Positions 1-64,000 of a DNA stretch of 64,000 nucleotides are shown here, piece by piece. The stretch's first letter is position 1. Each line of letters begins with the position of its first letter. The stretch lies in assembly GCF_004214815.1 (NCBI RefSeq), contig NZ_CP035926.1, positions 930,001 to 994,000 of the forward strand, written 5' to 3'. The translations under genes and the position numbers were made by a program. This DNA comes from Aliarcobacter thereius LMG 24486 (lineage in GTDB: Bacteria > Campylobacterota > Campylobacteria > Campylobacterales > Arcobacteraceae). The notes under the pieces were generated by a model, which saw nothing but the letters and a program-made list of their open reading frames with translations, did not search any database and was not told the origin of the DNA.

Positions 1-967
1 CTTCTTGAACTAATATCAAATCTTTATGTTTTGAATAAAGTAGGGTTGCAAAACTATGTCTTAACATATGAGCACCATTTTTCTCTTTTCTTATTCCAGC
101 ACTTATTAGAATATTTTCAACAACTCGACTTATATATGCCTGAGTTAATCTATCTCCTTTTTGATTACAAACCAATATATCACTATTGCAAACTCTTTGT
201 GTTAACCAATTTTGTAAATCATGCTCAATTATCTCTTTTTTTATCATAACAACTCTTGGCTTATTACCTTTTCCTCTAATTTGTAACATATAAACATCAT
301 TTTCATTGAAAATTTCTTTTATTTTTAGATTTAGCATTTCGCTAACTCTTATTCCTGTATAAATTATTATTTTAATAATAAGTCTATTTCTATATCCTGT
401 GTTTTCTGAAAACTCAAAATTATCAATTGCCTCTAAGAATCTACTTACTTCAACTTTATTCATAAAAGAGGGTAGCTTTGTACCACTATTTCCACTTAGT
501 CCACCCCAGTTTTTCAACTCAATTTTGAATAAATAAGAAGTTCCATCTTCATTCTCATTTTGTTTATCTATATATGAAAATAGTGCAAGTAAAGCAATTC
601 TATGATTTTTTTTACTTGCATCTGATAAAGAGCTAGTTTGACTAGCTAGAAAATCACTAAGAAACTCTTCATCTATCTCTTTCATAGATGCTAATCCTAG
701 ATTTAATGTATATTTATACAGCTTTAAAAGAGGGATAAAGTATGTATTAATTCCAGCTAAACCTATATTCCTTGCATTTTTTACAATTATTTCTAATTCT
801 TCAATAGATTTTGTACCTTTTACTAATAATTGAATAATAGAAGCTAATCTATCTTTATCTAATACATTTCTATTTGATAAACTAGTAAGTTTATATCTAA
901 CGAATCTCTCAATCCAAAAAAGAAGTGTAGATTCAAAATTGTTTTTAAAATCTAAATCATATCTCAT
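1..967 (-). CDS. xerH: XerH-type tyrosine recombinase (3' end outside window)
   Basis: Site-specific tyrosine recombinase, probably the single Xer enzyme that resolves chromosome dimers in Campylobacterota. The ATG is at 967 and 322 codons are visible before the reading frame runs off the left edge. An N-terminal core-binding region (about residues 1-160) precedes the catalytic domain. Visible active-site residues are Arg207 in TGIRVSE, the beta-hairpin Lys in RGKGNK (about 233), and His300/Arg303 in HMLRHSFAT. The last conserved His and the nucleophilic Tyr would lie beyond base 1. A dif-like inverted repeat sits 54 bp upstream of the start, which favours XerH over a phage or island integrase. 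An integrase cannot be fully excluded without the missing C-terminus. Confidence 0.85.
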   Translation of the reverse strand, partial: MRYDLDFKNNFESTLLFWIERFVRYKLTSLSNRNVLDKDRLASIIQLLVKGTKSIEELEIIVKNARNIGLAGINTYFIPLLKLYKYTLNLGLASMKEIDEEFLSDFLASQTSSLSDASKKNHRIALLALFSYIDKQNENEDGTSYLFKIELKNWGGLSGNSGTKLPSFMNKVEVSRFLEAIDNFEFSENTGYRNRLIIKIIIYTGIRVSEMLNLKIKEIFNENDVYMLQIRGKGNKPRVVMIKKEIIEHDLQNWLTQRVCNSDILVCNQKGDRLTQAYISRVVENILISAGIRKEKNGAHMLRHSFATLLYSKHKDLILVQE

Positions 968-1019
968 AAAAAGCCTTTAAATTAATAGAAAGAAGTATAT
1001 CTATTATAATGTTAATATT

Positions 1020-1046
1020 AGTTTGAAAATTATAGTTTTCAATACT
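1020..1046. other. Candidate dif (difH-like) dimer-resolution site
   Basis: The 20-bp stretch TTGAAAATTATAGTTTTCAA at 1023-1042 is an inverted repeat: TTGAAAA and TTTTCAA, with a 6-bp spacer (TTATAG). The flanks continue the symmetry with a one-base offset (AGT on each side). The size, the 6-bp central region, the AT-rich intergenic location and the position next to xerH are all expected of a Xer crossover site. Read on the minus strand, the core AAACTATAATTTTC resembles the dif-SL type core, from memory. A further half-site-like AAGTTTTGAATA follows at 1049-1060. Confidence 0.65.
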
Positions 1047-1098
1047 AAAGTTTTGAATAAGTTATTAAAGTTATGGTTTAAGGAAAAAAGGAAATATA

Positions 1099-1674
1099 AT
1101 GGAAAATTTAAAATTAGAAACTACATTCAATCTTTTAGCATTTGCTTCAAAAGATAAATCTTTAACTCATTCAGAGTTTAGAATATTAGTTTACATAGCA
1201 AATAATAATGCTTTTACTATAAAACAACTTCAAAAAGATATTTCAATATCTTCAATAAATATAATTTGTAAAAACTTAAAAAAACTTATGAATTTAAATT
1301 ATGTAATTAAAGAAAAAACTAATCAAAGAAACAAATTTAATATTAGTCCTTATAACTATTATATAAATACAAAAAAGTTGTATTTACATAATAACTATAA
1401 TAATACGATAGATACAACTCTAAATAATGCAAATGAGTTATATAACTATTTTTTTGAAAAAATTCCTACAAATAGAAAAATAAATAAAACTGATAATTTT
1501 AAAGCAATAGATTACATTCATTATAACTTAAGAATATCTTATAAAAAAATAAAAGAAATAATTGATTTTATATCTAAAGATGAAGATTTAAAACTTAAAT
1601 ATTCTCGCCCTACTTTTTTAAGAAAAGATATTGATAAATTTTTAGAAAATGTTTATCTTTTTTTCTTTATCTAA
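1099..1674 (+). CDS. Putative winged-helix DNA-binding protein, unknown function
   Basis: A 191-residue protein that I do not recognise by name. Residues about 20-85 read as a winged helix-turn-helix: SLTHSEFRILVYI, then a recognition-helix segment (QLQKDISISSINIICKNLKKL) and a wing that starts NYVIKEKTNQRNKFNIS. The remainder is Asn/Lys/Tyr-rich and ends in a hydrophobic tail (VYLFFFI). The start ATG at 1099 has an AAGGAAA-type ribosome binding site. It lies immediately beyond the dif-like site and is convergent with cheB. Its base composition looks even more AT-rich than its neighbours, as in recently acquired genes, although terminus-proximal location alone can do this. Confidence 0.6.
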   Translation: MENLKLETTFNLLAFASKDKSLTHSEFRILVYIANNNAFTIKQLQKDISISSINIICKNLKKLMNLNYVIKEKTNQRNKFNISPYNYYINTKKLYLHNNYNNTIDTTLNNANELYNYFFEKIPTNRKINKTDNFKAIDYIHYNLRISYKKIKEIIDFISKDEDLKLKYSRPTFLRKDIDKFLENVYLFFFI

Positions 1675-1675
1675 T

Positions 1676-2749
1676 TTATCTAAGCTTACCTCTAGAAAAA
1701 GCTATTATATAATCAGCAATTTCATCTAAATGTACAATTTCTTTTACTGCTCCAGCTGCAATTGCCTTCATAGGCATTCCAAAAACAACACAACTAGCTT
1801 CATTTTGTGCAATTGTATAAGCACCATTATCAAATAATTCTTTCATAGCAATAGTTCCATCATCACCCATTCCAGTCATCATAACAGCCATTGCAGAGCC
1901 ACCAACACAATTATTCACAGATCTAAAAAGAACATCAACACTTGGTTTATGTTGGCTTACTTTTTTAGAATCTAATAGTTTTGTTTTTAAACTATTTCCA
2001 ACTTTTTCAATAGTTAAATGCATATTCCCAGGTGCTAAATAAGCATGACCATATTCTAGTGTTAAACCATCTGTTGCTTCACAAACATTTACATCTGAAT
2101 GATCATTTAATCTTTGGGCAAATGAATTAGAAAAACCATAAGGTATATGTTGTGTTATTAATATTGGAGGTAAATCATTTGGTAGCTTTTTAAAAACTCT
2201 TAATAAACTTTCAACTCCACCTGTTGATGATCCAATTGCTATTAGTCTTTGCCCACCAAAAACAGCAGGTTTTAATGGAATTACTTCATCAGGATGAACC
2301 TTATAATTTGGAGAGATAGAAGGTTTATAATCTTTTTTAAGTGCTTTTGGTTTTTTTATAGAATATCTTTTAAGCAAAAAAGTAAGATTCATTAAAGTGT
2401 CTTTTATTCTTTCTTCAAAAGATTTTATACTTTCTCCAGTACTTGGTTTTGGTATAAAACCAACTGCTCCATCATCAAAAATATCATTTCCTCTAACACT
2501 TTCACCTGATACAATAACTGCTGGCATAGGGTGAAGTCTCATTAAATTTCTTAAAAAAGTAACTCCATCCATTTTTGGCATATTTATATCTATTGTAACC
2601 AAATCTGGTTCATACTCTTTTATTTTTTCTCTTGCTTCGTAAGCATCATTTGCAACATCAACAACTTCAAAATCATCAATTGAATTTATGATATCTTTTA
2701 ATATCCTTCTCATTGAAGCAGAATCATCTATTATTAATACTGTATACAT
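1676..2749 (-). CDS. cheB: CheB, chemoreceptor glutamate methylesterase with receiver domain
   Basis: Removes methyl groups from chemoreceptor glutamates during adaptation. The N-terminal receiver domain (1-~120) has the acidic pair IIDDS and the phospho-acceptor Asp54 (TIDINMPKMDG). The C-terminal methylesterase domain (about 165-357) shows the catalytic serine region GSSTGGVES, the histidine in QHIPYGFS and the aspartate in MTGMGDDG. It is full length for the family at 357 residues. It is last in the cheY-A-R-D-B operon, 22 bp after cheD. The receiver domain is worth noting because Campylobacter jejuni CheB is reported to lack one. Confidence 0.95.
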   Translation of the reverse strand: MYTVLIIDDSASMRRILKDIINSIDDFEVVDVANDAYEAREKIKEYEPDLVTIDINMPKMDGVTFLRNLMRLHPMPAVIVSGESVRGNDIFDDGAVGFIPKPSTGESIKSFEERIKDTLMNLTFLLKRYSIKKPKALKKDYKPSISPNYKVHPDEVIPLKPAVFGGQRLIAIGSSTGGVESLLRVFKKLPNDLPPILITQHIPYGFSNSFAQRLNDHSDVNVCEATDGLTLEYGHAYLAPGNMHLTIEKVGNSLKTKLLDSKKVSQHKPSVDVLFRSVNNCVGGSAMAVMMTGMGDDGTIAMKELFDNGAYTIAQNEASCVVFGMPMKAIAAGAVKEIVHLDEIADYIIAFSRGKLR

Positions 2750-2771
2750 TTAATTCTTATCCTAAAATATT

Positions 2772-3446
2772 TTAAAAAAGTTCTATTTCCATTTTTTCAT
2801 CAAGTTTATCTTTATTTTTACCAAAAAGCTCAATAGCTCCTGAGTACTCTTTAATAACAGGTGCTTTAGAAATCTCAATTTGTAAAGATTTCTCATTAGA
2901 AGCAATTTTACTAACTGTTTCACTTTTTTGTGTAGATTTTATAAATGTTTCAAAATTATTTGCAAGAAGAATCAATCTTCCATTTGTTCCTCTTGTATGT
3001 TCAGAAATAATTCGAATACCCTCTTTCTGACAAAACTCTTTTGCAAATTCAACATTTCTTTCACCAATTGATGTTTTTAAATTTAAGTTCATAATATCTG
3101 CACCACCAGAAATTTTTGCAAAAATATTTGATTTTAAAGAGCCCATTTTAAACATCTCATTTAGCATGGCTTCAACTGAATATAATCCATATTTCATATC
3201 ATTTGTATTATCGCTTGTTGTTGGTAATAAGAAGTGATTCATACTTTTTATTTTATTAACTCTATCATAAAACATTAAAGCTACACAAGAACCTAAAAGT
3301 GTTTTTAATGCTATATCTTCACTATCAGATACAACTGCAAACTCTCCACCTAAAACAGTATGAGTATTGTATCCTTTTATTTTTTGTGAAACTGATGAAG
3401 CTGGAGTTTTTTCTATTCGTCCATCTTTTCTTCCAACAATAATCAT
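2772..3446 (-). CDS. cheD: CheD, chemoreceptor glutamine deamidase
   Basis: Deamidates specific receptor glutamines to glutamates and, in other bacteria, also partners CheC. The catalytic Cys lies in TLLGSCVALMFYD and the His in MNHFLLP, followed by the family motif SGGADIM. At 224 residues it is longer than a minimal CheD of about 160; the extra C-terminal ~60 residues are Lys/Glu/Ser-rich and look poorly conserved. The start is coupled to cheR, with the ATG at 3446 overlapping the cheR stop region by 1 bp. No CheC phosphatase gene is visible nearby. Confidence 0.92.
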   Translation of the reverse strand: MIIVGRKDGRIEKTPASSVSQKIKGYNTHTVLGGEFAVVSDSEDIALKTLLGSCVALMFYDRVNKIKSMNHFLLPTTSDNTNDMKYGLYSVEAMLNEMFKMGSLKSNIFAKISGGADIMNLNLKTSIGERNVEFAKEFCQKEGIRIISEHTRGTNGRLILLANNFETFIKSTQKSETVSKIASNEKSLQIEISKAPVIKEYSGAIELFGKNKDKLDEKMEIELF

Positions 3447-4288
3447 TATAAATCTTTCTCTTTTATAAATATATTTTGCCCTACTCTTTGTACATAATGT
3501 ATCAAATCTTGAGGATTTTCAGAGTGACCTAAATATAGAGTTCCTCCTATTTTTAGGTGATTAAACAGTTTTTTTAATATCTTATTTTGATCTTCAACAG
3601 AAAAATATATTAGAACATTTCTACAAAAAATTACATCAAAATTATTTTTAGGAAATGGGTATGAATTATCATTTAAGTTCATTTGGCTAAAACTTATCAT
3701 TCTTTTTAAATCATCATTTGCTTTAATTAAAATTTCTTCTCCTGTTAAAGTGCTTTGAACTCTTCTTCTAAAATATTTCTGAGGTTTTATCCAATCTGGA
3801 AACTCTTTCTCTGCTTTACTAAATCTATATATTCCATCTGCTGCATATTGCAATACACCTGTATCAATATCCGTTGCAATAATATTTGCTTTTAGATGAG
3901 AATTTAAATTATTATTAGTTTCTATGATAGTCATTGCTATTGAATAAGGTTCTTCTCCTGTTGATGCAGCTGAACACCAAATAGAGATTGGAGAAACTGA
4001 AGAAGAAAAATTAGGTAAAACTCTATCTCTTAAATCTTCAAAATGAAAATCCTCTCTAAAGAAGTGAGTCTTATTTGTTGTAAAAGTATTTATGAATTCT
4101 GTAACAAAAACACCTTTTTCAATAGAGTCTAAAAGCTCCATGATATCGCCATAGTTATTGCAATTTCTTTTTAACTTATCAATTCTATTTGATATCATAA
4201 TATCTTTATTCTCTGTTAAAGTTATACCTGTTAGAGAATAAAGAAGCTTTTTAATTCTGTTATGAACATCCTCTGTAGAATACTTCAT
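3446..4288 (-). CDS. cheR: CheR, chemoreceptor glutamate methyltransferase
   Basis: S-adenosylmethionine-dependent methylation of receptor glutamates. The N-terminal all-helical CheR domain (about 1-75) has the TNKTHFFRE motif. The SAM-binding Rossmann domain follows with CSAASTGEEPYSIAM, an acidic ATDID segment, and CRNVLIYF near the C-terminus. At 280 residues it is the usual length. The gene sits between cheA (6 bp spacing) and cheD (1-bp overlap) and is translationally coupled with both. Confidence 0.95.
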   Translation of the reverse strand: MKYSTEDVHNRIKKLLYSLTGITLTENKDIMISNRIDKLKRNCNNYGDIMELLDSIEKGVFVTEFINTFTTNKTHFFREDFHFEDLRDRVLPNFSSSVSPISIWCSAASTGEEPYSIAMTIIETNNNLNSHLKANIIATDIDTGVLQYAADGIYRFSKAEKEFPDWIKPQKYFRRRVQSTLTGEEILIKANDDLKRMISFSQMNLNDNSYPFPKNNFDVIFCRNVLIYFSVEDQNKILKKLFNHLKIGGTLYLGHSENPQDLIHYVQRVGQNIFIKEKDL

Positions 4289-4294
4289 ATTTTT

Positions 4295-6286
4295 TTAAGA
4301 TGCCTTCTTTGAAGAATTCATTTTTCTTTCTATTTTGATTTGAGCATCAATAATTCCAACAACATCAAGAATTAATCCAATACTTCCATCTCCTCTTACT
4401 GTTGCAGCCCCTATTCCTTGTACACTTCTAAAGTTTTTATCTAAAGGCTTAACAACTACTTGATGCTGATTTAGGAATTCATCAATAGATAATGCAACTT
4501 TTGTGTTTCCTGATCTTACAACAATTAACATACCATCTTCCAAATTCTCAAAGCTTTTCTTAATTCCAAATAATTTATGAAGCTTAACAACTGGGATAAA
4601 CTCTTCTCTTAGCATTAAAAGATCTTGTGTTCCATCTCCAATTTTTTTAATCATATCAGCAGATGGCTGAAGAGACTCAACAATAGAACTAAGTGGTAAA
4701 ATATATTTATATTCTCCTACTCTTATATCAAGCCCATCAAGGATAGCAAGAGTTAAAGGAAGCATAATTGTTATAACTGTACCTCTTCCAATTTCTGTAT
4801 CTAATTTAATAGCTCCACCAAGTTTATGAATATTTGTTCTTACAACATCCATACCAACACCTCTACCAGAAATATCAGTAACTTCATCCGCTGTTGAAAC
4901 ACCAGCTCCAAATACTAAAAGAGCTTTTTCATTATGAGACATGCTATTATATTGATTTTCGTCAATTTGTCCTTTTTCTAATGCTTTTTGAGCAACTTTC
5001 TCACTATCAATACCTTTACCATCATCACTAACAGTAATAATCATTTGACCATTTGCTTGTTCTGCTGATATACTAATAACTCCAGTATCATTTTTACCTG
5101 AGTTTATTCTATCTTCTGGCATTTCAATTCCATGATCTAAAGAGTTTCTAATAATATGCATTAAAGGATCTGTTAAACCTTCAATCATAGCTTTATCTAT
5201 TTCAACATTGTCTCCAAAGTGTTTAAACTCAACTTTTTTATTAAGTTTTTTAGAAATATCTCTTACTACTTTCGGAAATTTAGAGTAAATTGAATCCATC
5301 GGAACCATTCTAATACTCATAATACTATCTTGCATATCTCTTATATGTCTTTCTAGAAGTTCTAATCTTTCTAAAACAGGTCCTCTTATTTTTGATTCTT
5401 CAATTGTTGAAGAAAATTGTGTAAGCATAGCATTTGTTATTACTAAATCTCCTACATTAGTCATTAGAAGATCAATTTTATCTAAGTTTACTCTTATACT
5501 ATTATTATTGTTTGATATAGTTTTCTTATTTTCATTTTTACTATCATCTTTACTTCTATCTCTTTGTTTTCTAGGAGTTTCAGTAACTTTATCTTGATTA
5601 TTTTTTTTATTTTCTTCTATATCATTTGTTTTCATAACAGAATCTGGAGTTATTTTTGGTGCATCTTCGAAAAAATCAGCTTTACTACTGTTTTTCTCAT
5701 TTAAATCATCATCAAAGAAACCAAAACCTTCATATGAAGAGTCATTTTTTTCATCTTTAAATATACCAAAAGCTTTTTTCTTAAAATCAATATTTTCATC
5801 TTTTGGTATATTGTTTTGAACTACTTTTGTAGTAATTACCTTCTCATCAGTTTTTTCTGCATTTTGAGAAATATTTTTTGATGAGTCTTCATTTGAGTAA
5901 GCTCTTATTTCTTCAAGTAGATCAGTTGTCATTTCAACAAACTTTTCTCTAGTCATCTCTTCAGCAACTTCCAGCTCTAAAATCTCTTTCATTACATCAA
6001 GACCATCAATTAAAGTTTCAGCCATTTCAGATTTATACTCTATTTTATGACTTCTTAGCTTATCCATAAGATTTTCAACATCATGAGTAAATTCAGCAAA
6101 AAATGCCAATTCAACAGATGCTCCACTACCTTTTAATGTATGTACATCCCTAAACAGTTGCCCCATCTCATCATCAGTTAAAGTACCATTATTTTCAGCT
6201 TCTAAAAGAACATTATCAGCTGATTCAAAAAGTTCAACAGCCTCTTCTAAAAACATCTCTCTATATTTTGAAATATCAAATGACAT
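4295..6286 (-). CDS. cheA: CheA, chemotaxis histidine kinase
   Basis: Cytoplasmic kinase that phosphorylates CheY and CheB in response to receptor arrays. The P1 phosphotransfer domain has His49 in RDVHTLKGSG. A long, low-complexity Asp/Asn/Lys-rich linker (about 135-265) replaces a clear P2 domain. The dimerisation domain is followed by the kinase domain with its N box (NSLDHGIEMP), DDGKGID, GRGVGMDVV and a GTVITIMLPL end. The CheW-like P5 domain occupies about 520-655. Unlike C. jejuni CheA there is no C-terminal receiver domain. No cheW or cheV lies in the cluster, so the coupling proteins must be elsewhere. Confidence 0.95.
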   Translation of the reverse strand: MSFDISKYREMFLEEAVELFESADNVLLEAENNGTLTDDEMGQLFRDVHTLKGSGASVELAFFAEFTHDVENLMDKLRSHKIEYKSEMAETLIDGLDVMKEILELEVAEEMTREKFVEMTTDLLEEIRAYSNEDSSKNISQNAEKTDEKVITTKVVQNNIPKDENIDFKKKAFGIFKDEKNDSSYEGFGFFDDDLNEKNSSKADFFEDAPKITPDSVMKTNDIEENKKNNQDKVTETPRKQRDRSKDDSKNENKKTISNNNNSIRVNLDKIDLLMTNVGDLVITNAMLTQFSSTIEESKIRGPVLERLELLERHIRDMQDSIMSIRMVPMDSIYSKFPKVVRDISKKLNKKVEFKHFGDNVEIDKAMIEGLTDPLMHIIRNSLDHGIEMPEDRINSGKNDTGVISISAEQANGQMIITVSDDGKGIDSEKVAQKALEKGQIDENQYNSMSHNEKALLVFGAGVSTADEVTDISGRGVGMDVVRTNIHKLGGAIKLDTEIGRGTVITIMLPLTLAILDGLDIRVGEYKYILPLSSIVESLQPSADMIKKIGDGTQDLLMLREEFIPVVKLHKLFGIKKSFENLEDGMLIVVRSGNTKVALSIDEFLNQHQVVVKPLDKNFRSVQGIGAATVRGDGSIGLILDVVGIIDAQIKIERKMNSSKKAS

Positions 6287-6295
6287 ACTAGCTCC

Positions 6296-6664
6296 TTATC
6301 TACTTAGTACTATATTAACAGCTTTTAATAGCTGGTCAGGAACAAAAGGCTTTACAATCCATCCTGTAGCACCAGCTACTTTACCTTTTGCTTTCATCTC
6401 ATCACTTCTTTCTGTTGTTAAAACTAAAATAGGAGTTTTTGCATATTGAGGAATTTTTCTAAGTTCTCCAACTAAAGCTATACCATCCATGTTTGGCATA
6501 TTAATATCTGTTATAATTAAATCAAAATTTGTACTTTGTGCTTTTGCTAAACCATCAATTCCATCTACTGCTTCTACTACTTGTGTATATCCACCCTCAT
6601 TTAGAGCATAGTTTAGCATGTCTCTTAACATTGTAGAATCATCCACTATTAAAAGCTTGGCCAT
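6296..6664 (-). CDS. cheY: CheY-like single-domain response regulator
   Basis: A stand-alone receiver domain of 122 residues. Its acidic pocket is VDDS, the phospho-acceptor is Asp53 (IITDINMPNMDG), the conserved Thr is in LVLTTERS, and the Lys is in WIVKPF. It is first in the che operon, 9 bp before cheA, with an AAGGGG ribosome binding site. It may be the flagellar-switch CheY or a phosphate sink for this CheA; the sequence cannot separate these. Confidence 0.92.
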   Translation of the reverse strand: MAKLLIVDDSTMLRDMLNYALNEGGYTQVVEAVDGIDGLAKAQSTNFDLIITDINMPNMDGIALVGELRKIPQYAKTPILVLTTERSDEMKAKGKVAGATGWIVKPFVPDQLLKAVNIVLSR

Positions 6665-6685
6665 ATAAACCCCTTAATCGTCTTC

Positions 6686-6693
6686 ATTTTATA
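6686..6693 (-). promoter_or_regulatory. Putative -10 box for the cheY-A-R-D-B operon
   Basis: The minus strand reads TATAAAAT about 22 bp before the cheY start codon, the campylobacterotal sigma-70 type -10 pattern. The preceding sequence is T/A-rich without a clear -35 box, as is common in this group. Confidence 0.4.
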
Positions 6694-6714
6694 AAATTTT
6701 ACTATCGTACCAAA

Positions 6715-6740
6715 AGAAATATTAATATAATATTATTTCT
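6715..6740 (-). terminator. Weak hairpin after pnp
   Basis: AGAAATA and TATTTCT form a 7-bp stem around an AT-rich loop, followed on the minus strand by TTTTGG. It could attenuate transcription between pnp and the che operon, but it has almost no GC pairs. Confidence 0.3.
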
Positions 6741-6743
6741 ATA

Positions 6744-8891
6744 CTAATTTAAACCTAATTCTATTCGATCTTTTTGTACTTTTAGCACTTTTACTTCAAG
6801 TTCTTGACCTACACTTAATACATCACTTGCTTTTTCTATTCTATCTTTTGAAATTTTTGATATATGAAGAAGTCCTTCTCCACCCTTTTCCAATGAAATA
6901 AATGCACCAAAATCAACAACTCTTTCAACTTTTCCACTTACTTTTTCATCAATAGAGTATAGTTTTTCAAAATCTATATTTTTAACTTGTGGCTTTGAAG
7001 AGCTAGAATTATTAACTAGATTTTTGATAAATTCACAAGCATCAAAAATCTTATTTTCATCTTCTCCACTTACTTTAACAATACCATTATCTCTATCTAA
7101 ATCAATATTTACTGAATACTTTTCAATAATTTCTTTAATAGTTGAACCACCTTTACCAATAACTATCATCATTTTAGAAGAATCTATTTCAAACTCTTCA
7201 CATTTAGGTAAAGCTTTGCTAGAAACTATATCTTTACTTGCATCTTCCATAATATTTAAAATATGTAATCTACCCTCTTTTGCTTGATTTAATGCCTCTG
7301 TTAAAACAGATAACTCTATTCCACCAAGTTTAATATCCATTTGTAAAGCTGTAATACCATTTTTTGTACCAGCAACTTTAAAATCCATATCACCATCATG
7401 ATCTTCTAGACCCATAATATCAGTTAATATAGAGTATTTATCATCTTCAACAACCATTCCCATAGCAACTCCTGCAACAAGATCAGATATTGGTATTTTT
7501 GCAGCTTTTAAAGCCAATGAACCACCACAAACTGTTGCCATAGATGAAGAACCATTTGATTCAAGTATTTCAGAAACTAATCTAACTGTTTCATTATAGT
7601 TTTTACTAATTGTTGCCTCTAGAGCTTTTTTTGCTAAATTTCCATGACCTAACTCTCTTCTTCCTACACCAAAAATTGGTTTTGCTTCACCAACACTAAA
7701 TCCTGGAAAGTTATAATGTACCATAAAGTTTTCCATTGAAGTTGCTTTATCTGTTAGAACTTCATACATCTGACCATCTTTAGCACCAGCAATTGTTCCT
7801 ACAACTAAAGCTTGAGTTTCCCCTCTTGTAAACAAGCAAGATGAGTGAGCTTTTGGTAAAATATTTGTCTCAATACTAATTGGTCTAACATCTTTTAAAC
7901 CTCTACCATCTGCTCTTACTTTATCATCAACAATCATAGCTCTTACAAGCTCTCTTTTTACAATATTTACAGCTTCATATATTGTAGAATTTTCAATTTC
8001 ATTTGAAGTACAATATTCATTTTGACTAATTTTTTTTGCTAATTCTTTTAGTTCTGTTGCTCTTTCACTTTTTGCTAATTTTTTAATTGCATCTTTTACA
8101 TCATTTGAGAAATTATCTCTTACATAAGATATTATTTTCTCATCTATTGTAAATTCAATAAGTTCAATATTTACTCTCTCTTTAGATGCTTTTTCAAAAT
8201 TTTCTTCATATTTAATATTTGCTTTTTTTAAAGCTTCTTGAGCAAAAGAGATTGCCTTTACTAAATCTTCTTCATTCATCTCATTTGCACAATGCTCTTT
8301 ATCTTTTAATGAAGATGAGCTTTTCATCTCAATCATTAAAAGTTCATCTTTAGAACCAGCAATATATAAATCTAGTGTTGAATTAGTTAAATCTTCTTGA
8401 TTTGGATTTAAAACTAATTTATCATCTATTTTTCCTACTCTTACTCCACAAACTGATTTCTTAATTGGTAGATTTGAAGTATATAGTGCAGCATTTGCAG
8501 CATTTAAAGCAATAGTTTGTAAATCAACATCTTTATCAGCACTTAAAACCATTACAGTTATTGTTGTTGGATATACAAAACCTTTTGGAAATAGAGGTCT
8601 TAAGCTTCTATCAATAACTCTTGAAGTTAAAGTTTCAAAATCACTTGGTTTAGCTTCTCTTTTTATAAAACCACCTGGTAACTTTGCAGATGCATAAGTT
8701 TTTTCAATATATTGTACAGTTAAAGGAGTAAAATCTTCACTTACAGGATTATCAAATTCACAAGCAACAGCTGCTAAAACTACACAATCTCCAACTTTTG
8801 CTAACACAGAACCATTTGCTTGTTTAGCAACCTTATCAAACTCAAAAATCTCTTTTTGATTATTTAAATCTATTTCGCATATTATTGCCAT
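6744..8891 (-). CDS. pnp: Polyribonucleotide nucleotidyltransferase (PNPase)
   Basis: Phosphate-dependent 3'-5' exoribonuclease acting in RNA turnover. At 715 residues it is full length. Two RNase PH-like domains are visible; the second has FTRGETQALV and the GRRELGHGNLA motif. They are followed by a KH domain (VIGKGGSTIKEI, about residues 575-585) and a C-terminal S1 domain (VSGKVERVVDFGAFISL to the end). It lies 2 bp downstream of the phosphoribosyltransferase gene, so it is probably cotranscribed with the lptD cluster. Confidence 0.97.
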   Translation of the reverse strand: MAIICEIDLNNQKEIFEFDKVAKQANGSVLAKVGDCVVLAAVACEFDNPVSEDFTPLTVQYIEKTYASAKLPGGFIKREAKPSDFETLTSRVIDRSLRPLFPKGFVYPTTITVMVLSADKDVDLQTIALNAANAALYTSNLPIKKSVCGVRVGKIDDKLVLNPNQEDLTNSTLDLYIAGSKDELLMIEMKSSSSLKDKEHCANEMNEEDLVKAISFAQEALKKANIKYEENFEKASKERVNIELIEFTIDEKIISYVRDNFSNDVKDAIKKLAKSERATELKELAKKISQNEYCTSNEIENSTIYEAVNIVKRELVRAMIVDDKVRADGRGLKDVRPISIETNILPKAHSSCLFTRGETQALVVGTIAGAKDGQMYEVLTDKATSMENFMVHYNFPGFSVGEAKPIFGVGRRELGHGNLAKKALEATISKNYNETVRLVSEILESNGSSSMATVCGGSLALKAAKIPISDLVAGVAMGMVVEDDKYSILTDIMGLEDHDGDMDFKVAGTKNGITALQMDIKLGGIELSVLTEALNQAKEGRLHILNIMEDASKDIVSSKALPKCEEFEIDSSKMMIVIGKGGSTIKEIIEKYSVNIDLDRDNGIVKVSGEDENKIFDACEFIKNLVNNSSSSKPQVKNIDFEKLYSIDEKVSGKVERVVDFGAFISLEKGGEGLLHISKISKDRIEKASDVLSVGQELEVKVLKVQKDRIELGLN

Positions 8892-8893
8892 AA

Positions 8894-9553
8894 TTATCCT
8901 TCTTTTTTTAATTCTTCTATATCTTCAAAACTTAATTTTTCTAAACTATCATAATAAAAATCTGCTTCTATATAGTGATCTAACTTTTTAACATAATATA
9001 AATCATCTGTAATTGCATCGATTGCCTGAATACTAGCTGTTGATAATAAAGGAGTTGCAACACTTATTGATTTTACTCCTTGATTGATAATAGTTTTTAT
9101 ACAAGCCATCATAACTAATCCAACATTTATATCTTCATCTACTATTAAAACATTCTTACCCTTTAAATATGTTAGTTTTTCCCCTGCTCTGAATTTATGA
9201 ATTTTTGGTTTTATTGTTGTTTCAAAAATATCTTTAGATTTTAAATATATTAAATCTAGCTCTATATCAAAAGATTTTACAAGCTCTTCATGTATTAAAA
9301 CCTCTTCTAGTTCTGTTACAACAGCTATTTCGCACTCTTCATTGTTTGGAGCATAGATTTTTTCATTAAATAGTAAGTCATATTCTGAGTTTAAAGCTTC
9401 TGCAACGATTTTAGCTATTTCATATCCACCATAAGAACAAGCAACTACAATCCATTTTTCAAGCTTCATACTATCTAAAGGAAGTACATCTAAAAGCTTG
9501 TAAGCAGCTACTTCTCTATTTTTAAAATAAATATTATCTAGACTCACTATCAT
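8894..9553 (-). CDS. Phosphoribosyltransferase-like protein with degenerate PRPP loop
   Basis: A PRTase-fold protein of about 219 residues. The segment VLIVDEDINVGLVM is placed where type I phosphoribosyltransferases carry the PRPP loop, usually VDDxxxTGxT, but the Thr-Gly/Thr residues are absent. I chose ATG at 9553 because AAGGT lies just upstream; a TTG at 9583 would extend it by 10 residues and deepen the overlap with lptD. It overlaps the lptD end by 20 bp and precedes pnp, so it belongs to that operon. The substrate is unknown, and the loop suggests altered or lost PRPP binding. Confidence 0.75.
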   Translation of the reverse strand: MIVSLDNIYFKNREVAAYKLLDVLPLDSMKLEKWIVVACSYGGYEIAKIVAEALNSEYDLLFNEKIYAPNNEECEIAVVTELEEVLIHEELVKSFDIELDLIYLKSKDIFETTIKPKIHKFRAGEKLTYLKGKNVLIVDEDINVGLVMMACIKTIINQGVKSISVATPLLSTASIQAIDAITDDLYYVKKLDHYIEADFYYDSLEKLSFEDIEELKKEG

Positions 9554-11696
9554 ATACCTTATAGTTTTGTTTAATTCCACCAATTGGTTTTAATACAAGA
9601 GTTGCATATACTATATTTTGTCTTCTATTAGAATATTTACTACTTGAAGATGGAACAATCTCTTTTTCATATTTTAAATCTAAACTCCAACAACTATCGT
9701 CTATTTCAAAACCAAAACCTTGTCTATTTCTAATTTTTTCTTCTAAATCATAATTTTCATAATATCTTAGTGCATATGATGAATTTAGCTTATATTTTGC
9801 CTCAATTCTATAAGACTCTAAATCATCTCTACTAAAAAATTCATTATAAGTTTTTATAGAGTTATAATAACCTGTATTTAAAGAAAAATTTTCTAAATCT
9901 AATTTAGCATCTAAACTTGTTTCTACAATTTTTTCATCTGCAACATTATAAACAACTCTTCCAGAAAATGTACTGTTTTTATAATAGAGTCTCAAATAAT
10001 TTTCTAAATCTTGAAGCTTTGCAGTATCATCGTCATCATAATATATACTTTGTGAAATTTGATGATTTATTAACTGTTTTGAGTTCTCTTTATTATAAAA
10101 AGATTGATTTAATTTTGCTATTGTTCTTTTCTTATTTTGAAGAGTTGGGAATGGTTTTAAGTCATTATATTTTTTTTTATTTTCTTTTTCTAAAACTGTT
10201 ACATTATGTAAATCACCATCTTTATACCAATTATTTGGAATTTCATGATTCAAGCTTAAATTTACTGTATGAATAATATTTTGATAAGGTTTTATTAAAT
10301 CTGTACCAATGAATAAAGTGGTTAAATTTTGTACCAAAGTTCCATTATCAAAACTTTTATCATTTGAATAATTATCATATATATAATTTGTAAACATTGT
10401 TTTTGATTCAGCACCTAAAAATATATGATCATTAAAAATATTTCTTGAATAAGATATAGGAACATTAAAATTATAAACTTCAGCTGTAATACCATCTTCT
10501 CTTGTAAGATTTTGGTATTTAAAATCTGCTGAGTAGATAAGATTCTCAAATAAAATAGATTTATTATATGAATGAAGCTGAATTTGAGGTAATTCCTGCA
10601 TTGTTTGTTTATTGCTTTTTGCTTGAGTATCTATATAATATTTAAGATATGTTCCTGTAAAATAATTTGGAGTATTAAAATAATAATTTAGCTTTGATTC
10701 CACATTTCTATCAGATTGAACATTTCCATTAAGATTACTTAATTCAAGATATTCAATATCATTTAAATAATTTAAAGATGTAAAAAAACCATCTTCATAA
10801 GAGCTATTTTTAGTTGTTAAAATATTTTTTTGTTCGTAATCTAAACTTATTCCATAATGCTGATTGTTGTATTTATCATCATTTAATAAATCTCTATCTT
10901 TTAAATAAGAGTTTTTTTCTTTAAAATAACCACTTTTTATATTTAGAATACTATCAGGAGTAGCTGCATATCTAAAGCTACCATAAACTCCATATCCTCT
11001 TTGTGTTCTTACTTGAGGAGTTATTTCAAAATCATAGTTATCTTTAGGTGCTATAAATAAAGATTGAGAATATAAAAAACCTTCACTTTTTCCATAACCC
11101 ATAGTTGGAAACAATAAACCAGTCCTTCTTGTCGTATCAGTTGGAAAACCAAAATATGGAAGATAAAAAATAGGTATATCTTTTATATACAATCTTGTAT
11201 TAAAAGTATTTACCCACATATCTTTTGTGTCATAGTTACTACTACTTGCTCTAATACTCCAAGCTGGATCAAAACAATCACAAGAAGATATTATTGAATC
11301 TACAAGCTCAAGTTTTTCTTGCTCTTTTGTAAGTTCTTTAGCATTTGTCCAAATATTTGAACTACTATCAATCAAAAAAATAGGATCTTGTGTTCCTAAA
11401 TCATTTTTCATATCTAAAAAAGCATATTTGCTTTGAGTTTGAAGTTTATTATCTTTTATTATTAAAACATTACCAAAGAGTTCTAAACTCTCTTTTTCTC
11501 TATCAAAAATTAACTTATCTGCACTTATATAATAAGATGGAGAATAAGCTATCACATCATCTTTTGCAATAATTACATTATCTTTTGCTTCTATATTTTT
11601 TGCTACTAATTGTAGTTTTTCACTACTATTCTCTTTTGCTAAAAGATTAATAGATAATAGACTAATAGATAACAAAAAATAAGAAAGTTTACGCAT
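9534..11696 (-). CDS. lptD: LptD, outer-membrane LPS assembly protein
   Basis: Beta-barrel protein that, with LptE, inserts lipopolysaccharide into the outer leaflet. A signal peptide (about 1-20, ending LLAKE) is followed by an OstA/LptA-like periplasmic domain (ADKLIFDREKESLELFGNV). A short Cys pair (SCDCFDPAW, about 137-144) may serve in disulfide bonding. A long beta-strand-rich barrel region with alternating aromatic residues follows, including the LPYFGFPTD segment typical of LptD. The 720 residues fit campylobacterotal LptDs. The start overlaps the RDD gene end by 8 bp. Confidence 0.93.
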   Translation of the reverse strand: MRKLSYFLLSISLLSINLLAKENSSEKLQLVAKNIEAKDNVIIAKDDVIAYSPSYYISADKLIFDREKESLELFGNVLIIKDNKLQTQSKYAFLDMKNDLGTQDPIFLIDSSSNIWTNAKELTKEQEKLELVDSIISSCDCFDPAWSIRASSSNYDTKDMWVNTFNTRLYIKDIPIFYLPYFGFPTDTTRRTGLLFPTMGYGKSEGFLYSQSLFIAPKDNYDFEITPQVRTQRGYGVYGSFRYAATPDSILNIKSGYFKEKNSYLKDRDLLNDDKYNNQHYGISLDYEQKNILTTKNSSYEDGFFTSLNYLNDIEYLELSNLNGNVQSDRNVESKLNYYFNTPNYFTGTYLKYYIDTQAKSNKQTMQELPQIQLHSYNKSILFENLIYSADFKYQNLTREDGITAEVYNFNVPISYSRNIFNDHIFLGAESKTMFTNYIYDNYSNDKSFDNGTLVQNLTTLFIGTDLIKPYQNIIHTVNLSLNHEIPNNWYKDGDLHNVTVLEKENKKKYNDLKPFPTLQNKKRTIAKLNQSFYNKENSKQLINHQISQSIYYDDDDTAKLQDLENYLRLYYKNSTFSGRVVYNVADEKIVETSLDAKLDLENFSLNTGYYNSIKTYNEFFSRDDLESYRIEAKYKLNSSYALRYYENYDLEEKIRNRQGFGFEIDDSCWSLDLKYEKEIVPSSSSKYSNRRQNIVYATLVLKPIGGIKQNYKVYDSESR

Positions 11697-12132
11697 TTAC
11701 AACCAGCGTTTTACCTGTAAAATCATGAAAAGTTTTTCTTCCTTCATTAAAAAAACCAATAGCAAAACCAATATAAAAAAACATTTCTGAAAATATTCTT
11801 CCAACGGCTCTTAAAAATGATGATAAGAAATTAACTCTTCCCCAATTATTAGCATCAATTATTCTAATTTTAGCTATTTTTTTACCTAGAGTTTGACCAT
11901 ATAACCAAATAAAAAATGTATGATAAAATACTTTTAATACTATTAAAGGCATTACAAAAGTAGTTTGCATTAAAAGTATCATTGCCTCTGAATCATGACT
12001 TACAGCCATAATATTATCCCAAAAAATAAAAGTAATCAAAAGTGTAATAATTATATCATCAATAACAAAAGCAAAAGCTCTACTTCTCATTGATGCTAAT
12101 TGTAAATTAGATGGATCAACTGTTTTTTGCAT
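11689..12132 (-). CDS. RDD family membrane protein
   Basis: A 147-residue inner-membrane protein with the RDD signature: an Arg-rich first helix (MRSRAFAFVIDDIIITLLI), then GQTLGKKIAKIRI, and a conserved Arg before the third hydrophobic segment. Three transmembrane segments are likely. The function of RDD proteins is poorly defined; some are linked to ion transport. It lies between purD (4 bp) and lptD (8-bp overlap), consistent with cotranscription. Confidence 0.85.
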   Translation of the reverse strand: MQKTVDPSNLQLASMRSRAFAFVIDDIIITLLITFIFWDNIMAVSHDSEAMILLMQTTFVMPLIVLKVFYHTFFIWLYGQTLGKKIAKIRIIDANNWGRVNFLSSFLRAVGRIFSEMFFYIGFAIGFFNEGRKTFHDFTGKTLVVNA

Positions 12133-12136
12133 ATAT

Positions 12137-13405
12137 TTACTTTAATGCTTGGTAAGCAATATCATTTCTAAATTTTTTACCATCAAAATTTATCTCTGAT
12201 GATAATAGATATGCTCTATCTCTAGCTTCTTTAATACTATTTCCTAAACCAACACAAACAGCAATTCTTCCACCATTTGCCATAAGTTTATTATCTTTTC
12301 TTGAAACACCAGCAAAACTAATATGAGAGTTATTTAATAGCTCTTCATCAACAATATTTGATAAAGATATAATTGTAGGTGCACTTGAACTATATGGATA
12401 GTTTTCACTTGCCATAACAACACCAACTGCATATTTGTTTTTTATTTTAATATCTAATTTATCAAGTTGTTTTGTAGCTCCATAATAAAATAGTTCTGAA
12501 ACTTTTGAATCAATTAAAGGCATTAAAATTTCACATTCAGGATCACCAAATCTTACATTATATTCTAAAACTATTGGTTCACCTTTTACAACCATAACTC
12601 CGATAAATAGAACTCCTTCAAAAGGAGCTTTCTCTTCTTGCATTCCTTTTAAAGTTGGTTTTATAACTCTCTCTTCAATTTTTTTATAAATAGTTTCATC
12701 AACTAAAGGTGTTGGAGCATAAGCACCCATTCCACCTGTATTTGGTCCAGTATCTCCATCCCCTACTCTTTTATGATCTTGAGCTGCTGGTAATACTTTA
12801 TAGTTTTCTCCATCACAAATAGCAAAAACAGATAACTCATATCCATCTAAAAACTCTTCAACAACTACTTTTGCCCCAGCTTCTCCAAAACTTTCTCCAC
12901 TTAACATATCTTCAACAGTTTGTTTTGCTTCTTCTTTGCTTTGAGCTATTATTACACCTTTTCCAGCACAAAGACCATCAGCTTTTACAACTATTGGAAG
13001 ATTATTCATACTATCAATAAATTTATAAGCTTCATTTTTATTACTTGTTTCTATAAATCCTGCTGTTGGAATATTATATTTTTTTAGAATATTTTTCATA
13101 TATGCTTTTGAACCTTCAAGCTGAGCAGCTGCCTTACTTGGACCAAAAATTACTAGATTTTCTTTTTTAAATATATCAACAACTCCATCAACCAAAGGAG
13201 ATTCAGGACCAACTATTGTTAAATCTATTTTATTTTCTTTAGCAAAACTAGCTAATTTATGATAGTCTTTTATATCAATATTTTCACCTAAATCAGAAGT
13301 AGCTCCATTTCCTGGCATAAAATATAGTTTGTGTGCATTTTCTTTTTTTAGTGCAAGTCCAATAGAGTACTCTCTACCACCACTTCCAAGTATTAAAATA
13401 TTCAT
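12137..13405 (-). CDS. purD: Phosphoribosylamine-glycine ligase (GARS)
   Basis: Second step of de novo purine synthesis: ATP-dependent joining of glycine to phosphoribosylamine. The start reads [19 protein letters not shown], followed by [15 protein letters not shown] and an ATP-grasp core with [11 protein letters not shown]. The characteristic [21 protein letters not shown] loop and the metal-binding [10 protein letters not shown] are present. It is full length at 422 residues. The ribosome binding site AAAGGGA lies 7 bp before the ATG. The 6S-like RNA sequence is immediately upstream. Confidence 0.97.
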
Positions 13406-13422
13406 ATAAAATCCCTTTTAAA

Positions 13423-13610
13423 TTATAAATCCCAAGTAGTCGTTAATCATAAGGTGGCCCTAAAAGCCAAATATATATACAAGAGTATACTTTAGGAGCA
13501 AAAACATAATGAATCGCTACACACTGTATAACTACAAAGATGTATAAAAATAAAATTATCGGACCCGCAGTAATGAAAATCCCGTACCACTCAGAGTTCA
13601 GGATTTTATC
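13423..13610 (-). ncRNA. ssrS: Probable 6S RNA (RNA polymerase-binding regulatory RNA)
   Basis: No convincing protein-coding frame fills this interval, yet its sequence is less AT-rich than other spacers and can fold into a long, interrupted rod. CTGAGTGGT near the 5' side pairs with ACTACTTGG near the 3' side, GGTCC pairs with GGGCC further in, and ATAAAATCC can pair with GGATTTAT as an outer closing stem. The segment GGGTCCGATAATTTTAT resembles the beginning of the 6S central bubble in E. coli (gagccGATATTT). A TAAAAT -10 box near 13604-13609 would start the RNA near 13597. The position upstream of a purine gene fits 6S neighbourhoods. The exact ends are uncertain; a structured purD leader is the alternative. 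Confidence 0.55.
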
Positions 13611-13631
13611 TAAAAAAGATTGAAATTGAGT

Positions 13632-14273
13632 TTAAGAGAAGCTTCTTTTAGCAATATTAACACACTCTGTAACATCAGTTGTTTTACTTATTACATAATC
13701 ATTAACTTCTTTTGGTAAAAACTTCTCTGTTGTTTTTCCAATTAATACAGCTTTAAAGCTTTTATCCCATTTGAAATTATTAAAAAAACACTCAACACTA
13801 GATGGAGAAGTAAAAATTATTGTAGAGTTCTTTTCTAATTCTACTTTTTCTAAAAAATTATTGCATACAGTTTGGTATGAAACTATTTCATCTAAGTCTA
13901 TCTCATTTTCTTTTAATATTTCAACAAGATTTGATACTGTTTTTAAAGCTTTTACATATAATACTTTTTTATTTTTTAAAAGAGGTATAAGCTCTTTTGC
14001 AAATTCATTTCCATGACCATTTGCACCAACAAAAGCTATGTTTGCACCATAATCTTTTGCTACTTTTGCTGTTTTTGAAGCTATTAAATATGAAGGAGTA
14101 TTCTTCCAATTAATAGAATTTTCTTCTAAGGAATAAATTGCATTTTTAGAAGTAAATACAAGTGCATCATATTTTGAACAATCTACTAAATATTTTGTAC
14201 TTTTTACTTTAAATACTTCAAGATTTATAATACCTTCATATTTTTGATTATTTAGTAGATATATTTTTGCCAT
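13632..14273 (-). CDS. hemD: Uroporphyrinogen-III synthase
   Basis: Cyclises hydroxymethylbilane to uroporphyrinogen III in haem and corrinoid synthesis. At 213 residues it is slightly short for the family. The two-lobed HemD pattern is seen: DALVFTSKNAIYSL in lobe 1, and IIFTSPSSVECFFNNF with a downstream AVLIGKTTEKFL in lobe 2. Sequence conservation is always low in HemD, so the call rests on these motifs. It is directly adjacent to der. Confidence 0.85.
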   Translation of the reverse strand: MAKIYLLNNQKYEGIINLEVFKVKSTKYLVDCSKYDALVFTSKNAIYSLEENSINWKNTPSYLIASKTAKVAKDYGANIAFVGANGHGNEFAKELIPLLKNKKVLYVKALKTVSNLVEILKENEIDLDEIVSYQTVCNNFLEKVELEKNSTIIFTSPSSVECFFNNFKWDKSFKAVLIGKTTEKFLPKEVNDYVISKTTDVTECVNIAKRSFS

Positions 14274-15746
14274 CTATTCTTGCTCCAAATATCCTTCATC
14301 ATCTATATTGCTATTTTTCCCTCTAGAAACAATATGAATTGGTGTTCCTTCAAAATTAAATTGCTCTCTTAAAAAGTTAATTAAATATCTTTTATATGAA
14401 TAGTGAAGAAGTTGTGGTTTATTCATAACAACTGCTATTCTAGGTGGTCTTGTACTGAATTGCGTAGAGTAATATATTCTTAATCTTGCTCCATTTGGAC
14501 TTGGAAGTGCATGTCTAATAACTGCTTCTTCTATAACTTTATTCAGTTTTGAAGTAGAAATTCTTTGTGTATAATTTTCAAAAATATCAACAATTTTGTC
14601 TTTTAATCTATCAATACTTCTTCCTGTTTTTGCTGAAACTGCAATAATTGGAGCATAAGCTAAAAATCTAAATCTTCTTCTTATCTCTTCTTCTATTTTT
14701 TGGAAACTATCCATATTTTCATCCCATTTATTAAGAACAATAATAGTACCTAATCCATATTCATCTACAAGTCCAGCAATTTTTTCATCTAAATCTGTAA
14801 GTTCTCTTGAAGCATCTAGAACAACTAAAGCCATATTTGCTTTTTCAAGCATCTCTTTAGTTCTCATTAAAGCAAATTTTTCAATTCCTTCAATGCTTCC
14901 TCTTCTTCTTAATCCAGCTGTATCAACAAAAGTGATTTTCTTATCTTTATAAAAGTAAGTTTCATCAACAGGATCTATAGTAGTACCTGCAATACTTGAA
15001 ACAACTGATCTTTTTTCACCTACAAGAGAGTTTAGAATTGATGACTTTCCAACATTTACTCTTCCAATAATCGCAACATTTATAGAAGTATCATCTAAAA
15101 CTATATCTTCATCTTCAATTTTTTCAATATCATCTGTAGAAAAATCTTCATCATCATCTTCTTCGTAAAATTCTCCAAACTCTTCTTTTAGTGCTTCAAC
15201 TCTTTTTTGCTCTTCTTGAGCTTTTACAGTCTCTTCATTTTCAGGTAATTTATCATAAATCCATTCATAAAGTTTTTTTGTCCCACGATTATGAGAAACT
15301 GATATACCAAAAAGATTTTCATCTCCAATTCCAAACTCAAAAAACTCCCAAAGTCTTTCTAGTTCTTTATCATTATCAATTTTATTTACAACTAAAGCAA
15401 GCTCTTTTCCTAGTCTTAAAAGCTCATAAAAAAGTTCTTTATCTTTATCATCAGGTATATTTTTTCCATCTACTAAAAATAGAATAATATCTGCATCTTT
15501 TGCAGTTCTTATTGCTTGTGCTTTTACATTTATAAAGATTTCATCATTTGTTTCATCAATTCCACCTGTATCTAATAGTAAAGCACTTCTATCTATTATT
15601 TGAATTTCATTTTTTCTAATATCTCTAGTTGTTCCTGCAATATTAGAAACAATAGCTATTCTTCTATTTGAAAGTCTATTAAAAAGTGATGACTTTCCAA
15701 CATTTGGTTGCCCTATTAAAGCAACTTTTTTTAAATTATTTTGCAT
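14274..15746 (-). CDS. der: Ribosome biogenesis GTPase Der (EngA)
   Basis: A double-GTPase needed for 50S ribosome maturation. Two G domains are seen: GQPNVGKSSLFNRL with DTGGID and NKID near the N-terminus, and GRVNVGKSSILNSLVG with DTAGLRRRG and NKWDE from about residue 225. Between them lies an acidic linker (FYEEDDDEDFSTDDIEKIEDEDI). The C-terminal KH-like domain includes PPRIAVVMNKP. It is full length at 490 residues. The gene is preceded by the hpf terminator, so it probably has its own promoter in the 15747-15776 spacer. Confidence 0.97.
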   Translation of the reverse strand: MQNNLKKVALIGQPNVGKSSLFNRLSNRRIAIVSNIAGTTRDIRKNEIQIIDRSALLLDTGGIDETNDEIFINVKAQAIRTAKDADIILFLVDGKNIPDDKDKELFYELLRLGKELALVVNKIDNDKELERLWEFFEFGIGDENLFGISVSHNRGTKKLYEWIYDKLPENEETVKAQEEQKRVEALKEEFGEFYEEDDDEDFSTDDIEKIEDEDIVLDDTSINVAIIGRVNVGKSSILNSLVGEKRSVVSSIAGTTIDPVDETYFYKDKKITFVDTAGLRRRGSIEGIEKFALMRTKEMLEKANMALVVLDASRELTDLDEKIAGLVDEYGLGTIIVLNKWDENMDSFQKIEEEIRRRFRFLAYAPIIAVSAKTGRSIDRLKDKIVDIFENYTQRISTSKLNKVIEEAVIRHALPSPNGARLRIYYSTQFSTRPPRIAVVMNKPQLLHYSYKRYLINFLREQFNFEGTPIHIVSRGKNSNIDDEGYLEQE

Positions 15747-15770
15747 ATTTATCTTAAATCCTAATAAAAA

Positions 15771-15805
15771 TTAAAAAAAGGTATTAGCAAAAAGCTAATA
15801 CCTTT
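15771..15805 (-). terminator. Rho-independent terminator of hpf
   Basis: A perfect 12-bp stem (AAAGGTATTAGC with GCTAATACCTTT) closes a 5-base loop and, on the minus strand, runs straight into a run of T residues. It begins 18 bp after the hpf stop. Confidence 0.88.
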
Positions 15806-15822
15806 GTGCGAGTTAAAAACTT

Positions 15823-16359
15823 TTAATAAAGCCCAAATTTTCCAGCAACATTTGCTTTGTATAATACTCTTAGATTATCATCTTTATCATAAAATACTTT
15901 GAATTGGGCACTTGAGTTTTTTAACTCTTCTAAAGCTTCTTCTATATCAATTGGTTTATAAGAAACTAGTCTTTGAGGAATAATTTCATCTTCAAATTTT
16001 TCAAGCTCTTTTGCAACCAAATCTTCTACTTCAACATTAGCTTCACTAAATTTAGTAGCTTTATGAGCTGTAATTTTATCATTGTGTCTTCTTAAAACTT
16101 TTGAAACTCTATCAACAGCTATATCAATAGCAGAATATAGGTCTTTATCTTTTTGTCTTACAACAACAGTATCAATATTTGCAATATTTAAAGTAAATTC
16201 AAAAGTAAAAGCTTTACCTTGTTTTTCATCTGCAGTTATTGTTGAAGTAACTGAAATAATATCTAAATTATATTTTTCAAATGTTTCAATAGAACTATTT
16301 ACATAATCTTTTATCGCATCTGTAAGTTTTATATGTCTTCCAACTATACTTGTATTCAT
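15823..16359 (-). CDS. hpf: Ribosome hibernation promoting factor, long form
   Basis: Dimerises and silences 70S ribosomes in stationary phase. The N-terminal beta-alpha-beta domain starts MNTSIVGRHIKLTDAIKDYV and contains the VVRQKDKDLYSAIDIAVDRVSKVL segment. A linker leads to the C-terminal dimerisation domain (about 118-178), with PIDIEEALEEL and a final VLYKANVAGKFGLY. The 178-residue length marks it as the long, 100S-forming type. The gene is monocistronic, ending in a strong terminator. Confidence 0.93.
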   Translation of the reverse strand: MNTSIVGRHIKLTDAIKDYVNSSIETFEKYNLDIISVTSTITADEKQGKAFTFEFTLNIANIDTVVVRQKDKDLYSAIDIAVDRVSKVLRRHNDKITAHKATKFSEANVEVEDLVAKELEKFEDEIIPQRLVSYKPIDIEEALEELKNSSAQFKVFYDKDDNLRVLYKANVAGKFGLY

Positions 16360-16422
16360 AACTACTCCTTAAAATGATTTATAAATATTACCATAAATTT
16401 ACTTTGAAATTTAAAATTAACT

Positions 16423-17376
16423 CTATTTTTGTTTCTTTATAAGCAAATATACAAAAAATGGAGCTCCTATAAATGCAGTTACAACACCTATTGGTAAAGA
16501 TGAAGCTGTTGGAATCAATCTTGCAACAAGATCACAAAACACCAAGAAAACTCCACCAAAAAATAGTGTTGGAAAGATTATATTTATTGCACTTTTCTTA
16601 TAAATAAGTTTTACAATATGTGGAATTACTAATCCTACAAAGCCAATAGGTCCTGTAAAACTAATACAAATCCCAACACAAATTGTAATAAATATAAGAA
16701 GTGTTAATATTGTTTTATTTACATTTAATCCTTTTAAAAATGCTGTATCATTTGAGATTAAAAGTAAATTTATTTTGTTTTTAAATTTATATATAAATAA
16801 AATTAAAAATATTGCTGTAATACCTAAAACAGAAGCAGGAATCAAACCAACTGTATCAAGAGTTCCTAATGTAAATCTAACTATTGAGTAATTTTCTTGT
16901 AAATTACTAAGAAAAAATACCAACATTAAAGCAGAACTATAAAAATAAGATAAGGCAATTCCTATTAGAAGTATAGAGTTTGTAGAATTTACTAGTTTCT
17001 TAGAATTTAAATTTCTTGAAATTACAAACAGAACTAAAACTGTAAGTAAAGAGCCAAAAATAGATGCAAAAAAGAGTGGCAAAAGTGGTAAAAAAACTAT
17101 TGATAAACTAGAAAAAAGTGTTGTACCACTTGCAATTCCCAAAGTATATGGAGTTATTAAAGCATTTTTGAAAATTATTTGAAAAATAAGTCCACTTATA
17201 GCCAAAATAGAACCAACAAAAAAAGCTAAAAAAACTCTAGGAACTCTTAAATCCCAAAAAATTGTTGATAAACTATTTTCAAAATCAAATATAGTTTTAA
17301 AATCTATTACAGTTTCTCCTAAAAATGGAGCAAAAAATATAATAAACATTGAACAAATATATAATAAAATTTTCAT
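16423..17376 (-). CDS. btuC: FecCD/BtuC-type ABC transporter permease
   Basis: Inner-membrane permease of the siderophore/vitamin B12 importer family, with about eight to ten hydrophobic segments in 317 residues. Family signatures include LRVPRVFLAFFVGSILAISGLIFQIIFKNAL near the N-terminus, seen in pieces; GLVIPHIVKLI, the cytoplasmic loop that contacts the ATPase; and LPIGVVTAFIGAPFFVYLL at the end. The start overlaps the ATPase gene by 4 bp. Cobalamin specificity is inferred from the neighbouring BtuF- and BtuB-like proteins; iron-siderophore uptake is the alternative. Confidence 0.8.
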   Translation of the reverse strand: MKILLYICSMFIIFFAPFLGETVIDFKTIFDFENSLSTIFWDLRVPRVFLAFFVGSILAISGLIFQIIFKNALITPYTLGIASGTTLFSSLSIVFLPLLPLFFASIFGSLLTVLVLFVISRNLNSKKLVNSTNSILLIGIALSYFYSSALMLVFFLSNLQENYSIVRFTLGTLDTVGLIPASVLGITAIFLILFIYKFKNKINLLLISNDTAFLKGLNVNKTILTLLIFITICVGICISFTGPIGFVGLVIPHIVKLIYKKSAINIIFPTLFFGGVFLVFCDLVARLIPTASSLPIGVVTAFIGAPFFVYLLIKKQK

Positions 17377-18074
17377 AAATTAAGTACCAAATGAGAATCT
17401 AAAAGCTTTAAGCTTTCACCATAAAAATCATTTAAACTATTTTTATTAAAAAAATCTTGATGTGTACCAAAAAACTTTAAAGAACCTTTTTCTAAAAACA
17501 ATACTTTAAAATCTTTTAAAGCATATGCTAAATCAAGATTATGAGTTATTATAATTTTTTGTTTTAATAAATCTGAATTTAAAATATTAAAAACTTCTTT
17601 TACTTTATTTAAATCTAAATTTGCAGTAAGTTCATCGAAAATTGTTATTTGTGCATTGTGTAAAATAGCACTTGCAAGAAGTAACAATTGTTTCTCTCCA
17701 GAACTTAAATTTATACAAAAACTATCTTTGAGTTTTTCTATATTTAAAAAATTTATCACTTTTTCAATATCTTCATCACTTTTTTCTTCAATAACAGATA
17801 GCTTTAGATACTCAAAAAGTGTCATATATTCATCAAATATCTCAAATTGACTTGGAATATAGTTTATAATCTTTGCTTTTTCTTCTAATTTTAAAAGATT
17901 AATATTTTGATTATTCAAAAAAAGATTTGAAGCTTTTAAGAGATTTGATAAAACTCTTGCTAAAGTTGATTTTCCAGCTCCATTTTCACCTAAAATCAAT
18001 AGATTTTCATTTTCTTTTAAAGAAAAAGATATATCTTTTAAAATATAGTTAGAATAATTTTTTAGTTTTAACAT
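17373..18074 (-). CDS. btuD: ABC transporter ATP-binding protein (BtuD-like)
   Basis: The ATPase partner of the adjacent permease, 233 residues. The Walker A motif is GENGAGKST (residues about 33-41), the ABC signature is LSSGEKQ, Walker B is ITIFDELTANLD, and the switch His lies in IIITHNLDLA. The start overlaps the binding-protein gene by 26 bp and the stop overlaps the permease start by 4 bp, so translation is tightly coupled. The substrate is inferred from the operon. Confidence 0.85.
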   Translation of the reverse strand: MLKLKNYSNYILKDISFSLKENENLLILGENGAGKSTLARVLSNLLKASNLFLNNQNINLLKLEEKAKIINYIPSQFEIFDEYMTLFEYLKLSVIEEKSDEDIEKVINFLNIEKLKDSFCINLSSGEKQLLLLASAILHNAQITIFDELTANLDLNKVKEVFNILNSDLLKQKIIITHNLDLAYALKDFKVLFLEKGSLKFFGTHQDFFNKNSLNDFYGESLKLLDSHLVLNL

Positions 18075-18897
18075 CTTCTAATATATCCTTAAAATCATCT
18101 ATTAAGTTTTTAACTCTATGGCTTGGAATTCCTGAATACTCTTTATCTATTATATAAATATTGGAATTTTTACTAGCATTTACAGGAAGCTTTTTCCACA
18201 TTTTTAGCATCTTTTCTTGTGCATTTTTCTCTTTTTCCAAATAAGGTGCCAATAAAATTATAATATCTGGATTCATAGTGATGATTTTTTCACTATTTAC
18301 AATAGGTTGAGATTTTAAACTACTTTGATAAGCATTTATATTTTTACTCTTTTTTATAATATCTTCAAAATATACAAAATTTCCTGCTACATATATTTGG
18401 CTTGATAGAGTATTTTGTGGGCTTATTACAATTAGAATTTTTTGATTCTCTATAATATTTTTCAAACTTTCTAAACTTTTATCTATATCATTATTTAGTT
18501 TTTCTGCTTCCATTTGTCTTGAGAATTCATCTCCTAAACTTTTGATTGTATATTTTATATCTTCGATATTATCGCTTTTATAGATTAAAGTTTTAAACCC
18601 AAGCTTTTGTAAATTTTGGTTCAGTTTTGTATCATAACTCTGATTTACAACTACACTTGGATTTAATTTTATAACTTTTTCTAAACTAACACTACCATAT
18701 CCCCCTACTTTCTCAATACTTTTAGATATTTCTGGATAATCACAAAACTGCGTATTCGCAACAACATTATCACCCATACCCAAAGCAAAAACTATCTCAT
18801 TTACAGCAGGACTTAGAGTAATAATTTTTTCATTTGCACTTAAAATATTTAAAAAAGAGATATTAAAAAAAAGTAGAAGATATAGTAGTTTTTTCAT
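18049..18897 (-). CDS. btuF: Periplasmic cobalamin/metal-chelate binding protein (BtuF-like)
   Basis: Substrate-binding protein of the type with two lobes joined by a rigid helix, 282 residues. A signal peptide (about 1-21, ending LSANE) is followed by ITLSPAVNEIVFALGMGDNVVANTQF in pieces that match the BtuF N-terminal pattern. VGGYGSVSLEKVIKLNPSVVV and MNPDIIILLAP repeat the lobe signature. There is no lipobox, so it is periplasmic and soluble. It lies 1 bp downstream of the TonB receptor gene. Confidence 0.8.
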   Translation of the reverse strand: MKKLLYLLLFFNISFLNILSANEKIITLSPAVNEIVFALGMGDNVVANTQFCDYPEISKSIEKVGGYGSVSLEKVIKLNPSVVVNQSYDTKLNQNLQKLGFKTLIYKSDNIEDIKYTIKSLGDEFSRQMEAEKLNNDIDKSLESLKNIIENQKILIVISPQNTLSSQIYVAGNFVYFEDIIKKSKNINAYQSSLKSQPIVNSEKIITMNPDIIILLAPYLEKEKNAQEKMLKMWKKLPVNASKNSNIYIIDKEYSGIPSHRVKNLIDDFKDILEDVKTKKLF

Positions 18898-18898
18898 C

Positions 18899-20719
18899 TT
18901 AGAAACTAGCCTTTATACCTAAATATGCTGCTCTTTGACTTGTAGCATATCCATCAACTATTTGATAATCTTTGTTGAAAATATTATCAAGTTTAAGATA
19001 TGTAGAGAAGTTTTTACTAATATCATAATCAACTACTGCATTCCAGATTGTATAGTTTCCAGTTTTTACACTATTAGGGCTTCCCCAACTATATCTAGCT
19101 CCTATATATTCGCCATTTACATTAAAGTGAAAATCTTTTAAACCATAATAATCAACTCCAAAATTAAACTTATTTGTTGGTCTATTTAGAAGTTTATTTC
19201 CATCCTTATCTTTTGCGCTTAAGTTTGTATATGAAAGATTTAAAAATGTATCTTCTATAACTTCATTTTTATAGGCAATTTCAGTACCTTTAAATATACT
19301 ATTTCCTTTAATGTTTTCATACACAGTAATTGGAGCATCTATTAAATTATTAACTTTTGTATTAAAGTAAGTTATAGAAAAACCTTTATATTCTATTCCA
19401 ATATCATAAGATTTTGTTTTTTCAGGGTCTAAATTTGGGTTTCCCATACCATAAGAAGTATCATATAATTGAAAAGTGCTAGGTATGTTATATCCTGTTC
19501 CATAATTTGCACTAATATTTAAATCATCTATTATATATTGTTTAATTCCAATTTTTCCAGTAGCTTTATTGTCAAAGTCACTGTATCTATCATATCTTAA
19601 AGCTTGACTAAATATTGTTTTGTCATCAAAGAATTTATTTGTATTTGAAATAAATATTGCTTTACTATTATAATCTTTATCTATATTAGCTTTATTCTCA
19701 AATTCTTTATAATCTACCCCCAAAGTTATATTTGAAGAATTAATATAATCAATACTCGTATTTACTCCATATTCTTTTATAGTACCTTTATATTTTGCTT
19801 GACCACTTGTATATTCTCTTTTAAAATCAGAATAATTTGTATAAACTTTTGTTAAAGCTATATCATTTCTGTTTTCATAAGTGATATTTGCTAAATGAGC
19901 TTTTGTTTTGGCTATATCTAAATTATTTGGGTCATTAGCATATGTTGGAGCTCCAAAATCTCCATCAATATCAACTTTTGTATCTATTATTTCATATGAA
20001 GTTGAGACTCTATTACTATCATTAAAGTTATATCCTAATTTTAAATTTACTGTTGTATTTTCATATCCATCTTTTTCATACTTTTTAGCTTCGCTACTTT
20101 TGGGTGACATTGCTGAAAATCCATTTGTATCAACTCTTGTAATACCTAATTTTGCATCAAAATTCTCATTTTTGTGAGAAATATTTGCTTTTGCTATTGT
20201 TGTATCATATCTTCCATACTCAACACTTGCATTTCCGTGAGTTCCACTTTGAGCTGATTTTGTGATAATATTTATAACTCCAGCACTAGCTTCTGCTCCC
20301 CAAATACTACTTTGAGCACCTTTTATAACTTCTATTCTTTCTATATCATTTATCATTAAATGTTCAAAATTAGCACCAAATCCACTTGGGTCGTTATATC
20401 TAATTCCGTCTATTAAAACTAAAGTATTTTCACTTTTCATTCCTCTTAAATACACAGGACTTGTTTGTCCAATTCCACCATTACTTGAAATAGAAACTCC
20501 TGCTAAAGAGTTCAAAGCTTCAGCAACTGTTTTAAACTTTCTTGACTCAATATCTTCAGCTGTTATAACATCAACATTGGCTGTAACATCTTTTAATTTT
20601 TGCTCTGATTTTGTAGCACTTGTAACTGTGATTTCACTTAGCTTTGTAGTTTCTTGCGAGTAAAGATTTGTTGCTATTAAAAAGCTTGCAACTAAGCTTA
20701 TAGATATTTTGTTCTTCAT
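18899..20719 (-). CDS. btuB: TonB-dependent outer-membrane receptor (BtuB-like)
   Basis: Outer-membrane beta-barrel for TonB-energised uptake. A signal peptide (about 1-22) precedes a TonB-box-like LSEITVTSATKSEQ. The plug domain contains VAEALNSLAGVSISS, VYLRGMKSENTLVLIDGIR and GAQSSIWGAEASAGVINIITK. The barrel ends in Phe (LGIKASF). At 606 residues it matches BtuB more than the larger siderophore receptors. It is in operon with BtuF/BtuD/BtuC-like genes, which supports vitamin B12 as substrate. No cobalamin riboswitch was recognised in the 200 bp upstream. Confidence 0.85.
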   Translation of the reverse strand: MKNKISISLVASFLIATNLYSQETTKLSEITVTSATKSEQKLKDVTANVDVITAEDIESRKFKTVAEALNSLAGVSISSNGGIGQTSPVYLRGMKSENTLVLIDGIRYNDPSGFGANFEHLMINDIERIEVIKGAQSSIWGAEASAGVINIITKSAQSGTHGNASVEYGRYDTTIAKANISHKNENFDAKLGITRVDTNGFSAMSPKSSEAKKYEKDGYENTTVNLKLGYNFNDSNRVSTSYEIIDTKVDIDGDFGAPTYANDPNNLDIAKTKAHLANITYENRNDIALTKVYTNYSDFKREYTSGQAKYKGTIKEYGVNTSIDYINSSNITLGVDYKEFENKANIDKDYNSKAIFISNTNKFFDDKTIFSQALRYDRYSDFDNKATGKIGIKQYIIDDLNISANYGTGYNIPSTFQLYDTSYGMGNPNLDPEKTKSYDIGIEYKGFSITYFNTKVNNLIDAPITVYENIKGNSIFKGTEIAYKNEVIEDTFLNLSYTNLSAKDKDGNKLLNRPTNKFNFGVDYYGLKDFHFNVNGEYIGARYSWGSPNSVKTGNYTIWNAVVDYDISKNFSTYLKLDNIFNKDYQIVDGYATSQRAAYLGIKASF

Positions 20720-20731
20720 TTTTGACCTTTT

Positions 20732-20908
20732 TTATTTTTTTAAATTATTTGTTGAATATGTTTTTATTGGTTTTAGCTCTGCTTTTATCAAGCTAAGTCT
20801 TATATCTGGTAGTTTTTCTAAATAGTTTTCAATCTTTGAGTAAAATCTATTTATTTTTGCACATGAAGTTGCCATTAATATACCAAAAAAGCTAAAGTAT
20901 TTTTTCAT
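20732..20908 (-). CDS. Small lipoprotein-like protein at head of the btu operon
   Basis: A 58-codon frame that fills the space between the TauE/SafE gene and the TonB receptor gene. The ATG at 20908 is preceded by a strong AAAGGAGG ribosome binding site. The protein starts with Lys-Lys and a short hydrophobic stretch ending ILMATSCAKIN, a possible but non-canonical lipobox with Cys16. It then continues as a charged amphipathic tail rich in Lys, Leu and Ile. The stop is 12 bp before the receptor start. I do not recognise the family; the coding status rests on the ribosome binding site, spacing and operon position. Confidence 0.6.
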   Translation of the reverse strand: MKKYFSFFGILMATSCAKINRFYSKIENYLEKLPDIRLSLIKAELKPIKTYSTNNLKK

Positions 20909-20940
20909 TTTATCCTCCTTTCTTTTGTTAAATTTATTTT

Positions 20941-21654
20941 TTAGTGATTCATATTATTATGAATAGAATCTTGTGTATGTTTTATAACTATATAGCCTTT
21001 ATATGCTGTATAAAGTCCAAAAACTATTACTAAAATTGCTGAAATTTTCATAAATATATCTTTTAAGCTTGATTGTTTAAATAATCCTACAAAAAAACCA
21101 ACCAAAAATAGTGCTGGAATTGTAGAAATACCAAAAATAAACATAATAAGAGCTCCATTTAAAGCACTTGCTGTGCTAGCTGCCATTATTGCAAACATAT
21201 ATACAAATCCACAAGGTAAAAAACCATTTAAAACTCCTATAAAATAGAAGCTAAATAAAGAGTTGTTTCCTAAAACCTTTCTAAACATTTTTTGATAAAA
21301 AGGTGTTTTTGAACAAGATTGTTCAATTATTGTAAGAAATTTTATTTTTCCCATTAAAGAAAAACCAATTAAAATCATAATTAAACCTGTAATAAAAAAT
21401 AAAATTCCTTTTGAGCTATTTGAAAAAGCCACAACAGAACCGATAAATCCAAAGATAAATCCTAAAAATGTATAAGATGAAACTCTTCCAAATGAGTAAA
21501 GTAAATGAACTAAAATTTGTTTTGATTTACTTTGTTCTACTCCTATTTTTGCACTTGAATACGCAAGAACTATTCCTCCACACATTCCAATACAGTGACC
21601 AAAAGATCCAAAAAAAGCAATTCCAATAACAGTAAGTAAGCTTATAGTTTCCAT
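20941..21654 (-). CDS. TauE/SafE-UreH-type membrane protein (HCxGMCGG family)
   Basis: A polytopic inner-membrane protein of 237 residues with about six hydrophobic segments. The signature FGHCIGMCGGIVLAYS near the N-terminus and a second LNGFLPCGFVYMFAIMAAS define the DsbD_2/UreH-like group. Relatives have been tied to copper or haem delivery for cbb3 oxidase, which is family knowledge, not shown here. The Cys pairs could bind metal or shuttle electrons. A short His/Asn-rich tail (HTQDSIHNNMNH) could also bind metal. It is followed by the small btu-head gene. Confidence 0.8.
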   Translation of the reverse strand: METISLLTVIGIAFFGSFGHCIGMCGGIVLAYSSAKIGVEQSKSKQILVHLLYSFGRVSSYTFLGFIFGFIGSVVAFSNSSKGILFFITGLIMILIGFSLMGKIKFLTIIEQSCSKTPFYQKMFRKVLGNNSLFSFYFIGVLNGFLPCGFVYMFAIMAASTASALNGALIMFIFGISTIPALFLVGFFVGLFKQSSLKDIFMKISAILVIVFGLYTAYKGYIVIKHTQDSIHNNMNH

Positions 21655-21702
21655 ATTTTTCCTAAGATTTTGTTAAAGGATAAGATTATATTGATTTTGG
21701 CA

Positions 21703-21740
21703 TAAAAAAAGGCTTTACAGAGGGAAAAACTGTAAAGCCT
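21703..21740 (-). terminator. Orphan rho-independent terminator (minus strand)
   Basis: An 11-bp perfect stem (AGGCTTTACAG with CTGTAAAGCCT) with a 9-base loop is followed on the minus strand by seven T residues. No minus-strand protein gene ends upstream of it, since the next gene is plus-strand, so it most likely ends a non-coding transcript. Confidence 0.85.
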
Positions 21741-21828
21741 GTATAATATATTCAATTCATTTCAAAAAAAGTATAGGATACTAAAAATTGTATTATTTAG
21801 TAGGAGGATAAATACTAATATCCTATGA
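21704..21828 (-). ncRNA. Candidate small RNA with CCUCC anti-Shine-Dalgarno loop
   Basis: About 125 nt lie between a perfect TATAAT box (minus strand, 21839-21834) and a strong terminator with no open frame between. The predicted 5' half forms a hairpin: ATAGGATA (21826-21819) pairs with TATCCTAT (21780-21773). Its interior exposes UCCUCCUAC, complementary to a Shine-Dalgarno sequence. The remainder is an AU-rich single-stranded linker followed by the terminator stem. The architecture resembles trans-acting sRNAs that block ribosome binding sites. Transcription is inferred, not observed. Confidence 0.55.
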
Positions 21829-21833
21829 AAAGA

Positions 21834-21839
21834 ATTATA
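21834..21839 (-). promoter_or_regulatory. -10 box (TATAAT) of the candidate sRNA
   Basis: The minus strand reads TATAAT preceded by CTTCTAC, giving a start site near 21827-21828. No clear -35 element is seen, which is normal for campylobacterotal sigma-70 promoters. Confidence 0.5.
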
Positions 21840-21945
21840 GTAGAAGAAATATTAAAATAAGATAAAAGTTGTCCTATTTGAAATAAATCTTTTACTAATA
21901 TTAAAACTATATAATACAAATCCAATTTAACTGAGGTGATATTTT

Positions 21946-22575
21946 ATGAAAATGATTATATTTGATATGGATGGAACCCTAATTAATAGTGGTTCAACGA
22001 TTGCAAACTGTGTAAATCATGTAAGAGAAAATATAGGTTTACAAACTATGGACAAAAGTTATATTTTAGAAAATGTAAATGATATAAATATAAATAGTTC
22101 AGAATTTTTTTATAATAGCAAAACATTTACTCCACATATTACATCTTTATTTGAAGACTTTTATGCAAAAAATTGCTTAATTGATCTTCATATTTATGAT
22201 GGAATTAAAGATATTTTAGATGATTTTAAAAATGACTTTAAGTTTTGTGTTGCAACAAATGCTCATTCTGATTATGCAAGAAAAATGTTGGATTATCTTG
22301 ATATCCAAAAATACTTTTCTACAATTTTGGGTTATAACGATGTTAAAGAACCAAAACCAAATCCAGAAATGATAAATATAATTTTGGATAAATATGGAGC
22401 AAAAAAAGAGAATGTAAAAGTAATTGGAGATTCTATAAAAGACACAACAGCAGCTTTAGGAGCTGGTGTAAATGGGATTTTAGTAAACTGGGGATTCTCA
22501 AATTATGAAAAAAATAAAAATGTTTTAAATAGTGTTGAAGAGTTAAGAGAAATTCTAAAAACTTCTATTAACTAA
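21946..22575 (+). CDS. HAD-superfamily phosphatase (phosphoglycolate phosphatase-like)
   Basis: A cytoplasmic phosphohydrolase of 209 residues. Motif I is FDMDGTLIN, with nucleophile Asp8 and acid Asp10. Motif II is the Thr in CVATNAHS, the motif III Lys is in KEPKPNPEM, and motif IV is VIGDSIKDTTAA. A helical cap (about 20-80) follows motif I, the Gph/PGMB arrangement. The ribosome binding site GAGGTG lies upstream. Its tail overlaps the convergent pseudouridine synthase gene by 21 bp. The substrate cannot be assigned. Confidence 0.88.
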   Translation: MKMIIFDMDGTLINSGSTIANCVNHVRENIGLQTMDKSYILENVNDININSSEFFYNSKTFTPHITSLFEDFYAKNCLIDLHIYDGIKDILDDFKNDFKFCVATNAHSDYARKMLDYLDIQKYFSTILGYNDVKEPKPNPEMINIILDKYGAKKENVKVIGDSIKDTTAALGAGVNGILVNWGFSNYEKNKNVLNSVEELREILKTSIN

Positions 22576-23250
22576 ATCAAAATCTAAGAGTTTAAACTCC
22601 CCTATTTCTAAATCTTCTACTTTAAATCCAGAAAAATCTAGGCGATGAAGTTTTATAACTTTATTGCCTGTATATGCGAACATCCTTTTAACTTGATGAT
22701 ATTTTCCTTCAACTATTTCAAGATGAACTAAATTTGGATTAATTACTTTTAAAATAGCTGGTTTTAAAGCTTTTGTTTCATTATTTAAAACTATTTCTCC
22801 ACTTGCAAAAAGCTCTTTTTCATCACCTTTTAATGGTTTTTCTAAACTTACTTCATAAATTTTTTTAATATCTTTTTTTGGACTTGTTAGCCTATGATTT
22901 AAATCTCCATCATCTGTAAATAAAATAGCTCCTGTTGTATCAATATCCAATCTTCCAATAGTTGATATTTTTGGATTTCTATTTTGATATCTTTGTGGAA
23001 GAAGCGAATAAATAAGCTTTCCTGCATCATTATGTGAGCAGATATAATCTTCTGGTTTATTTAATAAAATAAGTAGTTTTTCATCATCTAGCTTTTCACC
23101 ATTTACAGTTATTTCACTATGTTTTGCTTTTATTGAAGTATTATAAACCCTATTTTTATTTATACAAACTTCATTTTGTTTTAAAAATCTTTTGGCTTCA
23201 CTTCTACTACAATATCCCAAACTTGATAAATATGCATCTACTCTTTTCAT
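22555..23250 (-). CDS. RsuA/RluB-family pseudouridine synthase
   Basis: Isomerises uridine to pseudouridine in ribosomal RNA. The N-terminal S4 RNA-binding domain (about 1-60) starts MKRVDAYLSSLGYCSRSEAKRFL. The catalytic domain has GRLDIDTTGAILFTDDGDLNHRLTSP in pieces, with the conserved Asp in GRLDIDT, and a later VEGKYHQVKRMFAYTGNKV. At 231 residues it is the size of RsuA (16S) more than RluB, but the target position cannot be decided from sequence alone. Confidence 0.88.
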   Translation of the reverse strand: MKRVDAYLSSLGYCSRSEAKRFLKQNEVCINKNRVYNTSIKAKHSEITVNGEKLDDEKLLILLNKPEDYICSHNDAGKLIYSLLPQRYQNRNPKISTIGRLDIDTTGAILFTDDGDLNHRLTSPKKDIKKIYEVSLEKPLKGDEKELFASGEIVLNNETKALKPAILKVINPNLVHLEIVEGKYHQVKRMFAYTGNKVIKLHRLDFSGFKVEDLEIGEFKLLDFDLVNRSF

Positions 23251-23305
23251 TTTACCTCTTATTCTAAAATTTGGATATTAACATATTTTTGACTAAAATT
23301 CCAAA

Positions 23306-23974
23306 ATGAAACTATTAGATAAAGAAAATAAAATTTGGCTTTTGGATGATGATAATTTTGATTTCCCAAGCCAAGATATGATTAGTGATGATTTGGTCGC
23401 TATTGGTGGAGATTTTCATCCACAAAGATTGATAAATGCCTATTCAAATGGGCTTTTCCCTTGGTTTATTGATGAATTAGGATATATTCATTGGTTCTGC
23501 CCACAAAAAAGAATGGTTTTGAAACCAGATGAGATGAAAGTATCAAAAAGTCTTAAAAAATCTATAAAAAATAGAGGTTTTGAAATAAAATCAAATACAA
23601 ATTTTATTGAAGTTATAAAAAATTGCTCAAAAATTAAAAGAAAACATGAAGATGATACATGGATTGATGATAATTTTATTCAAGCTTATACTTTGATGCA
23701 TAATTTAGAATTTGCAAACTCTATTGAAGTTTATTTAGACAAAAAACTTGTTGGTGGACTTTATGGAATTCTTATAAATGATATTTTTTGTGGAGAAAGT
23801 ATGTTTTCATTTGAAAGTGATGCTTCAAAAGTTGCATTCTTTTATCTTTGTGAGTGGGCAAAACAGAATGAAATTAAACTTATAGATTGCCAAGTTTATA
23901 ATCCTCATTTAGCCTCACTTGGAGCTTATGAGATAAGTAGAGAAGATTATTTTAAGCTTCTAAAAGAAAGCTAA
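23306..23974 (+). CDS. aat: Leucyl/phenylalanyl-tRNA-protein transferase
   Basis: N-end-rule enzyme that adds Leu or Phe to proteins with N-terminal Lys or Arg, marking them for ClpAP/S. Family motifs include NAYSNGLFPWF, WFCPQKRMVL, EDDTWIDDNFIQAYTLMH, GGLYGILINDIFCGESMFS and a C-terminal LIDCQVYNPHLASLGA. It is full length at 222 residues. The gene is divergent from the pseudouridine synthase gene and convergent, with a 4-bp overlap, with the DCC protein gene. Confidence 0.95.
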   Translation: MKLLDKENKIWLLDDDNFDFPSQDMISDDLVAIGGDFHPQRLINAYSNGLFPWFIDELGYIHWFCPQKRMVLKPDEMKVSKSLKKSIKNRGFEIKSNTNFIEVIKNCSKIKRKHEDDTWIDDNFIQAYTLMHNLEFANSIEVYLDKKLVGGLYGILINDIFCGESMFSFESDASKVAFFYLCEWAKQNEIKLIDCQVYNPHLASLGAYEISREDYFKLLKES

Positions 23975-24342
23975 ATTTTACTATTTTTACCAAATAAAAT
24001 AAGAATCAGCTTTCTAAACTGAAGAATAATTTTATATAAAGCTTTAGAAAAAAGATTATTATATTTAAATAAAAAATGTAATTTTCCCAATAGTGTATTT
24101 TTATCAACTGCTCTATTTAAAAACTCCAAAGCTTTTGTGCCTTGAAAAAAACTATTTTCAAAAACAACAATGAAACCATCATTTATATCTAATTTGCTAC
24201 AAATTTCCTTTAACTCTCTCTTGTTTTCTCTAGCATTTATCATTTTTAATTCATAATTATCTTTTAATTTTAAAAATTCAGTATATCTCTTACAAAATGG
24301 ACAATCTTTATCATAATATATTTCTATTAGTTTTTTATTCAT
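23971..24342 (-). CDS. DCC-family thiol-disulfide oxidoreductase-like protein (DUF393)
   Basis: A small protein of 123 residues with the diagnostic N-terminal YYDKDCPFCKRYTEFL, a CxxC in a thioredoxin-like context after an Asp. The middle has IVVFENSFFQGTKALEFL, and the C-terminus is a basic, hydrophobic segment that may associate with the membrane. It is monocistronic. Biochemical function is unknown for most members; a redox role is inferred from the CxxC. Confidence 0.8.
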   Translation of the reverse strand: MNKKLIEIYYDKDCPFCKRYTEFLKLKDNYELKMINARENKRELKEICSKLDINDGFIVVFENSFFQGTKALEFLNRAVDKNTLLGKLHFLFKYNNLFSKALYKIILQFRKLILILFGKNSKI

Positions 24343-24435
24343 AAATAGATTTTAACAGATTTTAAATTTATTATTACTTCTACTTATTAATTATTTATTT
24401 GATACAATTTTTCAATTTTTTAAAAAGGGTTGTTT

Positions 24436-25593
24436 ATGGTCTTAAGAGAAAATTTTTCTCCTTCATTTTATTTGAAATCTTTAGCTTCAGGAGTTCTAAG
24501 TATTTCATTTTTTATCTATTTAATGTTTTTAGCTCCTCACGAAAATAGTCCAATTATAACATTTTGGGATATATTAGAAGTTTTAAAAAAAAGTGATTAT
24601 ATTACTTTTATTACTACATTTTCTTTGGTTTTTGTAATAGCTTTTGCTGTAATTCACTATAAATTACTTCTTTTAAATAGTAAAGAGTTTTTAATTTATA
24701 GAAAAACAGAATCATATAAAAATCTTTTTGCTACAAACAAGCAAGTATTACTGATAGTTATTCCTCTTACTTTTACTACAAGTATATTGTTGACATTTAT
24801 TCTGGCAGTTATTCTTATTCCTGGTTTTTGGAGCATTGTTCAATATATATTTCCATTGGTATTTGTTGGATTTGCTATAAATGGTATTTATACTCTTAAA
24901 ATATTTTTTAATTATTTTGCAAGAATTCTTCTTACAGGAGAGTTTAATTTTGGAAAAAAAGATCAATTGCTTCAAATAATAACTATTTTTGCTTTTTCAA
25001 TGACTGCTGTTGGATTTGCATCTTTAGGAGCTATGAGTACAAATATCACTTTAAGTAGTATTGGAGTTTTTGCTTCACTATTTTTTGCAACATTAGCATC
25101 TGTGTTAACTATTTTAAAATTTACTTTTGGTTTTAGGAATATAAAAAAAGGTATGAATATTGAATCTGCTTTATCGCTATCTTTTATAATACCAATTTTA
25201 ACTCTTCTTGGTATTACTTTTATAAGAATTACTTTTGGCTTAGAACATAATTTTGATAAAGAAACAAATAGTATTGCTATTTTTATATTGGGTTCTATTA
25301 TTCTTACTTTACAGATAATATTTGGGATTTTTTCATCTATTCTTGTAAAAAAGCTTGGAACTCTTGAAAAATTCATAAATGAAAATATAAAAAGTGCTTT
25401 GAGTTTTATACTTATTTTCCCTGCTATTGCTTTTTTCATTTTTGGGATGTTTTTTATAAATATTGGTATTGTAAATAATGAAATTGTAGAAAAATATAGT
25501 ACAAGCTATTTTGTACTTATGATTCCATTTGTTTTAGCTCAGTTTAAAGCTATTATTTCGTTTTTTAAATTGAAAAAGAGATTCGAGTCTTAA
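24436..25593 (+). CDS. Polytopic membrane protein, TDT/TsoY-like
   Basis: An integral membrane protein of 385 residues with about ten hydrophobic segments and the early motif FSPSFYLKSLASGVLSISFF. This recalls the tellurite-resistance/dicarboxylate-transporter (TDT) fold and the TsoY group of Campylobacterota and Proteobacteria, a tentative recollection. I placed the start at ATG 24436, 6 bp after AAAGGG; the in-frame TTG at 24430 abuts that ribosome binding site and is unlikely. There are few charged residues, no metal-binding cluster, and Cys is essentially absent. The substrate is unknown. Confidence 0.65.
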   Translation: MVLRENFSPSFYLKSLASGVLSISFFIYLMFLAPHENSPIITFWDILEVLKKSDYITFITTFSLVFVIAFAVIHYKLLLLNSKEFLIYRKTESYKNLFATNKQVLLIVIPLTFTTSILLTFILAVILIPGFWSIVQYIFPLVFVGFAINGIYTLKIFFNYFARILLTGEFNFGKKDQLLQIITIFAFSMTAVGFASLGAMSTNITLSSIGVFASLFFATLASVLTILKFTFGFRNIKKGMNIESALSLSFIIPILTLLGITFIRITFGLEHNFDKETNSIAIFILGSIILTLQIIFGIFSSILVKKLGTLEKFINENIKSALSFILIFPAIAFFIFGMFFINIGIVNNEIVEKYSTSYFVLMIPFVLAQFKAIISFFKLKKRFES

Positions 25594-25599
25594 AAGTAT

Positions 25600-25628
25600 A
25601 AAATAGCTTGTAAATTACAAGCTATTTT
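25600..25628. terminator. Bidirectional terminator between convergent genes
   Basis: AAAATAGCTTGTAA and TTACAAGCTATTTT form a nearly perfect 14-bp inverted repeat between the membrane protein gene (+) and nfeD (-). It includes the nfeD stop codon. The flanking A and T runs serve both directions. Confidence 0.7.
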
Positions 25629-26035
25629 ACTTTAATATAAGCAGTATTATTTTTTGTATATTCTACAAAAACCTTTTCACCATCTTTAAAATTTTCTATA
25701 TCTATACTTTTATCAAATTCCCAGAAAGTTCCTTTGAAAAATATCTTTCCACTTTTAATTTCTGCATATCCACTATCATTTAAAAAATCATCTCTTATCT
25801 CTTTTTGAGATTTAGAAAACTTTTTTAATAGTTTTTTTCTAAATAAAACTAAAAATATTAGTGAAAATAGTGCTACTAAACATAGTTGCCAAATTACACT
25901 ATCAATTGGATAAAAATAGTTTAAAAATGAGATAAGTAAAAATCCTAATCCAAACCAAACAACCACAAATGAGAATAAAAAAATCTCAATTGTGATTAAA
26001 GTAAGCCCAATGGCAAAAAGAATATAAAAATCCAT
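25622..26035 (-). CDS. nfeD: NfeD-like membrane protein
   Basis: A short NfeD of 137 residues with two to three N-terminal transmembrane helices (about 1-65), then a C-terminal OB-fold domain (DSGYAEIKSGKIFFKGTFWEFD to the end). Such proteins are nearly always encoded beside a stomatin/SPFH protein, as here (3-bp spacing), and the pair is thought to organise membrane microdomains. No protease domain is present, so this is the short form. Confidence 0.88.
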   Translation of the reverse strand: MDFYILFAIGLTLITIEIFLFSFVVVWFGLGFLLISFLNYFYPIDSVIWQLCLVALFSLIFLVLFRKKLLKKFSKSQKEIRDDFLNDSGYAEIKSGKIFFKGTFWEFDKSIDIENFKDGEKVFVEYTKNNTAYIKVK

Positions 26036-26038
26036 TCT

Positions 26039-26968
26039 TTATCCATTATTAGTTTGATTATTACTTACACCTTTAAAGAAAGCATCTCCTAAAACCGAAG
26101 TGCTTCCAATCATTTGTGTTACATCATAAGGTAATATCATTTTATCTGTACTCGAACTTTCAGCCATAGCTTTAAATGCAGCAACTCTATCTTTTGCAAG
26201 TAAGAATTCAGCTGCTTTTTCATTTTTCATCATTGCTTCATTTATTAAATTCATAGCTTCTTGCTGACCAGCTGCAACTTTTTCTTGTTCATATTTCTTA
26301 GCATCTGCCATTCTTTCTATTGCTTCTGCTTTTAATATTTCACTTTGTTTAAATGCTTCTGCTTCTCTAATTTGAGCCTCTTTTTGAGCTTCTGCTTTTG
26401 TTTGAATAGCTCTTTTTTCTCTTTCAGCTTCCATTTGCATATTCATAGCTTTTTCTATTGAAGGTGGAACAGAAATATCAGCTATTTCAACTCTAGTTAC
26501 TTTAATTCCCCAGTTTGTAGCTGCACTTCCGATTTCTGTTTGAAGTTTTGCATTTAAAGTTTCTCTATTTGATAATGTATCATCTAAAACCATAGCACCA
26601 ATTTCAGATCTTAAAGTTGTCATTGCAAGATTTGCAATTGCAACTCTAAAATTCATAACATTATATGTAGCCATTGTTGCTTCTTCAACTTTACAAAAAA
26701 CTATTCCATCTATTGAAATATTTACGTTATCTTTTGTAATAACTGATTGTCTTTCAATATCAACAAGTTGTTCTCTTGAAGTTAAAATAGCTCTTACTTT
26801 ATCAATTATTGGAATAATAATATGAAAACCTCCATCTAAAACCTTGTGAAATTTACCCAGTCTTTCTACAACATATAAATCAGATTGTGATACAACCTTT
26901 ACCCCTTTTGAAATAATCACTATTGCGAAAAACACAACTGCAATCATAAATATCATAGTTTCTGTCAT
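26039..26968 (-). CDS. SPFH/stomatin-like membrane protein (QmcA type)
   Basis: A single N-terminal membrane anchor (about 2-20) precedes the SPFH/band-7 domain: VVERLGKFHKVLDGGFHIIIPIIDKV, then REQLVDIERQSVITKDNV. A long Ala/Glu/Lys-rich coiled coil (about 185-255) follows, with repeated AEAQKEAQIREAEAFKQSE-like segments. The 309-residue length and the adjoining nfeD identify the paraslipin/QmcA group rather than HflC. It probably forms cage-like oligomers at the inner membrane. Confidence 0.9.
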   Translation of the reverse strand: MTETMIFMIAVVFFAIVIISKGVKVVSQSDLYVVERLGKFHKVLDGGFHIIIPIIDKVRAILTSREQLVDIERQSVITKDNVNISIDGIVFCKVEEATMATYNVMNFRVAIANLAMTTLRSEIGAMVLDDTLSNRETLNAKLQTEIGSAATNWGIKVTRVEIADISVPPSIEKAMNMQMEAEREKRAIQTKAEAQKEAQIREAEAFKQSEILKAEAIERMADAKKYEQEKVAAGQQEAMNLINEAMMKNEKAAEFLLAKDRVAAFKAMAESSSTDKMILPYDVTQMIGSTSVLGDAFFKGVSNNQTNNG

Positions 26969-27086
26969 ATTTGCCCTTTTTTTTAAGATATGTAATTATA
27001 GTTTAATTACTTTAAAACTTCTATTTTATAGTTAATTAACACTTTCTTGTAAGAATTACTAAATTTTTTTAGGAAGGGAAAATATT

Positions 27087-29057
27087 ATGGAAAAAAAGAG
27101 AAATTTAGCAAAAAAGATAATTACTTTATCTTTTGTTACAACAGCTTTTTTAAGTGCAAATGAAATTACTAGTTTAGAAACAATAAATATAGTAGAAAAA
27201 TCAAACTCAAAACTTATAAAAGATATAAATAGTGAAGAGTTAAAAAGTGCTGATTTAGCTGAAGCTTTGATGAAAAATTCAGCAAATATTTCAATTGTAA
27301 GAAGAAATGGTATCGCAAATGATATTATATTAAGAGGGCAAAAAAAAGACAATATTAATATCTTAATTGATGGTGCAAAAATCTATGGAGCTTGTCCAAA
27401 TAGAATGGATCCACCAACTTCTCATATTGCTACAAATAATATTAAAAATGTAAAGATTATTGAAGGTCCTTATGATGTTGAAAATTTTGGAACTCTAAGT
27501 GGGCTTGTAAAAGTAGAGATGAAAGAGCCAAAAGATGGCTTTCATGGTGAAGTAAATTTAAATACTGGAAGTTTCAATTATAAAAAAGCAAGTGCTACAA
27601 TTGAAGGTGGAAATGAGTTTGTAAAAGCTTTAATCTCAGCTTCAAATGAAAAAGGAAAAGCTTATAAAGATGGAAATGGTGATAACTTTTTAGAGCAACA
27701 GAAAAAAAGAGGTGTTCCTCTTTCAAATCAATATAAAGATTCAGATATAGATGCATTTGAGAAAAAAACTGTTTTTTCGAAACTACAATTTAATATTTCA
27801 GATAATCAAGATTTAAAACTATCTTATAATGCAAATAGAAGTGATGGTATTTTATATCCAGCTGGTCCTATGGATGCTGATTATGATGATAGCGATATTT
27901 ACACTTTGGGATATACAATAAGAGAGTTAGGAAGTTTTTCTAAAGAGTTAAATTTAGACTATTACTACTCAAAAGTAGATCATCCTATGAGTGGAAAATT
28001 AAGAAATGGAAATGGTACTTCATATATGACAAACCACTTAAAAACTTCAGTTTGGGGAGCAACAGTTAAAAACTCTTTAGAACTTAGTGATAGTTTAATT
28101 ACTCTTGGTATTGATACAAGTGTTAGAAACTGGAGAGGGCAAATGCACTCTACAAATATAGTTACAGGTGTTATTACTCCAAATGCTACAATGAATAGAA
28201 TGTATGATACCGATACTAAAAACAAAGCAATTTTTACAAAATTTGAAAAATCTATTGGAAACTTAGAGATTGAATCAGGTTTAAGATATGACTACACAAA
28301 TATTGAAACACAAAAACCAAATGCAAATGATAAAAAATATACAGGAATAAATGGATATCTATTTACAGCATATAATTTTGATGAGCAAAGTAAAGTTTTT
28401 GCAGGTATTGGAAAATCTTCAAGAGTTCCAGATGCACGAGAACTTTATATGGGAAATTCAAACTTAGATCAAACAAAAAACTATGAGATAGATTTAGGAT
28501 TTGAAAAAACTATTGGAAGCTTTAATATTAAGCCAAAAATCTTCTACTCAGAGTTAAAAAACTATATTTACAATGCTCAAAATGGATTTGAAAATATAGA
28601 TGCAAAAATTTATGGAGTAGATTTAAGTGCTTATTATTACTTTACAGATGAATTATCTCTTGATTTAGGAGTTTCATATTTAAGAGGGAAAAAAGATGGC
28701 AACTATACAGATAAAGATTTAGCAGAAATTTCACCTCTAAAAACAAACTTAGCTTTAAATTATGAGTATAAAAAAGCAAAATTTAAAGCAGAAGTAATAG
28801 CTGTTGATAGATGGAAGAAATTTGATGCAAGTGCTAAAGAGCAGGAAATTGCTGGATATGCACTTGTAAATTTAAAATATTCTCAAGAGCTATTTAAAAA
28901 CTTTGAATTAACTTTAGGAGTTGATAATCTATTTGATAAAGTTTATAACTCTACAAACACTTATAAAGATATTAGATATGTAACTGTTGGAGGAGAACAG
29001 ATTCTATTTAATGACCCTGGAAGATATAGCTATATAAATCTAAAATATAGTTTCTAA
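27087..29057 (+). CDS. oprC: TonB-dependent copper receptor (NosA/OprC family)
   Basis: Outer-membrane receptor of 656 residues with a signal peptide (about 1-24, ending LSANE). The plug has IVRRNGIANDIILRGQ, NILIDGAKIYGACPNRMDPPTSH in pieces, and GTLSGLVKVEMKEP. The barrel ends in Phe (YINLKYSF). Cys103-x3-Met107 (CPNRM) and His299-x-Met301 (HPM) reproduce the CxxxM-HxM copper site known from Pseudomonas OprC. The MDPPTSH stretch is typical of NosA/OprC. The ribosome binding site AGGAAGGG precedes the ATG. A two-component system is convergent downstream. Copper specificity is inferred from the conserved ligands. Confidence 0.85.
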   Translation: MEKKRNLAKKIITLSFVTTAFLSANEITSLETINIVEKSNSKLIKDINSEELKSADLAEALMKNSANISIVRRNGIANDIILRGQKKDNINILIDGAKIYGACPNRMDPPTSHIATNNIKNVKIIEGPYDVENFGTLSGLVKVEMKEPKDGFHGEVNLNTGSFNYKKASATIEGGNEFVKALISASNEKGKAYKDGNGDNFLEQQKKRGVPLSNQYKDSDIDAFEKKTVFSKLQFNISDNQDLKLSYNANRSDGILYPAGPMDADYDDSDIYTLGYTIRELGSFSKELNLDYYYSKVDHPMSGKLRNGNGTSYMTNHLKTSVWGATVKNSLELSDSLITLGIDTSVRNWRGQMHSTNIVTGVITPNATMNRMYDTDTKNKAIFTKFEKSIGNLEIESGLRYDYTNIETQKPNANDKKYTGINGYLFTAYNFDEQSKVFAGIGKSSRVPDARELYMGNSNLDQTKNYEIDLGFEKTIGSFNIKPKIFYSELKNYIYNAQNGFENIDAKIYGVDLSAYYYFTDELSLDLGVSYLRGKKDGNYTDKDLAEISPLKTNLALNYEYKKAKFKAEVIAVDRWKKFDASAKEQEIAGYALVNLKYSQELFKNFELTLGVDNLFDKVYNSTNTYKDIRYVTVGGEQILFNDPGRYSYINLKYSF

Positions 29058-29063
29058 GATTTT

Positions 29064-29087
29064 AAACAAGCTTTTTTAAGCTTGTTT
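29064..29087. terminator. Bidirectional terminator between oprC-like gene and sensor kinase gene
   Basis: AAACAAGCTT and AAGCTTGTTT form a 10-bp stem with a 4-base loop. It lies just after the receptor stop and spans the kinase stop codon, so it can serve both convergent transcripts. Confidence 0.7.
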
Positions 29088-29930
29088 AATGATATTTTTT
29101 AGATTTAGACTTACTTTTGTTCCATCTTCTAAGGCTTCAATATTAATTGCTATTTTATATTTATCACAATACTCTTTTATTATAGCAAGACCTATTCCAT
29201 AACCTTTATTTAAAGAGTTTTCTTGGAAATATCTTTCAAAAACAAGCATGATGTTTTCTGGAATTATTGACTTTCCTCTATTATATATAGAAAAAATAGT
29301 ATCTTTTTGTACTATTTTTATATATGGATTATCTTTAGAGTTATATTTTATTGCATTTGAAATAAGATTATCTAAGACAATTATAAATCCATGATAATCA
29401 GCATATAAGTTAATATTTATAATATTTATATCAAATTTTATAAGTTCTTTTTGCTCTTCAAATTTTAAAAGAGATTCATTTAGTACATTTTCTAAATAAA
29501 ACTCTTCAAGTTCTATTTTTTCAAGCTCTTTCTTAAGTTGATACTCCATATTTTTATATAGTTTTATTAAGTTCTCATTTGCTTGTCTTACTCTTTCAAT
29601 TCTTGCTAAAGTTTTTTCATCTTTTATTGTTGTTTTTATTAAATCTATATTTAATTTAATTGTTGAAACTGGTATATTTAACTCATGAAGAGTATTTTTT
29701 ATACTGCTTTCTATCATTTCATCACTTTTAAAAATAGGATTTAAAATCTTTTTTGATAAATATATAAAAAGAGCGAACTCAAAAACTATTAAAAAAAAGT
29801 ATATCCATAAATTATCTATATTAAATAGTGAAAAATAAAAGAATAAAAAACTTATAATTTGAATAAGAAGAAAAATAATACCTAAAGATAAGAAAAAATA
29901 TATTTTTTTAAAGTTCAAATCTATAACCAA
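29076..29930 (-). CDS. Sensor histidine kinase
   Basis: A compact kinase of 284 residues. Two transmembrane helices (about 10-32 and 40-60) enclose a very short periplasmic loop, so it lacks a sizeable extracytoplasmic sensor domain. The H box is TLHELNIPVS with His82. The N box is NLISNAIKYNSKDN and the G box is GYGIGLAIIKEYC. The start overlaps the response-regulator gene by 23 bp. Proximity to the copper receptor suggests a metal or envelope signal, an inference only. Confidence 0.88.
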   Translation of the reverse strand: MVIDLNFKKIYFFLSLGIIFLLIQIISFLFFYFSLFNIDNLWIYFFLIVFEFALFIYLSKKILNPIFKSDEMIESSIKNTLHELNIPVSTIKLNIDLIKTTIKDEKTLARIERVRQANENLIKLYKNMEYQLKKELEKIELEEFYLENVLNESLLKFEEQKELIKFDINIININLYADYHGFIIVLDNLISNAIKYNSKDNPYIKIVQKDTIFSIYNRGKSIIPENIMLVFERYFQENSLNKGYGIGLAIIKEYCDKYKIAINIEALEDGTKVSLNLKNIIKQA

Positions 29931-30570
29931 CAGCTTTTATATTTTTTATACAATCTTTTGAGTCTAAAACTTTCTTAATTTTACTTACATAAACTCTTAT
30001 AGAACCTTCACTATATTCACAAGATGAGTTCCAAAGTCGTTCAATAATAAGCTCTTTACTCACAATTTTACCTTCAAATTCTAAGAAAAGGAGAAGGAGT
30101 TCAACAGTTTTTTGAGGAATATTTAAATCAATATTATCTTTATATACTCTTTTTTCCAATGGATCTACACTTATATTATTTTTTAAATTTATAATTTGTA
30201 ATTTTTTGTTTAATCTTTTAAAAATAGCTTTTATTTTAAAAAGTAGCTCATCTAACTCAACAGGCTTTTTTATATAATCATCACAACCATTTATATATGC
30301 ATCTTTTATAGTATCTTTATCTTTATACGAACTAATAAATATTGTTGGAGTTAAATCATCACTATCTCTTAATGTTTTTAAAAAATCTATTCCATTTTGT
30401 CCTGTAAGATTTATATCAAATAGATATAAATCATATCTGTTTTCATAGTTTAAATTAAGAGCTTCTTCTGTATTTTTTGCTAAATCAATATTATAGTTTT
30501 CCTCTTTTAATATATCTTCTAAAGTATTTGCAAAAAGTAAATCATCTTCTAAAATTAGAATTCTAGGCAT
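29908..30570 (-). CDS. OmpR/PhoB-family response regulator
   Basis: The receiver domain (1-~118) has acidic residues ILEDD, phospho-acceptor Asp52 (YLFDINLTGQNG), a Ser in IFISSYKD and Lys in YIKKPVEL. The C-terminal winged-helix DNA-binding domain (about 125-220) ends KKVLDSKDCIKNIKAVGYRFEL. At 220 residues it is the standard length. It is the partner of the overlapping kinase and may regulate the adjacent receptor gene, though no repeated operator was identified. Confidence 0.92.
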   Translation of the reverse strand: MPRILILEDDLLFANTLEDILKEENYNIDLAKNTEEALNLNYENRYDLYLFDINLTGQNGIDFLKTLRDSDDLTPTIFISSYKDKDTIKDAYINGCDDYIKKPVELDELLFKIKAIFKRLNKKLQIINLKNNISVDPLEKRVYKDNIDLNIPQKTVELLLLFLEFEGKIVSKELIIERLWNSSCEYSEGSIRVYVSKIKKVLDSKDCIKNIKAVGYRFEL

Positions 30571-30952
30571 TTTCGTTAGTTCTTTTTTTCTTTGGTTTTT
30601 GTCTTGATAGCTTTTTATATTTTTCTTGAATTATTTTTCTCTCTTTTATCTCTTTTCTTATCTCATATTCATCAGCTGATTGGAGTCCTTCTCTTTTTTC
30701 AACTGGGATTTTTCCTTTTAGTTTTGGATTTAATCTAAAAAATTCATCAACATCTATTTCAAATATTGAACCTTTATTATGTAATTCAGCTTTTTTTGGA
30801 TACTTAATTATATAACACTCTTTAAAATCACTATCTATTTTTCCACCATAAGATAAAATAGCAAATACATTGAATTTTTTTAATATATACAGCATTAAAA
30901 ATATAAGAAATATAAGTATATAAATATCAGAACTGCTCATTGTTTTTCCCAA
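30563..30952 (-). CDS. Small single-pass membrane protein, unknown
   Basis: A 129-residue protein with one N-terminal membrane helix (about 8-30). The following region is mixed, ending in a strongly basic, coiled-coil-like tail (EIRKEIKERKIIQEKYKKLS, then KKKRTNEN). It overlaps the response regulator gene by 8 bp, so it is the first gene of a three-gene operon with the two-component system. I do not recognise a family. It could be an accessory membrane sensor or simply a cotranscribed protein. Confidence 0.7.
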   Translation of the reverse strand: MGKTMSSSDIYILIFLIFLMLYILKKFNVFAILSYGGKIDSDFKECYIIKYPKKAELHNKGSIFEIDVDEFFRLNPKLKGKIPVEKREGLQSADEYEIRKEIKERKIIQEKYKKLSRQKPKKKRTNENA

Positions 30953-31056
30953 ATATTGTTATGTAAGATTAATTTATTTATACTATCAAAAAACTCCTTA
31001 TTAATTAATTTTTAGCTACAATTCTGCCTATTTATTAAAATATTCGGGGGAATGAA

Positions 31057-32820
31057 TTGACAAAAAATATTGCTATTGCTTTGGGTCTAATAGTTTTAGG
31101 CTATATAGTAATTTCTGATGAAAACTTTACTGTTATATTAAGTGGTATTGCCATCTTTATAATAGGAATGTTTTTTATGCAAGATGGGTTCAAACAACTA
31201 TCTGGTGGACTTTTAGAAGATTTACTACAAAAGTTCACAAAAAATAATTTTTTATCTGTAGTTACAGGTTTTATATCAACTTCTATTGTACAAAGTTCAA
31301 CTATTACAACTCTACTTACAATATCATTTGTTGGAGCTGGATTAATTACTTTAATTCAAGGTATTGGAGTTATTTTTGGAGCAAACTTAGGAAGTACAAC
31401 AACAGCTTGGATAGTTTCAAGTTTAGGAATTGATGTAAAAATTTCTGCTTATGCTTTTCCTATGATTGTTTTTGGAGTTATTTTAAGATTTCTTAAAACG
31501 AACTCTTTAAAAGGTACAGGAAATGTTCTTTTAGGTCTAGGTTTTATATTTCTTGGAATTGCATATATGAAAGATGGTTTTGATGTTATAAAAGATCAAA
31601 TTGACCTTGCTAGTTACTCTATGGATGGATATCCTGGAATTTTATTATATATATTGATTGGATTAGTTATAACTGTTGTTATTCAATCAAGTGCAGCAAC
31701 TCTTGCAATTATTATTACAGCTTTAAATGCAGATAGTATAAGTTATATAAATGCTTTATCTTTAGCAATTGGAGCGAATGTTGGAACAGTTTTAACAGCT
31801 GTTGTTGCATCATTAACTTCTACTCAAGATGCAAAACGAGTAGCTGGTTCACACGTGATTTTTAACTTTGTAACAGCTATCTTTATAACTATTTTTATAT
31901 ATCAATTTAAAGATTTTGTTGATTTTATTGCTCCTTATTTAGGAATTAGTGAAACAAATAATGGTATGAAGCTGGCACTTTTTCATACTTTATATAGTGC
32001 ATTTGGTATTGTTTTACTTTTTGCATTTATTCCAAGTATTGCTAGATTTTTAGAAAGAGTTATTCCTCAAAAAGCAGCTTTGGCATCAAAACCAAAATAT
32101 TTATCTCCTATTGTTTTAACAAACCCTGATGCATCTATTGTTGCTATTAGAAAAGAGGTTATAAATCTTTATGAAAATTGTCAAAAAGCAATTTTACATG
32201 CTCTTAGCCTTCATACAACAGGATTAACACAAGATAATTTGAATCAACAATTAAAAAAAGAGCTATCTATAATTGATACTAATTTAGATGAAATTTATCA
32301 AACAAATTTAAAATCTTTATATAGTTCAATTATTGAATATTCATCTTTTGCACAAGAACATATGTTTGATTTCCAACATATAAAAGCTGGTGAATTTAAA
32401 AGAGCAGCATCTTTGATTGTTGAAATATTAAAAGATACAAGAGATATTCAAAAAAATCTAAACTTATATTTAAAAAGTAAGAATAGTTATATTAAAGAAG
32501 AATATAATATTTTAAGAAAAGAACTTGCAGAGATTTTAATAAATATTAATATTCTAGCTGGTTTAGAAGATGAAGTTGATCAATTAACTCAATTAGAAGT
32601 TATAAAATCTGAATTAGCACAAAATGATTTAGCAAGTAGTGAAGAGATTGATGCTTTAATTAGAGAAGATAAGATTAAAGCAACTATGGCTACATCTTAT
32701 ATGAATGATAGTGCAACTGGTTATTCTATTCAAAAGAAACTAGTAGAAATTGCAAATATTCTGTTTTTAAATAGTGATTTAATTCAGAAAATAAGTGAGG
32801 TAAAAAATGAAACTAAATAA
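31057..32820 (+). CDS. Na+/phosphate symporter-like protein (NptA/YjbB family)
   Basis: A membrane transporter of 587 residues with two inverted repeats containing the QSS motif: TSIVQSSTITTLLTISFVGAGL and TVVIQSSAATLAIIITALNAD in pieces, plus GANLGSTTT and GANVGTVLTAV. The C-terminal half (about 350-587) is a PhoU-like helical domain. It starts with TTG at 31057, 6 bp after GGGGG; the nearby ATG at 31052 is followed two codons later by a stop. It probably moves inorganic phosphate with sodium. Confidence 0.9.
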   Translation: MTKNIAIALGLIVLGYIVISDENFTVILSGIAIFIIGMFFMQDGFKQLSGGLLEDLLQKFTKNNFLSVVTGFISTSIVQSSTITTLLTISFVGAGLITLIQGIGVIFGANLGSTTTAWIVSSLGIDVKISAYAFPMIVFGVILRFLKTNSLKGTGNVLLGLGFIFLGIAYMKDGFDVIKDQIDLASYSMDGYPGILLYILIGLVITVVIQSSAATLAIIITALNADSISYINALSLAIGANVGTVLTAVVASLTSTQDAKRVAGSHVIFNFVTAIFITIFIYQFKDFVDFIAPYLGISETNNGMKLALFHTLYSAFGIVLLFAFIPSIARFLERVIPQKAALASKPKYLSPIVLTNPDASIVAIRKEVINLYENCQKAILHALSLHTTGLTQDNLNQQLKKELSIIDTNLDEIYQTNLKSLYSSIIEYSSFAQEHMFDFQHIKAGEFKRAASLIVEILKDTRDIQKNLNLYLKSKNSYIKEEYNILRKELAEILININILAGLEDEVDQLTQLEVIKSELAQNDLASSEEIDALIREDKIKATMATSYMNDSATGYSIQKKLVEIANILFLNSDLIQKISEVKNETK

Positions 32821-33031
32821 AATTATAGATAAGATTAAAAAATTTCTTAAAAAAGATAAGCTAAAAGATTCTCAAGAAGAGAAAGTTTTAAAGATTATTA
32901 AAGAGCTTAAAAAGAAAAGAGTAAAAGTAAAACAAGAGCTAAGAAAAGCCAATAAAAGAAAAAAAGAGACTCTTAAAAAAGAGCTAAAAGCTATTCATAA
33001 ACTTATTAGAAAAAGCAAAACTCTTATATAA
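32807..33031 (+). CDS. Small Lys/Glu-rich helical protein, unknown
   Basis: A 74-residue, highly basic protein made almost entirely of Lys, Glu, Leu and Ile, predicted as one long amphipathic helix or coiled coil. The ATG at 32807 lies inside the end of the phosphate-transporter gene (14-bp overlap) with GTGAGG upstream, so it is translationally coupled. The stop lies in the shared terminator hairpin. No family is recognised; it might bind nucleic acid or polyphosphate because of its charge, but there is no direct support. Confidence 0.6.
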   Translation: MKLNKIIDKIKKFLKKDKLKDSQEEKVLKIIKELKKKRVKVKQELRKANKRKKETLKKELKAIHKLIRKSKTLI

Positions 33032-33038
33032 GAGTTTT
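33017..33038. terminator. Bidirectional terminator (small Lys-rich gene / brnQ)
   Basis: AAAACTCTTA and TAAGAGTTTT form a 10-bp palindrome with a 2-base centre. It contains the stop codons of both convergent genes and is followed by T-rich sequence on both strands. Confidence 0.75.
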
Positions 33039-34319
33039 CTTTTCTTTCACAAAATTACCAATAAATCCAAAAATAACTGCTATTAAAATCCAAGACAATC
33101 CCTCTTTATATAAAGGCATATTTGATATGAATTCAATCTTATAATAATTATTTGATATAAATTCAATAATAGAGTAAATAACGGCTGAAAAACTTGCATA
33201 TTTATATACATTTTGACTTTTATAGTATTTATCAAAAAATATTAAAAATACTAAAATAATAGCTGCTGGATAAACTGTAAAAAGTATTGGAACAGCAAAG
33301 TTTATAATGCTTTCAAGACCAAAATTTGTAATTACTGTTGCAAATAATGATGTAATTACCACTAGTTTTCTATAAGATAATTTACCTTTACTTAATTTAG
33401 AAAAGAACTGTGAAGTAACACTTACAAGTGCAGCTCCTGTTGTGAAACAAGCTAGAAAAACAACAAAAGCTAAAACTATTGCACCATCTTTTCCAAATAA
33501 TTTAAATATTATATTATGTAAAAGAGATACTTTTTCTATATCTGCTGTATAAAAACTACTAGTAGTTGCTCCAAGATATGTAAGTCCTAAATATACAATC
33601 ATAATCACAAAAGCAGCTATTAAAGAAGCATATCCAACTATTTTAAAAGTTGTTTTTCCCTCTTTATATCCTTTTGATTTCAATAAATTTACAATAATAA
33701 TACCAAAAGCTATCGCTGCAAGAAGATCTAAAGTTTGATATCCTAAAATTAATCCATCAAAGAATATTGTATCTTTTAGATCATTTTCTTGAATATCTCC
33801 TAAAGGAAAGAAAATCCCTTTTATTATTAAAACTATTAAAGATATAAAAAGCAAAGGAGATAAAACTTTTCCTAAAATCTCTATCATACTATTTGGTTTC
33901 AATGTAAATAATAGAATAAGAGAAAAATATAATGATGAAGTTATAATTGAGTTATAAATATTATCCCCAAAATATGGAACAATAAGCATTTCATATGTTA
34001 CTGCACCAGTTCTAGGAAGTGCAATAAGTGGTCCAATACATAAAATCACAATTGACATTAAGATTTTACCGTTTACAATTCCCAATTTAGAAGTAAGATT
34101 ATCTACATTTCCACCAGCTTTAAGTATTGCAAACATAGCAATTGTTGCAAAACCTATATCAGTTATAAAATAAGCTATAAATGATATTATCCAATCACTT
34201 GAACTAATTAATCCTAAATAAGGTGGAAAGATTACATTTCCAGCACCAAAATACATAGAAAAAATAGCAAATCCTAAAATTAATGTATCTCTTATTACTC
34301 TAGGTCTATTTTCTATCAT
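33024..34319 (-). CDS. brnQ: Branched-chain amino acid Na+ symporter (BrnQ/LIV-II)
   Basis: An inner-membrane carrier of 431 residues with about twelve hydrophobic segments. The N-terminal FSMYFGAGNVIFPPYLG is diagnostic of LIVCS/BrnQ proteins, and GPLIALPRTGAVTYEM follows. It is the distal gene after trmL (4-bp overlap). It imports leucine, isoleucine and valine with sodium, by family knowledge. Confidence 0.93.
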   Translation of the reverse strand: MIENRPRVIRDTLILGFAIFSMYFGAGNVIFPPYLGLISSSDWIISFIAYFITDIGFATIAMFAILKAGGNVDNLTSKLGIVNGKILMSIVILCIGPLIALPRTGAVTYEMLIVPYFGDNIYNSIITSSLYFSLILLFTLKPNSMIEILGKVLSPLLFISLIVLIIKGIFFPLGDIQENDLKDTIFFDGLILGYQTLDLLAAIAFGIIIVNLLKSKGYKEGKTTFKIVGYASLIAAFVIMIVYLGLTYLGATTSSFYTADIEKVSLLHNIIFKLFGKDGAIVLAFVVFLACFTTGAALVSVTSQFFSKLSKGKLSYRKLVVITSLFATVITNFGLESIINFAVPILFTVYPAAIILVFLIFFDKYYKSQNVYKYASFSAVIYSIIEFISNNYYKIEFISNMPLYKEGLSWILIAVIFGFIGNFVKEKKTLI

Positions 34320-34789
34320 ATTTCTACCTTAAATTGTTCATAATTTTGTCTAATTGCCTCATAACAAACTATTGATACACTATTTGCAAGATTTAAACTC
34401 CTTGCATAATTTGCCATAGGAATTGTAATATTTGAAGATGGATTTAGTTCTAAAATATTTTGTGGAAGACCTGCATCTTCTCTTCCAAAGTAAAAATAGT
34501 CATTCTTTTCATATTTTTGTTCAAAATAAGTTTTTTTTGTTTTAGTTGTAGCAAAAAAATGTCTTGAAGAAAAAGGATTCTTATTCCAAAAATCTTCTAT
34601 ATTTTCATATTCAAAAACTTCAAGACTATACCAATAATCAAGCCCTGCTCTTCTTACCTCTTTTTCTGTAATCTCTCCAAAACCATATGGTTTTATTAAA
34701 TGAAGTTTAGCATTTAAAGCAAAAGCCAATCTTCCTATTGTTCCAACATTTCCAGCAATTCTTGGTTCTAGTAAAACTATATTATACAT
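34316..34789 (-). CDS. trmL: tRNA (cytidine(34)-2'-O)-methyltransferase
   Basis: A SPOUT-fold methyltransferase of 157 residues. Motifs: LLEPRIAGNVGTIGRLAFAL, FGREDAGLP and ITIPMANYARSLNLANSVSIVCYE in pieces, the knotted SAM site. Short size without an extra RNA-binding domain is typical of TrmL, which methylates the wobble base of tRNA-Leu. It overlaps purU by 1 bp and brnQ by 4 bp. Confidence 0.93.
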   Translation of the reverse strand: MYNIVLLEPRIAGNVGTIGRLAFALNAKLHLIKPYGFGEITEKEVRRAGLDYWYSLEVFEYENIEDFWNKNPFSSRHFFATTKTKKTYFEQKYEKNDYFYFGREDAGLPQNILELNPSSNITIPMANYARSLNLANSVSIVCYEAIRQNYEQFKVEI

Positions 34790-35622
34790 TATAGAATTAC
34801 CGTTTTATTTTTGAATACAAAAACCCTATCTGCTAAAAGAAGTTCAAATGCATTTGAAAGAACTACTTTTTCTACATTTCTTCCAGCATTTCTCATATCT
34901 TCCCATGAATAAGAGTGATCAACTCTCACAACATCTTGATAAACTATTGGTCCTTCATCTAAATCATTTGTAACATAATGTGCAGTTGCACCAATAATTT
35001 TAACTCCTCTATCATGAGCTTGTTTATAAGGATTAGCACCTATAAATGCTGGTAAAAATGAGTGATGAATATTTAAAACTTTTCCCTCATATCTGCTTAC
35101 AAAATTTGAAGATAAAATTCTCATATATTTTGCTAAAACTATAATTTCTGGATTAAATTCATCAATTTTTTCTGAAATTAATCTTTCATGTTCATCTTTT
35201 GAAATATCTTTTGTACTAATAAAAAAGTATGGAATATTGAATTTTTCAACTAATTCTCTTAAATCCTCATGATTTCCTATTACTGCTTTTATATTTGCAT
35301 TTAGTTCATTTGAGATATATTTAATCAATAAATCACCTAAAACATGAGCCTCTTTTGTAACCAAAATCACAACATCTTTTTTTGCTTTTTTATTTAAGCT
35401 TATAATTGAGCCCTCAGGTAAAACCTCTTTTAACTCTTTTTCTAAAATATTTGAAGATATTTTTCCAGATATTAAACTTCTCATAAAAAAGTTTTTTGTA
35501 TCTGGATCTACATATTCAGCATTTGTATCTATATTTAAATTATTTGCAAAAAGAACTTTTGAGATATTATATATAAGTCCTTTGGCATCATTTGTAGCTA
35601 TTTTTAATATATACTGTTCCAT
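34789..35622 (-). CDS. purU: Formyltetrahydrofolate deformylase
   Basis: Hydrolyses 10-formyltetrahydrofolate, balancing one-carbon pools and supplying formate. The N-terminal ACT domain (about 1-80) begins YILKIATNDAKGLIYNISKVL. The formyltransferase-like domain has VLAKYMRILSSNFVSRYEGKVLNIHHSFLPAF in pieces, with the catalytic Asn-x-His (NIHHS) and a downstream Asp in DLDEGPIV. It is full length at 277 residues. It lies 8 bp downstream of the malic enzyme gene. Confidence 0.93.
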   Translation of the reverse strand: MEQYILKIATNDAKGLIYNISKVLFANNLNIDTNAEYVDPDTKNFFMRSLISGKISSNILEKELKEVLPEGSIISLNKKAKKDVVILVTKEAHVLGDLLIKYISNELNANIKAVIGNHEDLRELVEKFNIPYFFISTKDISKDEHERLISEKIDEFNPEIIVLAKYMRILSSNFVSRYEGKVLNIHHSFLPAFIGANPYKQAHDRGVKIIGATAHYVTNDLDEGPIVYQDVVRVDHSYSWEDMRNAGRNVEKVVLSNAFELLLADRVFVFKNKTVIL

Positions 35623-35629
35623 ATGTTTA

Positions 35630-36886
35630 CTATTTTAATTCCTCTAACTCTTTTTTATAAGCTTCTAAATCAAACTCTTTTACTCTTGCCATTCCTTGAT
35701 TAAATGCCTCAAAAGCAACAGCACTTGAAACTTCTACTTGTAATCTTTTATCAAAAGGTGTAGGAATAATATAATTTTTTCCATATTGTAAATCTCCAAA
35801 TAGAGCTTTAATATCTTCTGTTATTGGCTCTTTTGCTAAGTTTGCAATAGCTTTTGCAGCAGCTAATTTCATAGAGTCAGTTATTTGTCTAGCTTGAACA
35901 TCCAAAGCACCTCTAAAAATATAAGGAAAACCTAAAACATTGTTTACTTGATTTGGGTAATCTGATCTTCCTGTTGCTATAATTGCATTTGGTTTTATCT
36001 TTTTCACATCTTCTGGAAAAACTTCAGGTGTTGGATTTGCTAGAGTAAAGATTATTGGTTCTTCACACATTAGTTCAATATGTTTTAGAGTAAAACTATT
36101 TGGTTTTGAAAGTCCTAAAACCATATCAGCATCTGTAAATGCATCTTCTAAAGATTCACAATCACTTATAAAATCTCTTTTATAAGCATTTAAATCATCT
36201 CTATTTTTATTTAAAATACCTTTTGAATCACTCATTATTAAATTTTTAATTCCTAGTTGTTCTTTATACATTTTAGAACAAGCAATAGCAGCAGCTCCTG
36301 CTCCAATAACTACAACTTTTAAATCTTCAATATTTTTATTTAAAAGTTCACTTGCATTTATAATTGCCGCTGCTGTAATTATCGCTGTTCCGTGCTGATC
36401 ATCATGCATAACAGGAATATTAAGTTCTTGTTTTAATCTCTCTTCAATTGCAAAACATTCTGGAGCTTTTATATCTTCAAGATTTATTCCACCAAAAGTT
36501 GGGCTAATTGCTTTTACAATATTACAAAATTTATCAACATCTTTTTCATCTACTTCAATATCAAAAGCATCAACTTTTGCAAACTCTTTAAATAAAACTG
36601 CCTTCCCTTCCATAACTGGTTTTGATGCAAGTGCTCCAATATTTCCAAGACCTAAAACAGCTGTTCCATTTGAAATAACTCCTACAAGATTTCTTTTAGA
36701 TGTATATAAAAAAGCATCATTTGGATTGTTTTTAATCTCTTCACAAGGATAAGCAACACCTGGAGTGTAAGCCAAACTTAAATCATTTTTATCTTTAAAG
36801 CTTTTTGAAGTCTCTACTCTTATTTTTCCTGCTTTTGGATTTTTATGATAATCCAATGCCAACTCTTTTGTAACTTTAAAGCTCAT
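35630..36886 (-). CDS. maeB: Malic enzyme (short form)
   Basis: Oxidative decarboxylation of malate to pyruvate, generating NAD(P)H. The N-terminal malic domain has SLAYTPGVAYPCEEI, then VMEGKAVLFKEFAKVDAFDIEV in pieces. The metal site lies in FGGINLEDIKAPECF and MHDDQHGTAI. The Rossmann domain has VIGAGAAAIACSKM. At 418 residues it lacks the phosphotransacetylase domain of enterobacterial MaeB. Cofactor preference cannot be set from sequence alone. Confidence 0.93.
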   Translation of the reverse strand: MSFKVTKELALDYHKNPKAGKIRVETSKSFKDKNDLSLAYTPGVAYPCEEIKNNPNDAFLYTSKRNLVGVISNGTAVLGLGNIGALASKPVMEGKAVLFKEFAKVDAFDIEVDEKDVDKFCNIVKAISPTFGGINLEDIKAPECFAIEERLKQELNIPVMHDDQHGTAIITAAAIINASELLNKNIEDLKVVVIGAGAAAIACSKMYKEQLGIKNLIMSDSKGILNKNRDDLNAYKRDFISDCESLEDAFTDADMVLGLSKPNSFTLKHIELMCEEPIIFTLANPTPEVFPEDVKKIKPNAIIATGRSDYPNQVNNVLGFPYIFRGALDVQARQITDSMKLAAAKAIANLAKEPITEDIKALFGDLQYGKNYIIPTPFDKRLQVEVSSAVAFEAFNQGMARVKEFDLEAYKKELEELK

Positions 36887-36965
36887 ATTTATTCCCTTCT
36901 AAGACATTTATTATAAGTATTTTTTATAAAATATCGTGTATTTTATCTAAGAAAGACTTAAATAG

Positions 36966-37634
36966 TTAATGAAGAGTAATAATAGCTGCGAATCTTCCAG
37001 TTCTACTATTTTTTCTATATGAAAAATAATTACTAGTTCCACACTTTGTACAAATATCTGAAATTTCTATATTTTTAATCCCTAAATCATTTAGTTGTTT
37101 TCTATTTATATTTTGTAAATCTATGTTTCTACCTTCTACAAACTCTTTTCCAAAAGAAGATTCAACTATTTTTGCCATTTCAAGACTTACTTCATAACAA
37201 CATTTTTGGATACTAGCACCTAAAACTGCTCTTATATCTTTTGGATTTGAGTTAAATTTATCTATAAAAATTTGAGCAGTTTTTTTTGTTATTTCTAGAA
37301 AAGTGGAGTTTCTTCCAGCATGAATAGCTGAAATCACAGATTTTTTCTCATCAAAAAGTAGTATTGGAATACAATCAGCAACCATTACCATAAGTGGAAG
37401 ATTTTTGCTGTTTGTAATAATTGCATCACAATTATCAATTAATTTATCACTTTTTTCATCAACTATTACAATATTATCGCTATGTATTTGATTCATATAA
37501 ACCATATCTTCATTTTTATATGAGTACTTTTTTGCTAGATTTTCTCTATTTTTTTCTACATTTTCTATAATATCACCTACATGAAAAGCTAGATTCCCAT
37601 CATTTTTATCACTAATAAAATATTTTATGCTCAT
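36966..37634 (-). CDS. pgeF: PgeF/YfiH-type purine nucleoside phosphorylase (LACC1 family)
   Basis: A multicopper-oxidase-like family now tied to purine nucleoside phosphorylase/adenosine deaminase activity and peptidoglycan editing. Zinc ligands are visible as the His in QIHSDNIV, Cys in MVADCIPILLFD and His in AIHAGRNST. GASIQKCCYEVS and the C-terminal SDICTKCGTSNYFSYRKNSRTGRFA are family-typical. It is slightly short at 222 residues. The gene is monocistronic and divergent from the methyltransferase gene. Confidence 0.9.
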   Translation of the reverse strand: MSIKYFISDKNDGNLAFHVGDIIENVEKNRENLAKKYSYKNEDMVYMNQIHSDNIVIVDEKSDKLIDNCDAIITNSKNLPLMVMVADCIPILLFDEKKSVISAIHAGRNSTFLEITKKTAQIFIDKFNSNPKDIRAVLGASIQKCCYEVSLEMAKIVESSFGKEFVEGRNIDLQNINRKQLNDLGIKNIEISDICTKCGTSNYFSYRKNSRTGRFAAIITLH

Positions 37635-37694
37635 TTTACTCTCTTAATTCACTTTTGGTTATAATCTTGCCTAAAAATAGTTTAAGGATATGTT

Positions 37695-38306
37695 TTGAAT
37701 AAATTTGATGAAAGAGCAAAAGATTGGGATAAAAAAAGAACAACTCTTGATAGAACAGAAGCTTGTATAGAAAATATTAAGAAAAATATTGATTTAAATA
37801 AAATAAGAAATATTTTAGAGTATGGTTGTGGAACTGGTCTTTTATCATTTTCTTTAAAAAATGATTCAAATGAAGTTTTAGGACTTGATAGCTCAATTGG
37901 AATGGTTGAAGAGTTTAATAATAAAGCAAAAGAACAAAATCTAACAAATATTAAAGCTTTTAAACACGATATACAAAATGATGAATTAAGTGAAAATTGT
38001 TTTGATTTAATTATAATTTCTATGTCACTTCATCATATAGAAGATTTGGATATTTTTTTTAAAAAAGCTTACAAAGCTTTAAAAAAAGGTGGAATTCTTT
38101 GTATAAATGATTTAGAAAAAGAAGATGGCTCTTTTCATAAAAAATATAACAATGAAGGTGTTTTTCACTTTGGTTTTTCACAAGAAGAGCTTGAAAATAT
38201 ATCTTCAAAGCAAGGTTTAAAAAAGTTTAAATATGAGAGAGTTTTTGTTTTTAAAAGAGATTATGGAGATTTTCCACTATTTAATTTCTATGCAGTAAAG
38301 GCTTAA
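37695..38306 (+). CDS. Class I SAM-dependent methyltransferase
   Basis: A 203-residue Rossmann-fold methyltransferase. Motif I is ILEYGCGTGLLSF, motif II has the acidic VLGLDSS, and post-I is FDLIIISMSLHHIEDL. It begins with TTG at 37695, 6 bp after AAGGA; the nearby ATG at 37690 meets a stop after one codon. It is followed 1 bp later by aroE. The substrate is unknown. Confidence 0.85.
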   Translation: MNKFDERAKDWDKKRTTLDRTEACIENIKKNIDLNKIRNILEYGCGTGLLSFSLKNDSNEVLGLDSSIGMVEEFNNKAKEQNLTNIKAFKHDIQNDELSENCFDLIIISMSLHHIEDLDIFFKKAYKALKKGGILCINDLEKEDGSFHKKYNNEGVFHFGFSQEELENISSKQGLKKFKYERVFVFKRDYGDFPLFNFYAVKA

Positions 38307-38307
38307 A

Positions 38308-39120
38308 ATGAAAAAATTTGTAATATTTGGAAATCCAGTTGTTCACTCAAAATCACCACAAATGCAAAATGCTGGATTTAAATATTTAAAATTTGATGCA
38401 ATCTATGAAAAATTTCACTTAGAAGATGGAAAAGAGCTAAAAAATGAGTTTATAAAAAATAGTTTTTTAGGAGCAAATATTACTGTTCCACATAAAGAAG
38501 CTGCATTTTTACAAGCAGATGAAGTTGTTGGAATTGCAAAAGAGATTAAAGCTGTAAATACATATATTTTAAAAGATGACAAAGTATTTGCTTACAACAC
38601 AGATGCACCTGGTTTTATAAAAGCAATTGAGAGTTTTGGCAAAATTAAAAAAGTTTTAGTTCTTGGAGCTGGTGGAACTTCAAAAGCAATTTGTCTTGCA
38701 TTAAAAGAGAAAAATATTGATACAGTTGTTTTAAATAGATCAAAAAATAGATTAGATTTTTTTATAGAAAATGGTATAAAAACTTACTCTTGGGAAGAGT
38801 TTGAAGAACTTGAAAATATTCCTACTTTTGATTTAGTTGTAAACTCAACAAGTGCTGGTTTAAAAGATGATTTACTTCCAGCTTCAAAAGAGATTTTAGA
38901 GAAAGTTTTAAGAAAATCATCATTTACTTTTGATTGTATTTATGGAAAAATAACTCCATTTTTGGCTTTGGCTGAAAAGTTGGATAATCTTACAAAAGAT
39001 GGTGAAGATATGCTTCTTTATCAAGGAGTTTTAGCTTTTGAACTATTTACGAATACAAAAGCAGATGAGATTTTAATTGAAACTATGAGAAAGGGATTAA
39101 AAGAAAAGTACTTATCTTAA
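38308..39120 (+). CDS. aroE: Shikimate dehydrogenase
   Basis: NADPH-dependent reduction of 3-dehydroshikimate in aromatic amino acid synthesis. The N-terminal FGNPVVHSKSPQMQNAGF binds shikimate, NITVPHKEAAF holds the catalytic Lys, and VLGAGGTSKAICLAL is the nucleotide-binding loop. VLNRS, VNSTSAGL and the C-terminal GEDMLLYQGVLAFELFT are typical. It is full length at 270 residues and in operon with the upstream methyltransferase. Confidence 0.95.
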   Translation: MKKFVIFGNPVVHSKSPQMQNAGFKYLKFDAIYEKFHLEDGKELKNEFIKNSFLGANITVPHKEAAFLQADEVVGIAKEIKAVNTYILKDDKVFAYNTDAPGFIKAIESFGKIKKVLVLGAGGTSKAICLALKEKNIDTVVLNRSKNRLDFFIENGIKTYSWEEFEELENIPTFDLVVNSTSAGLKDDLLPASKEILEKVLRKSSFTFDCIYGKITPFLALAEKLDNLTKDGEDMLLYQGVLAFELFTNTKADEILIETMRKGLKEKYLS

Positions 39121-39131
39121 AGTTTAAGATA
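39113..39131. terminator. Possible terminator between aroE and the exonuclease gene
   Basis: TATCTTAAA and TTTAAGATA form a near-perfect palindrome at the junction of two convergent genes. The stem is AT-rich and the T-run on each side is modest. Confidence 0.4.
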
Positions 39132-39864
39132 GGACTTTTGTTAAAGTATATTTTAAATCTTCATCCATATCTTCCATATTATTAAGCATCCAGTTTAAAT
39201 AGTTTGCATCTTTTTGTGCAACATCTACTATTTTTTCACCTTTATATTTTCCAAATTTAAAAGTTTGCACAAAAACAGGAGTTGAACTAAGTTCTACTAG
39301 TTTTTTCATAGGATTATAGTTTGGATAAACCTCTCTTGTTTTAGCTACAAGCTCTCTTAAAAAAAGTTTCATTACAAGTACATCACCTATTGCATCGTGA
39401 GCTTTTATAGTGATATTTAATTTTTGTGCTTCCTCTTGCTCATTTTTATATAAATTAAGTGCATATCTTAAATATTGTAATCTATGAAAAGCTAATTCAG
39501 GAAATAAATGCCTAGCACATCTTAAAGTATCTATTAATTGTAAATTATTTACAAAACCATCTTTTTTGATCATCTCTAAATCAAAATTTATATTATGTGC
39601 AATTAAAAAGTTTGAACTATTATTTAACTCTTCTAATCTTCTATAAAAATTTGTTTCTTTTGCACTTGGCTTATTTTCAAGCATCATAGGAGTTATATTA
39701 TGAACTTCCATTGCTTCAATTTTAATTGGAACTTCACTTTTACAAAGTTCATCATAAACTTCCATTTTGCCTTTTTGATCTAAAATCATTCCACCAAATT
39801 GTATAACTCTATCTTCTTCCAAAGCCCCTGTTGTTTCTGTATCAAATAAAATATAATAAACCAT
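39124..39864 (-). CDS. DnaQ-like 3'-5' exonuclease
   Basis: A DEDDh exonuclease of 246 residues. Exo I is LFDTETTGALEEDRVIQFG, exo II is FLIAHNINFDLEM, and exo III is IKAHDAIGDVLVM. A C-terminal extension (about 185-246) with FKFGKYKGEKIVDVA and NYLNWMLNNM is the small domain often fused to epsilon-like exonucleases. It could be the proofreading subunit or a separate repair nuclease. It is downstream of queA by 9 bp. Confidence 0.88.
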   Translation of the reverse strand: MVYYILFDTETTGALEEDRVIQFGGMILDQKGKMEVYDELCKSEVPIKIEAMEVHNITPMMLENKPSAKETNFYRRLEELNNSSNFLIAHNINFDLEMIKKDGFVNNLQLIDTLRCARHLFPELAFHRLQYLRYALNLYKNEQEEAQKLNITIKAHDAIGDVLVMKLFLRELVAKTREVYPNYNPMKKLVELSSTPVFVQTFKFGKYKGEKIVDVAQKDANYLNWMLNNMEDMDEDLKYTLTKVLS

Positions 39865-39873
39865 AAAAATCCT

Positions 39874-40905
39874 TTAAATTATCAACATAGCATCGCCATA
39901 TGAGTAAAATCTATAATTGTTTTTTATAGCAATTTCATAAAGCTCTAAAGTTTTTTCTAAACCAATAAAAGATGCAACAAGCATAATTAATGTAGATTTT
40001 GGAAGATGGAAGTTTGTTAAAAGATGATTTACAATTATTGGTTTGTTTGCTGGATTTAAAAACAAATCACACTCTCCACAAATCATATTTTTTCTTGCAT
40101 AATATTCCAAAGTTCTAGTAACCGTTGTTCCAACTGCTAAAATATTTTTTGCTTTGTCTATTTTATCTTTACATTGGCTACTTATTTCAAAATATTCACT
40201 ATGCATTGGATGAGATAAAATATCTTCAACATCAACTGGCTTAAAAGTTCCAGCTCCAACATGCAATGTAAGATAATTTAATCCATATTTATCTTCTATT
40301 TTTTGTAATAATTCAGGCGTAAAATGTAGCGATGCTGTTGGTGCTGCAACTGCTCCATATTTTTTAGAAAACAAAGTTTGATAATCTTTTTCATCTTCTT
40401 TTGTATCAGCTCTATTTATATATGGAGGAAGTGGAATGTGCCCTATTTCGTTTAAAATTTCAACTAAAGAAGAAAAATCTAATTTAATTTTTTCATAATC
40501 TTTTTTATAAAACTCAACAACTCTTGAGCCATCTTCATTTATTTCAATGATATTTGCACAAAGGTTTTTATCAAAAAAAAGTTTTGTGCCAAGATTTACT
40601 TTTCCTTTAATATAAACTAAAAATCTATTCATAAAAAGTGCTTTATTTAATAGTAGTTCTATATTAGCACCTGTTAGTTTTTTTCCAAAAATTCTTGCTT
40701 TTATTACTTTTGTATCATTTAAAAATATAGTTAAATCTTCTGGTAAAAAATTCATAATATCTTTAAAAATCGCATGAGTAATTTCATTTGTAGCTCTATT
40801 ATAAACTAAAAGCTTTGCACTATCAGCTGGATTTACAGCTTTTGAGGCTATTTGAGAAGTAGGAAGATAAAAGTCATAACTCGATGTTTTTAAATTATCA
40901 CTCAC
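39874..40905 (-). CDS. queA: S-adenosylmethionine:tRNA ribosyltransferase-isomerase
   Basis: Transfers a ribosyl unit from SAM to preQ1-tRNA, forming epoxyqueuosine. Motifs: YDFYLPTSQIA, FLNDTKVIKARIFG, HIPLPPYINR, YQTLFSKKYGAVAAPTASLHFTPELL in pieces, HVGAGTFKPV, VGTTVTRTLE and NFHLPKSTLIMLVASF. It is full length at 343 residues. It is in the tatB-tatC-queA-exonuclease operon with very short spacers. Confidence 0.95.
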   Translation of the reverse strand: MSDNLKTSSYDFYLPTSQIASKAVNPADSAKLLVYNRATNEITHAIFKDIMNFLPEDLTIFLNDTKVIKARIFGKKLTGANIELLLNKALFMNRFLVYIKGKVNLGTKLFFDKNLCANIIEINEDGSRVVEFYKKDYEKIKLDFSSLVEILNEIGHIPLPPYINRADTKEDEKDYQTLFSKKYGAVAAPTASLHFTPELLQKIEDKYGLNYLTLHVGAGTFKPVDVEDILSHPMHSEYFEISSQCKDKIDKAKNILAVGTTVTRTLEYYARKNMICGECDLFLNPANKPIIVNHLLTNFHLPKSTLIMLVASFIGLEKTLELYEIAIKNNYRFYSYGDAMLII

Positions 40906-40907
40906 TT

Positions 40908-41636
40908 CTACTCTTCTTCATCTTCTTTTTGAGCTGGATTAAATACTTTTGCAATATAAATTGATACACCATAAAGTAAAATCAATGGAACAGCCATTAA
41001 TACTTGACTTATAACATCTGGTGGAGTTAAAATTGCAGCAACAATAAAAATTAAAACAACTGCATATCTAAAAAAGCCTTTTAGCATAGCATCATCAACT
41101 AATCCTATTTTTGCAAGGAAAAATGTAATAACAGGAAGCTCAAAAGCTATACCAAAACCTATCATTAGTTTTGTAAAAAATCCAACATACTTTCCAATAC
41201 TTGGTGTAACATCAACAACACTATTACCAAAAGCAATCAAAAAATCAAAACCAATAGGAACAACTATATAATAAGCAAAAGAAGCTCCCATTAAAAACAT
41301 TAAAGTTGCAAAAAATACAAAAGGAACAACAAGTTTTTTTTCATGATCATAAAGTCCAGGAGCTAAAAAAAGCCATAATTGCCAAAAAATCACTGGTAAA
41401 GATAGTATAAAACCTGCAAAAAAGGCAACTTTCATAGCTGTAAAAAATGTTTCTTGAATTTCAACGGCAATCATAGTTTTACCAACAGGAAGAGCATGTT
41501 TAACAGGAGCCATCATCCACTCTAAAATTGGCTCATAAAATGCAAAACATATAAAAAACATTGCAACAACAGTTAAAGCTGAGATTGTTAATCTTTTTCT
41601 TAAATCAGCAATATGTGGTTTTAAATCATCAAACAT
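40908..41636 (-). CDS. tatC: Twin-arginine translocase subunit TatC
   Basis: A six-helix inner-membrane protein that receives twin-arginine signal peptides. Typical features: HIADLRKRLTISAL at the N-terminus, ETFFTAMKVAFFAGFILSLPVIFWQLW in pieces, LFLAPGLYDHEKK, and FGIAFELPV with the conserved Glu. The C-terminus is acidic (KEDEEE). It is full length at 242 residues. It overlaps tatB by 1 bp. No tatA is in the window. Confidence 0.96.
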   Translation of the reverse strand: MFDDLKPHIADLRKRLTISALTVVAMFFICFAFYEPILEWMMAPVKHALPVGKTMIAVEIQETFFTAMKVAFFAGFILSLPVIFWQLWLFLAPGLYDHEKKLVVPFVFFATLMFLMGASFAYYIVVPIGFDFLIAFGNSVVDVTPSIGKYVGFFTKLMIGFGIAFELPVITFFLAKIGLVDDAMLKGFFRYAVVLIFIVAAILTPPDVISQVLMAVPLILLYGVSIYIAKVFNPAQKEDEEE

Positions 41637-42055
41637 TATATTTCCTTAGAATCTAGTGAGTTTTTCTCATTTTTAGTTTTATTTTCATTTGCTTTTGCAA
41701 ATCTATTTTCTAATTCTTTTTTAGAGTCTTCTACTTTTAGACTATCTTTTTTAACTTCTAAATCATCTTTTAAAATATCATCTAGTCCTAAATCAAAATT
41801 TGATTCAACATTTAAAGAAGCTTTTGTTTCTTCAATTTGGGCTTTAAATTTGTTTGCTTCTTCTTTTAATTCACTAATATTCAACTCTTTATCTAGCGTA
41901 GTTTTAGCATCATTTAAACCTTTTTTTACACTATTAAAAAGTCTTGCTATCTTTACCATTGCATCTGGTAGTTTCTCAGGACCAAGAGCTATTACTGCAA
42001 CTATTGCTATTAATAAAATTTCTGTTATTCCCATTCCAAACATATTTTGCTCCAA
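41636..42055 (-). CDS. tatB: Twin-arginine translocase subunit TatB
   Basis: One N-terminal transmembrane helix (about 8-25) with MGITEILLIAIVAVIALGPEKLPDAM, the TatA/B FGP-like hinge region (ALGPEKLP), an amphipathic helix, and a long charged tail (about 60-139). The Glu in the membrane entry (TEILL) and the tail length favour TatB over TatA. Linkage to tatC supports this. Confidence 0.92.
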   Translation of the reverse strand: MEQNMFGMGITEILLIAIVAVIALGPEKLPDAMVKIARLFNSVKKGLNDAKTTLDKELNISELKEEANKFKAQIEETKASLNVESNFDLGLDDILKDDLEVKKDSLKVEDSKKELENRFAKANENKTKNEKNSLDSKEI

Positions 42056-42197
42056 ATTCTATATAAGGTTGAGATTTTATCAAAACTTATATTAAGTAAT
42101 GATTTTCAAGTATCCCTTACTTTATAATTATTTAATTTTCTATTCTCAGTATATATTTGATAAAATCACCTAATTTTTTAAAAGGTAAAATAAAATA

Positions 42198-42953
42198 ATG
42201 GAATTTTTAGTATTAATAATTGTTATAGCTGTTCTTTTTTTTATAGGGAAAAACTATAAAACAGAAGAGTTTAAAAATATAAATTTAACAAAAAAAGAAG
42301 TTTTTAGAGGTGATATATTAAATCATGAAGCTGGTCTTTTGGTTGCACTATTATCAAAAGTTGCAAAAGCAGATGGTAAAGTTGGAGAGCTTGAAGCAGA
42401 ATTAATAAAACATACTTTATCAGATATCTCAAGCCATTTTCAAAATAGTGAAGATTTAAGAGGAAGATTAAAAGAGCTTTATAATGAAGAAAAAGATAAT
42501 TTTTCAAATCTTATTGTGATTTGTGATAGGCTTTATAGATTAACTGCCAAGAATTATAATTTAAGATTAAAATATATGGAATATTTATTAAATCTTGCTT
42601 TTATTGATGGTGATTTTTCAAAAGAAGAACAAGAGATAACAGAAGATATTGCAAATGCATTAAAAATAGCAAAAAGTGATTACAATAGATTAATCTACTC
42701 TTTTGAAAGTTTTTATTCAAATATTAAAAATGAGAAAAAACTATCTCTTGAAAAGTCTTATGAAATCTTAAATTCTAATCCAAATGATGAATTTTCAATA
42801 ATTAAAAAGAATTATAGAGAGCTTGTTAAAAACAATCATCCAGATATTATTACAGGTCAAGGTGCTACACAAAGTATTATTGATGAAGCTACAAAAAAAC
42901 TTCAAGAGATAAATGAAGCTTATGAAATAATTAAAAAAGATAGAGGAATATAG
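42198..42953 (+). CDS. djlA: DjlA-type membrane-anchored J-domain protein
   Basis: A DnaK co-chaperone. The N-terminal membrane helix (about 2-16) is followed by a TerB-like helical domain (about 40-165: AGLLVALLSKVAKADGKVGELEAELI in pieces). The C-terminal J domain (about 183-251) carries the HPD tripeptide in NNHPDII. The order TM-TerB-J is that of DjlA. It directly abuts the next gene, with the ATG of the Fe-S protein following its stop. Confidence 0.88.
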   Translation: MEFLVLIIVIAVLFFIGKNYKTEEFKNINLTKKEVFRGDILNHEAGLLVALLSKVAKADGKVGELEAELIKHTLSDISSHFQNSEDLRGRLKELYNEEKDNFSNLIVICDRLYRLTAKNYNLRLKYMEYLLNLAFIDGDFSKEEQEITEDIANALKIAKSDYNRLIYSFESFYSNIKNEKKLSLEKSYEILNSNPNDEFSIIKKNYRELVKNNHPDIITGQGATQSIIDEATKKLQEINEAYEIIKKDRGI

Positions 42954-43187
42954 ATGGCAAAAAACTTTCCTCACTCTTTTATAGTTTGTGATTGTAAGCA
43001 AGTAAGCCTTGGTGAAATAGTTCATGCAATTAAAGAAAAAGGTGCAAAAACACTAGAAGAGATTGAGAATTTAACAGATGCTGGAAGTTCTTGTGGATCT
43101 TGTAGATGCAAAGAAGATGATGTTGGAGTTGAAAAAATGGAGCTTTATTTAGTTGATATTTTAAAAAAATTTGAAAATGAGAAATGA
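42954..43187 (+). CDS. Bfd-like [2Fe-2S] protein
   Basis: A 77-residue protein with a BFD-type domain: VCDCKQVSLGEIVHAI (Cys-x-Cys) and GSSCGSCRC (CxxC, plus one extra Cys). It could be a bacterioferritin-associated ferredoxin or a small Fe-S carrier. It starts at the base after the djlA stop and its stop overlaps the next gene by 4 bp, placing it in a djlA-bfd-orf-nadE operon. Confidence 0.85.
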   Translation: MAKNFPHSFIVCDCKQVSLGEIVHAIKEKGAKTLEEIENLTDAGSSCGSCRCKEDDVGVEKMELYLVDILKKFENEK

Positions 43188-43408
43188 TGATTGATATAAA
43201 AAAAGAGTTAATTGAAGAGATAAAAGAGTTGCTTAAGATATCTTCAAATGAGAAAATAGATATAAATCCAAATTATTTAAACTATTTTGATGAAGATGAG
43301 TTAAAAGATATAGTTTTCAGGCTTATTGATAAAAAAGTCGAGCATAAAAAAGGAAACTCTACTTATTTAGATGAGATTTATCTGAAAGCAAAGAAAAATG
43401 ATATATAA
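43184..43408 (+). CDS. Small conserved-looking protein, unknown
   Basis: A 74-residue acidic/basic helical protein (MMIDIKKELIEEIKELL at the start, DEDELKDIVFRLIDKK in the middle). Two adjacent ATG codons (43184 and 43187) overlap the stop of the Fe-S gene, so it is translationally coupled. It is followed 20 bp later by nadE. I do not recognise a family; no motifs for metal or nucleotide binding are seen. Confidence 0.7.
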   Translation: MMIDIKKELIEEIKELLKISSNEKIDINPNYLNYFDEDELKDIVFRLIDKKVEHKKGNSTYLDEIYLKAKKNDI

Positions 43409-43428
43409 TCTTAAATTAGGATTTAAAA

Positions 43429-44181
43429 ATGAAAGAATATAAAAATATTAAGCAAAATTTAATAAATTTTCTACAAAATGAAGTGAAAAATAGAGCTTTG
43501 AATAGTGTTGTTGTAGGACTTTCAGGTGGTCTTGATTCAGCTGTTGTAGCAGTATTATGTAAAGAAGCTTTTGATAAAAATTTAACTTGTATTTTAATGC
43601 CATCGCAATTTTCATCAAAATCTTCAGTGGATGATTCTATTGAACTTTGTGAAAAATTTAATATAAATTATGAAACCATATCTATTGAGCCTATACTAAG
43701 TGCCTATTTAAATAGCATGAACAACAACACTTTAAGAATTGGAAATTTTAGTGCAAGACTTAGAATGAGTGTTTTATATGATAAATCTTTTGAAAAAAAC
43801 TCTTTGGTTGTAGGTACATCAAATAGAAGTGAGATTCTTTTAGGATATAGTACTATTTTTGGTGATACAGCTTATGCTATAAATCCTATTGGAAATATTT
43901 ATAAAAGTGACCTTTTTGATTTTGCAAGATTTTTGGGTGTATCAGATAAGATTTTAAATAAAAAACCAAGTGCTGATTTTTATGAAAATCAAAGTGATGA
44001 AGATGATTTAGGACATAGTTATGACAAAATTGACTCTTTGTTAAAGGCTATGTATGATGAAAAACAAAGTTTTGAAGAACTTATTAAAAATGGATTTGAT
44101 AAAGCTTTTATAGATGAAATCTCTAAAAGAGTTGAAAAAAATAGATTTAAAACAGAATTAGCAAAAATAGCAAAAATATAG
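43429..44181 (+). CDS. nadE: NAD(+) synthetase (ammonia- or glutamine-linked, short form)
   Basis: ATP-dependent amidation of deamido-NAD. The P-loop is VVGLSGGLDSAVVAVLC, followed by FSARLRMSVLYDKS, VVGTSNRSEILLGYSTIFGDTAYAINPIG in pieces, and PSADFYENQSDEDDLG. At 250 residues it lacks the N-terminal glutaminase domain, so it uses ammonia. lpxK follows one gene later, an arrangement similar to other Campylobacterota. Confidence 0.95.
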   Translation: MKEYKNIKQNLINFLQNEVKNRALNSVVVGLSGGLDSAVVAVLCKEAFDKNLTCILMPSQFSSKSSVDDSIELCEKFNINYETISIEPILSAYLNSMNNNTLRIGNFSARLRMSVLYDKSFEKNSLVVGTSNRSEILLGYSTIFGDTAYAINPIGNIYKSDLFDFARFLGVSDKILNKKPSADFYENQSDEDDLGHSYDKIDSLLKAMYDEKQSFEELIKNGFDKAFIDEISKRVEKNRFKTELAKIAKI

Positions 44182-44190
44182 GAGAGAAAA

Positions 44191-45327
44191 TTGAGAAACA
44201 TTGCAATATATAAAGCAACTTTAGATAATGAGGAGATAAACCAAATAAAATCTGTACTTGAGGCAAAAAATGACTTGTCAAAAGTATTGGAGTTTGAAGA
44301 TGGAATTTCTAAATATATAGGTTCAAAATACTCTATTGCAACTGCAACTTCTACTGCTGCTTTACATTTGGCTCTAAGTTCTATGAAGTTAAAAAGAGGA
44401 GATAAGATTTTAATGTCTGTAAACTCTTTTGTGAATCTTCCTGAAACAGTAAGACACTTTGATGCTGAGCCTATTTTTGTGGATATAAATCCTGAAGATA
44501 TGAATATTGATATTGATAAATTTGAAGAGATTTTAATAGCAAATAGATCAAAAAAACTAAGAGCAGCTATTATTACATTCATTGGTGGTTTAGCTCCTGA
44601 TTTAGATAGACTTTATACAATTGCCAAAAAACACAATATCTTAATAATAGAGGATTGTAGAGCTGCTTTAGGCTCTTCATATAAAGGCAAAAAAGTAGGA
44701 AATCTAAGTGCAGATATGACAATTTTTTCTACAAATCCTTCACCTTCAAAATATGCAATAAGCCGTTCAGGAGTTTTAGTTACAAACAATGAAGAATTAG
44801 CTTCAAGAGCAAGACTTTTAAGAAACCATGCTATTACAACAACTTATGATAGTTTTGGAAACCTTGATTATGTTTATGATGTTGATGATATTGGTCATAA
44901 GTTTGATATTTCAGAACTAGATGCTGCTTATGCAATTGCTCAACTCAAAAAAACAGATAGTTTTATTAAAAGAAGACAAAATATTGCAAAAATGTATGAA
45001 GAAAATTTAAAAGATGTAAAACATATTACTATTTTACCTTTTAAAGAGGGACATATTTATACTCAATATATTATAAAAATAAATAGAAATAGAGATGCTT
45101 TTGCAAGAGCATTAAAAGAAAGAGGAGTTTCAACAGCTTTAAACTATATTCCTCTTCATCTTTTAACATACTATAAAAATAAATATTCTATTAAGATTAC
45201 AGCATTTCCAAATGCTTTAAACAATTATCAACAAATATTATCTTTACCTATTTATGCTGGACTTTTAGATGAAGAGGTTGATTATGTTTGTAAACAAGTT
45301 ATCGATGTTGCAAAAGAGTGGATATAA
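44191..45327 (+). CDS. DegT/DnrJ/EryC1-family PLP aminotransferase
   Basis: A 378-residue fold-type I aminotransferase. Motifs: YSIATATSTAALHLAL, MSVNSFVNLPETV, VDINPEDMNID, IIEDCRAALGSSYKGKKVG and LRNHAI. The candidate PLP lysine is in FSTNPSPSKYAISRSG, with spacing to the following Gly about one residue less than usual. TTG at 44191 follows AGGAGAG. Family members act on nucleotide sugars. The position between nadE and lpxK hints at a cell-surface sugar, not proven. Confidence 0.85.
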   Translation: MRNIAIYKATLDNEEINQIKSVLEAKNDLSKVLEFEDGISKYIGSKYSIATATSTAALHLALSSMKLKRGDKILMSVNSFVNLPETVRHFDAEPIFVDINPEDMNIDIDKFEEILIANRSKKLRAAIITFIGGLAPDLDRLYTIAKKHNILIIEDCRAALGSSYKGKKVGNLSADMTIFSTNPSPSKYAISRSGVLVTNNEELASRARLLRNHAITTTYDSFGNLDYVYDVDDIGHKFDISELDAAYAIAQLKKTDSFIKRRQNIAKMYEENLKDVKHITILPFKEGHIYTQYIIKINRNRDAFARALKERGVSTALNYIPLHLLTYYKNKYSIKITAFPNALNNYQQILSLPIYAGLLDEEVDYVCKQVIDVAKEWI

Positions 45328-45330
45328 TTT

Positions 45331-46293
45331 TTGAAACAAAAACTTATTATATGGTTTGAAAACTATCTCTTTTATCCAAATAGTTTTCAAAAACTTATCT
45401 CTTTTTTACTTCTTCCACTATCATTTTTATATATTATTGTAATTTTATCAAAACGACTTTTTGCGAAAAAAATTGATTTTTCTTTAGCTATTATCTCAGT
45501 TGGAAACTTAATTGTTGGTGGAAGTGGAAAAACTCCAATTACTATAAAACTAGCTTCAAACTATAAAAATGTTTTTATTATTTTAAGAGGTTATGGAAGA
45601 GAATCAAAAGGATTTTTTTTAGTTTCGCAAAATGGAAATATATTAGTAGATGTAAAAACAAGTGGTGATGAAGCGATGCTCTTAGCTAAAAGTTTAAAAA
45701 ATGCAAGTGTAATAGTGAGTGAAGATAGAGTTTTAGGAATAAATAAAGCAAAAGAGCTTGGAGCAAAGATTATATTTTTGGATGATGCTTTTTCTAAATA
45801 TAGTATTAAAAAATTTGATATTTTATTAAAAGCAAAAAATGAACCAGAAAACTCTTTTTGTATTCCAAGTGGTGCATATAGAGAGCCTAAATATTTTTAC
45901 AATAAAGCTGATTTAATATTAAAAGAAGGTATAGATTTTAAAAGAGTTGTAACTATTAAAAATGCTTTAAACAACTCTTCCTTAGAATCTAATTCAAAAA
46001 CTCTTCTTTTAACAGCAATTTCAAAGCCAAAAAGACTCTTAGAATTTTTAGAAAAAGATACAAAAATGATCTCTTTTGCTGATCATCATAACTTTACAAA
46101 AGATGAATTAATAAATATTTTAGAAGATAATAGAGCTTATAAAATTATTACAACTTTAAAAGATTTTGTAAAGATAAAAGAATTTGATAAAGAGCTAGAT
46201 TTAAGTGTTTTTTACTTAATGCATCTTGATATAGTATTTACAAATGAATCAACTTTTAACACAATTAATAGCTATATAAAAGAGTTTGAATAA
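45331..46293 (+). CDS. lpxK: Tetraacyldisaccharide 4'-kinase
   Basis: Phosphorylates the lipid A disaccharide at the inner membrane. A hydrophobic N-terminal anchor (about 20-40) precedes the P-loop-like VGNLIVGGSGKTPITIKLA, the ILRGYGRESKGF motif, SGDEAMLLAK and a downstream FLDDAFSKY. The C-terminal FADHHNFTKDEL and ITTLKDFVKI are typical. Full length at 320 residues. It starts with TTG at 45331, 3 bp after the aminotransferase stop, so coupling of translation is likely. Confidence 0.93.
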   Translation: MKQKLIIWFENYLFYPNSFQKLISFLLLPLSFLYIIVILSKRLFAKKIDFSLAIISVGNLIVGGSGKTPITIKLASNYKNVFIILRGYGRESKGFFLVSQNGNILVDVKTSGDEAMLLAKSLKNASVIVSEDRVLGINKAKELGAKIIFLDDAFSKYSIKKFDILLKAKNEPENSFCIPSGAYREPKYFYNKADLILKEGIDFKRVVTIKNALNNSSLESNSKTLLLTAISKPKRLLEFLEKDTKMISFADHHNFTKDELINILEDNRAYKIITTLKDFVKIKEFDKELDLSVFYLMHLDIVFTNESTFNTINSYIKEFE

Positions 46294-46359
46294 TCCTTAA
46301 TAAACTTGATTTAAGATTTTTATGTTATTTTATATGATTAAAAAATTTAAAGGATAAGA

Positions 46360-48348
46360 ATGAATTCGACCATTTTAAAACCCGTCTTTGTGCCATCAGT
46401 GCTTTTTATATCTATATTAGTAATATTTACTTTTATAAATCCATCTTTGGCAAACGAAATTTTCATAAGTACTAAAAATTTCATCTCACAAAAATTTGCT
46501 TGGTTATATATGCTAAGTATCGCAATTTTTACCTTCTTTGCTTTTTTCCTTGCACTTTCAAAATTTGGCAAGTTTAAATTGGGTCCAGACCAGTCAAAAC
46601 CATCTTTCTCAAATTTCTCTTGGTTTGCAATGTTATTTTCAACAGGAATGGGAATAGGAATAGTTTTCTGGGGAATAGCTGAACCAGTAATTCACTATAC
46701 AAATCCTCCAATAGGAGCAAAAGAGAGTGTTGAATCTGCTAGAAATGCTATGAATATTGTATTTTTCCACTGGGGATTAAATGCATGGGCTATTTATGCT
46801 ATTGTTGGATTAGTTTTAGCATATTTCTCTTTTAGACACGGATTACCTTTATCTATTAGATCTGCTTTATATCCATTAATTGGAGATAAAATATATGGAA
46901 AGATAGGTCATACGGTTGATACTATTGCAGTTTTAGGAACAATATTTGGTATTGCTACATCTTTAGGACTTGGTGTTTTACAGATAAATTCTGGTCTTAA
47001 TTATGTTTTTGATATAGATATTAGTTTAGTAAATCAAATTATTTTAATTGTTCTTATTTGTGCAATAGCTATGGTTTCAGTAGTTTTAGGACTTGATTCT
47101 GGTATTAAAAGACTATCCATTTTAAACCTATTTTTGGCATTTGCCTTACTTGTTTTTGTAATAATAGTTGGACCTAGTTTTTATATTTTAGACTCTTTTG
47201 TACAAAATATTGGAGTTTATTTATCAAATATTGTAAAGCAAACTTTTAATATGTATTCCTATGAAGGAAAATCATCTTGGTTATCTTCTTGGACACTATT
47301 TTATTGGGCTTGGTGGATATCTTGGGCGCCATTTGTAGGAATGTTCATAGCAAGAGTTTCAAGAGGAAGAACTATAAGAGAGTTTATTATTGGAGTTTTA
47401 TTTGTTCCTGTTGGATTTACATTTATATGGATGACTGTTTTTGGAAATAGTGCTTTATATTTAATTATTAATGAAGGATATACTGCTTTATCTCAAGCTA
47501 TTTCAAATGATGTTTCAATAGCTATTTTTAAATTCTTAGAGTTTTTCCCTTTTTCAAGTGTAACTTCAATTTTGGTTGTAATTTTAGTTGCAATATTCTT
47601 TATTACATCTTCTGATAGTGGTTCTTTAGTTGTTGATACAATTGCAAGTGGAGGAAAATCCAATAATCCAGTTTGGCAAAGAGCTTTTTGGGCATCTTCT
47701 CAAGGTATTGTAGCTATTGCTATGCTTATTGCAGGAGGATTTGAAGCTTTACAATCAGCATCTATTATTATTGGTCTTCCATTTGCTATTATTTTGTTAA
47801 TATCTTGCTGGGGAATTTATAAAGCTTTAAATCTAGAATATATTAGAAGTGAAAGCTTACAACATCATATGAATGCTGGAAGACATGGAGAAATATGTGG
47901 TACTTGGCAAAATAGATTAAATAGAATTATAGAGTTTCCAAAACCTGATGAAACTAGAAAATTTATTGATAAAGAGATTATTGAAGCTATGAATATAGTA
48001 AAAAAAGAGCTAGAAAAATATGCTTGGATAGTTGAAGTTACAAATAATGAAAAAAAATCTATTTCAACTTTAAGAGTTGAACACTCAGGAGATTTTGACT
48101 TTATTTATGAAGTAAGATTAAGAAGTTATGATACTCCACCTTATGCTTATCCTGAAAATATAAATCCTCAAAAAGAGCAGAAAAAGTATGCTAGAGCTGA
48201 AGTTTTTTTACAAGATGGAAATAAAGCTTATGATATTTACGGTTATGATATTGAAGTAATTGTAAATGATATTATAGATCAGTTTGAAAAACATAGGCAC
48301 TTTTTAAATAATACTTCTAGTTTAAATCCTGTTGTTCCTGTTGATTAA
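46360..48348 (+). CDS. BCCT-family betaine/choline/carnitine transporter
   Basis: An inner-membrane transporter of 662 residues with twelve helices. The signature segments are FSTGMGIGIVFWGIAEPVIHYTNPP in pieces and WTLFYWAWWISWAPFVGMFIARVSRGRTIREF in pieces. The C-terminal 150 residues are a soluble regulatory extension like that of BetT. It likely imports compatible solutes such as glycine betaine or choline under osmotic stress. Monocistronic, with an own promoter region (46294-46359). Confidence 0.93.
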   Translation: MNSTILKPVFVPSVLFISILVIFTFINPSLANEIFISTKNFISQKFAWLYMLSIAIFTFFAFFLALSKFGKFKLGPDQSKPSFSNFSWFAMLFSTGMGIGIVFWGIAEPVIHYTNPPIGAKESVESARNAMNIVFFHWGLNAWAIYAIVGLVLAYFSFRHGLPLSIRSALYPLIGDKIYGKIGHTVDTIAVLGTIFGIATSLGLGVLQINSGLNYVFDIDISLVNQIILIVLICAIAMVSVVLGLDSGIKRLSILNLFLAFALLVFVIIVGPSFYILDSFVQNIGVYLSNIVKQTFNMYSYEGKSSWLSSWTLFYWAWWISWAPFVGMFIARVSRGRTIREFIIGVLFVPVGFTFIWMTVFGNSALYLIINEGYTALSQAISNDVSIAIFKFLEFFPFSSVTSILVVILVAIFFITSSDSGSLVVDTIASGGKSNNPVWQRAFWASSQGIVAIAMLIAGGFEALQSASIIIGLPFAIILLISCWGIYKALNLEYIRSESLQHHMNAGRHGEICGTWQNRLNRIIEFPKPDETRKFIDKEIIEAMNIVKKELEKYAWIVEVTNNEKKSISTLRVEHSGDFDFIYEVRLRSYDTPPYAYPENINPQKEQKKYARAEVFLQDGNKAYDIYGYDIEVIVNDIIDQFEKHRHFLNNTSSLNPVVPVD

Positions 48349-48352
48349 TTAC

Positions 48353-48384
48353 AAATAGTTAAGAGTTTTACTCTTGGCTATTTT
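48353..48384 (+). terminator. Terminator of the BCCT transporter gene
   Basis: AAATAG-TT-AAGAG and CTCTT-GG-CTATTT form an 11-bp stem with a symmetric internal loop, with TTTTA as the loop. It starts shortly after the stop codon and the convergent comEC gene begins its end just beyond it. Confidence 0.6.
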
Positions 48385-49624
48385 AAAAGTAAATATAAAA
48401 ATTAAATCCTAACATCATAATATTTAATATATAAAAAGCTTTTTTACTATATATGGAAGCAAAAGAAGCTATTATATATAACACAAAAAACCATAAAGGT
48501 GTAACTGTATCATAAACTTCAAATCTAAAATTAAAAATATAGATTAAAATCCAATCAAAGTATTCTGCAAAATTAAAAATATGAGCCACTATTTCAAATG
48601 GATAAAAAACTGTAAAAGCTATTGTTAAAAAGATTGAATAGAACTGTTCAAGAGCAGTTTGATAGAAAAAGTAGTGAACTATTGGATTGAAAATCAAAAA
48701 CATCCAAGTATTAAAAAATATTAAAATTTGCCATTTTTTAAGATTTTTAAAATATTGAACAAAAAGATAGATATAAAAAACTGCACTTGTAGAGAACCAA
48801 AATCCAATAGAAAAAAGATATCGAGGAAAAAATGCAATAACTATTAAAAAAGTAAATAATAGAGTCATATATGAAACTATTTTTATATTTGATCTAAGTA
48901 AAAAAACACCCAAACAAAATAGTACAAAAGCTCTTAAAAGTGATGGGACAATATCTGTTAGAATAAGATAATAAAATAAAATAGAGATTGTTACTATTAA
49001 AATATCAAATTTTTTATTTCTAAATGGAAAATATTTTGTATGAAAATAGCTATAAGGAAAATATAAAATCCAATATATAACAATTGATAAAACAACAAGA
49101 TGAAATCCAGAGAGTGCAATAATATGACTAATTGATAGATTTACAAAAATAGTTCTTAATTCTTTATTTGCTGGAATTGCTAGAAAAAGTGTATTAAAAA
49201 GTTCCACTATTTGACTATTTGTATGATTTTGTTTTATATTCTCTATGATTTTTATTTTTATATAAGAGTCTTCTTGTTTATCATGAAAAACTTTATCAAA
49301 ATATATTATTTTTGTATAAAAACCTTTTAAATAATCAATAAATTCAACTTTTCTTGTATCTATTGCTACTTTTATATAGTCAAATTTATTTAAATCTTCA
49401 TTTTTATTTATTGATGAAAAAAAATCAAATGACTTACTTTTTAATCTTAAAATATCATAATCATCTTTTTCATAGATATTAATAATTTTAGCTTCTGTCT
49501 CAAAAATATTTTCATTTTTAAAGTTTTTATAGGCATAGTATTCAAAAATAGTGTTTAATATAAAACATATAATCAAAAACAATATTAAAAAAAACTCTTT
49601 TTTATACTCTTTGATTTTGTACAT
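48383..49624 (-). CDS. comEC: ComEC/Rec2-family DNA uptake channel protein (short form)
   Basis: An inner-membrane protein of 413 residues with roughly ten hydrophobic segments. The competence-domain motif LSISHIIALSGFHLVVLSIVI (in pieces) is diagnostic. The preceding OB-like region (about 35-130) is kept, but no C-terminal metallo-beta-lactamase domain is present, giving the short architecture of this phylum. It probably imports single-stranded DNA during transformation. Confidence 0.88.
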   Translation of the reverse strand: MYKIKEYKKEFFLILFLIICFILNTIFEYYAYKNFKNENIFETEAKIINIYEKDDYDILRLKSKSFDFFSSINKNEDLNKFDYIKVAIDTRKVEFIDYLKGFYTKIIYFDKVFHDKQEDSYIKIKIIENIKQNHTNSQIVELFNTLFLAIPANKELRTIFVNLSISHIIALSGFHLVVLSIVIYWILYFPYSYFHTKYFPFRNKKFDILIVTISILFYYLILTDIVPSLLRAFVLFCLGVFLLRSNIKIVSYMTLLFTFLIVIAFFPRYLFSIGFWFSTSAVFYIYLFVQYFKNLKKWQILIFFNTWMFLIFNPIVHYFFYQTALEQFYSIFLTIAFTVFYPFEIVAHIFNFAEYFDWILIYIFNFRFEVYDTVTPLWFFVLYIIASFASIYSKKAFYILNIMMLGFNFYIYF

Positions 49625-49744
49625 ATAATTAACCTATATTTATTTTACTACTATATTGTTATTATCATATTTCATTTAACTTATTTTAACCTTTTTTCTT
49701 GTATATTAAACACTTTATTTATATATTTTATAAGGCTTTTTTAG

Positions 49745-51025
49745 ATGAATAAATTTGATTATACAAAGATTTCTGATGATTGTGTAAAATGTGGAAAATG
49801 TAAACCTGTTTGTACTATTTTTAATATAAATCAAGACGAAGCAACAAGTCCTAGAGGATTTATTGATCTTCTTGGTGCATATAAAAGAGATGAACTTGAA
49901 CTTGATAAAACTGCTAAAGAGATTTTTGAATCCTGTTTTTTATGTACAAACTGTGTTGAAGTTTGTCCAAATTCACTTCCAACAGATATGATAATAGAAC
50001 AAGTAAGAAGTGATATTGCAAAAAAATTTGGAATAGCTTGGTATAAAAGATTGTTTTTCTTTTTATTAAGACATAGAAAAATTATGGATTTTATGTCAAA
50101 ACTTGGATATATGTTTCAGACATGTGGAATTAAAATTGATGCTGAAAAACAGAGTGCAACTCCTAGATTTACTCTTCCAATAGTAAAAAAAGATAGAGCT
50201 TTACCATATGCAGATAGTATTAGCTTTTTAAATAAATATCCTGAAAATATGAAATTCAGTAAAGTTGAGAAAAAAGGAAAGATTGCTATTTTTATTGGTT
50301 GTATGAGTAACTATACTTACACAAATACAGGAGATAGTTTAGTAAAAATACTTAAAAAACTAGAATATGATATCTTTATCCCAAAAAAACAACTATGCTG
50401 TGGAGCACCTGCATATTTTACAGGAGCTTTTGATACAGTTGATTATCTAACTAAAAAAAATATTGAGTATTTTGAATCTTGGATAGATGATGTTGAAGCA
50501 GTTATTATCCCTGAAGCTACTTGTAGTGCTATGATAAACAAAGATTGGGAACATTTTTTACATGATCAACCTCTATGGAAAGAGAGAGCTATAAAACTAT
50601 CAAAAAAGATATTTTTAGCTACAAAATGGCTTGAAAACAGTACAGAATTAAAAGAAATTTTATCAAAAAATGGTAAAAAATTTGATCAAATGGTAACTTA
50701 TCATGATCCTTGTCATGCTAAGAAAATGCAAGGTGTTTGGAAAGAACCAAGAGAACTTTTAAAACAAAACTATGTTTTAAAAGAGATGAGTGATTCAAAT
50801 AGATGCTGTGGTTTTGGTGGAGTTACTATGCAAACAGAAAAATTTAGTTTTGCAAGAGCAGCAGGTGCTCCAAAAGCAGCGATGATAAAAGATACAAAAG
50901 CACAAATTGTAAGTGCTGAATGTAGTGCTTGTAGAATGCAAATTACAGATAGTTTATATAATGCAAAAGTTGATGTTGTATTTAAAAATCCAATTGAATT
51001 AATAGCTGAAGCTTTGGAAGATTAA
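49745..51025 (+). CDS. glcF: GlcF-like iron-sulfur oxidoreductase subunit
   Basis: A 426-residue protein with two N-terminal 4Fe-4S motifs (CVKCGKCKPVC and CFLCTNCVEVC) and two CCG domains (LCCGAPAYF and RCCGFGGV). This is the layout of the glycolate/lactate oxidase iron-sulfur subunit. A flavoprotein partner (GlcD-like) is not adjacent, so the electron donor is unknown. Cotranscribed with lgt 9 bp downstream. Alternatives are other Fe-S heterodisulfide-reductase-like subunits. Confidence 0.8.
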   Translation: MNKFDYTKISDDCVKCGKCKPVCTIFNINQDEATSPRGFIDLLGAYKRDELELDKTAKEIFESCFLCTNCVEVCPNSLPTDMIIEQVRSDIAKKFGIAWYKRLFFFLLRHRKIMDFMSKLGYMFQTCGIKIDAEKQSATPRFTLPIVKKDRALPYADSISFLNKYPENMKFSKVEKKGKIAIFIGCMSNYTYTNTGDSLVKILKKLEYDIFIPKKQLCCGAPAYFTGAFDTVDYLTKKNIEYFESWIDDVEAVIIPEATCSAMINKDWEHFLHDQPLWKERAIKLSKKIFLATKWLENSTELKEILSKNGKKFDQMVTYHDPCHAKKMQGVWKEPRELLKQNYVLKEMSDSNRCCGFGGVTMQTEKFSFARAAGAPKAAMIKDTKAQIVSAECSACRMQITDSLYNAKVDVVFKNPIELIAEALED

Positions 51026-51034
51026 GAAGAAAAT

Positions 51035-51856
51035 ATGGAATTTTGGCAAAATATATACTCAAAGTTTGATCCCGTTGCATTTAAATTAGGTGAAATTTCT
51101 GTTCATTGGTATGGAATTATGTATGCTTTAGCACTTTTAAGTGCTATTCTTATAGCAAAGTGGTTTATACAATATGATAAAATCAATATAAAACAAGATA
51201 TTTTTGATTCATATATTTGGTGGGCAGAAATTGGAGTTATTTTAGGTGCAAGATTTGGATATATACTATTTTATGATCCAAATACTAGCTACTATTTAAC
51301 AAACCCTTGGCAGATTTTTAATCCTTATATAAATGGTGTTTATGTTGGAATTGCTGGAATGAGTTATCATGGAGCATTTTTAGGATTTATAATAGCTAGT
51401 TTTCTTTTTGCAAGAAGAAAAAATATCTCTTTTTGGTTTTTAACAGATATTGCAGTTCTGGGAGTTAGTGCTGCATATATTTTTGGAAGAATTGGGAATT
51501 TTATAAATCAAGAACTTGTAGGAAGAGTTACAGAACTTCCTTGGGGAATTTATGTAGATGGAGTTTTAAGACATCCATCTCAACTATATGAAGCTATTTT
51601 AGAAGGACTTTTTGTATTTTTAATACTATTATATTTTAGAAATAAAAAGAGATTTGATGGAGAATTAGCTTTACTATACGGAATTTTATATGCAATTGCT
51701 AGAATTATTGCAGAGTTCTTTAGAGAACCTGACTCTCAATTAGGATTTTTAGTAGGAAATTGGCTAACTATGGGAATATTACAATCATCTTTTATATTAT
51801 TTATATGTTTATATATTTATTTTATAAAGTTTAAAAACCTAAGAATAAAAAAGTAA
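51035..51856 (+). CDS. lgt: Prolipoprotein diacylglyceryl transferase
   Basis: The first enzyme of lipoprotein maturation, transferring diacylglycerol to the lipobox Cys in the inner membrane. Seven hydrophobic helices in 273 residues. The family signature GRIGNFINQELVGR is present, as are HWYGIMYALAL, GGMSYHGAFLG-like GMSYHGAFLGF, HPSQLYEA and a C-terminal RIIAEFFREPD. Confidence 0.96.
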   Translation: MEFWQNIYSKFDPVAFKLGEISVHWYGIMYALALLSAILIAKWFIQYDKINIKQDIFDSYIWWAEIGVILGARFGYILFYDPNTSYYLTNPWQIFNPYINGVYVGIAGMSYHGAFLGFIIASFLFARRKNISFWFLTDIAVLGVSAAYIFGRIGNFINQELVGRVTELPWGIYVDGVLRHPSQLYEAILEGLFVFLILLYFRNKKRFDGELALLYGILYAIARIIAEFFREPDSQLGFLVGNWLTMGILQSSFILFICLYIYFIKFKNLRIKK

Positions 51857-51867
51857 TCCAATAAAAA

Positions 51868-52059
51868 CTACTTTACAAAAACTATTTTGAAATATTCAGC
51901 ATTTGTTAAATCTTGTAGAAATCGTGGCTCCACTTTATGCAAAGCCACAATTTTTACCTCTTTATCTTCATAAAGCCAGATTTTTTCTTTATCTTTTAAT
52001 GTCCCTTCTTCAAAAAGTTTAATAAGCTCTTTTTTACTCAAAATAAACTCTTCCAACAT
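51868..52059 (-). CDS. Small protein, unknown
   Basis: A 63-residue protein (starts MLEEFILSKKELIKLFEEG, ends YFKIVFVK) with alternating charged and hydrophobic residues. The ribosome binding site AAGGGATC precedes the ATG. It lies between lgt (convergent) and the response regulator gene. No family is recognised and no motifs are evident. Coding status rests on the ribosome binding site and a frame that fills the gap. Confidence 0.6.
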   Translation of the reverse strand: MLEEFILSKKELIKLFEEGTLKDKEKIWLYEDKEVKIVALHKVEPRFLQDLTNAEYFKIVFVK

Positions 52060-52082
52060 TATGATCCCTTATTTTGAAATAT

Positions 52083-52766
52083 TTATTTTGAATAGTTACT
52101 AAGGTCTATTGTATAACCTCTTCCTGAATGGTTTCTAATAATATCATAATAAGTTTTTATTCTAATCTTATTTACAATATTTCTCATAGTAAAAATTGAC
52201 ATTTTTTTACCTTTCCAAACCTCTTCTTGAATCATATCATAATCAGTCATTTCATCTAATCTATCAATTAATAGTTTTAAAAATCCTTTTTCAAGTCTTG
52301 TAAACTCAATCATACTATTTGTTTTATCAAAAAACTGATCTTTGTATTTATCATAATAAACACCTTCGCTTAGTTTAAATTTATCAGATCTTTGTGTTTG
52401 ATTTAAACACATTAAAATAGAAAGTCCTAATTGATTTTTAGTATATGGTTTTGCAAGAAAAGTATATGCTTTTAGGTTTATAGCTTTTTCTAAATACTCT
52501 TCACTTTGTTTGCTACCAATTGCAATAATTGGAACAAAAGCTAGTTTCTTAGCTATAAGTTCCATTATTTCATTTATAAAGTCTTTTTTCAAATCAAAAT
52601 CTAAAATAATTATATCACTATTCTCAATATCATTTAATGATGAAAATAATTTATTATTTAATACAATTAATTCTTTAAATTCATTCTGAAATTCACTCTC
52701 TATACTCTTATCATCGCTTATAAAAAGTGCTTTTGCATTTATATTTTTTCTTAATACTTTTTTCAT
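52083..52766 (-). CDS. Response regulator with winged-helix output
   Basis: A divergent receiver domain (about 12-120) with acidic FISDDKS, phospho-acceptor Asp in IIILDFDL, a Ser in AIGSKQ and Lys in FLAKPY. The C-terminal winged helix (about 140-225) ends DIIRNHSGRGYTIDL. I chose ATG 52766; an upstream in-frame start at 52805 would add 13 residues (MLLLFSNLQKRVI) that look like non-coding extension. No kinase gene is adjacent; the upstream neighbour is a chemoreceptor. Confidence 0.82.
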   Translation of the reverse strand: MKKVLRKNINAKALFISDDKSIESEFQNEFKELIVLNNKLFSSLNDIENSDIIILDFDLKKDFINEIMELIAKKLAFVPIIAIGSKQSEEYLEKAINLKAYTFLAKPYTKNQLGLSILMCLNQTQRSDKFKLSEGVYYDKYKDQFFDKTNSMIEFTRLEKGFLKLLIDRLDEMTDYDMIQEEVWKGKKMSIFTMRNIVNKIRIKTYYDIIRNHSGRGYTIDLSNYSK

Positions 52767-52830
52767 AATAACTCTTTTTTGTAAATTTGAAAATAATAAT
52801 AACAAATTAACCTTTAAAAATTATAATGAT

Positions 52831-55368
52831 TTAGTTATTACAATTAATCTCTCTTACTTTATTCAACATTTCAAATACAATTTGTGTATTTTTTTCTATC
52901 TCATTAGTTACTTTAAATATTTCACTATTAGGTCTTGAGTTCGAATATAAAACAATAGTTTCTTGAACTAAACTATGTACTAAATCATGGGCTTTGTTTA
53001 ACTCTTCCCACTCAGAAGTCTTTGCAAAATTTCTATTGCTATTTGCAAGTATCCATTTTCCTAAATTACAATCTTTTGAACTTGTAACTGTGCAAATATG
53101 TCCCTCTTTACAAGCTGCAAAATTATTATTTTTAAATACAATATGATCTGATTTTAATTTATTTATATCAATAATCATACTTGTATCACAAATTCTTTTA
53201 TATGCATTTTTATCAAAAGATGTTTGATTTATTGTTTCATTTAGATTTATAGCTAATTTAGAAGATTGAATTGCCATTTCACTTATATTTGAAGCTAAAC
53301 TTGCATTCTTCTGTGTTGCTTGATCTAAACTATTTACAGTAGAAGTAATTTGCTCCATAGCTTGCTGTTGCTCTTTACTTGCCGTTGAAACATCTTCAAT
53401 TAATCCTATTGTAATATTAATACTTTCATGAAGTTCATTAAATCCTTCAATCATTCTATTTGTAGTATTTTTACCTTCTCTTGCTTTCAAAGTAGCTTTT
53501 TCTACAATTAGCTTAATTTCATTTGCAGCTTCTGCACTTCTATTTGCAAGATTTCTTACTTCTTGTGCTACAACTGCAAATCCTTTTCCAGCTTCTCCAG
53601 CTGTTGCTGCTTCTACTGCTGCATTTAAACTTAAGATATTTGTTTGAAATGCTATATTATCTATTACGCTTATTGCTTCATTTATCTCTGAAACCTCTTT
53701 ATTAATCTCATCCATTGAAATAGCCGTTTGTTCTGCAAGAGCTAATCCTTGATTTGTTGATTCTGTAACATTTGTTGCTTGTTTTGCCATATTTGAAGCA
53801 TTTTGACTGCTTCTTGTTATTGTTGCACTAATCTCTTCAATTGCAGCAGCCGTCTCTTCTAATGATGCTGCTTGAATATTTGAAGATTGACTTAAAGTTT
53901 TTGATGCATCTTCAAGTTGTGATGAGCTTTGAGTAAGCTCAATAGTTGATTTATCAATTAAACACATAACTTCATTTATACTTGATTGTGTAACTCTAAT
54001 TCCACTCAAAAGTGAAGCTATGATTCCTGTTGTATCTTTTATCTCTGGAACTTTATAATCAAACTTTGCATGAGATAAAGCAACTAAAGCATCACTTACT
54101 TGAGTTAGATTCGATTGTGTTTTTTCTATCATTGTATTTATTTCACTTACAAGTGAATTTACTCTTGAAGAGTTTGCTTTTCCTTTTACACTATCATTAT
54201 ATAGTCCTGCATTAACCTTTTCAATAATATCTTTAGTCTCATCAATAACAATTTGGTCTTTTCTAATCCCTGCTTCAATTGAGTCTAAATAGCTATTAAA
54301 ACTATTCACAACTTCCCCTATTTCATCTTCTGAATCTATTTCTATTCTTGTTGCATTTTTTGAATTATCTTTAATAGAATCAATTGACTTCTTAAGATTT
54401 AATATTGGTTTTATAATACTTCTTTTCATAGAAATTAATGAAACAATCATAGTTCCAATAAGAGCTAATACAAGTATAGTTAAAGCTACATATACTATCT
54501 TTGATGCTTGATTTATAGCCTGTTCTACATCTTTTATAGGTTCAGCAAGTAAAGTAATTCCAAGTTCTTTACCTTGAAAATCAACTATATTTTTGTAAGT
54601 ATAAAAATAGTTTTTTGAAATTAAATAATTATCATTTAAAAGTTTCTTAAAATTAATATTTTTTGCATCTTTTAAAAACTCTTCATCTATAAATTTTTGA
54701 GAGATAATATATTCATTTAATAAATTATTTTTATCATAACTTGCTCTTGCTAATTTTGAGTCCATTAAAACTAGATATGCTCTATTGTCATCTTTAAAAT
54801 CTTTTGCAATAGAGTTTAATCCTTGCATAAATTCTATTGAACCTACATGAGTTGAACCTTTAAATACAGGAACAACTGCTCTTAACTCTAATCCAGCATT
54901 TCCAATTTCAAAACCATTTAAAACTTTTTTATTTTTATTTACTTCAACAACACTTGCTCTAAATGAGCTTAAATCATCACCAAAACTATCTATATTCCAT
55001 GATCTTAAAAAAGAGTTATTATCTCTAGTGTGAAGATGGATTTTTATATTCTTAAAAGGTGTATTTTCTCTCATATTAAGACTTAAAGATTCCAAAGCTT
55101 TTATTGCAAGCTTTCTATCTTTGTAAAGTAAGGCATCTTGTATATTTGAATCATTTACTATTGAAACAGCATTTGATATTCCAACATCAAGTTTTGAACC
55201 TACTCTTATATCATTTAAGTTTCTTAAATCTTTTACTACACCTTCATAAATATTATTTTCTAAACTATTTTTATAGCTATTTAGTATTAAATATCCAATA
55301 ACTAATGCTAATAATGTGAAGAATAGATTTATAAGTGTAAATCGTAAATTTATAGTTGTTTTTTTCAT
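52831..55368 (-). CDS. Methyl-accepting chemotaxis protein with C-terminal CZB domain
   Basis: A transmembrane chemoreceptor of 845 residues. TM1 (about 10-27) and TM2 (about 290-312) enclose a periplasmic dCache/double-CACHE-like sensor of about 260 residues. A HAMP region and a long coiled coil with the receptor hairpin tip ([34 protein letters not shown] in pieces) follow. The final about 120 residues match a chemoreceptor zinc-binding (CZB) domain: DHIVFK, CNLGKWI and HDLVHS supply the His/Cys/His ligands. Such domains sense zinc or hypochlorous acid. Confidence 0.93.
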
Positions 55369-55432
55369 ACTTTGTAATCCCCTAAATAAAATGCTATATT
55401 ATATTAAGTTATCTCTAAATTATCAATAAAAA

Positions 55433-55846
55433 TCATTTCCTTATACTTTTTATGTAGTAATATATTGATTCTATTTCTTCTTCTGTTAGGTGATATGTAG
55501 GCATTATATTTGAATTATAAATGAGTTTCTCACAAATTTCATCATCTTTGAAAATTTTTTTCTTATTTTTTCTTTGATTTACTTTATCTTTAAAAACTTC
55601 ATAACTCACATCTTTTATACTTGGAGTATATAAAGTACAAAGATATTTATCTTCTTTAAGAATATGCTTAAATTGAACTATTTTTTTACCTTCAGCTTTA
55701 TCTCCATGACAAGTATTACACCCTATTCCTCTTGGATTTTCATATAACATCTTTCCATATTCAGGTTTTGTAATAAATAGTAAGTTATCTTGTTCATTTG
55801 CAATTAAAAATATATTAAAAAATAAAAAAATAAAGAGATATTTCAT
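55433..55846 (-). CDS. Small periplasmic c-type cytochrome
   Basis: A 137-residue secreted protein. A signal peptide (about 1-17, ending LIAN) is followed by a single haem-binding site CNTCH (Cys43, Cys46, His47). The probable axial Met lies in NSNIMPTYHLTEEEI. It is followed on the operon by no other gene, since the chemoreceptor gene has its own promoter region. It lies 0 bp after the NUDIX gene. The electron partner is unknown. Confidence 0.88.
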   Translation of the reverse strand: MKYLFIFLFFNIFLIANEQDNLLFITKPEYGKMLYENPRGIGCNTCHGDKAEGKKIVQFKHILKEDKYLCTLYTPSIKDVSYEVFKDKVNQRKNKKKIFKDDEICEKLIYNSNIMPTYHLTEEEIESIYYYIKSIRK

Positions 55847-56428
55847 CTATATATTAAGCTCTTTCTCTTTTTTCAAAAACCAATAAAGGCTAAACATAAG
55901 TCCTGGAGTCTTTGCTTTCTTTTCATCAAAAATGAACTTATCAATATTGTTTTTTTCCAAAAAATATGTCTCTATTTGCTCATCATTTATTCCACCACCA
56001 CTGTGGATTTTCATACTTTCATCAACTTTTGCAAAATATAAATGCTGTTTTGCTCCACTTATCCCAACATTTGTGAAAAATGATGTAATTTTTATAAGCT
56101 TATTTGCATCTACTTTATATCCACACTCTTCGTCAATCTCTTCAGATGCAATCTGTTCTAAACTTATATTTTTATCTACAAGTCCTGCACAAAGCTCATA
56201 AGTAAAAGTTACATTCTTATCATTTAAATAAACAGGAACTCTAAACTGTTTTACAAGCACAAAAGCATTCTTTTCAGTATGATAAATAAGAATTGATACA
56301 CTATCATGACTTCTTACAGCTTCCCAAGTTTTTTTTATTCCATTTTGAGTGAATTTTACTTTTATAGGTTTTATATAGTTTGACTCTTTTAACTCTTCTG
56401 TTTTTATATCACTTATGATATTTTGCAA
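55847..56428 (-). CDS. NUDIX hydrolase (UDP-sugar/ADP-ribose pyrophosphatase-like)
   Basis: A 193-residue NUDIX protein. The Nudix-box equivalent is AGLVDKNISLEQIASEEIDEECGYK in pieces. The conserved Arg of the canonical box (RE) is replaced by Glu (SEEIDEECGY), as in some UDP-glucose pyrophosphatases such as human NUDT14 (from memory). VLVKQFRVPVYL precedes it. The N-terminal extension (about 1-25) and C-terminal segment match the sugar-nucleotide group. Exact substrate unknown. Confidence 0.88.
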   Translation of the reverse strand: MQNIISDIKTEELKESNYIKPIKVKFTQNGIKKTWEAVRSHDSVSILIYHTEKNAFVLVKQFRVPVYLNDKNVTFTYELCAGLVDKNISLEQIASEEIDEECGYKVDANKLIKITSFFTNVGISGAKQHLYFAKVDESMKIHSGGGINDEQIETYFLEKNNIDKFIFDEKKAKTPGLMFSLYWFLKKEKELNI

Positions 56429-56437
56429 AGTTTTTCC

Positions 56438-56938
56438 TTATTTAAAATTATCAAAAACCAATGGTGCTTTTAAATCTAAAGATCTTAAATGCTTCATAAC
56501 TGTTTGTAAATCATCAATATTTTTTCCTGTAACTCTTATACTATCTCCTTGATTTACAGCACTTACTTTAATTTTCAGACTTTTAATCTCTGTTTGTATT
56601 CTTTTTGCTTCATCTTTTTCTATACTATCAATGATTTTATAGCTATATTTTCTATTTCCACCACTGCTATCTTCTTTTCTTATCTCTTCAAGAGAATTTA
56701 TACTAATTCCTCTTTTATTCATTTTTGCAATCATTATATCTAGCATTGCATCAACTTTATTATCACTTGAACTAATCATTGTAAGAGTTTTTGCACCAAT
56801 ATTTAAATCAATATCTTTTGGTATCCCTTTAAAATCATACCTATTATCAATCTCTTTTTGAGCTTGAATTACAGCATTTTTCATCTCTTGAAGATCTAGT
56901 TTTGCTGAAATATCTAATGAATGTTCTTTTACTGCCAT
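56438..56938 (-). CDS. YajQ-family nucleotide-binding protein
   Basis: A 166-residue cytoplasmic protein with two ferredoxin-like halves. Typical YajQ features: DISAKLDLQEMKNAVIQAQKEIDNRYDFKG in pieces near the N-terminus, and KIKVSAVNQGDSIRVTGKNIDDLQ near the C-terminus. Members bind cyclic di-GMP or other nucleotides and tRNA. Its ribosome-binding region carries a tandem 15-bp duplication. In operon with the NUDIX gene (9-bp spacing). Confidence 0.92.
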   Translation of the reverse strand: MAVKEHSLDISAKLDLQEMKNAVIQAQKEIDNRYDFKGIPKDIDLNIGAKTLTMISSSDNKVDAMLDIMIAKMNKRGISINSLEEIRKEDSSGGNRKYSYKIIDSIEKDEAKRIQTEIKSLKIKVSAVNQGDSIRVTGKNIDDLQTVMKHLRSLDLKAPLVFDNFK

Positions 56939-56949
56939 ATTTTATTTTC

Positions 56950-56979
56950 TCCTTTTTAAATAGTTCCTTTTTAAATAGA
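56950..56979 (-). repeat. Tandem 15-bp repeat over the yajQ ribosome-binding region
   Basis: The plus-strand unit TCCTTTTTAAATAG occurs at 56950-56963 and 56965-56978, so on the coding strand two copies of CTATTTAAAAAGGA stand in a row upstream of the ATG. The copy next to the gene provides the AAGGAG ribosome binding site. Confidence 0.75.
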
Positions 56980-57020
56980 AACAGTTTTATATATTCCTAC
57001 TTTTTAAAAGTAGGAAAACC

Positions 57021-57046
57021 AAAAAAAAGCTTCACAATGAAGCTTT
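57021..57046 (-). terminator. Terminator of the DUF423 gene
   Basis: AAAGCTTCA and TGAAGCTTT form a 9-bp stem with a 3-base loop. On the minus strand it is followed by eight T residues, two bases after the DUF423 stop codon. Confidence 0.88.
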
Positions 57047-57048
57047 GA

Positions 57049-57441
57049 TTATTTATTATCTTTTAATATTGTATATGTCAAAAGAAAATATGCAATTATT
57101 TGTAAAGTTCCACCAATAGGAGTTATCGCTCCTAAAACTGGCATATTTAAAATTGTAAGAAAATACAATGAAAAAGAAAAAATAAAAGTTCCTATCAAAA
57201 TAAGATATTGAACAACTTTTAGTTTATTGTTATTTGGTCTTATCATTGATAAAAAAGTTACAAAAAATAGACCAAAAGTGTTATAAAACTGATATTCAAC
57301 TCCTGTATGAAAAACAACTAGCATTTCTGGACTTATTATTCTTTTTAATCCATGAGCACCAAAAGCACCTAAAATTATTGCACTTGCCATCATTAAACTA
57401 GAAATTGCTAGAAAATTTCTAGCTCTTTTATCATAAATCAT
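57049..57441 (-). CDS. DUF423 family membrane protein
   Basis: A 130-residue inner-membrane protein with four hydrophobic helices. The N-terminal ASAIILGAFGAHGLKRI and the C-terminal PIGGTLQIIAYFLL are typical of DUF423/YgdD. The function is unknown. It is 13 bp after the phosphoribosyltransferase gene and ends at a strong terminator. Confidence 0.9.
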   Translation of the reverse strand: MIYDKRARNFLAISSLMMASAIILGAFGAHGLKRIISPEMLVVFHTGVEYQFYNTFGLFFVTFLSMIRPNNNKLKVVQYLILIGTFIFSFSLYFLTILNMPVLGAITPIGGTLQIIAYFLLTYTILKDNK

Positions 57442-57454
57442 TATCTATCCTTTA

Positions 57455-57904
57455 TTATATTTGAATATCAACTTCCCAAAAAAACTCAATCCAAACATCT
57501 GTTTTATGTATATAAAAATCAGGTTTGATTAGAGCTGTTGGCTTGTAAAACAAAGTTGCCAATTTAAATTCTGTATTTGGATATTTTTCTTTTAAAAGTT
57601 CTAAAATAGCTTTCATAGTTTTTCCACTATCAACAATATCATCTAAAATTAAAACTCTTTTATATTCACTCAAATCAGGAATATTAAAAATATCAACACT
57701 GTTTTTTTGAGATTTTCTTTCATAAGATATTGAATTAATTGTGAAAACATCTCTTTGATTTAGAGCTTGAGATATAAGATGAGTAAGAGTCAAACCACCT
57801 CTTGCAACACCCAAAAGTGCATCACTTTCAAAAGTTTTTATAATATTTGTTAATTTTTTTGTATCTTCTTTACACATTTCGTAAGAGTAATAAAGTTTAT
57901 TCAA
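57455..57904 (-). CDS. Purine-type phosphoribosyltransferase (Gpt/xanthine PRTase-like)
   Basis: A 149-residue PRTase with a canonical PRPP loop: VLILDDIVDSGKTMKAIL. The pyrophosphate-loop region is LLGVARGGLTLTHLISQAL, and the C-terminal hood ends VWIEFFWEVDI, as in Gpt-type enzymes that salvage guanine or xanthine. Unlike the other PRTase-like protein at 8894-9553, the PRPP loop is intact. Confidence 0.88.
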   Translation of the reverse strand: MNKLYYSYEMCKEDTKKLTNIIKTFESDALLGVARGGLTLTHLISQALNQRDVFTINSISYERKSQKNSVDIFNIPDLSEYKRVLILDDIVDSGKTMKAILELLKEKYPNTEFKLATLFYKPTALIKPDFYIHKTDVWIEFFWEVDIQI

Positions 57905-57975
57905 AATAGTTCCTTAAAATTTTTAGAAATAGCATATTAACAAGTTATTACTTATTTTGTGGTTTTACTTTTATA

Positions 57976-58683
57976 TCATCTATATTCTATTTTTAAGAGA
58001 TTCTTTACTATTTTATCTCTATTTATCTCAATATTTTTATTTATATTTCCAATATTTGAATCTGTTTGTAAAAAGTTTTGAATATAAAAGCTATTTTTAT
58101 ATCCTAAATTATAAGCTATTTTTATCATCTTATTTATATCATTTTCATTTAGTAGTGTTCCATTGAAAGTAGTTCTTAATTCAAATAAAAAGTTTATTTG
58201 AATTAAATACTTAAGAGTTTCTATAAAATCATCATACAAAGATGATTTCTTTTGAGTTATTATTTCAAATTTATCTTTTGTAGCTTTAAAATCTAAAGAG
58301 ATAAAATCTATTAAATTTTCTTCAATAAGCTCTTTTATTTTTTTTGTATTTATTCCATTTGTGTCAAGTTTTATTTTAAATTCTAGTTTCTTTATCTCTT
58401 TACATAATGGTTTTAAATTGTGAATTAAAGCTTCTCCACCACTTAAAACAACTCCACTTAGAAGATTTTTTCTTGTTTTTAAAAATTTTAAAATATCATT
58501 GTGAGAATATTTTGCTTTTTTTGCAAAAACTATATTATCGTTGTAGCAATAAACACACCTTAAATTGCAAGATATATGCCAGATTATACAAGCTAATTCA
58601 CCTGTATAATCTTTTGTAGTAAACTTTGTAAAATCATAAACAATTTTTTGATTCAATAAATTGCTCTCTTTGTTTATGTTCAC
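57976..58683 (-). CDS. nrdG: Anaerobic ribonucleotide reductase activating protein (radical SAM)
   Basis: A 235-residue radical SAM enzyme that installs the glycyl radical on the reductase. The cluster motif is CNLRCVYC (Cys39, Cys43, Cys46), followed by GVVLSGGEAL, typical of activases. It starts with GTG at 58683 with AGGA upstream and overlaps the glycyl-radical domain gene by 50 bp. Position straight after the NrdD genes gives confidence in the assignment. The overall size exceeds a minimal NrdG (about 155 residues), more like NrdG2/pflA-type activases. Confidence 0.88.
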   Translation of the reverse strand: MNINKESNLLNQKIVYDFTKFTTKDYTGELACIIWHISCNLRCVYCYNDNIVFAKKAKYSHNDILKFLKTRKNLLSGVVLSGGEALIHNLKPLCKEIKKLEFKIKLDTNGINTKKIKELIEENLIDFISLDFKATKDKFEIITQKKSSLYDDFIETLKYLIQINFLFELRTTFNGTLLNENDINKMIKIAYNLGYKNSFYIQNFLQTDSNIGNINKNIEINRDKIVKNLLKIEYR

Positions 58684-58798
58684 CTTTTTTTCCTATATTA
58701 AAACTTTCAACTGGTCTGTGATATCCCATAACTCTAGTATAAACTATACATTTTGTTCTTTTTTCACTATTTTTTTCAAGCACTTTGTTTTTTTGCAT
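58634..58798 (-). CDS. Separate glycyl-radical domain of class III ribonucleotide reductase
   Basis: A 54-residue protein with the C-terminal signature of NrdD: Cys17, then YTRVMGYHRPVESFNIGKKG (Gly25 in RVMGY is the probable radical glycine). In most NrdDs this segment is fused directly after the zinc ribbon. Here it is a separate frame: the ATG at 58798 lies 7 bp after GAGGAG inside the end of nrdD, in the +1 frame, and overlaps the nrdD end by 23 bp. The end overlaps nrdG by 50 bp. It is therefore likely translated alone and acts in trans with NrdD. Confidence 0.85.
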   Translation of the reverse strand: MQKNKVLEKNSEKRTKCIVYTRVMGYHRPVESFNIGKKGEHKQREQFIESKNCL

Positions 58799-60890
58799 TT
58801 TTCAACTCCTCTTTTATAATTTCATCATCACATTTTGGGCAATATTCATGCTCTCCATTCAAGTATCCATGCTTTGGACAAACTGAAAAAAGTGGTGTGA
58901 TTGTAATATATGGTAATCTAAAATTTGAGATTACATTTTTTAGTAGTTTTTTACAAGCTTCTGCACTTGAAATTCTCTCTTTCATATATAGGTGCATCAC
59001 TGTTCCACCTGTGTATTTACACTGTAATTCATCTTGTAAATTTAATGCTTCAAAAGGATCATCTGTAAAATCAACTGGAAGTTGAGATGAATTTGTATAA
59101 TATATATTTTCATCAAACCCAGCTTGAATAATATCTTTGTATCTTTTTTTATCCTCTTTAGCGAATCTATAAGTAGTTCCTTCAGCTGGAGTTGCTTCAA
59201 GATTATATAGATTTCCTGTAATTTCTTGATATTCAAGCATTTTTTTTCTCATAAAATCAAGTATTTCTAAACTTAATTCATTCCCTTCATCTGTACTTAT
59301 ATCTATATTTTCTCCATATAGATTTTTTAGCATTTCATTTATTCCATTTACTCCAATAGTTGAGAAGTGATTATTGAAATTTTTTAAATACCTTTTTGTA
59401 TATGGATATAGACCTCTATCATACATCTCTTGTACAAATACTCTTTTTCTTTCTAAAATATCTTTTGATAAATCCATAAGCTCCTCAAGTCTTAAAAACA
59501 ATGCTTTGATATCATTTTTATATAAATACCCAAGCCTTGCCATATTTATTGTAACAACTCCTATACTTCCAGTCATTTCAGCACTTCCAAAAAGTCCACC
59601 TCCTCTTTTTAAAAGTTCTCTTAAATCTAATTGCAATCTACAACACATACTTCGTACATCGCCTACTTTGTAGGCTTTTTCATTTTTGATTAAATTTCCT
59701 TTTTCATCTTTTATATATTGACTTCCTATAAAGTTTTGGAAATATGAACTACCTATTTTTGCTGTATTTTCAAATAATATATCTGTATTTTCTCCATCCC
59801 AATCAAAATCTTCACTTATATTTACAGTTGGAATTGGAAAAGTAAAAGGTTGAGCTGTTTTATCTCCTTCTGTCATAACTTCATAATAAGCTCTATTTAT
59901 ATTATTCATCTCTTTTTGGAAATCTTTATAAGTAAGCTCTTCAAAGCTTGAAACTCCCCTATTTCTTGCCTCTTTTAAAAGTTCTTCATCTTTTAAATCT
60001 TTAAATAGATGTCTTTGGTTTCTTGTAGGAATTTGATCTTTTAAATCTTCTGGAACTGTCCAATCTATTGTAATATTTGTAAAAGGGCTTTGTCCCCAAC
60101 GTGCAGGAACATTTAAATTATAAATAAAACTTCTAATAGCTTTTTTTATATCTTTATACTCAAGCTTATCTTTAAAAACATAAGGTGCTAAATAGGTATC
60201 AAACGAGCTAAAAGCTTGAGCTCCTGCCCATTCACTTTGAAGAATTCCTAAGAAATTTGCCATCTGTCCTAAAGCTTCTCTAAAATGATTTGGTGCTTTA
60301 CTTTCTACTCTTCCTCTTACTTCATTAAATCCTTCATCAAGTAAAACTCTCAAACTCCAACCTGCACAATAAGCACTTAAACAATCCAAATCATGAATAT
60401 GAATATCTGCACTTCTATGTGCATATCCTTGCTCTTTTGTATAGACTTTATCCAACCAATAATTTGCAATGACTTTTCCTGCACTATTATTTATAAGTCC
60501 AGCATGAGAATAACCTGTATTTGAATTTGCTTTTATTCTCCAATCTTCGCCATTTATATACTCTTGTATAGTTTGTGTTGAATTTATATAAGTTGTATCT
60601 TCATTTAGTCCAAATATCTGTTCTCTTTGTATTTTATGAAGATGTCTATAAAGCATAAAACTTTTTAAAACTTCAAAATATTTACTTTCAAAAAGCTCTT
60701 TTTCAATACAATCTTGAATATCTTCAACTGTATTTATATTTTCTAATTTAACTTTTGATAAAACAGTGTTAAATATAGTTTTATCGTATGTGTTTTCTAC
60801 ACTTTTAAAGGCTTTCTTTATAGCATCTTCTATTTTAAAAGCTTTAAAATCAACTCTGCTTCCATCTCTTTTTATAATTTTTTTTTGCAT
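58776..60890 (-). CDS. nrdD: Anaerobic ribonucleoside-triphosphate reductase, main chain without glycyl-radical tail
   Basis: Reduces ribonucleoside triphosphates in the absence of oxygen. At 704 residues it has an N-terminal ATP-cone (KRDGSRVDFKAFKIEDAI), the catalytic barrel (RWGQSPFTNITIDW, VRSMCCRLQLDLREL with thiyl-radical Cys candidates), and a C-terminal zinc ribbon (Cys671-x2-His, Cys684-x2-Cys687). It then stops (KNAKKQSA) precisely where NrdD normally continues into the RVxGY glycyl-radical tail, which is instead the next overlapping gene. Start: ATG at 60890. Confidence 0.95.
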   Translation of the reverse strand: MQKKIIKRDGSRVDFKAFKIEDAIKKAFKSVENTYDKTIFNTVLSKVKLENINTVEDIQDCIEKELFESKYFEVLKSFMLYRHLHKIQREQIFGLNEDTTYINSTQTIQEYINGEDWRIKANSNTGYSHAGLINNSAGKVIANYWLDKVYTKEQGYAHRSADIHIHDLDCLSAYCAGWSLRVLLDEGFNEVRGRVESKAPNHFREALGQMANFLGILQSEWAGAQAFSSFDTYLAPYVFKDKLEYKDIKKAIRSFIYNLNVPARWGQSPFTNITIDWTVPEDLKDQIPTRNQRHLFKDLKDEELLKEARNRGVSSFEELTYKDFQKEMNNINRAYYEVMTEGDKTAQPFTFPIPTVNISEDFDWDGENTDILFENTAKIGSSYFQNFIGSQYIKDEKGNLIKNEKAYKVGDVRSMCCRLQLDLRELLKRGGGLFGSAEMTGSIGVVTINMARLGYLYKNDIKALFLRLEELMDLSKDILERKRVFVQEMYDRGLYPYTKRYLKNFNNHFSTIGVNGINEMLKNLYGENIDISTDEGNELSLEILDFMRKKMLEYQEITGNLYNLEATPAEGTTYRFAKEDKKRYKDIIQAGFDENIYYTNSSQLPVDFTDDPFEALNLQDELQCKYTGGTVMHLYMKERISSAEACKKLLKNVISNFRLPYITITPLFSVCPKHGYLNGEHEYCPKCDDEIIKEELKNAKKQSA

Positions 60891-60957
60891 AGCTTTTTCC
60901 CTTCATCTAATCCTTGAAATTTTAGAGAAGAAGTTCTTAGTAAGTTGTAAGAGATTT

Positions 60958-60973
60958 TGTCACAAAAGTGTCA
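60958..60973. promoter_or_regulatory. Possible operator dyad upstream of nrdD
   Basis: TGTCACAAAAGTGTCA is a near-palindrome (CAC-AAAA-GTG core with TG/CA ends) in the 182-bp divergent spacer between nrdD and argF. It could be bound by a CRP/FNR-family or other regulator of anaerobic genes; no known box fits exactly. Confidence 0.3.
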
Positions 60974-61072
60974 TTTTATGATATTCCAAAAAATATTTTT
61001 AATCTTTTTTTAACTGTTTATAAAGATTAATTAACTAAAATATTCACTTTTAATAAATTATGAGGAAAACAA

Positions 61073-61999
61073 ATGAAACACTTTTTAAGTTTAATGGACT
61101 TCTCAAAAGAAGAGATTTTAGATATTTTAGCTTTAGCTAAAAAAATAAAAGATGATGCAAAAGCCGGTAAACATAAAGATTATATGCCAAAAAAAATTCT
61201 AGGAATGATTTTTGAAAAAAGTTCTACAAGAACAAGAGTTTCATTTGAAGCTGGAATTTATGAATTAGGTGGAGTAGGACTATTTTTATCATCAAATGAT
61301 ATTCAACTTGGTCGTGGTGAACCTATGAAAGATACTTCAAGAGTAATTTCAAGAATGGTTGATATGGTTATGATTAGAACATTTGAGCAAGAAAAACTTG
61401 AAGAGTTTGCTAGATATTCTAAAGTTCCTGTTATAAATGGACTTACAGATAAACTTCACCCAATACAACTAATGGCTGATTATCTTACGATTATGGAAGA
61501 AGGTTTAGACAAAGATTTAGTTGTTGCATATATTGGAGATGGAAACAATATGGCTCACTCTTGGCTAAATATGGCGGCAAAACTAGGTTTTGAACTAAGA
61601 ATTGCAACTCCAAAAAACTATCAAGTAGATAGAGAAGTTTTAAAATTAGCTTTAGAAGAAGCTAAAAAATCTGGTGCGAAAATAACTCTTGGTTTTGATC
61701 CTCAAGAAGCCGTAAAAGATGCAACAGTTGTTACAACAGATACTTGGATTTCAATGGGTCAAGAAGCTGAAAAAAATATGAGAATCAAAGATTTTAGAGG
61801 ATTCATTGTAAATGAAGAGCTTATGAAACTAGCTTCAAAAAAAGCTATATTTTTACACTGTTTACCAGCTTATAGAGATTATGAAGTTAGTGAAGATGTA
61901 CTTGAAGGAGCTCAAAGTAGAGTTTTCCAAGAAGCAGAAAATAGACTTCATGCTCAAAAAGGTATTATGGTTTGGCTTGATCAAAGAAGAGATAAATAA
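61073..61999 (+). CDS. argF: Ornithine carbamoyltransferase
   Basis: Joins carbamoyl phosphate and ornithine to citrulline in arginine synthesis. Motifs: [15 protein letters not shown] (carbamoyl-phosphate site), [29 protein letters not shown] and [13 protein letters not shown] (ornithine loop). Full length at 308 residues. Ribosome binding site GAGGAAAA. It overlaps the hemN start by 1 bp, forming an operon. Confidence 0.96.
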
Positions 62000-63366
62000 T
62001 GATAGATTTTGCCAAGTTTGTAAAATATTCTAAACCAGGACCAAGATATACTTCATATCCAACGGCTCCTGAGTTTAGTGAAAGTTTTACAAAAGAAGAT
62101 TTAAAAAACTACTTCAAAAAACAAGATAGAAAAAGAAATCTATCTCTATATTTTCATCTACCTTTTTGTAGAAGTGCCTGTTATTTTTGTGGATGTAATA
62201 CAATTTTTACATCAAAAGAAGATAAAAAAACAAGATATATTGACTATATAAAAAGAGAACTTGATATTTTAAAAAATCATATTGATACTTCAAGAGTTGT
62301 GAGTCAAATGCACTTTGGTGGTGGAACTCCAACTTTTTTCTCTCCTTCTCAACTTGAGGATTTAATTTCTAAAATAAAAGAAGTTTTTCCAAACTTTTCA
62401 AATGATGCTGAAATATCTTGTGAAATTGATCCAAGGTTTTTTACAAAAGAGCATATGGATGTTTTAAAAGCTGGTGGTTGTAATCGTGTAAGCTTTGGAG
62501 TTCAAGACTTAAATGAAACTGTACAAAAAACAATTCATAGAGTTCAACCATTTGAGCTTACAAAAAATGTTATAAAAATAGCTAGAGAAGCTGGAATTAA
62601 ATCTATAAATACAGATTTAATTTATGGTTTACCACACCAAACAAAAGAGAGTTTTCAAGATACTTTAGAAAAAATGCTTACTTTAAGTCCAGATAGATTT
62701 GCAGTATTTAATTATGCTCATGTTCCTTGGCTTATGAAAACTATGAGAAAGTTTGATGAATCAACTTTCCCAACTCCACATGAAAAGCTAGAGATGCTTA
62801 AATCTACAATAGATTTCTTTACAACAAATGGCTATAAAATGGTAGGAATGGATCACTTTGCAAAACCAGAAGATGAACTTTTTAAAGCTATTGAAAAAGG
62901 TGAGCTTCATAGAAATTTCCAAGGATATACCACAAAAGGTGGAGCTGATTTAATAGGAATTGGTGTTACTTCTATTGGAAATGGAGTTGATTATTATGCA
63001 CAAAACTTTAAAAATCTTGAAGAGTGGGAAAATGCAATAGATAAAGGAGAACTTCCTGTATTTAAAGGCTATAAACTATCAGATGATGATATTTTAAGAC
63101 AATATGTAATTATGGAACTTATGAGTAATTTCTCTTTAAATATTAAAAAAGTAGAAGATGAATTTAAAATAGTTTTCAAAGATTATTTTGCTGATGCTTT
63201 AAATGCTTTAAAAGAGTTTGAAGATGCAGAACTGCTAAAAATATTTGATGATAAAATTGAAGTTTATCAAACAGGAACAATGCTCATAAGAAATATTTGT
63301 ATGCCTTTTGATGCTTATTTAAACAATATACCTGAAGAGAAAAGAAGATTCTCTAAAACCATTTAA
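61999..63366 (+). CDS. hemN: Oxygen-independent coproporphyrinogen III oxidase
   Basis: Radical SAM enzyme that decarboxylates coproporphyrinogen III in haem synthesis without oxygen. The N-terminal PGPRYTSYPTAPEF is diagnostic of true HemN. The cluster motif is CRSACYFCGC (CxxxCxxC), followed by HFGGGTPTFF and a later GIGVTSIGNG. Full length at 455 residues. Together with the nearby anaerobic reductase it points to growth at low oxygen. Confidence 0.96.
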   Translation: MIDFAKFVKYSKPGPRYTSYPTAPEFSESFTKEDLKNYFKKQDRKRNLSLYFHLPFCRSACYFCGCNTIFTSKEDKKTRYIDYIKRELDILKNHIDTSRVVSQMHFGGGTPTFFSPSQLEDLISKIKEVFPNFSNDAEISCEIDPRFFTKEHMDVLKAGGCNRVSFGVQDLNETVQKTIHRVQPFELTKNVIKIAREAGIKSINTDLIYGLPHQTKESFQDTLEKMLTLSPDRFAVFNYAHVPWLMKTMRKFDESTFPTPHEKLEMLKSTIDFFTTNGYKMVGMDHFAKPEDELFKAIEKGELHRNFQGYTTKGGADLIGIGVTSIGNGVDYYAQNFKNLEEWENAIDKGELPVFKGYKLSDDDILRQYVIMELMSNFSLNIKKVEDEFKIVFKDYFADALNALKEFEDAELLKIFDDKIEVYQTGTMLIRNICMPFDAYLNNIPEEKRRFSKTI

Positions 63367-63396
63367 TAATTTTAAACTTTCCTTAAGAAAAAAATA

Positions 63397-63404
63397 TATA
63401 AAAT
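63397..63404 (+). promoter_or_regulatory. Putative -10 box before the relaxase-like gene
   Basis: TATAAAAT lies 3 bp before the inverted repeat at 63407, so transcription would begin at or inside the left arm. No clear -35 element. Confidence 0.4.
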
Positions 63405-63406
63405 TA

Positions 63407-63441
63407 CCCCTTTAAAGGTACTATTTAGCACCTTAAAGGGG
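63407..63441 (+). promoter_or_regulatory. Inverted repeat covering the ribosome binding site of the relaxase-like gene
   Basis: CCCCTTTAAAGGT and ACCTTAAAGGGG pair (one bulged A) around a 10-base loop. The right arm includes AAAGGGG, the Shine-Dalgarno sequence for the ATG at 63450. A folded leader would hide the ribosome binding site; alternatively the DNA dyad is a repressor operator next to the -10 box. It is not followed by a T-run, so it is not a terminator of hemN. Confidence 0.6.
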
Positions 63442-63449
63442 AGAAAAAT

Positions 63450-64000
63450 ATGAGAAAAGCATCTTTTTCAGTTGAAAGAAGAACTGAACAAACAGATATA
63501 CACACACAAAGATTAAATGGTCACAATAGTGCTATTTTTGAAAATAGTAGTTTTAATTACTTTAAAAGTTACTATGTTTATGATAAATTCCTAGAATCTG
63601 CCAAAGAGAAATATCAACAAACAATCAAACAAAGAATGCAAAAAAGTGCAATAGCAAATATGTTTCAAGAAGCTATTATTTCAATTGATGAAACTCATAC
63701 ACAAAATGACTTGGTTGATCTATTTTTTGATTTAAAGCAAAGATTTGGTGGACATGAATTAATAAATCTTACAATTCATAAAGATGAAGGCTACTTTGTA
63801 AAAGATGGAATAAACTATAAACCATATAAAAATATTATAAAAAGAGATGAAGCTTGGTATATAAGTGCTGATGAAAAGAAAGAGATAAAGGCTGAAAACT
63901 TCTCTTTAAAAGTAGATATATCATCTTTTACAAAAGTTTCAAATCCTCATGCTCATGCTATTTTTTCTATGTTTGATTTTAAACTTGGAAGAAATGCCCG
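63450..64000 (+). CDS. Relaxase/mobilisation-like protein (5' part; runs off right edge)
   Basis: At least 183 codons, open at the window end. A His-x-Asp-Glu motif (LTIHKDEG, His110, Asp112) and a His-x-His pair (NPHAHAIF, His167, His169) look like the metal-binding elements of HUH relaxases of the MobV/Pre type, in which HxDExxPHxH is contiguous; here about 50 residues separate the two parts. An N-terminal GHNSAIFENSSF recalls the HNxR region of such proteins. The rest is basic and helical. It suggests a mobile element or integrated plasmid starting here. The catalytic Tyr, if any, is not identified. Confidence 0.55.
   Translation, partial: MRKASFSVERRTEQTDIHTQRLNGHNSAIFENSSFNYFKSYYVYDKFLESAKEKYQQTIKQRMQKSAIANMFQEAIISIDETHTQNDLVDLFFDLKQRFGGHELINLTIHKDEGYFVKDGINYKPYKNIIKRDEAWYISADEKKEIKAENFSLKVDISSFTKVSNPHAHAIFSMFDFKLGRNA

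Follow-up and report, generated by a model that had tools for sequence, protein, structure and literature searches.

A conserved small RNA of Arcobacteraceae with an anti-Shine-Dalgarno loop and ccoN as its main predicted target

To our knowledge, Hfq is generally absent from Campylobacterota, and targets are known for few of their sRNAs. Elsewhere, RyhB, PrrF and FsrA are iron-sparing sRNAs that are controlled by Fur and work with Hfq or Fbp chaperones (PMC9410917). The staphylococcal sRNA IsrR is Hfq-independent, and its C-rich single-stranded loops pair with the Shine-Dalgarno (SD) sequences of mRNAs for respiratory and Fe-S enzymes, including fdhA (PMC9410917). IsrR is conserved across the whole genus with little sequence change in its stems; it is a longer RNA with three C-rich regions, is controlled by Fur through boxes that have been tested, and has nitrate-related enzymes as its main targets (PMC9410917). 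In Helicobacter pylori, RepG uses its terminator loop to bind a homopolymeric G-repeat in tlpB (PMC8295292), and SmelA075 and SmelA099 of Rhizobiales consist of three or four hairpins, each carrying CCUCCUCCC (PMC3927594). Our literature search found no paper describing sRNAs in Arcobacter; a study of CemR in A. butzleri reported respiratory control and made no mention of a small RNA (PMC11334517).

The locus described here lies in a window of 64,000 nucleotides, the whole stretch of Aliarcobacter thereius LMG 24486 DNA that was analysed. Its minus strand carries a TATAAT box at 21839-21834, followed by a long hairpin whose loop contains UCCUCCUAC, then an AU-rich linker and finally an intrinsic terminator, with the following features in window coordinates:

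21858..21876, minus strand: operator-like dyad TAGGACAACTTTTATCTTA, covering the -35 region and the bases just upstream of it, with one mismatch to TAGGAYAANNTTTATCCTA
21834..21839, minus strand: -10 box TATAAT, read from the sequence and retained in most of the sRNA alignment
21704..21826, minus strand: sRNA gene with a likely transcript of about 123 nt (predicted), from promoter and terminator anatomy and conservation
21774..21824, minus strand: stem-loop 1, with outer stem AUAGGAUAUU/AGUAUCCUAU and inner stem GUAUU/AAUAC, from fold (z -4.87) and covariation
21796..21808, minus strand: anti-Shine-Dalgarno seed AUCCUCCUACUAA in the loop of stem-loop 1, near-invariant across genera while the stems vary
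21745..21773, minus strand: AU-rich linker with a conserved UGAAAUnAAUU element, from alignments
21704..21742, minus strand: intrinsic terminator with U7, from sequence, fold and covariation
20941..21654, minus strand: DsbD_2-domain membrane protein, the first or second gene downstream at every locus

A stretch of 126 nt folds at -26.4 kcal/mol, compared with -13.5 +/- 2.65 for shuffles (z -4.87). Stem-loop 1 exposes UUUAUCCUCCUACUAAA, and the seed is mostly unpaired in predicted ensembles. The terminator (AGGCUUUACAG-UUUUUCCCU-CUGUAAAGCCU, then U7) ends near 21704 and was missed by the automatic terminator scan solely because its loop of 9 nt exceeds the 8 nt that the scan allows. The upstream neighbour, a HAD phosphatase, starts at 21946 on the plus strand, and the locus has no upstream minus-strand gene that could account for the terminator. 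A preliminary description of this DNA had noted the TATAAT box, the hairpin with its loop and the terminator with a 7-T tail on the minus strand, with no protein gene to explain the terminator, and all of this stands. Its transcript size of about 125 nt was nearly right: the likely start, A21826, shortens it slightly. The lack of Hfq on which it drew likewise holds for this genome (1.9 Mb, one contig), in which we found no Hfq gene. An Rfam search of the sRNA returned no family above its gathering score, the best being ncr1241 with an E value of 0.93, far below that score. Elsewhere in the window, the purD RNA motif (RF01069) scores above its gathering score at 13430-13535 on the minus strand, upstream of purD at 12137-13405.

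By DNA search, copies of the sRNA are present in 29 of 31 Aliarcobacter genomes, and the two genomes without a match have fragmented assemblies, of which one is 54% complete and the other consists of 210 contigs. The covariance search in related genomes that the preliminary description had proposed extended this range: a first model (R1) added copies from four more Arcobacteraceae genera and a second (R2) additional ones in genus g33. The models thus give about 49 genomes in five genera, and one more copy, in the g33 genome G079, was recognised by eye through the loop pattern. An order-wide search of 299 genomes outside Arcobacteraceae gave no convincing match. Within the searches, one match of query part 110-154 (L003, at 317411) lies inside a coding gene and was rejected as chance.

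Among 45 sequences from five genera, 18 of 24 base pairs show double compensatory changes, spread over all three helices, compared with 7.8 +/- 1.5 in shuffles, although these counts lean towards the model's structure since the alignment was fitted to it. Such changes affect 7 of 10 pairs in helix 1, 4 of 5 in helix 2 and 7 of 9 in the terminator helix, where 99.5% of cells are paired across genera. The preliminary description had staked its case on the conservation of loop and stem, and both are seen: the loop CCUCCUACUA hardly varies across genera and the stems covary. Within Aliarcobacter the sequence of the outer stem is invariant, and in g33 it is wholly different with its pairing kept and the loop CCUCCUACUACUAA retained. 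Since the stem sequence was replaced there and the loop was not, the loop of stem-loop 1 is, on these alignments, the selected element. The sRNA might instead act through a protein, or combine base-pairing with a protein bound to the conserved stem or to the AU-rich linker. The outer stem that never changes within the genus, the linker element UGAAAUnAAUU conserved over genera and a genome without Hfq would all suit such a role, but the complete replacement of the stem sequence in g33, with pairing and loop maintained, makes it very improbable. As a separate observation, three g33 genomes (G093, G082 and G079; loci L310, L317 and L327) share a further conserved hairpin whose loop holds CTCCTCCTACTAATTT; on the opposite strand this reads AATTAGTAGGAGGAGACTGA, closely resembling the ccoN start region, and no terminator was seen.

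Taken by its anatomy, with its own promoter, an intrinsic terminator, no ORF and a conserved structure, the locus belongs with trans-acting anti-SD sRNAs in general, and its exposed, conserved pyrimidine loop is predicted to be complementary to the SD regions of unlinked genes. Judged from sequence, the sRNA gene is genuine and previously uncatalogued, and occurs in about 50 Arcobacter-type genomes.

Candidate targets were ranked among the start regions of 800-kb samples of two genomes, G019 and, from another genus, G035. These partial genomes, in which genes were not picked by function, knowingly include ccoN, which opens the cbb3 oxidase operon, and in G019 also a gene for a TsdA-like cytochrome; the ranks relative to all other genes are unaffected by this choice. 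In G019, ccoN ranked first of 759 start regions (-18.9 kcal/mol) and the cytochrome second (-18.8). In G035, ccoN was first of 731, at -19.9 kcal/mol with the next region at -16.2. When CCUCC was kept and its flanks permuted, the median ranks of ccoN and the cytochrome fell to 16.5 and 18.5, and only 3 of 60 such control loops placed both in the top two. Pattern searches in 104 genomes of the family agree with these ranks. Among the matches listed for TAGTAGGAGG followed by a start codon, about 55 are ccoN, and the reversed pattern is almost absent; the loop complement UAGUAGGAGG ahead of a start codon is found roughly once in each genome, in most cases at ccoN.

We read the ccoN start region in some 65 genomes. 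Its UUAGUAGGAGGAGAUUG is invariant in the sRNA-bearing genera, save for one Aliarcobacter group, this window's species included, in which the site is UUUGUAGGAGGA, and a single g39 genome with UUAGUAGGAGGAAAUUG. The UAG extension of the site is missing in g2, g5, g7, g31, g32, g40 and g41. It is present in g29, g30, g36 and g38, where neither the model nor the loop pattern identified an sRNA, which counts against the proposed pairing; the loop-pattern search in these four gave mostly matches without hairpin and terminator. When each sRNA was paired with the ccoN of its own genome, leaving aside G108 with its loop variant UCUCCUACU, contiguous pairing reached 9-15 bp in nearly all genomes and was weaker in G005 and G012 (7-8 bp). 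The altered loop CCUCCUACAAAAUU of G020 pairs perfectly over 15 bp with its own ccoN, and in G016, G023 and G024 a U-to-A change in the loop matches an A-to-U change in ccoN. This co-change is suggestive; however, seven relatives combine a changed ccoN site with an unchanged loop, so that it is not clean covariation. This species and six relatives have one mismatch between loop and ccoN beside the 9-bp core, and the match here consists of 9 bp plus a flanking piece.

The preliminary description had proposed that the RNA blocks ribosome binding at AGGAGG-like sites, with the small gene at the head of the neighbouring btu-like genes (start about 20908) as its target. Our results support an anti-SD loop and point to another target. 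Extended pairing with the 20908 start region, over 11-12 nt, is confined to this genome and its close relative G009; in other genomes only an ordinary AGGAGGA core matches the loop. The small gene was therefore rejected as a conserved target, although it may be a local extra one. In this genome its predicted duplex reaches -16.5 kcal/mol, compared with -17.5 for ccoN, and by predicted pairing ccoN is the better-supported target. A general anti-SD sRNA without a main target, hitting many mRNAs with strong SDs, would account both for the long duplex that the small gene forms in this genome and in G009 and for the fact that CCUCC matches any strong SD. We consider it unlikely: the loop is conserved beyond CCUCC (UACUA), permutation of its flanks mostly abolishes the top ranks of ccoN and the cytochrome gene, and other genomes do not keep the extended match to the small gene.

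Beyond ccoN, the anti-SD loop may reach further respiratory mRNAs. Within the genus, a scan for AGTAGGAG with a start codon recovered, among others, ccoN, fdhA, the TsdA-like dihaem cytochrome, ammonia-forming nitrite reductase, the small subunit of NiFe hydrogenase and cytochrome b561, as well as proteins that we take, by eye from their sequences, to be rubrerythrin-like and hemerythrin-like. Over the whole of this genome the pattern is not enriched (31 occurrences, 32 for the reversed pattern), and the sites of fdhA and the cytochrome do not track the loop change of the G016, G023 and G024 group. In G019, proteins with haem or Fe-S motifs make up 2 of the 20 top predicted targets and 21 of all 759 start regions, which is not a significant enrichment; ccoN and the dihaem cytochrome thus lead the predicted targets there without a class-wide trend.

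The sRNA lies on the same strand as, and just upstream of, a gene for a DsbD_2-domain protein in all 45 loci, and the genes on its other side differ. In many genomes the DsbD_2 gene is followed by a small strong-SD ORF and then a TonB receptor; the receptor and binding protein of this window look like vitamin B12 uptake proteins, with scores under the NCBI cut-offs. The window's own small ORF, at 20760-20908 on the minus strand, has a very strong SD (AAAGGAGGA), and its counterparts often lie after the DsbD_2 gene and before the gene for the TonB receptor. At L005 and other loci, about 70-180 nt past the sRNA start, we also observed a gene for a small protein with DSDCGM and FHDHGGMANWL motifs; by eye it resembles NosL-type copper chaperones, has no Pfam or NCBIfam match, and precedes the DsbD_2 gene in many genomes, being missing from that position in this window.

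Such constant company over five genera, with upstream genes that vary, is what would be expected of a cis-acting leader, that is, an attenuator or riboswitch in the 5′ UTR of the DsbD_2/TonB-receptor operon with the terminator as its switch. Yet we saw no antiterminator: upstream of the terminator, the longest complement to its 5′ arm averages 4.5 nt, against 4.8 nt in shuffles. The terminator stems also covary by themselves. Moreover, a -10-like box stands between the terminator and the first gene in 41 of the 45 loci, though AT-rich DNA contains many such boxes. The anti-SD loop, and not a junction of the ligand-pocket kind, is the best-conserved part, and no Rfam riboswitch matched the sRNA. 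We therefore regard a leader as improbable; the missing antiterminator and the -10-like boxes favour, though they do not prove, an independent sRNA.

The promoter of this sRNA offers a hint of its control. Of the 29 sRNA promoters in the genus, 27 have the dyad TAGGACAAnTTTTATCTTA at a fixed position, with 14-16 of 17 nucleotides matching, and only 1 of 450 control stretches reaches 13 or more. The dyad lies about 12 nt farther upstream in the other two and at most g3, g6 and g39 loci, and was not seen at the g33 sRNA loci. The best matches in this genome are at sufB (0 mismatches), at nifU, the sRNA and tpx (1), and at mrp/apbC (2). The name nifU comes from Pfam; sufB is presumed from its sequence, and tpx and mrp are assigned by eye. 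Two TAGGAYAAnnTTTATCCTA dyads were observed between the divergent sufB-like and nifU genes (G000:C1:682895-683042; L239, L240). A weaker dyad occurs about 154 nt upstream of ccoN in most members of the genus; dyads are also found at napA in both sampled genomes and, in G019, at genes that by eye are SOR-, KatG- and AhpC-like. With a loose pattern, total counts do not exceed the reversed control, so that we give weight only to the strongest sites and to the dyad's fixed place in the promoter. Although its spacing, GATAA-N3-TTATC, is similar to that of Fur-type boxes, the sites inspected mark genes for Fe-S assembly, peroxide defence and respiration rather than iron uptake. The gene set thus looks like an Fe-S/redox regulon, and the dyad is possibly an undescribed Fe-S/redox operator of Arcobacteraceae. 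As the same dyad is found upstream of ccoN and napA, the sRNA would form a feed-forward loop.

The gene anatomy, conservation, covariation, pairing ranks and shared dyad computed here lead us to a Hfq-independent, trans-acting sRNA linked to Fe-S or redox status, whose loop would occlude the SD of ccoN and probably those of further respiratory mRNAs; we give this reading a probability of roughly 0.6. From the same data we infer transcription, the direction of control (repression) and the physiological signal. The sRNA would be transcribed from its own promoter, and a regulator common to Fe-S assembly, peroxide-defence and respiratory genes would bind the dyad, which overlaps or adjoins the -35 region, and thereby set the sRNA level. 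The loop of stem-loop 1, presenting CCUCCUACUA, would then pair with the SD region of ccoN (UAGUAGGAGG in most species, UUUGUAGGAGGA here) and, in several species, with the mRNAs of the TsdA-like dihaem cytochrome c and formate dehydrogenase, and this pairing would block 30S binding. Under poor Fe-S or redox status, the feed-forward loop would reduce the production of respiratory enzymes rich in iron and haem. A broader scheme is more tentative, and we place it somewhat short of an even chance: a family-wide sRNA of Hfq-less Campylobacterota, under an Fe-S/redox regulator, that represses ccoN by SD occlusion, with the regulator also acting on ccoN transcription, a mixed feed-forward loop that would rewire terminal respiration.

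Among the described systems, IsrR is alike in its Hfq-independence, its C-rich anti-SD loops on respiratory mRNAs, its genus-wide conservation and its little-changed stems; in contrast, the Arcobacteraceae sRNA has one loop, another dyad and ccoN as its main predicted target, and the two have no known relation in sequence or synteny. With RyhB, PrrF and FsrA it shares a predicted logic of fewer iron-rich respiratory proteins, and with FsrA also a C-rich anti-SD motif, but it comes from a genome without Hfq and has no Rfam match. RepG belongs to the same class of bacteria and likewise joins a C/U-rich loop to a G-rich mRNA leader, whereas the seed found here sits in stem-loop 1, aims at the SD itself and lies at another locus. 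Identity with RepG was rejected, as the terminator loop is C/U-rich in Aliarcobacter only and altered in g3, g6, g33 and g39. SmelA075 and SmelA099 are similar in their conserved CCUCC-type loop and stems of variable sequence; the single hairpin with CCUCCUACUA plus terminator, in place of several CCUCCUCCC hairpins, led us to reject identity with them as well. The best reading, by analogy, is an sRNA that works like RyhB or IsrR and is not homologous to either.

Overall, sequence comparison indicates a new family of sRNAs that belongs to a known kind and whose candidate target and regulon are unusually clear. The sRNA is conserved over several genera; its seed is sharply defined, and one predicted target, central to microaerobic respiration, stands out as the best. 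Its promoter motif is common to Fe-S assembly and peroxide-defence genes. Together these features make it a directly testable case of Hfq-free iron- or redox-sparing control in a group that includes food-borne and aquatic species, where the sRNA probably adjusts respiration to changing iron-sulphur or redox conditions.
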